Made by a program: the position numbers and the translations under genes. The notes below the pieces were generated by a model. The model was not told the DNA's origin. It worked only from the letters and a program-made list of their open reading frames with translations, and made no database searches. A stretch of DNA of 35,164 nt. Origin: Muribaculum sp. (GTDB lineage: Bacteria; Bacillota; Clostridia; Lachnospirales; Lachnospiraceae). The stretch is taken from NCBI GenBank assembly GCA_023663735.1, contig JAMPGV010000027.1:1-35164 (forward strand). The letters are read 5' to 3'. Every line of letters starts with the position of its first letter. Positions within the stretch are counted from its first letter, which is position 1. Of this stretch, positions 1 through 35,164 are shown in pieces.

Positions 1-54
1 AATATACAATCTGCACAATTCGGATTACCTAAATTGGAGTTTTGCAATTGCCTA

Positions 55-60
55 TATAAT
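55..60 (+). promoter_or_regulatory. possible -10 box upstream of the first gene
   Basis: TATAAT lies at 55-60 in an AT-rich stretch. The best -35 match (TTGGAG at 34-39) is only 15 bases upstream, so the promoter is weak or partly misassigned. Bases 61-188 also hold a seven-codon reading frame (88-111) with a good GGTGGAGG ribosome site, and nothing else that I recognise. Confidence 0.3.
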
Positions 61-188
61 AATATTATTGGGAGAAAGGTGGAGGATATGCGCAAGGACG
101 AATCTTTATAAAAATATGTGGCGTGTCATTCTGGTATAAAGGCGACGGCAAGAAAGTATATTGGATGTATTAAATCAAGGGAGAACGG

Positions 189-632
189 ATGGAAAAAGAG
201 GAGAAAATAAAACAAAAGCGATTAAGACAGAAGAAAAAGCAGCCGGTCAGCATCCCTTTCCTGATCGGACTTCAGATCTTTTTGATTTTGTTTCCCGTAT
301 CGCTGGTATGGATTGCCCTCTGGGATAATGTGATTCCGAGACATCAGACACGCTTTGCAAGTTTTGAGGCTTTTCGGGAAAAAGCGGAAACGGCAACGCT
401 GGCATGGGAGATTCCGGATACGGCGGAAAATATCAAGTATTATTGGGGACAGGATCGGTTTGTCCGCGTGGCGGGTTATGGAATATCCCTGCCAAGCGAG
501 GCGTATGAGCAGATGAAACAGGAAAGTACGGAGCGATATCAAGCAAATCCGGCTTTTGAAAGTACGGATGCGTATGTCTGGCGGAAGGGTGATGATAAAA
601 ATGATGTCCAAATAGAGTGGCTGAAGAAATAA
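189..632 (+). CDS. small single-pass membrane protein, unknown function
   Basis: The 147-residue product starts with a very basic cytoplasmic stretch (residues 1-20, rich in Lys/Arg), followed by one hydrophobic membrane segment at about residues 24-46 and a soluble, mostly polar remainder that should lie outside the membrane (N-in, C-out by the positive-inside rule). The ATG is preceded by GGGAGAACGG, an acceptable ribosome site. I do not recognise a family; no lipobox, catalytic motif or repeat is visible. It is convergent with the cellobiose phosphorylase gene and shares a hairpin with it at the 3' end. The basic N-terminus and Lys-rich ends make it a plausible small envelope protein, but no role can be assigned. 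Confidence 0.7.
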   Translation: MEKEEKIKQKRLRQKKKQPVSIPFLIGLQIFLILFPVSLVWIALWDNVIPRHQTRFASFEAFREKAETATLAWEIPDTAENIKYYWGQDRFVRVAGYGISLPSEAYEQMKQESTERYQANPAFESTDAYVWRKGDDKNDVQIEWLKK

Positions 633-661
633 CGCCGCCGGCGTTTCTGTCCGGCGGCGTT
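631..661. terminator. GC-rich hairpin between convergent genes
   Basis: Perfect 11-base arms AACGCCGCCGG (631-641) and CCGGCGGCGTT (651-661) flank a 9-base loop. It begins inside the stop codon of the 189-632 gene and lies 36 bases past the end of the convergent cellobiose phosphorylase gene. No proper T-tract follows on the plus strand; the minus-strand side is only mildly T-rich. Probably a bidirectional terminator or mRNA-end stabiliser. Confidence 0.6.
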
Positions 662-697
662 CAAACCGGCTGTTATCAATCTATGCAATCTGCGGTA

Positions 698-3133
698 TTA
701 CCCCATCGTCACCACAACTTCATAGTTCTCTTTCCCTTTTTCGTAAGGCACCACGCATCCCTCCACAGGCACGCCGTCCACGGTCATGGAAGCCACGCCT
801 TTCTCTACGTCTCCGGGATTTTTCACGGTGATATGGTAAGTACCCTCCCGGAATTTGCGTTTCAGGGTAAAGTCGCCGAATCCCTTGGGTACGCAGGGAT
901 TGACGGAAAGCCCCTTATGGGTGGGAGACACGCCCAGAATATACTGTGAAATATTGACGAAAGTCCACGCCGCGGTGCCGGTGAGCCAGCTGTTCTTGGC
1001 TTCGCCGTGGAATTTGGCGTCGCGCCCCGCGATCATCTGCGCATACACATAAGGTTCCGTGCGGTGGATTTCGCTGATTTCCTCCACATAGGCGGGGCAG
1101 GTTTTCCGATAGATCTCAAAGGCTCTGTCGCCGCGCCCGAGAACCGTCTCCGCAATGGAAACCCAAGGGTTGTTGTGGCAGAAAATACCGGCGTTTTCCT
1201 TGTATCCGGGGGGATAGGAGGACACTTCGCCCAGCTCCAGATGATACTCGGTGTAGGCGGGCTGCAGGATCATCACGCCGTATTGTGTATCCAGACGTTC
1301 CTTCACGGAATCCAGCGCTTTCTCTGCAAGCCCTTCCGCTACGCCCACGCCGGCCAGCACGCAGAAGCCCTGCGGCTCGATATAGATCTGGCCTTCTTTG
1401 CACTCTTTGGATCCCACTTTGTGGCTGTATGCGTCATAGGCGCGCACAAACCATTCGCCGTCCCAGCCGTCCTTTAGGATGGCGTCATACATAGTTTTCA
1501 CCTCTCCTCGGGCGCGGGCGGCTTCCGCCTCATCCCCCATGAGTTCACAGAGCTGTGCGTATTCCTCGCCGTATTTGACGAACATTCCGGCGATGAACAC
1601 GGACTCGGCCACCGGCCCCTCGCTGGGACCGAATGTCTGGAAGGATTCCCCGGGATGCTCGGAGAAGCAGTTTAAGTTCAGGCAGTCGTTCCAATCCGCG
1701 CGGCCGATCAAAGGCAGACCATGGGGACCTTTGTGGCTGACGGTATAGTCAAAGGAGCGCTTTAAGTGATCCATGAGAGGCGTTGCGACACTCATGTCAT
1801 TATCGAAAGGAACCGATTCGGTGAGGATGGAAGTATCGCCGGTCTCCCGCACATAGGCGCTGGTGCCCGCAATGAGCCACAGCGGGTCGTCGTTAAAGCC
1901 GCTGCCGATGTCGGAGTTGCCCTTTTTGGTGAGGGGCTGATATTGATGGTAGGCGCTTCCATCCTGAAACTGTGTGGAAGCGATGTCAATAATGCGTTCT
2001 CTGGCTCTGTCGGGAATCAGATGGACGAATCCCAGCAGATCCTGACAGGAATCCCGAAAGCCCATGCCTCTCCCGATGCCGGATTCATAGTAGGAAGCGG
2101 AGCGGGACATGTTGAAAGTCACCATGCACTGGTATTGATTCCAGATATTGACCATGCGGTTGACCTTATCGTTGGCGGAGTTCACCGTATACTTGGAGAG
2201 AAGCTCCTGCCAATAAGCCTGAAGCCGCTCAAAGGCTGCGTCCACTTTCTGCGTGGTGTCATATTTTGCCAGCATTTCCAGAGCGGGTTTCTTGTTGATG
2301 ACGCCGGGCGATTCCCATTTTTCCTCCTGCGGATTCTCCAGATATCCCAGCACGAAGACGAAAGTCTTGCTCTCCCCCGGCGCAAGATGCACGTTCAGCT
2401 GATGGGAGGCGATGGGAGACCAGCCGCTTGCCATGGAGTTGGTGCAGGCTCCCTGTTCCACCGCCTCGGGATCGTCCGCGCCGCGGTATGCGCCCAGAAA
2501 AGCGTCCCTGCTGGTGTCAAAGCCCGCGGTTTCCGCATTGACGGAATAGACCGCGTAGTGATTGCGGCGCTCGCGGTATTCGGTCTTGTGATAGATGGCG
2601 GATCCCACGACTTCCACTTCCCCGGTGCTTAGGTTGCGCTGGAAATTTTTCATATCGTCGTCTGCGTTCCACAGACACCATTCCACATAGGAAAATACGG
2701 AGAAGGTCTTGGCGGCGTCGGACTCGTTGGTCAGCGTCAGTTTGCTGATTTCGCAGTTGTCCCCCTCGGGTACGAAGATTAGCAGATCGGACTGCAATCC
2801 GTTTTTCGCTGATAAGAAACGGCTGTAGCCGATGCCGTGCCGGCACTCATAGGCGTCCAATTCGGTTTTCACGGGCTTCCATCCGGGATTCCAGACGGTA
2901 TCGCCATCCTTAATATAAAAGTATTTGCCGTTGACGTCGCCGGGTACGTCGTTGTAGCGGTAACGGGTCAGGCGCAGAAGTTTGGCGTCCTTATAGAAAG
3001 TATAGCCGCCGCAAGTGTTGGACAACAGTGTGAAAAATTCTCCCGAGCCGAGGTAATTGATCCAGGGCAGAGGGGTTCTGGGAGTAGTAATGACATATTC
3101 CCGCCGGGTGTCATCAAAATAGCCGAATTTCAT
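698..3133 (-). CDS. cbpA: cellobiose phosphorylase (glycoside hydrolase family 94)
   Basis: Predicted cytoplasmic enzyme that splits cellobiose with inorganic phosphate into alpha-glucose 1-phosphate and glucose, saving one ATP per disaccharide. The 811-residue length matches characterised clostridial cellobiose phosphorylases. The N-terminus ([16 protein letters not shown], then [10 protein letters not shown]) and the later [15 protein letters not shown] block (about residues 354-368) are typical of the family. The catalytic acid is expected to be D483 in the RADWND motif (residues 478-483), and [15 protein letters not shown] and the C-terminal beta-domain are present. There is no signal peptide, which fits intracellular phosphorolysis. 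It is divergent from a LacI regulator, and an operator-like palindrome sits just downstream of its promoter. GH94 also contains chitobiose and cellodextrin phosphorylases; cellobiose is preferred from length and motif similarity, and this is inference. Confidence 0.92.
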
Positions 3134-3169
3134 ACGCTTGATCCTCCGTTTTGGTTGATTTGTTGAAAG

Positions 3170-3179
3170 TAAACGTTTA
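3170..3179. promoter_or_regulatory. LacI-type operator upstream of cellobiose phosphorylase
   Basis: TAAACGTTTA is a perfect 10-base palindrome with the central CG typical of LacI-family operators. It lies between the predicted minus-strand start of transcription (about 3195) and the start codon, a position suited to repression by blocking RNA polymerase. A related site occurs at 3500-3509 before the lacI-type gene. Confidence 0.6.
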
Positions 3180-3201
3180 AGTTAGCGAGACTTTGAGTAA
3201 A

Positions 3202-3230
3202 ATTATACAGAAAGAAGACATAAAAAGCAA
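3202..3230 (-). promoter_or_regulatory. sigma-A promoter of the cellobiose phosphorylase gene
   Basis: Read on the minus strand: -35 TTGCTT (3230-3225), 17-base spacer, -10 TATAAT (3207-3202). The start codon is about 70 bases further on. The rest of the 3134-3569 intergenic region is AT-rich and holds the divergent regulator promoter and the two operator-like sites; I see no gene in it. Confidence 0.6.
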
Positions 3231-3461
3231 TAGAAAGATTATAGAAAATTCAGAAAGTTTAGAAAAATAAGCACGAGTAGAGAGCAAAAAGACTCTAAAT
3301 CAATTTTGTTTTCGGTCAAGGAATGCCTTCCCGGAAGCGCCGCAGTATTCTTTTGAGATCACACAAAAGCATATTTGAGACAATAGAAAAGCATAATGCA
3401 CAAAAACGGTATGTGAAAATTAGCTATTTCGGACAAAACGCACAACAATTTTCAAAAAACG

Positions 3462-3490
3462 TTGCAAAATGTGTGAAAATGATATATATT
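3462..3490 (+). promoter_or_regulatory. sigma-A promoter of the LacI-family regulator
   Basis: -35 TTGCAA (3462-3467), 17-base spacer, -10 TATATT (3485-3490). The operator-like site at 3500-3509 would cover the first transcribed bases, which suggests autoregulation. Confidence 0.5.
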
Positions 3491-3499
3491 TAGATTACG

Positions 3500-3509
3500 A
3501 AAACGATTA
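3500..3509. promoter_or_regulatory. LacI-type operator upstream of the regulator gene
   Basis: AAAACGATTA resembles the perfect palindrome TAAACGTTTA at 3170-3179 (8 of 10 identical, same central ACG). It lies 10-19 bases past the -10 box of the regulator promoter. Its imperfection suggests weaker binding than at the phosphorylase operator. Confidence 0.45.
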
Positions 3510-3569
3510 AGTAGTTCGTTCGGTATTTATTCGGTGCCGCCGGGCATAGACACAGTCGGGGGAGAATAT

Positions 3570-4601
3570 ATGACATCAATGAAAGATATCTCCAAAGCCT
3601 GTGGAGTGTCGGTGGCAACGGTCAGCAAGGCACTGAATGACCACAAGGACATAGGAGAAGAGACCAAACAGCATATCAGGAAAGTTGCGAGGGAGATGGG
3701 ATATTTTCCCAACTCGGCGGCAAGGGCTTTGAAGACCAACCGGACGCACAGCATCGGCGTGCTGTTTGCGGATGACGCCAGAAGCGGACTGACCCATGAC
3801 TATTTTGCCAGCGTACTCGACAGCTTCAAGCGGATGGCTGAAAAGTGCGGTTACGATCTCACCTTTATCAACAGCAGCAAGAACCGGGTGGACAGCATGA
3901 CCTATCTGGAACACAGCAGATACCGGGGATTTGACGGGGTGGCCATCGCCTGTATTGATTTTACGGATCCCGAGGTGCTGGAATTGGTGCAGAGCGACAT
4001 TCCGCTGGTGACGATAGACTATGTGTTCAACGGCCGCATTGCGGTGCTTTCGGACAATGCGGGGGGAATGCAGGAGCTGGCGGAATATATCTGCCGGAGA
4101 GGCCATCGGAAAATTGCCTACATACATGGCGCGAACGCCGGATCAAGCAGGACGGTAACGGGTAATAGGCTTTCTTCTTTCTACCGGACGACGGAACGGT
4201 TCGGTATAGAAGTCCCGGCGGAGTATGTCAGGGAGGCATTCTACCGCGACACAGAGAAATCTTATCATGCGACTAACGAGATGCTGGATCTGCAGGATCC
4301 GCCCACCTGTATCATTTATCCCGACGACTTTGCAGCGTTCGGCGGCATCAACGCAATCCGGGAGAGGGGGCTTCGGATTCCCGAGGATATTTCGGTGGCG
4401 GGCTACGATGGGATTCAGGCGGCCAGACATCTGGAACCGCGGATTACCACCCTGCGGCAGGATACGGAGCAGATCGGATTTGTGGCGGCCAGAGAATTAA
4501 TCAGTCTGATCGAGCGCCCCAAGGCCACGATCATTCAGCAGATTACCGTGGCCGGAGAATTGGTGGAAGGCCAGTCGGTGGCGTCGGTCGGACACGCATA
4601 G
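3570..4601 (+). CDS. LacI-family transcriptional regulator
   Basis: A 343-residue repressor-type protein. The N-terminal helix-turn-helix reads MKDISKACGVSVATVSKALN, followed by a hinge-helix region (FPNSAARALKTNRT) and a periplasmic-binding-protein-like sugar-sensing domain from about residue 58 (SIGVLFADD) to the end, with the usual late GYDGIQAARHLEPRITTLRQD segment. The ATG at 3570 is chosen because GGGGGAG ends seven bases before it; an in-frame GTG at 3534 has no such site. A second ATG at 3579 is possible. It is divergent from the cellobiose phosphorylase and upstream of a sugar ABC importer, so it probably senses cellobiose or a related sugar and represses the phosphorylase and itself through the AAACG sites. 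The effector is not identifiable from sequence. Confidence 0.93.
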   Translation: MTSMKDISKACGVSVATVSKALNDHKDIGEETKQHIRKVAREMGYFPNSAARALKTNRTHSIGVLFADDARSGLTHDYFASVLDSFKRMAEKCGYDLTFINSSKNRVDSMTYLEHSRYRGFDGVAIACIDFTDPEVLELVQSDIPLVTIDYVFNGRIAVLSDNAGGMQELAEYICRRGHRKIAYIHGANAGSSRTVTGNRLSSFYRTTERFGIEVPAEYVREAFYRDTEKSYHATNEMLDLQDPPTCIIYPDDFAAFGGINAIRERGLRIPEDISVAGYDGIQAARHLEPRITTLRQDTEQIGFVAARELISLIERPKATIIQQITVAGELVEGQSVASVGHA

Positions 4602-4658
4602 GATCCTTTGGTATACGGCGGTATACGATGCAGAGGAATCCGGCAGTATAGGCATTTG

Positions 4659-4678
4659 ACCGCCGCATATGCGGCGGT
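4659..4678. promoter_or_regulatory. perfect 20-base palindrome in the promoter region of the sugar importer
   Basis: ACCGCCGCATATGCGGCGGT is a perfect inverted repeat. It overlaps the end of a TTGACC -35-like box (4656-4661) and ends at a TATCAG -10-like box (4678-4683), filling the spacer between them. No T-tract follows, so a simple terminator is less likely than an operator. Related GGCGGTATAC-like direct repeats lie just upstream (4610-4617 and 4620-4627). Confidence 0.45.
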
Positions 4679-4748
4679 ATCAGCATAAATATGCTATAAA
4701 TGCAATCACCAACAACTCATCATTAAAAATGAAATGGGAGGAAGTAAA

Positions 4749-6212
4749 ATGAAGAAAAAAGTACTTAGTGCTTTACTTTCCGCAACTTTGATTGTCAGTA
4801 TGCTGGCAGGCTGCGGCGGAAAAGACACACCAACACAGGGTTCTACACCCGAGTCCCCGAGTTCGGCGTCTTCCGAGCAGGCTAGCACACCCGCTGGTGA
4901 CAACAACGCAGCCGGGGGGGTAACAGTGGCGCCCGCTACGGACGGCTGGGATGCCTCCAAGAAGATTTATGCTTATGCATGGGACGATGATTTCGGCAAG
5001 AAGCTGAATGTTGTTCTGGATAAGTATCCTCAGTTCAAGGATTATGTAGAGGTTATCAATCTTGGTGTGAGCGGTACGGACGGCACGTATCAGGACGCTG
5101 TTGACACTGCTTTCACAAGCGGCGACAAGTATCCCTCTTTGATCCCTGCGGATAATGACGTTGCTCTCTATTGGGCAGAGGAAGATGACAAGACTCTTGA
5201 TCTTGGCTCTATCGGACTTACCTCCGACCTGATGGGCGACGCTTATCAGTTCTCTATTGACTATGGTACCTGCAACGGCAAGCTCAAGGCTGTTACATGG
5301 CAGGGAACTCCCGGCTCCTTCACTTACAGACGCGACATCGCTCAGGAAGTGTTCGGCGTGTCCGAGCCCGAAGAGGTTCAGGAGCTGGTAAAGGATTGGG
5401 ATACCTTCTTTGACACCGCTGCAAAGCTGAAGGAGAAAGGCTACTACATTGTGTCCGGTCCCGACGATATCAAATATCCCGTATATGACGGTCAGACCTC
5501 TCCTTGGGTCACCAAAAAGGACGGTAAAGAGTATTTGACTCTTGACGACAGTGTAAACAAGTATCTGGAGTATTCCAAGAAGCTCTATGACGAGGGCTAC
5601 ACCAACAATACAACCGCATGGGGCGGCGAGTGGTACGCTAACATGCAGGGTACCGGTAAGGTATTCGGTTACTTCGGCACCACATGGTTCATGTCCCAGA
5701 TTTATGGCCAGTCTCATGAGGGAGACACTCCTTCCTTCGGTCAGTGGGGCGCTGTGACAGGTCCCTGTGCATATCACTGGGGCGGCACCTATGTAATGGT
5801 TGGCAAGGATACACCGAACCCCGAACTCTGTGCATTCCTGCTCTATGAGATGACCTGTAACGCGGAGACCATGTATGACATCACCGTGAACACCGGTGAC
5901 TTTGTAAACAACAAGGCTGCAAACGAGAAGCTGATTGCTGCCGGTGACAGCGTGAAACTTACCATGACAGACAATAATGGCAATTCCGATAGCATTACGG
6001 ATTTCTTGGGCGGACAGAATCCTATTCAGGCATGGGCTGAGGCGGCTCCCAGCATCAGCTTGAAGAACCTGACCTATCAGGACGCAACGATTAAGAACGT
6101 CGTTGATGATGCTGCCAAATCACTTTGGAACGGCACCTATAAGACGGTTGATGAGGCGATTGCTTTTGTGAAGACAGAGGTAGCTGCAAAGACCGGTCTT
6201 ATCGTAGAGTAA
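4749..6212 (+). CDS. sugar ABC transporter substrate-binding lipoprotein
   Basis: The 487-residue product has a lipoprotein signal peptide (MKKKVLSALL, hydrophobic core, lipobox LAGC with the modified Cys at residue 22), then a Ser/Pro/Thr-rich linker (to about residue 63) and a large extracellular solute-binding domain of the type seen with carbohydrate importers (family 1-like). Motifs typical of these proteins include the AVTWQGTPGSFTYRRDIA segment in which a Trp/Tyr-rich surface is expected to stack on sugar. The ATG at 4749 follows GGGAGG with good spacing; an ATG at 4734 overlaps that site and is rejected. It heads a run with two permeases and a YesL-like protein; the context next to cellobiose phosphorylase suggests cellobiose or cello-oligosaccharides. 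Exact ligand unknown. Confidence 0.9.
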   Translation: MKKKVLSALLSATLIVSMLAGCGGKDTPTQGSTPESPSSASSEQASTPAGDNNAAGGVTVAPATDGWDASKKIYAYAWDDDFGKKLNVVLDKYPQFKDYVEVINLGVSGTDGTYQDAVDTAFTSGDKYPSLIPADNDVALYWAEEDDKTLDLGSIGLTSDLMGDAYQFSIDYGTCNGKLKAVTWQGTPGSFTYRRDIAQEVFGVSEPEEVQELVKDWDTFFDTAAKLKEKGYYIVSGPDDIKYPVYDGQTSPWVTKKDGKEYLTLDDSVNKYLEYSKKLYDEGYTNNTTAWGGEWYANMQGTGKVFGYFGTTWFMSQIYGQSHEGDTPSFGQWGAVTGPCAYHWGGTYVMVGKDTPNPELCAFLLYEMTCNAETMYDITVNTGDFVNNKAANEKLIAAGDSVKLTMTDNNGNSDSITDFLGGQNPIQAWAEAAPSISLKNLTYQDATIKNVVDDAAKSLWNGTYKTVDEAIAFVKTEVAAKTGLIVE

Positions 6213-6229
6213 TAGAAGTAATCATTCAC

Positions 6230-6269
6230 GCGCATCAGTTGGCCGATCGCCGGCTGATGCGCATTTTAA
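6230..6269 (+). terminator. hairpin between the binding protein and permease genes
   Basis: Arms GCGCATCAG (6230-6238) and CTGATGCGC (6254-6262), with a small GGC/GCC inner pairing, followed by ATTTTAAAA. This is the usual position for a partial terminator that lowers permease expression relative to the binding protein. Confidence 0.7.
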
Positions 6270-6296
6270 AAACAAGTAGAATGTTGGGGTGTTGAA

Positions 6297-7235
6297 GTGA
6301 AGAAAAAAACGGTAGAATATGGTCGATACGGTATTGTTTTTCTGATTCCTTTCTTTCTGGTTTTTGCGATTTTCCAGCTGTATCCCTTACTGTACACCAT
6401 AGCGGATTCCTTTGTATACTCAGCGAAAAACGGTCGTCAGGTAGTGGAGACCGTAGGTTTGGGAAATTATACGAATTACATATTTGGCGCGGCGGGCAAT
6501 GGTGAAATATGGCAGGCTTTGATCATCACGATTGTGATGTGGCTGTTGAATTTTATACCTCAGATTCTTTTGTCGCTGCTCCTTGCCGCGTGGTTTACGG
6601 ACAGCCAGAGGAAACTAAAGGCTTCCGGTGCGTACAAGGCGATTGTGTATCTGCCGAACGTCATTACGGCAGCAACCATAGCGGTATTGTACTTTAACAT
6701 GTTTGATACCCATGGTCCGATTACTTCGTTCTTATTGAAAATGAATATAATTAAGTCAGACGGTTTATTATACAGCGGATGGTTCTCCTTGGTATTGATT
6801 GCGTTTATCCAGTTCTGGATGTGGTATGGCAATACCATGGTGGTGTTGACAGCAGGCATTCTGGGCATTAATCCCTCTTTATATGAAGCGGCTTGTGTGG
6901 ACGGCGCAACCCCCAGACAGCAGTTCTTCAAGATTACGCTGCCTTTGTTAAAGCCTATTTTGCAATACACATTGGTGACTTCCGCAATCGGCGGATTACA
7001 GCTGTACGATATCCCGCAGCTGTTGAATGAGGGCAATCCCTTGGTCAGGGTTGGAGAGAATTCCGTCTACTCCACCAGAACCGTGGTTATGCTGATCAAA
7101 CAGTATGTTGCCAACGGTTCCTCCCAGAACTTTGGACGTGCGGCGGCATACTCCGTGGTATTGTTTGTGGTGACATTGGCAATCAGTATGATTTTCTATA
7201 TTGCAACTTCTGAGAAAAAGAGTAAGGGGAGGTAG
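6297..7235 (+). CDS. sugar ABC transporter permease (MalF/UgpA type)
   Basis: A 312-residue integral membrane protein with about six hydrophobic helices (first at residues 12-33). The cytoplasmic EAA loop that docks on the ATPase reads EAACVDGATPRQQFFKITLP, followed by LLKPI, as in binding-protein-dependent sugar permeases. The start is GTG at 6297 because upstream in-frame codons are blocked by a stop and GGGGTG precedes it. It pairs with the next gene to form the heterodimeric membrane channel. No nucleotide-binding subunit is encoded nearby, so energy coupling probably uses a shared ATPase (MsmX/MsiK type) encoded elsewhere, as is common for this transporter class in Firmicutes. Confidence 0.92.
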   Translation: MKKKTVEYGRYGIVFLIPFFLVFAIFQLYPLLYTIADSFVYSAKNGRQVVETVGLGNYTNYIFGAAGNGEIWQALIITIVMWLLNFIPQILLSLLLAAWFTDSQRKLKASGAYKAIVYLPNVITAATIAVLYFNMFDTHGPITSFLLKMNIIKSDGLLYSGWFSLVLIAFIQFWMWYGNTMVVLTAGILGINPSLYEAACVDGATPRQQFFKITLPLLKPILQYTLVTSAIGGLQLYDIPQLLNEGNPLVRVGENSVYSTRTVVMLIKQYVANGSSQNFGRAAAYSVVLFVVTLAISMIFYIATSEKKSKGR

Positions 7236-7244
7236 GCAGAGATT

Positions 7245-8105
7245 ATGACTAAGGAAAATATTAAGGGAGTGAAAATTTTTCGTACCATTGTCTGTGTGCT
7301 GCTTTGTTTTCTCTCCTTGTTTCCGTTTTGGATTTTGTTTGTGAATTCTACGCTGCCCTCCAATCAGATTGTCACCGGTATGAAGGTGATTCCCGGTTCA
7401 ATCCAGCAGCTTATTACCAATTATAAAGGCTTGATGGCGGGTTCCGAAAAGACCAGTGGCGTTTCGCTGATGCAGGCGATGCGCAATTCCCTGATTATCA
7501 CGGTTCCCACGGTGATTCTGCAGGTTTATTTCAGCTCACTCACGGCGTATGCAGTAACCGTCTATCGCTTCAAGGGAAGGGATTTCGTGTGGGGCTTCAT
7601 CTATGCGATCATGATGATTCCTACTCAGGTTTCGATCGTCGGATTTATCAAGGTTTGTAATCTGACGCATCTGTACGGCACGTTTCTGCCGCTGATTCTT
7701 CCCGCGATTGCGGCGCCTACGACGGTTTACTTTATGAAGCAGTACATGGAGGGGGCGCTATCCGTCAGTCTGGTGGAAGCGGCGCGTATTGACGGCGCAG
7801 GGGAGTTTAAGACCTTTAACAAGATTGTGCTTCCGCTGCTGACTCCCGCGATGGCGACACAGGCAATCTTTGCATTTGTTGCATCATGGAACAACCTGTA
7901 CACACCTTCATTGATCTTGGCGACCGAGAGACAGAAGGCAACCATGCCTATGTTCGTGGAGGCTTTGAAGGCAAATGATAAGACGAGAGATTACGGGCAG
8001 ATTTATACCGGTCTGTTCATCACCGTGATTCCGATCATCATCATGTACATATTCCTTGCAAGATACATTATCGGCGGAGTTGCGCTGGGCGGTGTAAAAG
8101 AATAA
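7245..8105 (+). CDS. sugar ABC transporter permease (MalG/UgpE type)
   Basis: A 286-residue inner-membrane protein with about six helices and the EAA loop EAARIDGAGEFKTFNKIVLP followed by LLTPA. It starts 9 bases after the previous gene with a strong AGGGGAGG ribosome site, so the two permeases are co-translated. The short C-terminus (ARYIIGGVALGGVKE) is typical of MalG-type subunits. Together with the binding lipoprotein and a remote ATPase it would import a di- or oligosaccharide. Confidence 0.92.
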   Translation: MTKENIKGVKIFRTIVCVLLCFLSLFPFWILFVNSTLPSNQIVTGMKVIPGSIQQLITNYKGLMAGSEKTSGVSLMQAMRNSLIITVPTVILQVYFSSLTAYAVTVYRFKGRDFVWGFIYAIMMIPTQVSIVGFIKVCNLTHLYGTFLPLILPAIAAPTTVYFMKQYMEGALSVSLVEAARIDGAGEFKTFNKIVLPLLTPAMATQAIFAFVASWNNLYTPSLILATERQKATMPMFVEALKANDKTRDYGQIYTGLFITVIPIIIMYIFLARYIIGGVALGGVKE

Positions 8106-8125
8106 GGTGCAAAGAAATAATAAGG

Positions 8126-8196
8126 ACAGTTCCGTATAAGGCTGAGGTGTAAGAAATACCGGAACAGTTCAGTGTAAGGCTGAATTGTAACGAATA
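8126..8196 (+). repeat. two imperfect 33-base direct repeats before the YesL-like gene
   Basis: Units at 8126-8158 and 8164-8196 share the frame ACAGTTC..GT.TAAGGCTGA, with about 80 percent identity and a 38-base period. A shorter third trace (TAAGGTGCAAAGAAATA) precedes them at about 8103-8119. They fill the gap between the second permease and the next gene; no ORF or terminator is seen in them. Confidence 0.7.
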
Positions 8197-8210
8197 ATAG
8201 GACATAAGTA

Positions 8211-8858
8211 ATGAAGGATAAAGAAGAATCGAAACTGCAGCGGGGTTTGGAGGCTTTCGGGAATATTTTTCTGGTGAACATATTATTTATTCTGTTCAGC
8301 ATTCCCGTTGTGACCATCGGAGCCTCGCTGACAGCAATGTATACCGTGATGCTTCGCATTGTCCGCAAGGAGGACGGAGCTATTGCGAAGGGCTTTGTGA
8401 AAGCATTTCGGGAGAATTTCAAGAAGGCGACCGTCATATGGCTGATGGTGATAGCGGCTTGTGTCGTGATTTATGGCGAGTTGGTCTATGTGGCTAATTT
8501 TACCGGAGCTATCGCGCAGTTTTACAGTATCTTGGCGATGGCGGAGGTAGTGCTGTTAGCTGTCACATTGCCGTTTCTGTTCCCGTTGGCCGCGCGGTAT
8601 GACAATACCGTATGGAACACGATTAAAAATGCCTTCTTGCTGGCAGTCAGCAATCTTGGGGCATGGCTGAAGACAGCGCTCGCGTGGTTTGCGCCGATTG
8701 CGCTTTCCATGTATTATCCGGTTCTTTTTTTCAGCACATGGTATTTGTGGATTATCATTGGGTTTGGACTGATCGGTTTTGGAACCTCCCACACAATCAA
8801 CCGTGTGTTTAAACGGACGATGGAACAGCAGGAAAAAGAGAAGGAGAAGAAGACGTAA
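8211..8858 (+). CDS. YesL-like membrane protein (DUF624 family)
   Basis: A 215-residue protein with about five hydrophobic segments, a charged C-terminal tail (QQEKEKEKKT) and the N-terminal pattern GNIFLVNILFILFSIPVVTI with GASLTAMY, which I recognise as the DUF624/YesL family. Members often sit at the end of sugar ABC importer operons in Firmicutes, as here, but their biochemical role is not established; a helper role for transporter assembly or regulation is only a guess. No strong ribosome site is visible directly before the ATG, and the preceding gap carries direct repeats. A terminator follows. Confidence 0.85.
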   Translation: MKDKEESKLQRGLEAFGNIFLVNILFILFSIPVVTIGASLTAMYTVMLRIVRKEDGAIAKGFVKAFRENFKKATVIWLMVIAACVVIYGELVYVANFTGAIAQFYSILAMAEVVLLAVTLPFLFPLAARYDNTVWNTIKNAFLLAVSNLGAWLKTALAWFAPIALSMYYPVLFFSTWYLWIIIGFGLIGFGTSHTINRVFKRTMEQQEKEKEKKT

Positions 8859-8883
8859 AGAAATATGCATTCCCAACATTAAG

Positions 8884-8920
8884 AAAGTCTATCGACGAAT
8901 ACGCCGATAGACTTTTTGTT
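8884..8920 (+). terminator. intrinsic terminator of the sugar importer operon
   Basis: Perfect 11-base arms AAAGTCTATCG (8884-8894) and CGATAGACTTT (8905-8915) with a 10-base loop, running directly into TTTTTGTTT. A strong end to the plus-strand operon. Confidence 0.9.
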
Positions 8921-8928
8921 TAACATAA

Positions 8929-8953
8929 GGATGTCTGGCGGAGCCTGACATCC
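8929..8953. terminator. second hairpin between the importer operon and the flagellin gene
   Basis: GGATGTC (8929-8935) and GACATCC (8947-8953), extended inward by GGC/GCC after a T-T mismatch around a GGA loop. It lies downstream of the minus-strand flagellin gene and may serve as its terminator, although only a short T-containing run (TTATGTT) follows on that strand. Confidence 0.45.
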
Positions 8954-9003
8954 GTTGTTTGCCTTGATAAGGTGATGTGTCACAGTAACCGCCATGATAA
9001 AAA

Positions 9004-9765
9004 TTACTGGAACAGTCTCAGGACATTGAATTTCTGATTCATCTGGCTCCGCAGCATCAAAGTCTTGTACTGGTTCAGGATTTCCTGCTGCTTCTTCTCG
9101 GAGATCGCTTTCGGCATATCCAGATCCTCGATGCGGCTTCTGGCGCCCAGCTGCTCCAGATAGGAAGAAGTATTGTAGTTGTAAGTGTGCTGCAGCCGAT
9201 TCGTGTAAGCGCCCATGGAACTTCTCTGGCTGGAAACCATTTTCATCGCATTGTCGATGGAATCCAGACTAAAGTTCCCCTTCGTCACGTCAAAATCGGC
9301 GATTCCCAGAGCCTCCAGTGTGGAGTTGGCCATGCCGATCTCCAGACCGCCCCCGCTGGGATTGGTTGCGAGATGCATATCGGCCATACTGCCGTCCAAA
9401 AGCTTCTGCTCGTTGAACGTGGTATTTTTGGCAATGGACTGGATGCCTTCTTTCAGCTGGTCGATCTCCGCCTGATACGTTGCCTTGTCGGAATCGGAAT
9501 TGATGCCGTTCATGGAACGGAGTCCCAGCTCTCGTATTCTCTGAAGATAATCCATGATGCCGTCCAGTGCGCCGTCTGCTATATTCAGCGCGCCCATACT
9601 GTCCTGCGCATTCTGCGCCCCGACTTGGAATCCGGTCTCTTCCTTGTGGAGCTTATTGGCAATGGCGAGTCCGGACGCGTCATCGGCGGCGGTATTGATC
9701 CGCTTGCCGCTGGAGAGCTTAGAGTAGATGCTGCTCATTCCGCTGTTTACAGAAGTAATATTCAT
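9004..9765 (-). CDS. short flagellin-like protein lacking part of the N-terminal D0 helix
   Basis: The 253-residue product carries the conserved flagellin N-terminal core (SSGKRINTAADDASGLAIAN, residues 18-37), the D1 helix with LQRIRELGLRSMNG close to the known TLR5-contact motif, and a flagellin C-terminal region (SRIEDLDMPKAISEKKQQEI to the end). The stretch before the SSG motif is about 20 residues shorter than in classical flagellins, and the variable D2/D3 domains are almost absent. The start is secure: an AAAGGAGGTGG site precedes it and an in-frame stop lies just upstream. The promoter is sigma-A-like, not sigma-28-like. No other flagellar gene is in the window. It could be a minor filament or cap-like subunit, or a secreted immune-active flagellin; function is not proven. 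Confidence 0.88.
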   Translation of the reverse strand: MNITSVNSGMSSIYSKLSSGKRINTAADDASGLAIANKLHKEETGFQVGAQNAQDSMGALNIADGALDGIMDYLQRIRELGLRSMNGINSDSDKATYQAEIDQLKEGIQSIAKNTTFNEQKLLDGSMADMHLATNPSGGGLEIGMANSTLEALGIADFDVTKGNFSLDSIDNAMKMVSSQRSSMGAYTNRLQHTYNYNTSSYLEQLGARSRIEDLDMPKAISEKKQQEILNQYKTLMLRSQMNQKFNVLRLFQ

Positions 9766-9803
9766 GAATCCACCTCCTTTACGTCAGATAATAACCTACT
9801 TTC

Positions 9804-9832
9804 ATTATATAAGCTGTTTCCGGAAATTGCAA
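9804..9832 (-). promoter_or_regulatory. sigma-A promoter of the flagellin-like gene
   Basis: On the minus strand: -35 TTGCAA (9832-9827), 17-base spacer, perfect -10 TATAAT (9809-9804). No TAAA-N15-GCCGATAA motility-sigma pattern was found in the same interval. Confidence 0.75.
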
Positions 9833-9923
9833 TCCCATTTTTGAGGAAGATGGAAATTGCTAACTGCTATCTTCTAAATTGCTCTCAGGCGACGCCCGGT
9901 CTTGTCGTCGAGGCTGCTTTGCT

Positions 9924-10844
9924 TTACAGCTTTCGGATCGGCTTTCCCTCATAAGCGCTGTAGGAGAGCGGGTTCTTGCGGTACGCCGCCGGAGAGACGC
10001 CAAGTTTGGCGGTAAATTGGCGGATGAAATAGGTGTCATAGTGAAAACCGCAGCTCTCGGCGATTTCTGAAATTTTCGTATTGGTGTTGGACAAAAGTTC
10101 CTGAGCGATTTTGAGACGATAATTCAGAAGATATTCCATGCAGGTGCAGGAAAACTGCGCCTTAAAGAGGCGGTTTAAGGAGGTTCTGTTGAGATTCACA
10201 AGACGGCACAGGGTATCCAGCACAATGTGTTCGGCATAGCGGGCATGAATATACTCGGCACAGATTGAGGCGGGATTATGATCTTCGGGTGCGTCAAAGA
10301 GTTTGAGTTTGCGCTGATCCACATAGATGTCATAAATGCAGTTGATGAGCTGCCGGAGCATTCTACGAATCCGGCAAGTCCAAAAACCGTCGCTCTGGGA
10401 GAAGGTCTCCGCCCCGATCATGAGCATGAGTTCATTGATACGGATATAGTTTTGAGGCGTGAGAAAGAAGATTCCCTGTAACTGTTCATGATGTTGGGTA
10501 AAGAGGTAGAGCTGGGTGCGTTCATAGAGGTACTGCGGGTCGATCTCTACGGAATCTTCCAGATTGTCAAAGCAAAGGCAGTCCTTGAGGTACCACGGGT
10601 CAAAGTGAAACGACTTAGCGCTTAAATGATCCGAATGAATCAGCTCTATCGTATCGTATTGGGATGCGCAGAGTACACAGGGAGATTGGAGACGGCGGAT
10701 AGAACCGTTTATTTTGAGTACCGCATCTCCGCAGGTGAGCAGAACCACGGAACACCGCTCTTTCACCGGCAGGGCTTCCAGTGTATCATAGAAGGAAAAT
10801 TCTATGGGAATCGTTCGGTCTTTGTGGCGGTCCTGCTGGGGCAT
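9924..10844 (-). CDS. AraC-family transcriptional regulator
   Basis: A 306-residue protein with a divergent N-terminal half (probable ligand-binding beta-domain, residues 1-190) and a C-terminal double helix-turn-helix of the AraC/XylS class (about residues 195-293): LDTLCRLVNLNRTSLNRLFK for the first helix-turn-helix and ISEIAESCGFHYDTYFIRQF for the second, followed by LGVSPAAYRK. An AAGGAG site precedes the ATG. It is divergent from the two ABC exporter genes, so it is the likely activator of them, perhaps in response to an antimicrobial or metabolite that the exporter handles; this link is inferred from position only. The stop lies about 90 bases before the flagellin promoter, so read-through into that gene is possible. 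Confidence 0.9.
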   Translation of the reverse strand: MPQQDRHKDRTIPIEFSFYDTLEALPVKERCSVVLLTCGDAVLKINGSIRRLQSPCVLCASQYDTIELIHSDHLSAKSFHFDPWYLKDCLCFDNLEDSVEIDPQYLYERTQLYLFTQHHEQLQGIFFLTPQNYIRINELMLMIGAETFSQSDGFWTCRIRRMLRQLINCIYDIYVDQRKLKLFDAPEDHNPASICAEYIHARYAEHIVLDTLCRLVNLNRTSLNRLFKAQFSCTCMEYLLNYRLKIAQELLSNTNTKISEIAESCGFHYDTYFIRQFTAKLGVSPAAYRKNPLSYSAYEGKPIRKL

Positions 10845-11026
10845 GTGGAATCTCCTTCTTATCCTGTTGGCAGCCTCAAAATGCTGCGGCTTCTATTGTG
10901 ACAGGTTGCAGATCGTATATAAAAACTGTGCATATTTGTAGTTGATACGGCGTTTGATAGCTGTTAGACTGTAGAAAGTATAACAGATGGATCAAAACTT
11001 GTAAAGGCGATGAAAAGGAGTGCGAC

Positions 11027-12763
11027 ATGCGGAAATTGCTGCGCTATGCAAAATGCTATTGGGGATATGTGATCACCGCCGCACTGGCGGGGGCAGGATG
11101 TTCGGCGGTGAATGTATGGATCATTGATCTGCTTCGGCAGATGATCGATGAATCGCTTGGCGGGCGGCTCCTTGCCGTGCTGCCGACGGCTGCCGTGAAA
11201 ACCGTACTGCTCATTGTGTTGGGAATGTTGGCCAATTATCTGGTGATATCCATGACAGGGCTGTTCGGCACGGGCGTTTTGAGGGATCTGCGCCGGGATC
11301 TGGCGGATCATATCATGAAGATGACGCCGGATTTTATGGAAAAACACAATTTTGGAGATGTGATTGAGAGAGCCTCCTCGGATGTGGATGAAATCGCAAA
11401 TTATATGCAGAATTATTTCAAAGACTGCTTGTATGTACCTATTGTGGTCATGTGTTTTGCCATTTATCTAATTTTGCTGAATCCTCTGATTGCGGCAGTC
11501 TGTATCGGGCCTCTGCTGGTCATGGTACCCTTGAGCGTAAAACTGTTAAAACCGGTCAAGATGGCGCAGTCCGATTATGTCAAACGCTTGGGGCTGACCA
11601 ATAACAATATTCAGGAAGTCTTCGACGGCGCGGACGCCGTCAAGGCATATGGGCTGGAGGAAACTCTGCGCAGCAAATATGTTCGCGCGCTGCGAGAGAC
11701 ATTTGACATTTCCAACCGGAATGATCTGCGGCAGTACAATCTGGAACCGCTCTCCTGTCTGATCCGGGAGGCGCCCAGAGCGGCAGCCCTGTGTGTGGGC
11801 GGATTTCTGGTTTTTCGAGGAGATATGACGCTGGGAATCCTGATCGCTTTTATCAGCGGAATAGAAAAATTAAACGAGCCGCTTGCAGGAGCGTATCAGC
11901 TGGTGGTCAGGACGCAGCTGGCCATGATCTCCGCAAAACGGGTATTTGAGATCATGGATCAGCCCATAGAGGAGACGGGAGGAGCAGAGGAGATTAGGCA
12001 AGCAGACGATGCGGTTTTTTCGTTTCGGGATGTATCTTTTGCTTATGCAAACATGGATTCAAGCCAAAAGAAGGCGCTGGCGCATGTGAACTTGTCGATA
12101 GAGCGGGGAAAGAGAGTTGCGCTGGTCGGCCGGAGCGGATGCGGAAAAAGTACGATCATCAAATTGATGTGCAGACACTATGAGGCCGACGCGGGCGAAA
12201 TACGATTTTGCGGGAAACGTTTTGACAAGATCAGTCCAGAGGCCGTGAGAGGAGAATTGGCGCTGATTTCCCAGCAAACCGTCATTTTTCCGATGAGCGT
12301 GTCGGACAATATCCGTATCGGCCGACCGGAAGCCTGCCGCGCGGAGATTGTGGAGGCAGCCAAGCTGGCGGGATGCCATAGCTTTATCAGCGAACTGCCG
12401 GACGGATATGATACGCTGTTGGAAGAGCGGGGAAGCAATTTGTCCGGCGGGCAGAGACAGCGGATTTGCATTGCGCGGGCGATTTTGAAAGACGCGCCTG
12501 TTCTTCTGCTGGACGAACCGACCTCTGCTCTGGATCGGGAAAACGAGAAGCTAGTGAGCGAGACGCTGGCGCGGATTGCGGCGGACAAGACGGTGGTCAC
12601 CGTGGCGCACCGCCTGACGACCATAACGGATTATGACGAGATCATTGTGCTGGAGGATGGGAGGATCGCAGAGTCCGGGACACATGACACGCTTCTGCAG
12701 GCGGACGGAATCTATAGCAGGATGTATCATGATTATATAGCGTCGGAGGGGATGGAACATTGA
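11027..12763 (+). CDS. ABC exporter half-transporter A (membrane domain fused to ATPase)
   Basis: The 578-residue product has an N-terminal six-helix exporter domain (about residues 1-310) and a C-terminal nucleotide-binding domain with Walker A GRSGCGKST, signature LSGGQRQR, Walker B VLLLDEPTSALD and an H-loop in TVAHRLTT. This is the ABCB/MsbA-like arrangement. An AAAGGAG site precedes the ATG. The next gene overlaps its stop codon by four bases and has the same layout, so the two are expected to form a heterodimer. All catalytic motifs are intact. Substrate is unknown; adjacency to an AraC regulator fits drug, peptide or metabolite export. Confidence 0.92.
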   Translation: MRKLLRYAKCYWGYVITAALAGAGCSAVNVWIIDLLRQMIDESLGGRLLAVLPTAAVKTVLLIVLGMLANYLVISMTGLFGTGVLRDLRRDLADHIMKMTPDFMEKHNFGDVIERASSDVDEIANYMQNYFKDCLYVPIVVMCFAIYLILLNPLIAAVCIGPLLVMVPLSVKLLKPVKMAQSDYVKRLGLTNNNIQEVFDGADAVKAYGLEETLRSKYVRALRETFDISNRNDLRQYNLEPLSCLIREAPRAAALCVGGFLVFRGDMTLGILIAFISGIEKLNEPLAGAYQLVVRTQLAMISAKRVFEIMDQPIEETGGAEEIRQADDAVFSFRDVSFAYANMDSSQKKALAHVNLSIERGKRVALVGRSGCGKSTIIKLMCRHYEADAGEIRFCGKRFDKISPEAVRGELALISQQTVIFPMSVSDNIRIGRPEACRAEIVEAAKLAGCHSFISELPDGYDTLLEERGSNLSGGQRQRICIARAILKDAPVLLLDEPTSALDRENEKLVSETLARIAADKTVVTVAHRLTTITDYDEIIVLEDGRIAESGTHDTLLQADGIYSRMYHDYIASEGMEH

Positions 12764-14409
12764 AGGAGTTGAAAAGATATTTTTCCTATCTTGGAAAATA
12801 TAAATTGTCCTATTGGAGCATTTTTATCATGACGCTCTCCACATCCGTTTTGTTGAACTTGGCGTATCCCTATATGAATAAAATGATTTTTAACGCGTTG
12901 GAGTATCGGGACAGGGAACTGTTTGGGCGGGCTGCAGGACTTTGCGTCCTATTGGTCATTCTGAACTGTCTGGCGCCCTACAGAAGATATTTTCAGATCA
13001 GGATTGTGCGGAAGATTGTTTTTGATATTAAAATCAGGCTCTTTGAAAAACTTGCGAAGATGGATATGAGTTACTATGAAAACCATCACAGCGGGGAAGC
13101 GTTAAAGACCTTGAACTGGGATGCAAATTCTCTCAAGGACTCTTATTTTTCCCATGTTTATTGGGTGTTTAGCAGAGTGCTGAACGGTGTGACCTCCGTG
13201 ATCGCAATGATTGTGTACAGTCCGGCGCTGACGGTGATATCGACGGTTTTCTGCCTTGCCACGGTATTCTGTTCCGTCCCGATAGCCAGTCAGATCAAGC
13301 GCTCAGATAAGGAAATTCAGAAAAAACTGTCCAGACTGACAATGCGGTTAAGCGACATTTTATCGGGTTTTTCGATTCTGAAAATGTACCGCGGTTCTTC
13401 CATCGTTCTGGAACATTTTTACAGGGAAAATGAACAGGCGGCGAAGGAGGGGCGAAAAAGGACTTATCAATCAGCGGTGCTTGAGACAGTGCTGTTTTTG
13501 CTGGGGATTCTGGCGAGCTTCGGAACAATCGGCGCAGGAGTGTTCTTGGCAGCCCGGGGAGACTTGGATTACGGCACGGTGATGGCTGTGGTGTCCCTGC
13601 AGATGGGCGTGAGCGCTATGGTACAAGGGTTTGGTTCCGCCCTCACCACCTTTTCTGCATCGCTGGTGAGAGCCGGCAGAGTCTTCGACTTTCTGGAGGC
13701 GGACTGCGAAGAACGGGATCTCTGTGATTCGGAGAAAGCCGCGTGGCTGGAACCCGGAGAGGGATGCCTGCCGATTGCGGTGGAAGGTTTGACATTTGCC
13801 TATCGAAATGGGGAAAACGTGTTGGAAAATTTCTCCATGGAGGTTATGGAGGGTGAGAGAATCCTGATTATGGGAGAGTCCGGATGCGGAAAGAGTACGC
13901 TGCTCAAGCTTCTGATGCGTTTTTATCAGACGGATTCCGGTGCAATTAAGCTGTATGGAAATGACGTACAGGAATACTCGAATCGACAGCTCCGGCAGTT
14001 GATTACTTATCTTCCGCAGGAGAGTTATTTGTTTGAAGGCAGCGTTCGGGAGAATATTGCCTACGGATTGCCGGGAGAGGAGACGGTGCCTGATGCGGAG
14101 ATCCGGAGGGTGGCCAAGATGGCCTATGCGGAGGAATTTATCGAGATGCTTCCGCAGGGATATGACACGGCGCTTTGCGCAGGGGGCAGGAATCTGTCGG
14201 GCGGCCAGAGGCAGCGGATCGCGATTGCGAGGGCGTTCCTGAAGGATTCGCCGATTCTCTTGATGGACGAGCCTTCCTCTGCGCTGGATGTGCAGAGCGA
14301 GAAGATGATTCATCAGGCGATGAAGGAATTGATGAAAGGAAAAGTGGTGTTAATGGTTACGCACCGCCGGACTTCTTTCGAGGAGTTTGACCGGGTGGTG
14401 AACTTGTAG
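12760..14409 (+). CDS. ABC exporter half-transporter B (membrane domain fused to ATPase)
   Basis: The 549-residue partner of the preceding gene. It starts at TTG (12760) within the overlapping TTGA, with GGAGGGG about nine bases upstream, so translation is coupled. Membrane domain at about residues 1-305; ATPase with Walker A GESGCGKST, signature LSGGQRQR, Walker B LLMDEPSSALD and switch VTHRR. The protein ends abruptly about 17 residues after the switch His (EFDRVVNL), losing the short C-terminal tail usual in this family; the ATPase core itself is complete. Its last 53 bases overlap the convergent PIN-like gene. Confidence 0.9.
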   Translation: MKELKRYFSYLGKYKLSYWSIFIMTLSTSVLLNLAYPYMNKMIFNALEYRDRELFGRAAGLCVLLVILNCLAPYRRYFQIRIVRKIVFDIKIRLFEKLAKMDMSYYENHHSGEALKTLNWDANSLKDSYFSHVYWVFSRVLNGVTSVIAMIVYSPALTVISTVFCLATVFCSVPIASQIKRSDKEIQKKLSRLTMRLSDILSGFSILKMYRGSSIVLEHFYRENEQAAKEGRKRTYQSAVLETVLFLLGILASFGTIGAGVFLAARGDLDYGTVMAVVSLQMGVSAMVQGFGSALTTFSASLVRAGRVFDFLEADCEERDLCDSEKAAWLEPGEGCLPIAVEGLTFAYRNGENVLENFSMEVMEGERILIMGESGCGKSTLLKLLMRFYQTDSGAIKLYGNDVQEYSNRQLRQLITYLPQESYLFEGSVRENIAYGLPGEETVPDAEIRRVAKMAYAEEFIEMLPQGYDTALCAGGRNLSGGQRQRIAIARAFLKDSPILLMDEPSSALDVQSEKMIHQAMKELMKGKVVLMVTHRRTSFEEFDRVVNL

Positions 14410-15220
14410 TTTTGGTTGATGCGGTGGAATACCGTTTCAGTATGGGGGAGATCACTTCGTAGATCTGGGCAGAGTTGTTGTATGCAGCCTTGAGTTCCTT
14501 GAGTACATTGTCGGCAAAATGATCTTCGCCATAGTGTTTTACCGTGATGGACGCCGTTTTGCCGATGGTAGTTTGGGGATATTTGGCTTTGCTGAGAGCC
14601 TGTTGTATTTCGGTATTCAACCGGGTTCTGGTGTTGGAGGATACCTTTGCGGGTGTCTTTGCGGGTATTTTTGCAGATGTTTTTGCGGGTGTTTTTGCTG
14701 CTGCCTTTGCGGATGTTTTTGCAGCCGTCTTTGCAGATGTTTTTGCGGGTGCCTTTGTGGGTGTTTTTGCGGGTGCATTTGCAACAGGAGCGGCTTGAGG
14801 CTTTGCGACAGTTTGTACGACAGCATGTCGGGCAGTTTGGGCGGAGGCGGGCTGTGCGGAGATTCTATTCCGGCGTATGATGTCAGAACGCTTTTTTTCC
14901 TTCCAAAATGAGATGATGTTGTCGTAATCCGTGTCCTTGCTGACGATGATATATTTGTATTTGCTGTTTGGGTTTGTACCGATCAAATAGCCGAGGCAGG
15001 AGACCAGATGCATGTCCAGAGATTGATTCCCATTGGGGATTTCAAATGTGGATAAATGGACAGAACGGAAAGCGGTAAGTTTTTGGATGTTGATTTTGGC
15101 GGAATTTTTGGTATAAAATAGATAAACATGGTCATGGCTTCCCAGATTTTCGGAACCTGATAGACCATCTTCATGGACATTTTCAAAATCAATTAAGTAG
15201 AATGTTTCAATGGAAGACAT
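14357..15220 (-). CDS. PIN/NYN-like nuclease-fold protein with histone-H1-like AKTP repeat tail
   Basis: Residues 1-118 look like a PIN-like (NYN-type) nuclease domain: LIDFENV (D11), a central SLDMHLV (D69) and SKDTDYDNI (D96, D98) supply the expected acidic metal-binding residues. Residues 148-195 are a low-complexity basic tract of four-residue AKTP/AKTS units, like the tails of histone H1 or bacterial Hc-type proteins that bind nucleic acid. Residues 200-265 form a second small conserved-looking domain, and the end (PRKKSGGA) is basic. An AAAGGAG site precedes the ATG. RNA cleavage is inferred from the fold only. The 3' end overlaps the convergent ABC gene by 53 bases. Confidence 0.8.
   Translation of the reverse strand: MSSIETFYLIDFENVHEDGLSGSENLGSHDHVYLFYTKNSAKINIQKLTAFRSVHLSTFEIPNGNQSLDMHLVSCLGYLIGTNPNSKYKYIIVSKDTDYDNIISFWKEKKRSDIIRRNRISAQPASAQTARHAVVQTVAKPQAAPVANAPAKTPTKAPAKTSAKTAAKTSAKAAAKTPAKTSAKIPAKTPAKVSSNTRTRLNTEIQQALSKAKYPQTTIGKTASITVKHYGEDHFADNVLKELKAAYNNSAQIYEVISPILKRYSTASTKTTSSPPGQTPRKKSGGA
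14646..14789 (-). repeat. twelve tandem 12-base units coding the AKTP tract
   Basis: Twelve back-to-back 12-base units on the plus strand, most close to TTTGCGGGTGTT, run without a single insertion or deletion; the last unit (14778-14789) is degenerate. The period keeps the reading frame, so unit gain or loss changes the tail by four residues each time. Confidence 0.85.
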
Positions 15221-15471
15221 CAGTATACGCTCCTTTGTACGGTGGTTTGAAGAACGGTTTGAAATCGCAATGCGATAACGCCTTAAAAACAGTATAGCAT
15301 AGGAAACAAAAATAGGAAACAGAAACGGGAAGCAAAAATTGAAAATTAGATATTCATGATTTATTCAGAATGATTATGCAAAAAGGATGCAGGGATATCT
15401 TATAATAAAATCAATACTACCCCTCCATCTCATGTGTAACAGCGGCGGGGAATATCCGGGAGGAAATGTCC

Positions 15472-17103
15472 ATGAACAAAAAGACCAGCCCGCAGTTCGT
15501 ATTTTTATGCGCCGCGCTGTCTATCAGCTTATGCGCCGGTTTGTGCGCCTGTACGGCGGAGCGCAAAACGGTTTCCGGACAGGAATCTTCTGCGCAGGAA
15601 ACAGCGGGGGAGACAAGCGGTTTTCTGGAATGTTACCGCCGTTTCTGTGAGCGGGAGAGCGCAGAAGAAATTGCGCTTTTGTATTTGGACGACGATGCGG
15701 TTCCGGAACTGCTGATACGCGGGGAGCAGGAGTATGAGCTGTATTGCTGCGACGGTTCGGAGGTTGAGCGCATCGCCATGCCGGAGGCGGAGATCAAGGC
15801 GAATACCTATGGACCCAAACACCGCATAGAGGAATTGGGAAGGCAGACGCCGTATTGGTTCGAGTATGTTCCGCGGCAGGGGCTGTTGCGCGTTCATGGC
15901 GGAGAAGGTATGGAACGGCATGATTATTATCTCCGGTATGCAGAAGGAAAGCTTTCCAAGGAACTGGAGAGCGAGAGCGGGGATTACGGCTGGTTGACCT
16001 ATGAGGCGGATCAGGAGATATCGAGCGAGGAGTTCCGGAGTCTGCTGTCGGAACGGGGATATGACAGGCTGGTTCCCTGCGCCTATCTCTATGACAGCGT
16101 GGAGGCGGCTTATAAAAGCTTGCATGAGGAAAACTTAAATTATGACATTACGAATGATAATGGAACGGTGAAAAAGGATTCCCGGGCGGCGCTGGAGGAT
16201 TTTGTAAACGGCAGGGCGGATGCCCTCTGTTATGAGGACGGTTCGGGAACCGGCACCGCTGCGGGAGAATTTTTTTGGAGAAATTATGAGGAAATCTATG
16301 CGTCCATCACTTGCGGGGAGACTTGGTGGGGGTCTCTGAAGTATGTCGATTTTGACAATGACGGGGAGGAGGAGCTGGTGCTGGGCGGCTATACGGGAGC
16401 GCGCATGTTTTTTGACGTCATAGGCGATACGGTTTACGAGGTGCTGCGCACCGGTTCTACCACGGACAATGGCTGTGTGGCGGAGAGGAACGGGAGGTAT
16501 ATCATCGAGCGAACGGATCTGCTTCACACGGGAAGAATGTATTATTGGGTCACCGAATATGATTCCTGCTGCTGCGTGGTGGACTGGTTCTCTCTGTGTG
16601 CGAATTTTGAGGGGGATCGCTATGCTGAGGGGGATTCGTTTGCGTATAGAGGCCGTGAGATCACGATGGAAGAATTTGAGGAGATCGTGGACAGCATTCA
16701 TGGGATTTCGGTTGAGGACCGGGTATTGGAATACTGGGTCGGAGAGTATGAATTTTGTGAATCTGTCAGCGAACCGATTCCCATGGTGATGGATTACCGC
16801 ATGAAGATTGCTCGGGACGACGGCGGGTATTATGCGGATATTGAGATAGACGGACAGACGACTCTGGCGCGGATGCGGGCGGAGGCGGGATTGGAGAGCG
16901 GAAGCGATAGAATCGAGCTGCTGTTTTGTGAGTATCTGCCGGAACATAGAGTCGGCGGGGCAAATGCAGAGGAGGGCGAGGTATTGCTTGTCTTGGAGAG
17001 GAAAAACGGGGAGATTCTCACCCACTGGGGGAAGATTGTTCCCATGTTGTATGAGCATGAGGAGAGCGGGAAAGTGTACTTTGTGAAAAAAGCCGATCAA
17101 TAA
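15472..17103 (+). CDS. lipoprotein with calcium-loop-like DxDxDG motif, unknown function
   Basis: A 543-residue secreted lipoprotein: signal peptide MNKKTSPQFVFL and hydrophobic core, then lipobox LCAC with the anchor Cys at residue 25. The mature protein contains VDFDNDGEEELVLGG (about residues 291-305) and LYLDDDAVPELLIRG (about 66-80), which resemble the Dx(D/N)xDG calcium-binding loops of FG-GAP/VCBS-type repeats. The ATG at 15472 is preferred because GGGAGG is 8 bases upstream; the ATG at 15466 is too close to it. I do not recognise a named family. Such proteins are common in Lachnospiraceae and are usually of unknown role. A symmetrical terminator separates it from the convergent Abi gene. 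Confidence 0.8.
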   Translation: MNKKTSPQFVFLCAALSISLCAGLCACTAERKTVSGQESSAQETAGETSGFLECYRRFCERESAEEIALLYLDDDAVPELLIRGEQEYELYCCDGSEVERIAMPEAEIKANTYGPKHRIEELGRQTPYWFEYVPRQGLLRVHGGEGMERHDYYLRYAEGKLSKELESESGDYGWLTYEADQEISSEEFRSLLSERGYDRLVPCAYLYDSVEAAYKSLHEENLNYDITNDNGTVKKDSRAALEDFVNGRADALCYEDGSGTGTAAGEFFWRNYEEIYASITCGETWWGSLKYVDFDNDGEEELVLGGYTGARMFFDVIGDTVYEVLRTGSTTDNGCVAERNGRYIIERTDLLHTGRMYYWVTEYDSCCCVVDWFSLCANFEGDRYAEGDSFAYRGREITMEEFEEIVDSIHGISVEDRVLEYWVGEYEFCESVSEPIPMVMDYRMKIARDDGGYYADIEIDGQTTLARMRAEAGLESGSDRIELLFCEYLPEHRVGGANAEEGEVLLVLERKNGEILTHWGKIVPMLYEHEESGKVYFVKKADQ

Positions 17104-17139
17104 AAAACACCTGAATACAAAATGTAAACAAGTGTTTTT
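17103..17139. terminator. bidirectional terminator hairpin
   Basis: AAAAACAC (17103-17110) pairs with GTGTTTTT (17132-17139); an inner TACA-AAA-TGTA pairing extends the stem. It starts directly at the stop codon of the lipoprotein gene and has A-runs and T-runs on both sides, so it can end transcripts from both this gene and the convergent Abi gene. Bases 17140-17279 are AT-rich with no gene. Confidence 0.75.
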
Positions 17140-17279
17140 CAACCATAATCAATATGGTTATCTCTGTAGTAGTATATTATCATATGTTGAAAAATATTAC
17201 AACCATTATTTGTCGATTTCGATATAAATCGATATAAATATATACCTGATGTGTATACAGAATTTGCATATATTCGCTG

Positions 17280-18290
17280 CTATAACTTGTCGAAGTGATT
17301 GTAGTTAATAGGATTTTTCTCGAGTTTTTTTAATGTATCTAAGTCGGCAAGATTTTTAATGCCCATTTGCCCCCTGACATTATCAAAAGCATTTTTGCTG
17401 ATGGAGCATTGTAATTGATTCAACATGCTTTGTATCGTAGAGATCATTTCTTGATACTCATTGTCGGGAAGATAATATTTAAAATACACAAGTAGATCAA
17501 AGATCCTTTTGTCTGTATCACGGGAATAGGATCGTGCCAACAAAGAAATATAGTTTTCAATAATACGTCCACTATTAGTTCTGTTAGGTTGTTTAGATTG
17601 ATGGATGCAATAAATTCTTTCATTATGCGCACATGAATTTCTCACTTTTCTTAACCAATGAAGACTGCCAATTAAAAGTTTTACGTTTGGATGACCTTTT
17701 TTATCAAACATACTGTATAAATTGCAGATAGAGTGAGTGACATCCGTTTTGCTATTTTGTAAAACATTTATAAATGTGGAAAAGTTGACAACTTTGATCA
17801 TGATCCACGTCGGAATAAGCGTATGATTTTCCATATAAAATTTGACATATTCTTGTTGGCTGGCACTTAATTCACTGTAGGCAGAAGAAATGACATTCAT
17901 TTTATTTTGTAGTCTGTTTGTCGGTGAGTATGCGGTAGTATCGTACCAAGGAATTTTGCCGTTGGCATTGCATTGATCAAATTTATAACCTGTGAGAGTA
18001 CGAATTTCTTCTTCCACACGGGTTATGTAATCAAGCAGCAAAAGCCGTAATTTGTCGTCAAATTTTTTCAAGTCATATAACTGCTCTATACTGGTATCTG
18101 GTAAATATACATGATTGCCCTTTGCATCCGTACCACAGGTGAATGGGGTTTTATAGCCGTTAATGATGTTAAAATATCCTGCACGAATGAGAATTTGCTT
18201 GTGTCCGGAACCATTGCATTCAATTTTTTTGCTGTTTCGCAATTTTCTCATTTGTTGATTATAGGTAAGAAAATCTTTTTCTTCTGCCAT
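17280..18290 (-). CDS. Abi_2-family abortive-infection protein (HEPN-type)
   Basis: The 336-residue product has the N-terminal signature of the Abi_2 (AbiD/AbiF-like) family: a short leading helix region followed by ILIRAGYFNIINGYK (residues 32-46), and a C-terminal RNSCAHNERIY (R-x4-H, about residues 216-226) that matches the HEPN ribonuclease motif. Families of this type act in phage defence by stopping growth of infected cells, probably through RNA cleavage. Its ATG follows AGGAGG. Base composition is strikingly more AT-rich than its neighbours over about 17.1-18.5 kb, which suggests horizontal acquisition. No partner antitoxin or modification gene lies beside it. Role in defence is family-based inference. 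Confidence 0.88.
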   Translation of the reverse strand: MAEEKDFLTYNQQMRKLRNSKKIECNGSGHKQILIRAGYFNIINGYKTPFTCGTDAKGNHVYLPDTSIEQLYDLKKFDDKLRLLLLDYITRVEEEIRTLTGYKFDQCNANGKIPWYDTTAYSPTNRLQNKMNVISSAYSELSASQQEYVKFYMENHTLIPTWIMIKVVNFSTFINVLQNSKTDVTHSICNLYSMFDKKGHPNVKLLIGSLHWLRKVRNSCAHNERIYCIHQSKQPNRTNSGRIIENYISLLARSYSRDTDKRIFDLLVYFKYYLPDNEYQEMISTIQSMLNQLQCSISKNAFDNVRGQMGIKNLADLDTLKKLEKNPINYNHFDKL

Positions 18291-18443
18291 AGTGTTTCAA
18301 TCCTCCTAACAGCATGTAAAGTGTTACGGGACAATTTTTGAAAGGAATTTATATTTTATAGAATAACATTTATGAAACAACAGGTCAATGCGATATTAGC
18401 AAACAAGCATGGAGGCTTTTGAAAACACAGGGAAATTTTCGTG

Positions 18444-18472
18444 TTGTGTTTGCGCGGCAAATTTAGTATAAT
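18444..18472 (+). promoter_or_regulatory. sigma-A promoter of the hybrid histidine kinase
   Basis: -35 TTGTGT (18444-18449), 17-base spacer, perfect -10 TATAAT (18467-18472). The resulting leader of about 70 bases contains nested palindromes (18480-18508). Confidence 0.65.
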
Positions 18473-18479
18473 ATTACCG

Positions 18480-18508
18480 GATTTCCCGTAGGAATTCCCA
18501 TGGAAATC
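18480..18508. repeat. nested palindromes in the kinase leader
   Basis: GATTTCC (18480-18486) and GGAAATC (18502-18508) are perfect inverted arms; between them lies the perfect palindrome GGAATTCC (18491-18498). The element begins at the predicted transcription start, so it could be an operator or an RNA hairpin. Confidence 0.55.
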
Positions 18509-18548
18509 AGATTTTGGCAGTACGGTATTGATAAAGAGAGCAAAAGAA

Positions 18549-21515
18549 ATGAGCAAGAAGAGATCTATCGTCAGAAAGATATGCGTAAACACAACGATTT
18601 TGGTTGTTTTTGTCCTTGTTGTCACATTGTGTACGAACATTTTGCAGGACATTTTGTGGGAGAATACCAATGCGATGGGATTGTCGCTGGTAAAGAATCT
18701 GTCCGCCGCGGAGGAGCAGCGCATGAATACCTGCGAGGCGGTTTTGAATATCTGCACCAATTATATTGCAGAGCGAGAACAGTCCGACGTTTCTCTGGCG
18801 GAACTTCGGGAGGGACTGTATCCGTTCATGGACGGGCTGAATGATCTGTACGGCAAGGAATATATTCGGATATACGGCAAAACGTTTGGCGGGACGGAAC
18901 TGGTGTCCAACAATCCGGAAATCGAGGCGATGACGGACTATGACCTTACGGATACGGAGTGGTATAAGGGCGCCGTTGAGGCAGACGGGGACACCTATCT
19001 TTCCCCCGTCTATACGGACGCAATGACCGGTCTTCCCGTGGTGACGATGTGTAAAATCATTCCGGAGACAGGCAGTTTTCTGGCTGTTGATATCCAAAAT
19101 ACTTATTTTGAGGAGGGCGTCCGGGGCATAACGCTCCCGGGAAAAGCTTCTTATTATCTGGTTGACCGGGAAGGGAAATTGATTTATTACCTGTCCTCTT
19201 GGGATTTTGATCCCGAGGAATTTCAGGATTTGGTGGATATGTATCGGGCGAACGATATCTGTGACCGGTCGGATCATGTGGCGGAGAACATCCGGCCTTC
19301 CGACGGTATTGTCCGCAACGTATTTTTCCATCATGCGGACAATGGATGGAGCGGAATATTGACCATACCCAGAGACGAGATTCTGTCCGGTTCGGATGTG
19401 TTCCGCAAGATCAGCGTTGTGTTGGTCGTTTTGGGTATACTCTTGATTGCTTTTCAAGTTCTTAGGGAGTACCGGGGCGGAAAGCGGGAAGAAGAGTACG
19501 TCATGTATCAGAATGCCATGAACAGCACCGTACATGCCTATCGTGCGATCTATTATGTGGATGTGCGGAAGGGAACGCTCGATACGGTCTATCCCCTCGG
19601 CGACGACGGGAAGCCCCGGCACAGCACTTATGAACAGGAAAAGCAGGAGCGTTTCCGGTACGGTCTTGTGGCGGACGAGCAGATGGAGCAGGTGCTTGCT
19701 TTTCTGGATCTGGAAAATATTGTGCGAGAGCTTTCCGAAAAGGATTATATTGAGCTTCAGTTTAAAGGGAGAAAATTTGATGTCAATAAGCGGGTGAACG
19801 TCGGAGAGGATTATGAGTGGTGTTCCATTGCCGTTGCCATCGCAGAGCGGAAGAACGGAGAAGTGCTGACGTTCAGCATGTCGATCCGCGATATCAACGA
19901 TGTGATGCAGAAGGAAGAACAGCAGAACAGGATGCTTGCATTGGCGACGGCTCGCGCGGAGTCGGCCAGCCGGGCCAAGAGTGATTTCCTCTCCAGAATG
20001 AGCCACGATATCCGCACGCCCATGAATGCGATTTTGGGCATGACGGCTATCGCCGCCATGCATATTGACGAAAAGAAACGTGTGATGGATGCGCTGGACA
20101 AAATCACCGTCTCCGGCAGACACCTGCTGGGGCTGATTAACGAAGTGCTGGATATGAGCAGAATCGAGAGCGGCAAGGTCAGCCTGATCGAGGAATGCTT
20201 TAATTTGTCCGATACGATTGACAGTGTTTTGACGGTTTTCCATTCACAGATGGAGACGAAGGGGCTGGTGCTGAATGCCGGCATCGCAATGCTGGAGCAT
20301 GAAAATGTAATCGGAGACGAGCAGCACTTGCAGCAGATTTTTATGAATATTATGGGGAATGCCGTTAAGTTCACACCCTCGGGCGGAACCATCAGCATCA
20401 GCATTGAGGAGAAACCGTCCCGGATCGCAGGGAAGGGATGCTATGAATTTGTCTTCGAGGATACCGGAATCGGCATGGAGCAGGAGTATATCGAGACGAT
20501 TTTCGAGCCTTTTTCCCGCGCGGCCAATTCTACCGGAAATAAAATAGAGGGAACAGGTCTCGGCATGTCGATTGCGGTCAATATAGCCCGGATGATGGAC
20601 GGCGATATCAAGGTGGAAAGCACTTTGGGAGAGGGTTCCAAATTTACGGTCATCGTGCATCTAAAGCTGGATGATGTCTCGCAGGAGGATCAGGAGGCGT
20701 TTGTTTCCCTTCCGGTTCTGGTGGTGGATGACGAGGAAGACGCCTGTGAGAGCGCTTGTGCGGTTTTGGGCAGCCTTGGCATGAACGCAGAGTATGTGCT
20801 GGAGGGGAACAGCGCCGTTAAGCGGCTCTCGGAGGCAAAGGCGGCAGGGGAAGATTTCTCTGTGGTAATTCTGGATTGGAAGATGCCGGAGAAGGACGGA
20901 TTGGAGACGACAAGGGAGATCCGGCAGACCATAGGAGACGAGATTCCGATTATCATTCTGTCCGCATACGATTGGTCTGACATAGCGGAGGAGGCGACGA
21001 AGGCCGGGGTAACTGCTTTTATCAGCAAACCGTTGTTTAAGTCCAGACTGGTGCGGGTATTGCGGGAGGCGCTCGGCCAGAGCGGCGGGAGAGAAAGAAG
21101 CGGCGAACTTGAGGCTTTCCGGCAGCAGGATTTCTCCGGCAGGAGAGTGCTGTTGGTGGAGGATAATGAAATCAATATCGAGGTGGCGAAGGAGCTTCTG
21201 AGCATTGTGGGAATTCAAGTGGAGACGGCTATGGACGGAAAGGCCGCCGCCGATCGTGTGCTGGAGACGGAGCCGGAATATTACGATTTGATTTTCATGG
21301 ACATTCAGATGCCCGTGATGAACGGATATGAGGCGGCCAGAGCCATCCGTTCTTCCGGGAGGGGCGATCTGGCGGAGATTCCGATCGTGGCGATGACGGC
21401 GGACGCTTTTTCCGACGATATCCTGAAGGCCAAGGAGGCGGGGATGAACGACCATATCTCCAAGCCGGTGGATGTCGAAAAACTGCAGGAAGCATTGAAG
21501 AGGTGGATTACATAG
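18549..21515 (+). CDS. hybrid sensor histidine kinase with two receiver domains
   Basis: The 988-residue protein has a first membrane helix at about residues 12-32, an extracellular Cache-like sensor (WYKGAVEADGDTYLSPVYTD), a second helix at about 284-305, and a cytoplasmic PAS-like stretch. The kinase core follows: H-box SHDIRTPMN with phospho-acceptor H486, N-box NAVKFTPSGG, G1 DTGIGM and G2 GTGLGMSI. Two receivers follow, with predicted phospho-acceptors D776 (VVILDWKMP) and D918 (LIFMDIQMP). No histidine-phosphotransfer domain or DNA-binding output is fused or adjacent. ATG 18549 is preferred over TTG 18528 because AAAGAGAG precedes it, but both are weak. It probably senses a small extracellular ligand. 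Confidence 0.9.
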   Translation: MSKKRSIVRKICVNTTILVVFVLVVTLCTNILQDILWENTNAMGLSLVKNLSAAEEQRMNTCEAVLNICTNYIAEREQSDVSLAELREGLYPFMDGLNDLYGKEYIRIYGKTFGGTELVSNNPEIEAMTDYDLTDTEWYKGAVEADGDTYLSPVYTDAMTGLPVVTMCKIIPETGSFLAVDIQNTYFEEGVRGITLPGKASYYLVDREGKLIYYLSSWDFDPEEFQDLVDMYRANDICDRSDHVAENIRPSDGIVRNVFFHHADNGWSGILTIPRDEILSGSDVFRKISVVLVVLGILLIAFQVLREYRGGKREEEYVMYQNAMNSTVHAYRAIYYVDVRKGTLDTVYPLGDDGKPRHSTYEQEKQERFRYGLVADEQMEQVLAFLDLENIVRELSEKDYIELQFKGRKFDVNKRVNVGEDYEWCSIAVAIAERKNGEVLTFSMSIRDINDVMQKEEQQNRMLALATARAESASRAKSDFLSRMSHDIRTPMNAILGMTAIAAMHIDEKKRVMDALDKITVSGRHLLGLINEVLDMSRIESGKVSLIEECFNLSDTIDSVLTVFHSQMETKGLVLNAGIAMLEHENVIGDEQHLQQIFMNIMGNAVKFTPSGGTISISIEEKPSRIAGKGCYEFVFEDTGIGMEQEYIETIFEPFSRAANSTGNKIEGTGLGMSIAVNIARMMDGDIKVESTLGEGSKFTVIVHLKLDDVSQEDQEAFVSLPVLVVDDEEDACESACAVLGSLGMNAEYVLEGNSAVKRLSEAKAAGEDFSVVILDWKMPEKDGLETTREIRQTIGDEIPIIILSAYDWSDIAEEATKAGVTAFISKPLFKSRLVRVLREALGQSGGRERSGELEAFRQQDFSGRRVLLVEDNEINIEVAKELLSIVGIQVETAMDGKAAADRVLETEPEYYDLIFMDIQMPVMNGYEAARAIRSSGRGDLAEIPIVAMTADAFSDDILKAKEAGMNDHISKPVDVEKLQEALKRWIT

Positions 21516-21549
21516 GGAGAGTCCGTATGCCGTTTGCGGAAGGGCGGCC

Positions 21550-21615
21550 GGATTTGATAAGAGATTTGGTAAGATAAGAGTAGGATAAGAAGTAGGATAA
21601 GAATAAGATAAGATG
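21550..21615 (+). repeat. GATAAGA-like short direct repeats
   Basis: Seven or so variants of GATAAGA/GGATAAGA occur in a purine-rich stretch between the kinase stop codon and the terminator. They look like slippage-derived simple repeats; no coding or RNA function is seen. Confidence 0.55.
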
Positions 21616-21617
21616 AG

Positions 21618-21646
21618 AAAACGCCGGGGATCAGCCCCGGCGTTTT
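21618..21646. terminator. strong bidirectional terminator
   Basis: Perfect 12-base arms AAAACGCCGGGG (21618-21629) and CCCCGGCGTTTT (21635-21646) with a 5-base loop. It ends the kinase transcript on the plus strand and the tRNA transcript on the minus strand. Confidence 0.92.
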
Positions 21647-21652
21647 CGGCAG

Positions 21653-21738
21653 CGGAGACGGAGGGATTCGAACCCTCGTGCCCCGGAGGGCAAACGCATT
21701 TCGAGTGCGCCCCGTTATGACCGCTTCGATACGTCTCC
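21653..21738 (-). tRNA. tRNA-Ser, anticodon CGA
   Basis: On the minus strand the acceptor arms GGAGACG (21738-21732) and CGTCTCC (21660-21654) pair perfectly, with discriminator G at 21653. The anticodon loop is CTCGAAA (anticodon CGA, codon UCG), the variable arm is long as in class II tRNAs (Ser), and the T-arm GGTTCGAATCC is standard. CCA is not encoded. Confidence 0.95.
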
Positions 21739-21797
21739 GTGTTGGATAGAGCGGCGGCTTGCAGCTGTGCTTTTACAGCCGACGCCTCCGAATATTT

Positions 21798-21826
21798 ATT
21801 TTATAGGAAAATAATCTGTAATGCAA
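21798..21826 (-). promoter_or_regulatory. likely tRNA-Ser promoter
   Basis: On the minus strand: -35 TTGCAT (21826-21821), 17-base spacer, -10 TAAAAT (21803-21798), about 60 bases before the tRNA 5' end. Confidence 0.5.
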
Positions 21827-21927
21827 CCAGGAAATGAAATTTTTTCTTTTTTTGCCCTTTTTTTGTTCTTTTTCTTTGATCCTTTTTCTTCTGTGGCGGT
21901 TTTATCCCGCTTTTTTTATTTCGGTTG

Positions 21928-21956
21928 TTGTCTCCCGACTCATTTTGGGATATAAT
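21928..21956 (+). promoter_or_regulatory. sigma-A promoter of the phosphofructokinase gene
   Basis: -35 TTGTCT (21928-21933), 17-base spacer, perfect -10 TATAAT (21951-21956), about 70 bases before the start codon. The T-rich stretch just upstream (21835-21920) holds no gene. Confidence 0.65.
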
Positions 21957-22026
21957 TTAGATAAAATAGGCAGAAATCGGTACAACTGCATATGGCCGAG
22001 CAAAGGAAGCGGAAGGAGGAACAACC

Positions 22027-23100
22027 ATGAAAAGAATCGGTATGTTGACCAGCGGAGGCGATTGTCAAGCGTTGAACGCTGCGATGAGAGGCGTGGTAAA
22101 GACTTTGTTGAACAGTGACGAACAGGTGGAGATCTACGGATTTTTGGACGGTTACAAAGGCTTGATTTACAGCAGGTTTCAGATGCTGACGGGAAAAGAT
22201 TTCTCAGGTATTCTCACCAAGGGCGGAACGATTCTGGGAACCTCCCGCACGCCGTTTAAGACGATTCAGGATCCCGACGAGAACGGTCTGAACAAGGTGG
22301 AGGCCATGAAGCAGAATTACTATAAACTGCAGTTGGATTGTCTGGTGATTCTGGGCGGCAACGGCACGCACAAGACGGCTAATCTGCTGCGGGAAGAGGG
22401 GCTGAATGTGGTGACGCTTCCCAAGACCATCGACAATGACCTGTGGGGGACGGATATGACCTTCGGCTTCCAGAGCGCGGTGAACATTGCGACGGAAGCC
22501 ATCGACTGTATCCACACCACGGCGGCTTCTCACGCGCGTGTGTTTATCGTGGAGGTCATGGGACATAAGGTGGGGTGGCTTACGCTGAATGCGGGAATGG
22601 CCAGCGGCGCGGACATCATTCTGGTGCCGGAGATCCCCTATGACATTGACAAAGTGATTGAGAAAATAGAGGAGCGCGACAAGAACGGAAGCCGTTTTAC
22701 GATTATCGCGGTGGCTGAGGGAGCCATTTCCAAGCAGGACGCGAAGCTTTCCAAGAAAGAGATGAAGAAGAAACTGGAGAACAATCCCTACCCGTCCGTG
22801 TCCTATGAACTGGCGGCAGAGATTCAGAAGAAGACAGGCAGGGAGGTCCGCGTCACGGTTCCCGGGCATACCCAGCGCGGCGGCAGCCCGTGTCCTTATG
22901 ATCGCGTTTTCGCAAGCCGTCTGGGGGCGGAAGCGGGCAGGCTGATTTTGGAGGGACAATACGGTTTTATGGTGGGATATAAAAACCGCGAGATCGTCCG
23001 TGTGCCGTTGGAGGACGTGGCGGGCAAACTGAAATATCTGTCTCCCGACGCGACCATCGTACAGGAAGCCAAACTGCTGGGGATTTCCTTCGGCGACTGA
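22027..23100 (+). CDS. pfkA: 6-phosphofructokinase (ATP/PPi-type family A)
   Basis: Catalyses fructose 6-phosphate to fructose 1,6-bisphosphate, the committed step of glycolysis, in the cytoplasm. The 357-residue protein carries LTSGGD (residues 7-12), the phosphoryl-donor motif GGNGT (110-114), the catalytic PKTIDND (132-138, base D136), and the substrate block VEVMGHKVGWLTL. The residue pair used to predict the donor is G113 with K133; Gly at the first position favours ATP over pyrophosphate, while Lys at the second is shared with PPi-type enzymes. This mixed signature is typical of the so-called group III enzymes, so ATP use is likely but not certain. The ATG follows AAGGAGG. The gene appears to have its own promoter. 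Confidence 0.9.
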   Translation: MKRIGMLTSGGDCQALNAAMRGVVKTLLNSDEQVEIYGFLDGYKGLIYSRFQMLTGKDFSGILTKGGTILGTSRTPFKTIQDPDENGLNKVEAMKQNYYKLQLDCLVILGGNGTHKTANLLREEGLNVVTLPKTIDNDLWGTDMTFGFQSAVNIATEAIDCIHTTAASHARVFIVEVMGHKVGWLTLNAGMASGADIILVPEIPYDIDKVIEKIEERDKNGSRFTIIAVAEGAISKQDAKLSKKEMKKKLENNPYPSVSYELAAEIQKKTGREVRVTVPGHTQRGGSPCPYDRVFASRLGAEAGRLILEGQYGFMVGYKNREIVRVPLEDVAGKLKYLSPDATIVQEAKLLGISFGD

Positions 23101-23165
23101 GCGGTTTCCGGCGGAAGCAGATTCCCGGGACAGGAGATCCGGGAACGGGAAAGGGATAGATTTTT

Positions 23166-24737
23166 ATGTCATATACAGCGCTTTACCGGAAGTTCCGTCC
23201 GGATCATTTTGCGGATGTCAAGGGGCAGGAGCATATCGTGACCACATTGCAGAATCAGCTGAAGGCCAACCGCATCGGCCATGCGTATCTGTTCACGGGT
23301 ACCCGCGGGACGGGGAAGACGACGGTGGCGAAGATTTTTGCGAAGACGGTGAACTGTGAACATCCCACGGAGGAGGGACCCTGTGGGGAATGCCGTATCT
23401 GCAAAGCGATTGCCGCCGGAGCCAGTATGAACGTCATCGAGATTGACGCGGCGTCCAACAACGGCGTGGATAATATCCGCGAGATCGTGGAGGAGGTATC
23501 GTATTCTCCTGCAGAGGGGAAATATAAAGTATATATCATCGACGAGGTACACATGCTCTCCATCGGCGCGTTTAACGCGCTGCTCAAGACCTTGGAGGAA
23601 CCGCCGTCCTATGTGATTTTCATTCTGGCAACCACGGAAGTACATAAGCTTCCCATCACCATCTTGTCGCGCTGCCAGCGGTATGATTTCAAACGTATTT
23701 CCATTGATACCATCGCCGGGCGTATGCGGGAACTGATCGACGCCGAGGGGGTGGAGGTGGAGGAGAAAGCGCTGCGCTATATTGCCAAGACGGCGGACGG
23801 TTCCATGCGTGACGCCTTAAGCCTTCTGGATCAGTGCATCGCCTTTCATCTGGGCAGGGAGCTGACTTATGATAAGGTGCTGGATGTGCTGGGAGCCGTG
23901 GACACCGAGGTGTTCAGCAGGCTGCTGCGCTGCGTGCTGGAGCGGGATGTGCTGGGATGTGTGGCGCTCTTGGAGGAGATTGTGATGCAGGGGCGCGAGC
24001 TGGTGCAGTTCGTGACGGATTTTACATGGTATCTGCGGAATCTGATGTTGGTGCAGGCCTCGGACAATCTGGAGGATGTGATCGACATGTCCTCGGACAA
24101 TCTGGCGCGTTTGAAGGAGGAGGCGCAGCGGATAGAGCCGGACAGGATCATCCGGTATATCCGCATTTTCTCTGAATTGTCGGGGCAGATCCGCTATGCC
24201 GCGCAGAAGCGCATTCTGGTGGAGATTGCGTTAATTAAGCTCTGCAAACCCGATATGGAGGTTACACAGGATTCTCTGATCGACCGCATCCGACAGGTGG
24301 AAGACAAGGTGGAAAACGGCGTGGTGGTGCAGGGCGTCATGCCGGGCGTCGGTATGGCCGCGACGGGCGCGCCGGAGACAGCCGCCGCAAAGCGCCCCCA
24401 GCTTCCCAAGGCGATACCGGACGATATCAAGGCGATTGTGGCAAAATGGCCGTCCATCGTGGGAAATGCGGACAATCCCATGCGGATGTATCTGAAGGGG
24501 GCAAAACTGAGTCTGGGCGGAGACAACTGTCTGCAAGTGGTGCTGGAGGACGGACCGGCCTCGGATTATTTTAACAGGCATCCGGAACACAAGGAGCAGC
24601 TGGAGATGATTCTGGCCGACTTTGCGGGCAAAGAGGTGGCAGTCAGTCTGCAGACCGTGAGCGGGGACAGGGATTTTGAGGATCATTATGTGGATTTGTC
24701 GCAAGTCATCCACATGGAAATCGAGGAAGAAGACTAA
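23166..24737 (+). CDS. dnaX: DNA polymerase III gamma/tau subunit (clamp loader)
   Basis: Clamp-loader ATPase that opens the sliding clamp during replication. The 523-residue protein has the Walker A GTRGTGKTT (residues 45-53), the zinc-binding Cys set C64, C73, C76 and C79, Walker B IIDEVHML, and SRC motif (ILSRCQRYDF). Domain III and a shortish C-terminal region follow, as is usual in Clostridia. It starts a dnaX-ybaB-recR run, a well-known conserved gene order. I did not find an obvious slippery sequence for programmed frameshifting. Confidence 0.95.
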   Translation: MSYTALYRKFRPDHFADVKGQEHIVTTLQNQLKANRIGHAYLFTGTRGTGKTTVAKIFAKTVNCEHPTEEGPCGECRICKAIAAGASMNVIEIDAASNNGVDNIREIVEEVSYSPAEGKYKVYIIDEVHMLSIGAFNALLKTLEEPPSYVIFILATTEVHKLPITILSRCQRYDFKRISIDTIAGRMRELIDAEGVEVEEKALRYIAKTADGSMRDALSLLDQCIAFHLGRELTYDKVLDVLGAVDTEVFSRLLRCVLERDVLGCVALLEEIVMQGRELVQFVTDFTWYLRNLMLVQASDNLEDVIDMSSDNLARLKEEAQRIEPDRIIRYIRIFSELSGQIRYAAQKRILVEIALIKLCKPDMEVTQDSLIDRIRQVEDKVENGVVVQGVMPGVGMAATGAPETAAAKRPQLPKAIPDDIKAIVAKWPSIVGNADNPMRMYLKGAKLSLGGDNCLQVVLEDGPASDYFNRHPEHKEQLEMILADFAGKEVAVSLQTVSGDRDFEDHYVDLSQVIHMEIEEED

Positions 24738-24757
24738 TCTAGCATGGAGGAATCGAA

Positions 24758-25102
24758 ATGGCAAAACGCGGAGGTTTTCCCGGGGGCGGAATGCCCGGAA
24801 ACATGAACAATCTGATGAAGCAGGCACAGCGGATGCAGCGCCAGATGGAGGAAGGGCAGAAGGAGCTGGAGGCAAAGGAGTTTAGCGCATCCGCCGGAGG
24901 CGGCGCCGTGGAGGTGACGGTGAGCGGCAAGAAAGAGCTTGTGGGGATTCGGCTGGCGGAGGAGATCGTGGATCCTGAGGATATCGAGACGCTGCAGGAC
25001 GCCATCGTGGCGGCGGCCAACGAGGCGCTGCGAAAGGCCGAGGAGGAGAGCACCGCGCTTATGGGCAGGATGACCGGCGGATTGGGAGGCTTTCCTTTCT
25101 GA
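24758..25102 (+). CDS. ybaB: nucleoid-associated protein of the YbaB/EbfC family
   Basis: A 114-residue DNA-binding protein with the family core (NNLMKQAQRMQRQMEEGQKE helix, then GGGAVEVTVSGKKELVGIRL and DPEDIETLQDAIVAAANEAL). The Gly/Pro/Met-rich N-terminus (GGFPGGGMPGNMNN) is common in clostridial members. It lies between dnaX and recR; a GGAGG site precedes the ATG and its stop overlaps the recR start by one base (TGATG). Thought to shape DNA and aid recombination repair. Confidence 0.93.
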   Translation: MAKRGGFPGGGMPGNMNNLMKQAQRMQRQMEEGQKELEAKEFSASAGGGAVEVTVSGKKELVGIRLAEEIVDPEDIETLQDAIVAAANEALRKAEEESTALMGRMTGGLGGFPF

Positions 25103-25698
25103 TGGATCTGTATAGCGGACATATTAATAAATTGATAGAGGAATTGGCGGCGCTGCCCGGAATCGGGAGCAAGTCGGCGCAGAGGTTGGCGTTTCATCTG
25201 ATAAATCTGCCCGCGGACAAAGTGAACCGCTTGGCGCAGGTCATCGTCGATGCCAAAGAGAATGTGCGTTACTGCAAGGAGTGCTATACCTTGACGGACA
25301 GGGAGGTGTGTCCGGTCTGCGCGAACCAAAAGCGCAATCACAGGCTGATCATGGTGGTGGAGAATGTCAGGGATCTGGCCGCCTACGAGAAGACGGGCAA
25401 GTATGAGGGCGTGTACCATGTGCTTCACGGAGCGATCTCTCCGATGCTGGGCATCGGGCCGGGGGATATCCGTTTGAAAGAACTGATGGAGCGTCTGCAG
25501 GCGGAGATTGAGGAAGTCATTATCGCCACGAATTCCAGTCTGGAGGGCGAGACCACAGCCATGTATATCAGCAAGCTGATTAAGCCCACAGGCATCAGGG
25601 TCACAAGAATTGCCAGCGGCGTGCCGGTGGGCGGCGATCTGGAGTACATAGACGAGGTGACGCTGCTCCGCGCGCTGGAGGGAAGAACCGAGCTGTGA
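25102..25698 (+). CDS. recR: recombination mediator protein RecR
   Basis: DNA repair protein that with RecO/RecF loads RecA at gaps. The 198-residue length is standard. A helix-hairpin-helix (LPGIGSKSAQRLAFHL, residues 18-33) is followed by the four-Cys zinc finger C58, C61, C70, C73, then the Toprim domain (MVVENVRDLAAYEKTG onward) and the typical HVLHGAISPMLGIGP block. Translation is coupled to ybaB through TGATG. Confidence 0.95.
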   Translation: MDLYSGHINKLIEELAALPGIGSKSAQRLAFHLINLPADKVNRLAQVIVDAKENVRYCKECYTLTDREVCPVCANQKRNHRLIMVVENVRDLAAYEKTGKYEGVYHVLHGAISPMLGIGPGDIRLKELMERLQAEIEEVIIATNSSLEGETTAMYISKLIKPTGIRVTRIASGVPVGGDLEYIDEVTLLRALEGRTEL

Positions 25699-25733
25699 CG
25701 GTGGGATGGAAAGGATCAGACAAATGGAATCAG

Positions 25734-25783
25734 AATGAAATGAAAATACAATGAAATGAAAACACAATGAAAACGGAATGAGG
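25734..25783 (+). repeat. short tandem AATGAAATGAAAA repeats before galM
   Basis: Two 16-base units (25734-25749 and 25750-25765, differing at one base) are followed by a partial third (25766-25776). They lie between recR and galM, contain several out-of-frame ATGs, and precede the galM ribosome site GAGGTAAGG. Confidence 0.65.
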
Positions 25784-25790
25784 TAAGGCA

Positions 25791-26840
25791 ATGGCGATTA
25801 CGGTGAAAACAAGTCCCTTCGGCAAAAGCGCGGAAGGCAGGGACATCCTTCTCTATACGATGAGCAATACAAAAGGAATGACGGCGTCCGTCATGAATCT
25901 GGGAGCTGTGCTGGTGGAACTGAGAGTACCGGATCGTCAGGGCAGGGCGGAGGATATCGTACTCGGGTTTGACAGCGGTGAAACCTATTATACCAATCCC
26001 AGCTTTTTTGGCGCGGTCATCGGGCCGAGCGCCAACCGGATCGGCGGTGCGGCGTTTACGCTGGACGGCGTGCGGTATCAGCTGGCCGTGAACGACAATG
26101 AAAACAATCTGCACAGCGATTATCAAAAGGGATATCATGTCCGGCTCTGGGATGCGGAGGTCCGGGAGGACGGCGTGGCTTTCTCGCTGGAGGATGCGGA
26201 CGGAAGCATGGGATTTCCCGGCGGCAAGAAACTGCAGGTGGTCTATACGCTGGACGAGGAGAACGGCCTTACGCTGCGCTATCATGGAAGCAGCGATAAG
26301 CGGACGATTCTGAATCCGACCAACCACAGCTATTTTAATCTGGAAGGGCATGATGCCGGAAGCGTCGAGGGACATACGCTTTTGATCCATGCGGACAGCT
26401 ATACGCCCGTTGCGGCAGGAGCGATTCCCACCGGGGAGATTGCGCCCGTGAAGGGTACGCCCATGGATTTCACGAAAGAAAAAGTGATCGGTGAGGAGAT
26501 CGACGCCGATGTGGAGCAGTTAAAACTCACCGGAGGCTACGACCACAACTGGGTGGTGCGGGGAGCGGACGGAAGCCTGCGGCATATCGCCACGGTACGC
26601 GCGCCCCATAGTGGCAGGGTGATGAAAGTTTACACCACGCTGCCCGGCGTACAGTTTTATGCGGGCAATTTTATCGACGAGCAGACCGGAAAGGGCGGCG
26701 CGGTATACAATAAACGCCATGGCCTGTGTCTGGAGACGCAGTATTATCCCGACAGCATCCACCATGACAATTTTCCGTCCTGCGTGTTTGGCGCGGGAGA
26801 GGATTACGAGTCGGTGACGGTGTACCGCTTTGAGGATTGA
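25791..26840 (+). CDS. galM: aldose 1-epimerase (galactose mutarotase)
   Basis: Interconverts alpha and beta anomers of galactose/glucose in the cytoplasm. The 349-residue length is normal. Catalytic pair expected at H179 (NPTNHSYFNL) and E315 (LETQYYPDS); supporting residues are H108 (NNLHSD) and D251 (GGYDHNWV). The IGPSANRIGGAAF block and the HHDNFPS end are typical. An adjacent repeat tract precedes it. Useful here because cellobiose phosphorolysis and glycolysis both depend on the correct glucose anomer, though a physical link to that pathway is inference. Confidence 0.93.
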   Translation: MAITVKTSPFGKSAEGRDILLYTMSNTKGMTASVMNLGAVLVELRVPDRQGRAEDIVLGFDSGETYYTNPSFFGAVIGPSANRIGGAAFTLDGVRYQLAVNDNENNLHSDYQKGYHVRLWDAEVREDGVAFSLEDADGSMGFPGGKKLQVVYTLDEENGLTLRYHGSSDKRTILNPTNHSYFNLEGHDAGSVEGHTLLIHADSYTPVAAGAIPTGEIAPVKGTPMDFTKEKVIGEEIDADVEQLKLTGGYDHNWVVRGADGSLRHIATVRAPHSGRVMKVYTTLPGVQFYAGNFIDEQTGKGGAVYNKRHGLCLETQYYPDSIHHDNFPSCVFGAGEDYESVTVYRFED

Positions 26841-26872
26841 GTGAGTTTTCATCAAAAGATTCCTGAGAAAAA

Positions 26873-26905
26873 TTTGTCGAGCAGTTTTTGGGATGCTCCG
26901 ACAAA
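26873..26905 (+). terminator. hairpin after galM
   Basis: TTTGTCG (26873-26879) and CGACAAA (26899-26905), with GCA/TGC inner pairing. No T-tract follows, so terminator strength is uncertain. Confidence 0.5.
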
Positions 26906-26983
26906 GAACGCTAAAATACCTTGCATACCGATGCTATGATGAAGCAAAAGAGTAGGACAGACACGGCATGGGAGGTGTTTTCG

Positions 26984-28222
26984 ATGGAATTACCAAAAAA
27001 TATCACACAAATCGGAGAAGTGGGCAGAGATTGCAAAATATACGTCGAGGACTATGTTATATCTTACATGAAACAGCTCAACAGGGCTGCTCAGGATAAG
27101 GACATGGCGGTGGCTCTGTACGGAAAACGGCGGGAAGAAAACGGGATTGCTTATTATTTTATGTACGGAGCCTGCAAGCTGGATTTCCTGCAGCGCGAGG
27201 TCAGGCATTTATCGCAGGCGCAGCGGCAGGAGATCGAGGGATGCCGCAAGAGATATTTTAAGGAACTGGCATTTGTGGGATACGCCCTGTTGAACGGCGA
27301 CATGATCGAAGGATTTCACGTCTGCGAGCAGGATATCTGCAGATACATATCGGGATACGCCCAATTTTATGAAAAGAATGATTTGATGCTGGCGTACATG
27401 CTGGATGTGCGGGAGGAAGCGCAGCCGGAACAGGTCGATCAGGAAAAATACGAGGAAGTGAAGCGGCGTCAGGAGGAGCGCAAAGCGGCGTCGGAGCGTC
27501 CGGCGCGCAGCGCAGGAACCCGAAGCAGGGATGAGGCCGCTGTCTCCCGGGGGGAGCGTACAGACCGCGGAGAGCGTGCGGCTCAGGCGGATAGGGTGCG
27601 CCGCGCTTTCTCCACAGGGCAGATAGCCACGTCCGCAGGATTGCAGAGGATGCGCCTTACGGCTGTGGGGGTATTCGCTCTTTTGTGTCTGTTAGGGATC
27701 GCCACTTTCCGGGAGGATGGGCAAAAATATAGCGGCAGCCCGGATAATGCAGTCGCCGCCGCAAACTCTTCCAATGTACAGAAAGATACGCTGGTGATGG
27801 AGGACAAGCTGGAGCAGGCGCTTTTGCATGAAAATCAGTCTGCGGAAAACGAGGACGGGCGGAGGCAGTCCGAGAGTCTTAACGCTTCCGCTGAATCCGG
27901 CCAGCCGGATGTCTTGGATAAACCGGATGTACCTGACGTGTCTGACGTTTCTGTGGAGAAAGAGACTACGCAAGAGCCGCAGGGCGAGTCGGAACAGGCT
28001 TCGCAGCCGGAACCGTCCAAAGCGGAGCAGGACGGGACGCAGCCCTCTCAAGCCGTGTCTTCCGGAGCCGTGGCATATGTCATTCAGCCGGGAGATACCT
28101 TGATTGCGATCAGCAAGAGGCAGTATGGTACGGATATCCGTGTGGCGGATATTTGCAATGTAAACAAAATATCCGATCCGGATGATATAAAAGAGGGACA
28201 GGTGATTATGCTGCCCCGATAA
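26984..28222 (+). CDS. membrane-anchored LysM-domain protein
   Basis: The 412-residue protein has a conserved-looking soluble N-terminal domain (about 1-135, ITQIGEVGRDCKIYVEDYVI onward), a charged linker, a single membrane segment at about residues 225-243 (AVGVFALLCLLGIATF), an acidic Ser/Glu/Gln-rich extracellular spacer with DKPDVPDVSDVS, and a C-terminal LysM domain (YVIQPGDTLIAISKRQYG to VIMLP) expected to bind peptidoglycan. Topology is therefore N-in, C-out. The ATG at 26984 is preferred because GGGAGGT is 8 bases upstream; the longer TTG start at 26921 has none. It is followed at short distance by two further envelope genes. Precise role unknown. Confidence 0.85.
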   Translation: MELPKNITQIGEVGRDCKIYVEDYVISYMKQLNRAAQDKDMAVALYGKRREENGIAYYFMYGACKLDFLQREVRHLSQAQRQEIEGCRKRYFKELAFVGYALLNGDMIEGFHVCEQDICRYISGYAQFYEKNDLMLAYMLDVREEAQPEQVDQEKYEEVKRRQEERKAASERPARSAGTRSRDEAAVSRGERTDRGERAAQADRVRRAFSTGQIATSAGLQRMRLTAVGVFALLCLLGIATFREDGQKYSGSPDNAVAAANSSNVQKDTLVMEDKLEQALLHENQSAENEDGRRQSESLNASAESGQPDVLDKPDVPDVSDVSVEKETTQEPQGESEQASQPEPSKAEQDGTQPSQAVSSGAVAYVIQPGDTLIAISKRQYGTDIRVADICNVNKISDPDDIKEGQVIMLPR

Positions 28223-28237
28223 TTTACGAGGTATTTC

Positions 28238-29434
28238 ATGGCAGACATCAGAAGCTACCGCAGGGAAAAGGCAAAAAGGGAAAAAAGCCGTATTAACTAC
28301 AAAGAAAAGATTATGCGGCATAAATTAAAACACATCTACCGGATACTGCTTGCGGCGGCGGCTCTTGCGGCGGTCGCCGCTCTGGTGATGGTACAGTACA
28401 AACGTCATATTTACAGCGGTTATGATACTGTGTCCACCGCATTGCTGGATGGGTCTGCGGGGGCGGAGGATCTGCGTCTGCACAACAGTGTACTCACCTA
28501 CAGCAAGGACGGAGCGCACTGCACGAATGTCAAGGGCGGGGTGACGTGGAACCAGACATATGAGATTCAGGATATCAGGCTGGCCGTCTGTCGGAATGTG
28601 GCGGCGATCGGCAGTTATAACGGCAGGGAAATTTATGTGGTGGATGAGGACAAGCAGCTGGGAACCATCACGACGAATATGCCGATCAGGGATTTTACGG
28701 TTTCGGCTGTGGGGACGGTGACGGCAATCCTTGCTGACACGGATGTCACTTGGGTAAACACCTACAATGCGCAGGGGGAGATGCTATTCAATGGTCAGGC
28801 TCATATGAGTGAGGCGGGCTATCCGGTTTCCGTGAGTCTTTCTCCCAATGGCGTGCTGCTCGCGGTGAGCTATGTGTATCTGGATGCGGGCGAATTGAAA
28901 TCTAATGTGGTGTTTTATAATTTCGGGGACGTGGGAGAGAACAAAAGCGATCATATTGTGGGGGTTTATTTTTACTCCGATACCCTGGTGCCGGAAGTGC
29001 ATTTTGTGGACAATGAGACGGCGTTCGCCGTGGGAGACAATCAGCTGCGGATCTATAAGGGGGGTCAGACGCCCACGGAGACGGGCGGATATCTCCTCGA
29101 CCAGCGGATTCAGTCCGTATTTTACGGGGACAAATATGTGGGCTTGGTGTTTGTGTCGGACGACATGGAACATAATTATCGGATGGATGTGTACAATACC
29201 GACGGGAAAAAGGTGGGAGGTTATTACTTCGATATAGAATATAACGACATCTTTTTTGAGGATGAATGCTTTGTGGCCTATAATGAGACGGAGTGTCAGA
29301 TCATCACATATGACGGCGTGGAAAAGTTTAACGGATATTTTTCCAAGGCGGCCGATCTGTTGTTTCCGGCCGGAGGCGCATATAAATATGTACTGGTGAC
29401 GGAGACGTCCATCGACACCATACAATTAAAATAG
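28238..29434 (+). CDS. DUF5711-like membrane-anchored beta-propeller protein
   Basis: A 398-residue protein with a basic cytoplasmic N-terminus (residues 1-36), one membrane segment at about 37-52 (LLAAAALAAVAALVMV), and an extracellular domain of many short beta-strand-like segments, suggesting a propeller. Overall pattern matches the DUF5711 family as I remember it; function not known. It starts 15 bases after the LysM gene, with GAGGT upstream, and is followed closely by a CvpA-like gene, so the three are probably one operon acting at the cell envelope. Confidence 0.75.
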   Translation: MADIRSYRREKAKREKSRINYKEKIMRHKLKHIYRILLAAAALAAVAALVMVQYKRHIYSGYDTVSTALLDGSAGAEDLRLHNSVLTYSKDGAHCTNVKGGVTWNQTYEIQDIRLAVCRNVAAIGSYNGREIYVVDEDKQLGTITTNMPIRDFTVSAVGTVTAILADTDVTWVNTYNAQGEMLFNGQAHMSEAGYPVSVSLSPNGVLLAVSYVYLDAGELKSNVVFYNFGDVGENKSDHIVGVYFYSDTLVPEVHFVDNETAFAVGDNQLRIYKGGQTPTETGGYLLDQRIQSVFYGDKYVGLVFVSDDMEHNYRMDVYNTDGKKVGGYYFDIEYNDIFFEDECFVAYNETECQIITYDGVEKFNGYFSKAADLLFPAGGAYKYVLVTETSIDTIQLK

Positions 29435-29482
29435 GGAATCAAGATAGGAAATTGAATTGCAAAACAGGAGTACAGGGGATAA

Positions 29483-29986
29483 ATGGAAATCAATTTTTTG
29501 GTGGTTGTAGTTGTCGTTTTTCTGTTCGTCAAAGTGGTGGACGGATACAAGAAGGGGATGGTAAAGGAAATCATTTCTTTTCTATCGCTTATTTTTCTTT
29601 GTCTGGTGGGCGTTCTTGCGGTGAACGCCCTGAATGATTATTATGACGGAAGATTTTTGAACGTGGCGCTCATGGTGGTGTTTCTGGGCGTTTTGGGCAT
29701 CGTCCACCATCTGATCAACATAGCGGCATTTCCTGCGAAACTGGTGGCCAAACTTCCGGTCGTCCATAGTTTGGATAAACTGCTGGGAGCAGCGGTGGGA
29801 ATTTTGGAGACCCTATTGATTCTGTGGACGATCGACACGTTTATTATGGTGGCCGATACGGGAGTGCTGGGGGAAATGATTCTGCAGTATACGGCCGAAA
29901 ACCCGGTTCTGACATGGCTTTATGAACACAATCAGGTGGCGGGGTGGCTTCAGGTGTTGGGGGCGGAGCTTGCGCGCAGGGCATAG
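29483..29986 (+). CDS. CvpA-family membrane protein
   Basis: A 167-residue protein with about four hydrophobic helices. The N-terminal pattern VVVVVVFLFVKVVDGYKKGMV then EIISFLSLIFLC matches the CvpA (colicin V production) family. AGGGG precedes the ATG. Last gene of the LysM/DUF5711/CvpA run. Its 3' end overlaps the convergent sulfur-enzyme gene by 37 bases, with no terminator between. Family members are linked to envelope stress and secretion, but no biochemical role is fixed. Confidence 0.82.
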   Translation: MEINFLVVVVVVFLFVKVVDGYKKGMVKEIISFLSLIFLCLVGVLAVNALNDYYDGRFLNVALMVVFLGVLGIVHHLINIAAFPAKLVAKLPVVHSLDKLLGAAVGILETLLILWTIDTFIMVADTGVLGEMILQYTAENPVLTWLYEHNQVAGWLQVLGAELARRA

Positions 29987-31929
29987 TCAAAATCGCTGAT
30001 GATATCCGCAATATTTTCTATTCCCATGCTGATTCTCACCAGATCGTCGTAAACGCCTGCATCTTCTTTCTCTCGATCGCTTGAGTGCAGAGCCATGGTG
30101 GACGCCGGGTGAATCACCAGCGTCCGGTTGTCTCCGATATTGGATACGATTTTAGGAATGCGGAGCGCATCCATCACACGGAAGGCTCGTTCCTTTGAAC
30201 CAAACCTTACCGTCAGAACCGCGCCGTATCCGCCTTTCAAAATCTTCTTTGCGTTCTCATATCCCGGGCATTCTTCCAACCCGGGATAATTTACCGTGAT
30301 TCCCGGGATGGTTCTGAAATATTTTGCAAGGGCAAGGGCATTGGAACATTCCCGCTCCAGTCTGAGCGCCAAAGTCTCCATTCCCAGCAAATTCAGAAAT
30401 GCATTCTGAGGAGACAGACATGCTCCGTAATTGCAGAGCAGATCCGCGCGAAGCCTCACCGCAAAAGGCGGCAGGCCGCCGGGGTTGTCGAGGAATGGCG
30501 CGAGAGCGGGGAAACGTTTCGGATCCCATGCAAACTTTCCCCCGTCTGTCACGACGCCGCTGATGCCGCTTCCGCTTCCGTTGATATATTTGGAGGAAGA
30601 GTTGATGACAATATCTGCCCCTAATTCCAGCGGGCGGGCCAGACAGGCCGTTGCCATGGTATTGTCGATCACCAGAGGAATCCCGTGGCGGTGAGCGATT
30701 TCAGACAGTTTGCCGATATCGGCCACCCGCAGTCCCGGATTGCTGATGGTCTCGGCAAAGAGAAGCCGGACGTCGGGCGTGATTTGTTCCTCGATTGCGC
30801 AAAGGTTGTCTGTCGGGGCATATTTCACATGGATTCCAAACCGTTCAAGCCCCTTAAACAGTTCGATTGTTCCGCCGTACAGACCGTTTGCCGACACGAA
30901 AGAATCTCCTGCGCACAATCCGTTCATAAGCGTTCCCGTGATGGCGGCCATGCCGGAGGCAAAGGCCACGGATAGGACGCCCTGCTCCAGATCTGTCATG
31001 CGCTCCTCGAAGCAACGGACGGTAGGATTACTGATTCGGCTGTAATTATAGCCTGCTTTTTTCTTGGAAAAAATATCTGCAATTTCCTGTGCGTTTTCAT
31101 GGGAAAACGCGCTGACCTGAAAGAGCGGCGGCAAGGTGGCTCCGCCGGGGAATTCTGCGTCCTTTGCGCCGTGCAGCAGACGCGTGTGGAATCCCCGTTC
31201 TTTTGTTGCTTGAATGCGGAGCGCTTCTTCCTGATCGATTCGGATTCTGGACACGCCGTATTCCCCGCTGTGGCAAAGTTCATAGGTGTCCCTGCCGAGA
31301 ATGTTCTGCCAGGAAGTCCAGTCAATATTCCGTTCCCGTACATTTGCCAATACCTCATTCAGAAAGGGCTGCGGCACCTCCTTTGTGGTATGGGAGCCGA
31401 GATAAGTCTGAAAAGGCAGGGAAAGCGCTTTTTCCAACGTCTTTTCCAAAGTATCCAGAGTGTCATGATTCTCGGCAAACATCCACATGTCGGGATTGAA
31501 CGCATCGCCGGACAGCAGAAGGCCGTGTTCTTCCAGCAGAAACCCTACGGTTCCTTTTGTGTGTCCGGGGAGCGTTATCACCTTGACATGGATCCCTCCG
31601 AGATCATACTCCTCCTCGCCGGAAAGAGGCAGGAGAATCGGGTACTGTTCCTGACGGGAGGCATTTTGCTTGGCCATGTCAAGATCCGCCGGATGGATAA
31701 ATACCTCGTCGTATCGGCCGTTCCCGCCGACGTGGTCGGGATGTCCATGGCTGTTTATCACAAGATATGGCGTAGAGACAAGTTCCTCCACAAACGTCCG
31801 GTGATCGGCTTTTCCGTACCCGCTGTCTACCACGATCGCCAGACGGGTTCCTGTTATAATCGTAAAAAAGACGTCTTCGGCATCCTGCACATGCCATACG
31901 TTCTGCCGGATTTTGAATATTTCATGCAT
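29950..31929 (-). CDS. fusion of MBL-fold hydrolase and O-acetylhomoserine sulfhydrylase-type PLP enzyme
   Basis: One uninterrupted 659-residue frame. Residues 1-240 are a metallo-beta-lactamase-fold hydrolase with all expected metal ligands: H61, H63, D65, H66 (HGHPDH), H123 (PGHTKG), D142 (SGDAF) and H180 (GSH). Residues 245-659 are a Cys/Met-metabolism PLP enzyme closest to MetY: YNYSRISNPT (Y296, R298 for cofactor phosphate), AFASGMAAI, D422 (IDNTMA) and the PLP lysine K447 in SSSKYINGSG. MetY makes homocysteine from O-acetylhomoserine and sulfide. GGAGG precedes the ATG. It follows the binding-protein gene by 13 bases, so it ends a four-gene importer operon. Hypothesis: the hydrolase frees a sulfur nucleophile for the PLP domain. 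A gamma-lyase activity is the main alternative. Confidence 0.9.
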   Translation of the reverse strand: MHEIFKIRQNVWHVQDAEDVFFTIITGTRLAIVVDSGYGKADHRTFVEELVSTPYLVINSHGHPDHVGGNGRYDEVFIHPADLDMAKQNASRQEQYPILLPLSGEEEYDLGGIHVKVITLPGHTKGTVGFLLEEHGLLLSGDAFNPDMWMFAENHDTLDTLEKTLEKALSLPFQTYLGSHTTKEVPQPFLNEVLANVRERNIDWTSWQNILGRDTYELCHSGEYGVSRIRIDQEEALRIQATKERGFHTRLLHGAKDAEFPGGATLPPLFQVSAFSHENAQEIADIFSKKKAGYNYSRISNPTVRCFEERMTDLEQGVLSVAFASGMAAITGTLMNGLCAGDSFVSANGLYGGTIELFKGLERFGIHVKYAPTDNLCAIEEQITPDVRLLFAETISNPGLRVADIGKLSEIAHRHGIPLVIDNTMATACLARPLELGADIVINSSSKYINGSGSGISGVVTDGGKFAWDPKRFPALAPFLDNPGGLPPFAVRLRADLLCNYGACLSPQNAFLNLLGMETLALRLERECSNALALAKYFRTIPGITVNYPGLEECPGYENAKKILKGGYGAVLTVRFGSKERAFRVMDALRIPKIVSNIGDNRTLVIHPASTMALHSSDREKEDAGVYDDLVRISMGIENIADIISDFDYALRASSAPNT

Positions 31930-31942
31930 TGCGGAACCTCCG

Positions 31943-32962
31943 TTAATATGTTTCCTCTACACCGTCCAGAAAGAGGAAGGACTTTTCTATAAATGCATCC
32001 GTATCCGTGGATTCGCTCAAGAGTCCGATTTCTTTGAATTCCTTTGTGTTCTTGACTACGGCGTCGTAGCCGCCCTGCACGGAGGGCTTGAAATTATAAC
32101 TCTCCAGAATGCCGGCAAATACATCCGCATTGCCGGAAAGATATTCCTTCTCGATCAAAAGCCGGGCGGTTTCCTCCGGATGCTCCTCCACCCATGCGGA
32201 GGCTTTCATCACGGCTCTGGTAAATTTGGCCGCTTCCTCCGGGTGTTCTTTGGCAAAGGATCCCGTCACGAAGGTTGCGCAGCAATATTCGTCTGCGTAA
32301 GGCTCGTCCGTCGAGGTGTCCAGCAGCACGTTGTATCCGTATTGGTTGATGGCCACGGTGGCTGCCGGATCTACCAGACAGATAGCGTCCACCGCATTGT
32401 TTTCGAGAGCCAGTGCCAGATCCGAATTGCTGTATACCACAAAATCCACTTCCAAGTTGTCGGAAGTTACACCGATTCCCTTGCTGTAAAGCGCTCTCTT
32501 TAACATCACGGCAGGAGCTTCCGCAAGACCGACTACCCCCACGGTTTTCCCTTTCAGATCTTCTAATCCGTTGATCCCGGAATCCGGTTTTACAAGCAGT
32601 TTGATGCATCCGGTGTGGATCCCCGCCGTCATCACGATATCCAGCCCGTTTTCAATGGGCTGAATAAATTTGCTCACCAGACCATAGGCTGCGTCCACCT
32701 GACCGGATCCCACGTACTCTGTCACAAGCCCGTCCATTTTTACCACTTCATAATCCAGTCCCTCTTCGTCGAAATATCCGTTTTCAATGGCAAGCTGCAG
32801 GGGCGCTTGACAGAGAACCGTGCCGTAACCGATTTTGATGACGGCGCCGTCCGTTTTGTTCCCGGACTGTCCACTGTCCCCGCAGCCGGACAATAGAAGC
32901 GCAGCCGCCACGAATAAAGCCGCACCCTTTTTCAACAGTTTGTTCAAAGACTTCTTTTTCAT
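31943..32962 (-). CDS. SsuA/TauA-like substrate-binding lipoprotein
   Basis: A 339-residue lipoprotein: signal peptide MKKKSLNKLLKKGAALFVAA and lipobox LSGC with anchor Cys at residue 26. The mature domain is an NMT1/SsuA-type binding protein (IKIGYGTVLCQAPLQLAIEN, then NGYFDEEGLDYEVVKMDG; later GKTVGVVGLAEAPAVMLKRAL). A GGGAGG site precedes the ATG. Relatives bind sulfonates, taurine, nitrate or thiamin precursors, so the ligand cannot be named from sequence. The next gene in the operon is the MBL-MetY fusion, which favours a sulfur compound. Gene order is permease, ATPase, binding protein, enzyme. Confidence 0.9.
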   Translation of the reverse strand: MKKKSLNKLLKKGAALFVAAALLLSGCGDSGQSGNKTDGAVIKIGYGTVLCQAPLQLAIENGYFDEEGLDYEVVKMDGLVTEYVGSGQVDAAYGLVSKFIQPIENGLDIVMTAGIHTGCIKLLVKPDSGINGLEDLKGKTVGVVGLAEAPAVMLKRALYSKGIGVTSDNLEVDFVVYSNSDLALALENNAVDAICLVDPAATVAINQYGYNVLLDTSTDEPYADEYCCATFVTGSFAKEHPEEAAKFTRAVMKASAWVEEHPEETARLLIEKEYLSGNADVFAGILESYNFKPSVQGGYDAVVKNTKEFKEIGLLSESTDTDAFIEKSFLFLDGVEETY

Positions 32963-32990
32963 TTCTTTTCCTCCCTATGCTTCTTTAAAG

Positions 32991-33776
32991 TTATATGTAA
33001 TAGCTGACCTCAGCGTCCTTGCCTCCATAATTTAAAAGTTTCAATATTCTGGAGCGGTAAAGCAGAAATTCCTCTCCGCTTCTTGCTCTGGGGCGGCTCA
33101 TCTTAATGTTGATTATTTTCTCGATTTTTGCCGGACGGGCGGACATGACGATTACCTTGTCGGAAAGATAGACGGCTTCATCTACATCGTGAGTTACCAT
33201 GATCATCGTCATATTTTCCTTTTCCCAGATACGCAGCAGTTCGTCCTGCATGTTCATTCTGGTAAAGGCGTCCAATGCCCCGAGAGGCTCGTCCAAAAGA
33301 AGGAGTCTGGGTTTGCCCACCAATGATCTGGCGAGGGACGCTCTCTGGCACATGCCTCCGGATAACTGATGGGGATAGGATTTTTCAAAACCTTCCAATC
33401 CCACCAGACGGATATTCTCTTCCACTTTCTCACGCACTAAGCGTTTCTCCATGCGGCGGTTTCCTGCTTTCAGTCCAAAGGCGATATTGTCATAGATATT
33501 CAGCCATGGGAAGAGAGTGGGATTCTGGAAGACAAGTCCCCTGTCGCATCCGGGACCTTTTACCGGCTCTCCATCCAGAAGCAGTTCTCCTTGATCCGCC
33601 TTAATCAGACCGGCAATCAGCCGAAGCAGAGTAGATTTTCCACATCCGGAAGGGCCGATAACCGACACGAAGGATCCGGCGTCAATGTCGATGCTTACGT
33701 GGTTCAATGCGACCATCTCTTCTCCGTCCCTGATGAAACTTTTCGTCACGTCCCGGACGCTTAATCCTCCTACCAT
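32991..33776 (-). CDS. SsuB/TauB-like ABC transporter ATPase
   Basis: Energy-coupling subunit of the importer. The 261-residue protein has Walker A GPSGCGKST, Q-loop VFQNPTLFPWL, signature LSGGMCQR, Walker B LLLLDEPLGALD and H-loop VTHDVDEA. The signature has Cys where Arg or Lys-Gln-Gln is usual (SGGMCQRASLAR), a mild deviation. The start is taken as ATG 33776, which follows AAAGGAG and overlaps the permease stop by a few bases; a longer start at 33797 would add seven residues and would place the ribosome site inside the gene. Expected to bind the membrane permease just upstream in the operon. Confidence 0.9.
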   Translation of the reverse strand: MVGGLSVRDVTKSFIRDGEEMVALNHVSIDIDAGSFVSVIGPSGCGKSTLLRLIAGLIKADQGELLLDGEPVKGPGCDRGLVFQNPTLFPWLNIYDNIAFGLKAGNRRMEKRLVREKVEENIRLVGLEGFEKSYPHQLSGGMCQRASLARSLVGKPRLLLLDEPLGALDAFTRMNMQDELLRIWEKENMTMIMVTHDVDEAVYLSDKVIVMSARPAKIEKIINIKMSRPRARSGEEFLLYRSRILKLLNYGGKDAEVSYYI

Positions 33777-34771
33777 TTGATGACTCCTTTCTGCCATACA
33801 AGCACTTTATCCCGTACACGAAACAGCAAAGTGATCAACACGGAAAACACTACGGCGATCACGATCAGACCGGCATACACATTGGCGTAGGAAAGCATTT
33901 CTTTCTGCCAGTTTACATACCATCCGATGCCGTATTTCGCGCCTATCATTTCGGCGGTCACAAGGGTGATGAAAGAAGAACAGGTTCCGTTGAACAGTCC
34001 GAGAAACATAAACGGCATGGCCGCCGGAACACCCACCGAAAAAATCTGTGTAAACCTGCCGGCTCCCAGCGTTCCGGAAACCTCGAAATACGCATTCGGG
34101 ACATTGCTGATGCCGCTGCTTGTCATGATCGTTGTGGGAAACCATACCGCAAGTGCGATCAAAAAGCTGCTCGCCGAGACCGCTGACGGAAAACATACCA
34201 GAACCAACGGAATCCAAGCGGTTGAGGGGATAGGACCCAGTACGCGGATAACAGGCATGAGCCAATAATTTGCCCTCTTGCTGAAGCCTATCAAAATTCC
34301 CGTGGAAATGCCGCACAGAGCGCCGAACAGACAGCCGGTGAACAGAAGCCGTGCCGAGTATGCGAGACATTTTAAGATCAGCATTCTTTCTTTGACCAGA
34401 GCCTCTAAAATTCTGTCCAAAGAGGGAAAATACAGCACCGGAAGCAGGACGAATTTCAACGTCGCCAGATTCAGGATATTGAAAAACAACACGGCGCCTG
34501 CAATAAATTCAGATTTGTGAAGAAGCTTTTTCCGGAGCGGCGCATTTGCGAAAGACAGAAGGACAAAGGCCAGATAAACCGTCAGGCCGATCACAAGGGC
34601 TATGTCAAAATACGGGTACACGGCCGCGGGATGCTTGGGGGAGTCTGGCAGCATTATTTGCAAGAGCAGGGCAAATAAAATAGAGAGTACCGGCAACGCC
34701 AGCTTATAACCGGAGGAAGTTTTTTCCTTATGTATCATGTGTCGTATTCCTTTCTTTTCAACAAGTTTCAT
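33770..34771 (-). CDS. SsuC/TauC-like ABC transporter permease
   Basis: A 333-residue integral membrane protein with several helices and the docking loop typical of this family (FEVSGTLGAGRFTQIFSVGV then PAAMPFMFLG). The N-terminal part (about residues 1-125) carries additional hydrophobic segments before the usual permease core, longer than standard SsuC proteins of about 250-260 residues. The ATG at 34771 has a modest AGGA site; ATG 34738 has a better AAAGGA site, so the start may be eleven codons later. First gene of the operon. Confidence 0.88.
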   Translation of the reverse strand: MKLVEKKGIRHMIHKEKTSSGYKLALPVLSILFALLLQIMLPDSPKHPAAVYPYFDIALVIGLTVYLAFVLLSFANAPLRKKLLHKSEFIAGAVLFFNILNLATLKFVLLPVLYFPSLDRILEALVKERMLILKCLAYSARLLFTGCLFGALCGISTGILIGFSKRANYWLMPVIRVLGPIPSTAWIPLVLVCFPSAVSASSFLIALAVWFPTTIMTSSGISNVPNAYFEVSGTLGAGRFTQIFSVGVPAAMPFMFLGLFNGTCSSFITLVTAEMIGAKYGIGWYVNWQKEMLSYANVYAGLIVIAVVFSVLITLLFRVRDKVLVWQKGVIKW

Positions 34772-34800
34772 ATAATTCCTATCTGTTTAATATGAAATGA

Positions 34801-34829
34801 ATATTACTATCTTTCTCGTCAAAAGTCAA
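34801..34829 (-). promoter_or_regulatory. sigma-A promoter of the importer/MBL-MetY operon
   Basis: On the minus strand: -35 TTGACT (34829-34824), 17-base spacer, -10 TAATAT (34806-34801). The leader would be only about 20-25 bases, too short for a SAM riboswitch or T-box, so control is expected at the DNA level. Confidence 0.6.
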
Positions 34830-34864
34830 CCTATTTTTGCAAAATTTTTATATTTTTGAAATTT

Positions 34865-34895
34865 CTATTTTTCTATTCTAAATAGGAACATGTTC
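34865..34895. promoter_or_regulatory. abutting inverted repeats between divergent promoters
   Basis: CTATTT (34865-34870) with AAATAG (34880-34885), directly followed by the perfect palindrome GAACATGTTC (34886-34895). They lie upstream of the importer promoter and between it and the rightward promoters, an appropriate place for a regulator of either unit. Apart from the promoters, bases 34772-35164 contain no gene. Confidence 0.45.
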
Positions 34896-34957
34896 TTCTT
34901 AAAAATGTCTTTCATAAAAATGGTTCATAAAATTGTGTTAGTTTTTGGAAAACTGCA

Positions 34958-34987
34958 TTGACAACTAAAAATGCGAAATGCTATAAT
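34958..34987 (+). promoter_or_regulatory. strong rightward sigma-A promoter P1
   Basis: Perfect -35 TTGACA (34958-34963), 18-base spacer, perfect -10 TATAAT (34982-34987). It reads out of the window. Confidence 0.8.
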
Positions 34988-35058
34988 AAAAACCCACCAG
35001 TTAGATGATGTTTTCAGGTGGTCTGGTTGGTCTGGCAGGTCTGATCAGGGAGTAAAAT

Positions 35059-35081
35059 TTTTGTGGAAAAATTCTACAAAA
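35059..35081. repeat. AT-rich hairpin between the two rightward promoters
   Basis: TTTTGTGGAA (35059-35068) can pair with TTCTACAAAA (35072-35081), with one G-U pair, around an AAA loop. Three 9-base-period copies of GGTCTG (35020, 35029, 35038) lie just upstream. Confidence 0.5.
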
Positions 35082-35095
35082 GTTCTTGAAATCTG

Positions 35096-35124
35096 TTGAC
35101 AAACCAATTCATCCATGGTATTCT
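35096..35124 (+). promoter_or_regulatory. strong rightward sigma-A promoter P2
   Basis: Perfect -35 TTGACA (35096-35101), 17-base spacer, -10 TATTCT (35119-35124). It is followed by a small TGCCG/CGGCA hairpin (35133-35150) and ACAGAACCTTGA at the window end, which resembles the leader found before 16S rRNA in Firmicutes. The gene itself is outside the window. Confidence 0.75.
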
Positions 35125-35164
35125 ATCATAGTTGCCGCAGAGAGACGGCAGCACAGAACCTTGA

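Follow-up and report, generated by a model that had tools for sequence, protein, structure and literature searches.

A metallo-beta-lactamase-fold hydrolase fused to a MetY-type enzyme and encoded behind an ABC importer in Lachnospiraceae

Introduction

Homocysteine synthesis that draws sulfur from a protein carrier was reportedly described in Wolinella succinogenes by Krishnamoorthy and Begley in 2011, with HcyS, HcyF and HcyD acting together with a MetY (structure 3ri6, which we take to be the Wolinella enzyme). In the ancestral carrier system, the JAB protein may release homocysteine. The Krishnamoorthy and Begley work on carrier-dependent homocysteine synthesis in Wolinella is cited in excerpted text of PMC5764234, and a gene group comprising ThiS/MoaD, JAB, E1, SirA, sulfite reductase and O-acetylhomoserine sulfhydrylase was reported in 2006 (PMC1779556, in excerpt). 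Additionally, the isethionate reductase Isr is described in an excerpt of PMC11423573 as working with SsuCAB in Rhodobacter capsulatus.

Here, we describe a gene from a Lachnospiraceae genome (G000) in which a metallo-beta-lactamase (MBL)-fold hydrolase and a MetY-type enzyme form one protein. The window is the whole stretch of DNA that was analysed, 35,164 nucleotides in length, and its features are listed in Table 1.

Table 1. Positions of the fusion gene, its domains and motifs, and the adjoining importer genes in the window
Feature	Position	Strand	Remarks
Fused MBL-MetY gene	29950..31929	-	659 aa; second copy at L068:10001-12043
MBL-fold hydrolase domain	31225..31929	-	approximately residues 1-235; Lactamase_B plus C-terminal tail
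HGHPDH metal motif	31732..31749	-	residues 61-66
MetY-type PLP domain	29965..31194	-	approximately residues 246-655; sulfur-carrier-linked clade
K447 codon, expected PLP lysine (SSKY)	30589..30591	-	
Substrate-binding protein, NMT1/SsuA superfamily	31943..32962	-	
ABC importer ATPase	32991..33797	-	
ABC importer permease	33770..34771	-	first operon gene as far as the contig shows

Architecture and recurrence of the fusion

The preliminary description had claimed a single frame carrying all MBL and PLP residues, and this was confirmed: the gene is one open frame without an internal stop codon, on the minus strand (a plus-strand reading was rejected), and every listed residue is there. The N-terminal half belongs to the MBL-fold hydrolase superfamily by its Pfam Lactamase_B score (residues 21-180, 53.5 bits against a cut-off of 22.7) and its HxHxDH...H...D...H ligands (H61, H63, D65, H66, H123, D142, and H180), and the C-terminal half belongs to the Cys/Met PLP enzymes by its Pfam Cys_Met_Meta_PP score (PF01053, residues 249-651, 346 bits against a cut-off of 27) and its PLP residues (Y296, R298, D422, and K447). 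No ATG, GTG or TTG occurs in codons 227-262, with a single GTG at codon 226, so that no separate start is evident for the PLP half at the boundary. A plus-strand gene for a CvpA-type (Colicin V production) protein (29483-29986) meets the 3′ end of the fusion gene tail to tail, with an overlap of 37 bases.

A second fusion of the same kind, 680 aa long and 60% identical to that of the window, is found at locus L068 in the Lachnospiraceae MAG RGIG8602, with all of the above metal ligands and PLP residues identical. In both genomes, the gene order is permease, ATPase, binding protein and fusion; the importer proteins are 72-74% identical, the permease and ATPase genes overlap by the same 28 bases, and the binding protein and fusion genes are separated by 13 bp in the window and by 17 bp in L068. 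An assembly error, which had been named as a possible refutation, is therefore not borne out, since an independent fusion in another MAG, preceded by the same genes in matching order, makes chance or misassembly very unlikely. Because the fusion recurs together with its importer, the observation is stronger than first reported.

The fusion is nevertheless rare, and the count of genomes with both the fusion and its neighbourhood that had been proposed came to two, those of the window and of L068. L068 is the one locus with this fusion among 43 from a contig scan with the MBL alignment, which used two peptide patterns, can miss relatives and may omit records close to the window's genome. A frame spanning both halves was found only in the window's genome among 61 relatives, among 392 genomes of the order (MBL query, matches at E 1e-20), and among the matches listed for 397 genomes of the family and 398 of the phylum; among 338 genomes of the family of L068, it was found only in G1141, the genome of L068 itself. 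These genome sets overlap one another, and a fusion may go unseen where a contig breaks off; in genome G004, a MetY copy begins at a contig edge. The window's genome comprises 2.65 Mb in 73 contigs and is 87% complete, so absences from it are soft. In the open-licence PMC literature, no published description of an MBL-MetY fusion was found.

The MBL half

Across 31 aligned MBL rows, H61, H63, D65, H123, D142, and H180 are invariant and H66 is conserved in at least 90%. The best NCBIfam model for this half is GloB glyoxalase II, followed by the generic MBL core, with lactonase models lower; its score for GloB glyoxalase II (TIGR03413), 44.1 bits, lies far below the curated cut-off of 200.8. The best solved relatives by profile are 2zo4 (an MBL family protein), 2xf4 (a hydroxyacylglutathione hydrolase) and 1xm8 (a glyoxalase II), and the persulfide dioxygenase ETHE1 is a weak match.

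Unfused MBL relatives are about 240-270 aa long and share a C-terminal tail with the fusion. One of them, L069 from Oscillospiraceae, is 44-47% identical and ends at its own stop codon, with 174 bases of contig left. The neighbourhoods of the unfused relatives contain no widely shared neighbour and no sulfur link. They were rejected as a guide to substrate, as all families present in at least five loci (ABC ATPases aside) come from one cluster found in 5-6 MAGs. In six loci (L076-L080 and L103), the MBL relatives lie beside a small shared cluster with epimerase-like and formyltransferase-like genes, as judged by eye. At L070 (276-1808), the MBL relative forms the C-terminal end of a 511-aa frame, which may thus be another fusion, with an unnamed N-terminal partner.

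The MetY half and its sulfur-carrier-linked clade

The C-terminal half had been called MetY-type. It is indeed an intact MetY-type PLP domain, but its position in a tree, a missing loop and the neighbours of its relatives place it in a carrier-linked clade rather than with ordinary MetY. The O-acetylhomoserine sulfhydrylase model TIGR01326 is still the top-scoring of all models, with 402.2 bits against a cut-off of 495.1, and its clade mate L066 likewise falls below that cut-off (441.3 bits). In a quick tree of 71 MetY proteins (2 fused, 40 from a close group and 29 other hits; SH-aLRT support, no bootstrap), the two fused halves pair with each other (SH-aLRT 100) and nest inside the close group (98 with 21 members, 99 with 29, and 95 with 38), outside the 27-row canonical group of the tree. 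Row labels in this tree follow the source of the row and not its neighbourhood; L031, one of 30 canonical rows intended for it, is absent, and two canonical-labelled rows, L007 and L008, branch beside the carrier-linked clade.

Clade-diagnostic columns were taken from 38 close and 27 canonical rows, with L181, L184, L007 and L008 left out. The close-group state is kept at 24 of the 31 columns in the window's fusion and at 27 in L068, nine of the 31 being not independent because all represent one missing loop, which reads PSYHG in canonical MetY. The structures 7kb0, 8sf5 and 4kam have this loop, whereas the fusion and 3ri6 lack it. By both sequence clade and missing loop, the fusion is a member of the carrier-linked MetY clade.

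The surroundings of this clade were surveyed at 40 loci, two from G004 and 38 chosen among the best matches listed in the family and phylum searches. Homologues of ThiF and of JAB each occur in 33 of the 40 loci and a sulfite reductase homologue in 34; some clade loci lie on short contigs, and three (L165, L181 and L183) are without any of these homologues. Domain scans confirmed ThiF, Prok-JAB, sulfite reductase and TusA in L066 and L067. Beside ThiF, a ThiS-like protein was found in 25 of the 26 loci where the ThiF motif was called, under a rule that allowed at most six residues after GG and required the ThiF motif to adjoin; the motif missed 14 of the 40 loci, in seven of which ThiF was found by BLAST. 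When GG was required at the very end, hits were obtained in 4 of the 40 loci, two of them (L179 and L185) ThiS-like by eye. The ThiS-like protein of L066, the only one scanned, is Pfam ThiS. This protein (L066:3208-3411) and those of 24 similar loci end in GGG followed by one to six residues; the ThiS-like carrier may therefore need trimming before activation.

Membership of the MetY half in a clade linked to ThiS-like carriers suggests that a thiocarboxylate, and not free sulfide, was probably the nucleophile used by its ancestor. Furthermore, the window's genome contains two ordinary MetY copies besides the fusion, and the use of plain sulfide thus does not require the fusion. A close match to the clade-type E1 is lacking: neither fusion genome has a full-length match, the best partial matches being 33-34% identical (E about 1e-16), whereas the control genome G004 has two matches at 93-100%. 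On this basis, the fusion enzyme has apparently left its protein sulfur carrier behind, and its MetY half appears to have a fused hydrolase and its own importer where it once had a ubiquitin-like carrier. Against carrier loss, the partial matches point to a distant ThiF-family protein in each fusion genome, which could in principle serve a carrier. A sulfite reductase of the L066 type was considered for the window's genome and rejected, its two short matches being confined to the ferredoxin-like part.

Fusions also occur elsewhere in the clade. At L168 (5076-7691) and L167 (5419-8250), one frame joins a MetY of the same clade to a preceding sulfate adenylyltransferase GTPase of the CysN type, assigned in L168 by a score above the NCBIfam CysN cut-off and in L167 by Pfam GTPase domains and by eye. 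The joining of this MetY clade to a sulfur-supply enzyme thus recurs, and because the CysN step is not directly before MetY, fusion per se is no proof of hand-over.

The ABC importer and its relatives

The three importer genes lie directly upstream of the fusion on the same strand, in an operon whose start may be incomplete, as the contig ends 393 bases past the permease gene. All 11 members of the binding protein's subfamily (window and L068 included) have cysteines 51, 119, 227 and 228, and none of five more distant binding proteins has them; one of these cysteines falls in a GxHxGC stretch, and a further cysteine, C195, is found only in the two fusion operons. The invariant cysteines may line the pocket. 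A sulfonate cargo is therefore not assumed despite the superfamily name; the binding protein also scores below the SsuABC cut-off (TIGR01728, 109 against 163.5 bits). Among NCBIfam models, SaoA matches the ATPase best, and SaoX and SaoP rank second for the binding protein and permease, respectively. Assignment to the SAO organometal system by name was rejected, all three scores missing their cut-offs (SaoA 280 against 360, SaoX 88.9 against 300, and SaoP 86.8 against 295 bits).

At E 1e-60, nine relatives of the binding protein (38-47% identical; L121-L129) were found, each in a different genome among the other 396 of the family. They share the four invariant cysteines and mostly lie beside nitrogenase-like, CysK-like and FtsX/MacB genes. 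Nitrogenase-like or NifB/NifH/NifX-like genes occur in six of the nine loci, CysK-, cystathionine-synthase- or PatB-like genes in six, nitrogenase-like and/or sulfur-amino-acid genes in seven (all except L125 and L126), and an FtsX/MacB permease with its ATPase in seven. The CysK, PatB-like, LysR and NifH-like labels were given by eye, and those of the two nitrogenase-type subunits and of the NifX-like, NifB-like, cystathionine-synthase-like, DUF4418 and FtsX proteins come from scans of single examples. In L068, though not in the window, the fusion is followed by an FtsX/MacB module that includes a DUF4418 homologue.

Nitrogenase-like sulfur assimilation (Mar/Isr) in the same genome was considered and rejected: Oxidored_nitro proteins had no match in the window's genome (87% complete), with matches in 4 of 14 control genomes. 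Neither the window nor L068 contains a SAM riboswitch or T-box at gathering score. Two TwoAYGGAY RNA motifs lie on the minus strand of L068 (6838-7000 and 3389-3541), one shortly before the start of the fusion operon and on the strand opposite to it.

Proposed function and alternatives

We tentatively favour, at somewhat below even confidence, a reading of the fusion as a sulfur-scavenging enzyme with its own importer, in which the MBL half hydrolyses an imported compound and the MetY half captures the sulfur on O-acetylhomoserine. The ABC system would import a thiol-seeking (soft) sulfur compound held by the cysteine-rich binding protein; the MBL half, as a metal-dependent thioesterase-like hydrolase, would release a nucleophilic sulfur species (thiol, thiocarboxylate or sulfide) close to the PLP half, which would add it to the vinylglycine intermediate from O-acetylhomoserine and so yield homocysteine or an S-substituted homocysteine. 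The ancestor would have been a MetY working with the thiocarboxylate of a ThiS-like protein, the carrier machinery later being lost and replaced by the MBL domain and the importer. Substrate, hydrolysis chemistry, step order and product are here inferred. The window's genome contains a MetA with the sequence GAPVE; a glutamate after GAPV presumably marks the acetyl type, and this MetA is apparently of the O-acetyl type.

The preliminary description had placed the two sites in sequence, with sulfur released at the first and trapped at the second. This order of steps is plausible, the sites being intact and conserved and accompanied by an importer, a MetA and thioesterase-like kin of the MBL half, but the order could also be the reverse. 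Against the sulfur-scavenging reading stand the unfused MBL relatives with their lack of any sulfur link, as well as the two importer-relative loci, L125 and L126, that are without nitrogenase-like or sulfur-amino-acid genes, the lack of a SAM riboswitch or T-box at gathering score, the two ordinary MetY copies of the window's genome and the distant ThiF-family match in each fusion genome.

In the reverse order, the PLP half would act first on an imported small-molecule thiocarboxylate (R-COS-) to give an S-acyl-homocysteine, from which the MBL half, as a thioesterase, would free homocysteine before the acyl group moves to nitrogen, thereby replacing the JAB peptidase of the ancestral system. 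We consider this unlikely overall and yet a serious rival, owing to the history of the clade, in which relatives of the PLP half probably take thiocarboxylate: the fusion has the clade position and missing loop of carrier-linked enzymes, JAB is frequent at clade loci and had no match in the window's genome at E 0.1, in a search that ran without a positive control and is to that extent a point against, and the MBL half has thioesterases of the glyoxalase II type among its near relatives of solved structure. The MBL half nevertheless falls far short of the curated GloB cut-off, and we know of no abundant small thiocarboxylate established as an environmental nutrient, which also counts against this order. 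A homocysteine synthase that works without a protein carrier, its PLP half using the imported thiocarboxylate directly and its fused MBL domain standing in for JAB, seems to us rather doubtful; if true, an external thioacid would be converted to homocysteine by a route that is coupled to a hydrolase and needs no carrier.

It is improbable that the enzyme makes another thioether amino acid or detoxifies a thiol, with the imported compound itself as nucleophile and the MBL half only trimming it (for example, as a thioester or thiolactone). The absence of the loop in this MetY clade may make the active site accessible to bulky nucleophiles, as this alternative would have it, but the sulfur-amino-acid genes near importer relatives, together with the clade's links to sulfite reductase and CysN, suggest sulfur supply instead.

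Handling of a thiol compound of a metal or metalloid, in the manner of the SAO organometal system, appears very unlikely: the rank of the Sao models, the four invariant cysteines of the binding protein with one in the GxHxGC stretch, and the FtsX/MacB exporter found nearby in L068 and at most importer-relative loci are in its favour, and the missed Sao cut-offs are against it. Hardly more credible is a fusion without coupling, whether unrelated activities brought together so that they are expressed jointly or, least probably, an artefact of assembly. In its favour, none of the MBL loci examined other than L068 is flanked by a MetY homologue (within at most 10 kb, and less where a contig ended); against it, the same fusion with all named catalytic residues kept occurs in two genomes, and the CysN-type fusions show that joining to sulfur-supply enzymes recurs in this clade.

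The fusion and its importer hint at an uncharacterised sulfur source for these bacteria. The binding protein offers a direct handle, because its ligand would name the substrate of the fusion. Additionally, the analysis brings to attention an importer subfamily that is rich in cysteines and occurs alongside nitrogenase-like and sulfur-amino-acid genes.

Comparison with known systems

The pairing of an SsuABC-type importer with a sulfur-releasing enzyme, as proposed here, resembles that of Isr and SsuCAB in Rhodobacter capsulatus as given in the excerpt of PMC11423573, although Isr is nitrogenase-like and no nitrogenase-like protein was found in the window's genome. The gene set of the clade loci resembles the gene group of 2006 as excerpted from PMC1779556, as well as the carrier-dependent route of Wolinella. 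Glyoxalase II (GloB) and related MBL hydrolases (2zo4, 2xf4 and 1xm8) share the metal motif with the MBL half and are its best distant matches, but the MBL half scores far below the GloB cut-off. Canonical O-acetylhomoserine sulfhydrylases (7kb0, 8sf5 and 4kam) are of the same PLP family as the MetY half and have like PLP residues, whereas they retain the PSYHG loop that the fusion lacks, and the fusion lies outside their 27-row group. The CysN-MetY proteins of L168 and L167, like the window's fusion, combine a MetY of this clade with a sulfur-supply partner, which is a sulfate adenylyltransferase GTPase in the former and an MBL hydrolase in the latter. The carrier system of Wolinella succinogenes shares the MetY type, as judged by the missing loop and by the ThiS, ThiF, JAB and sulfite reductase neighbours of the clade; beside the fusion, where no carrier, E1 or JAB is seen, an MBL domain and an importer are present instead.
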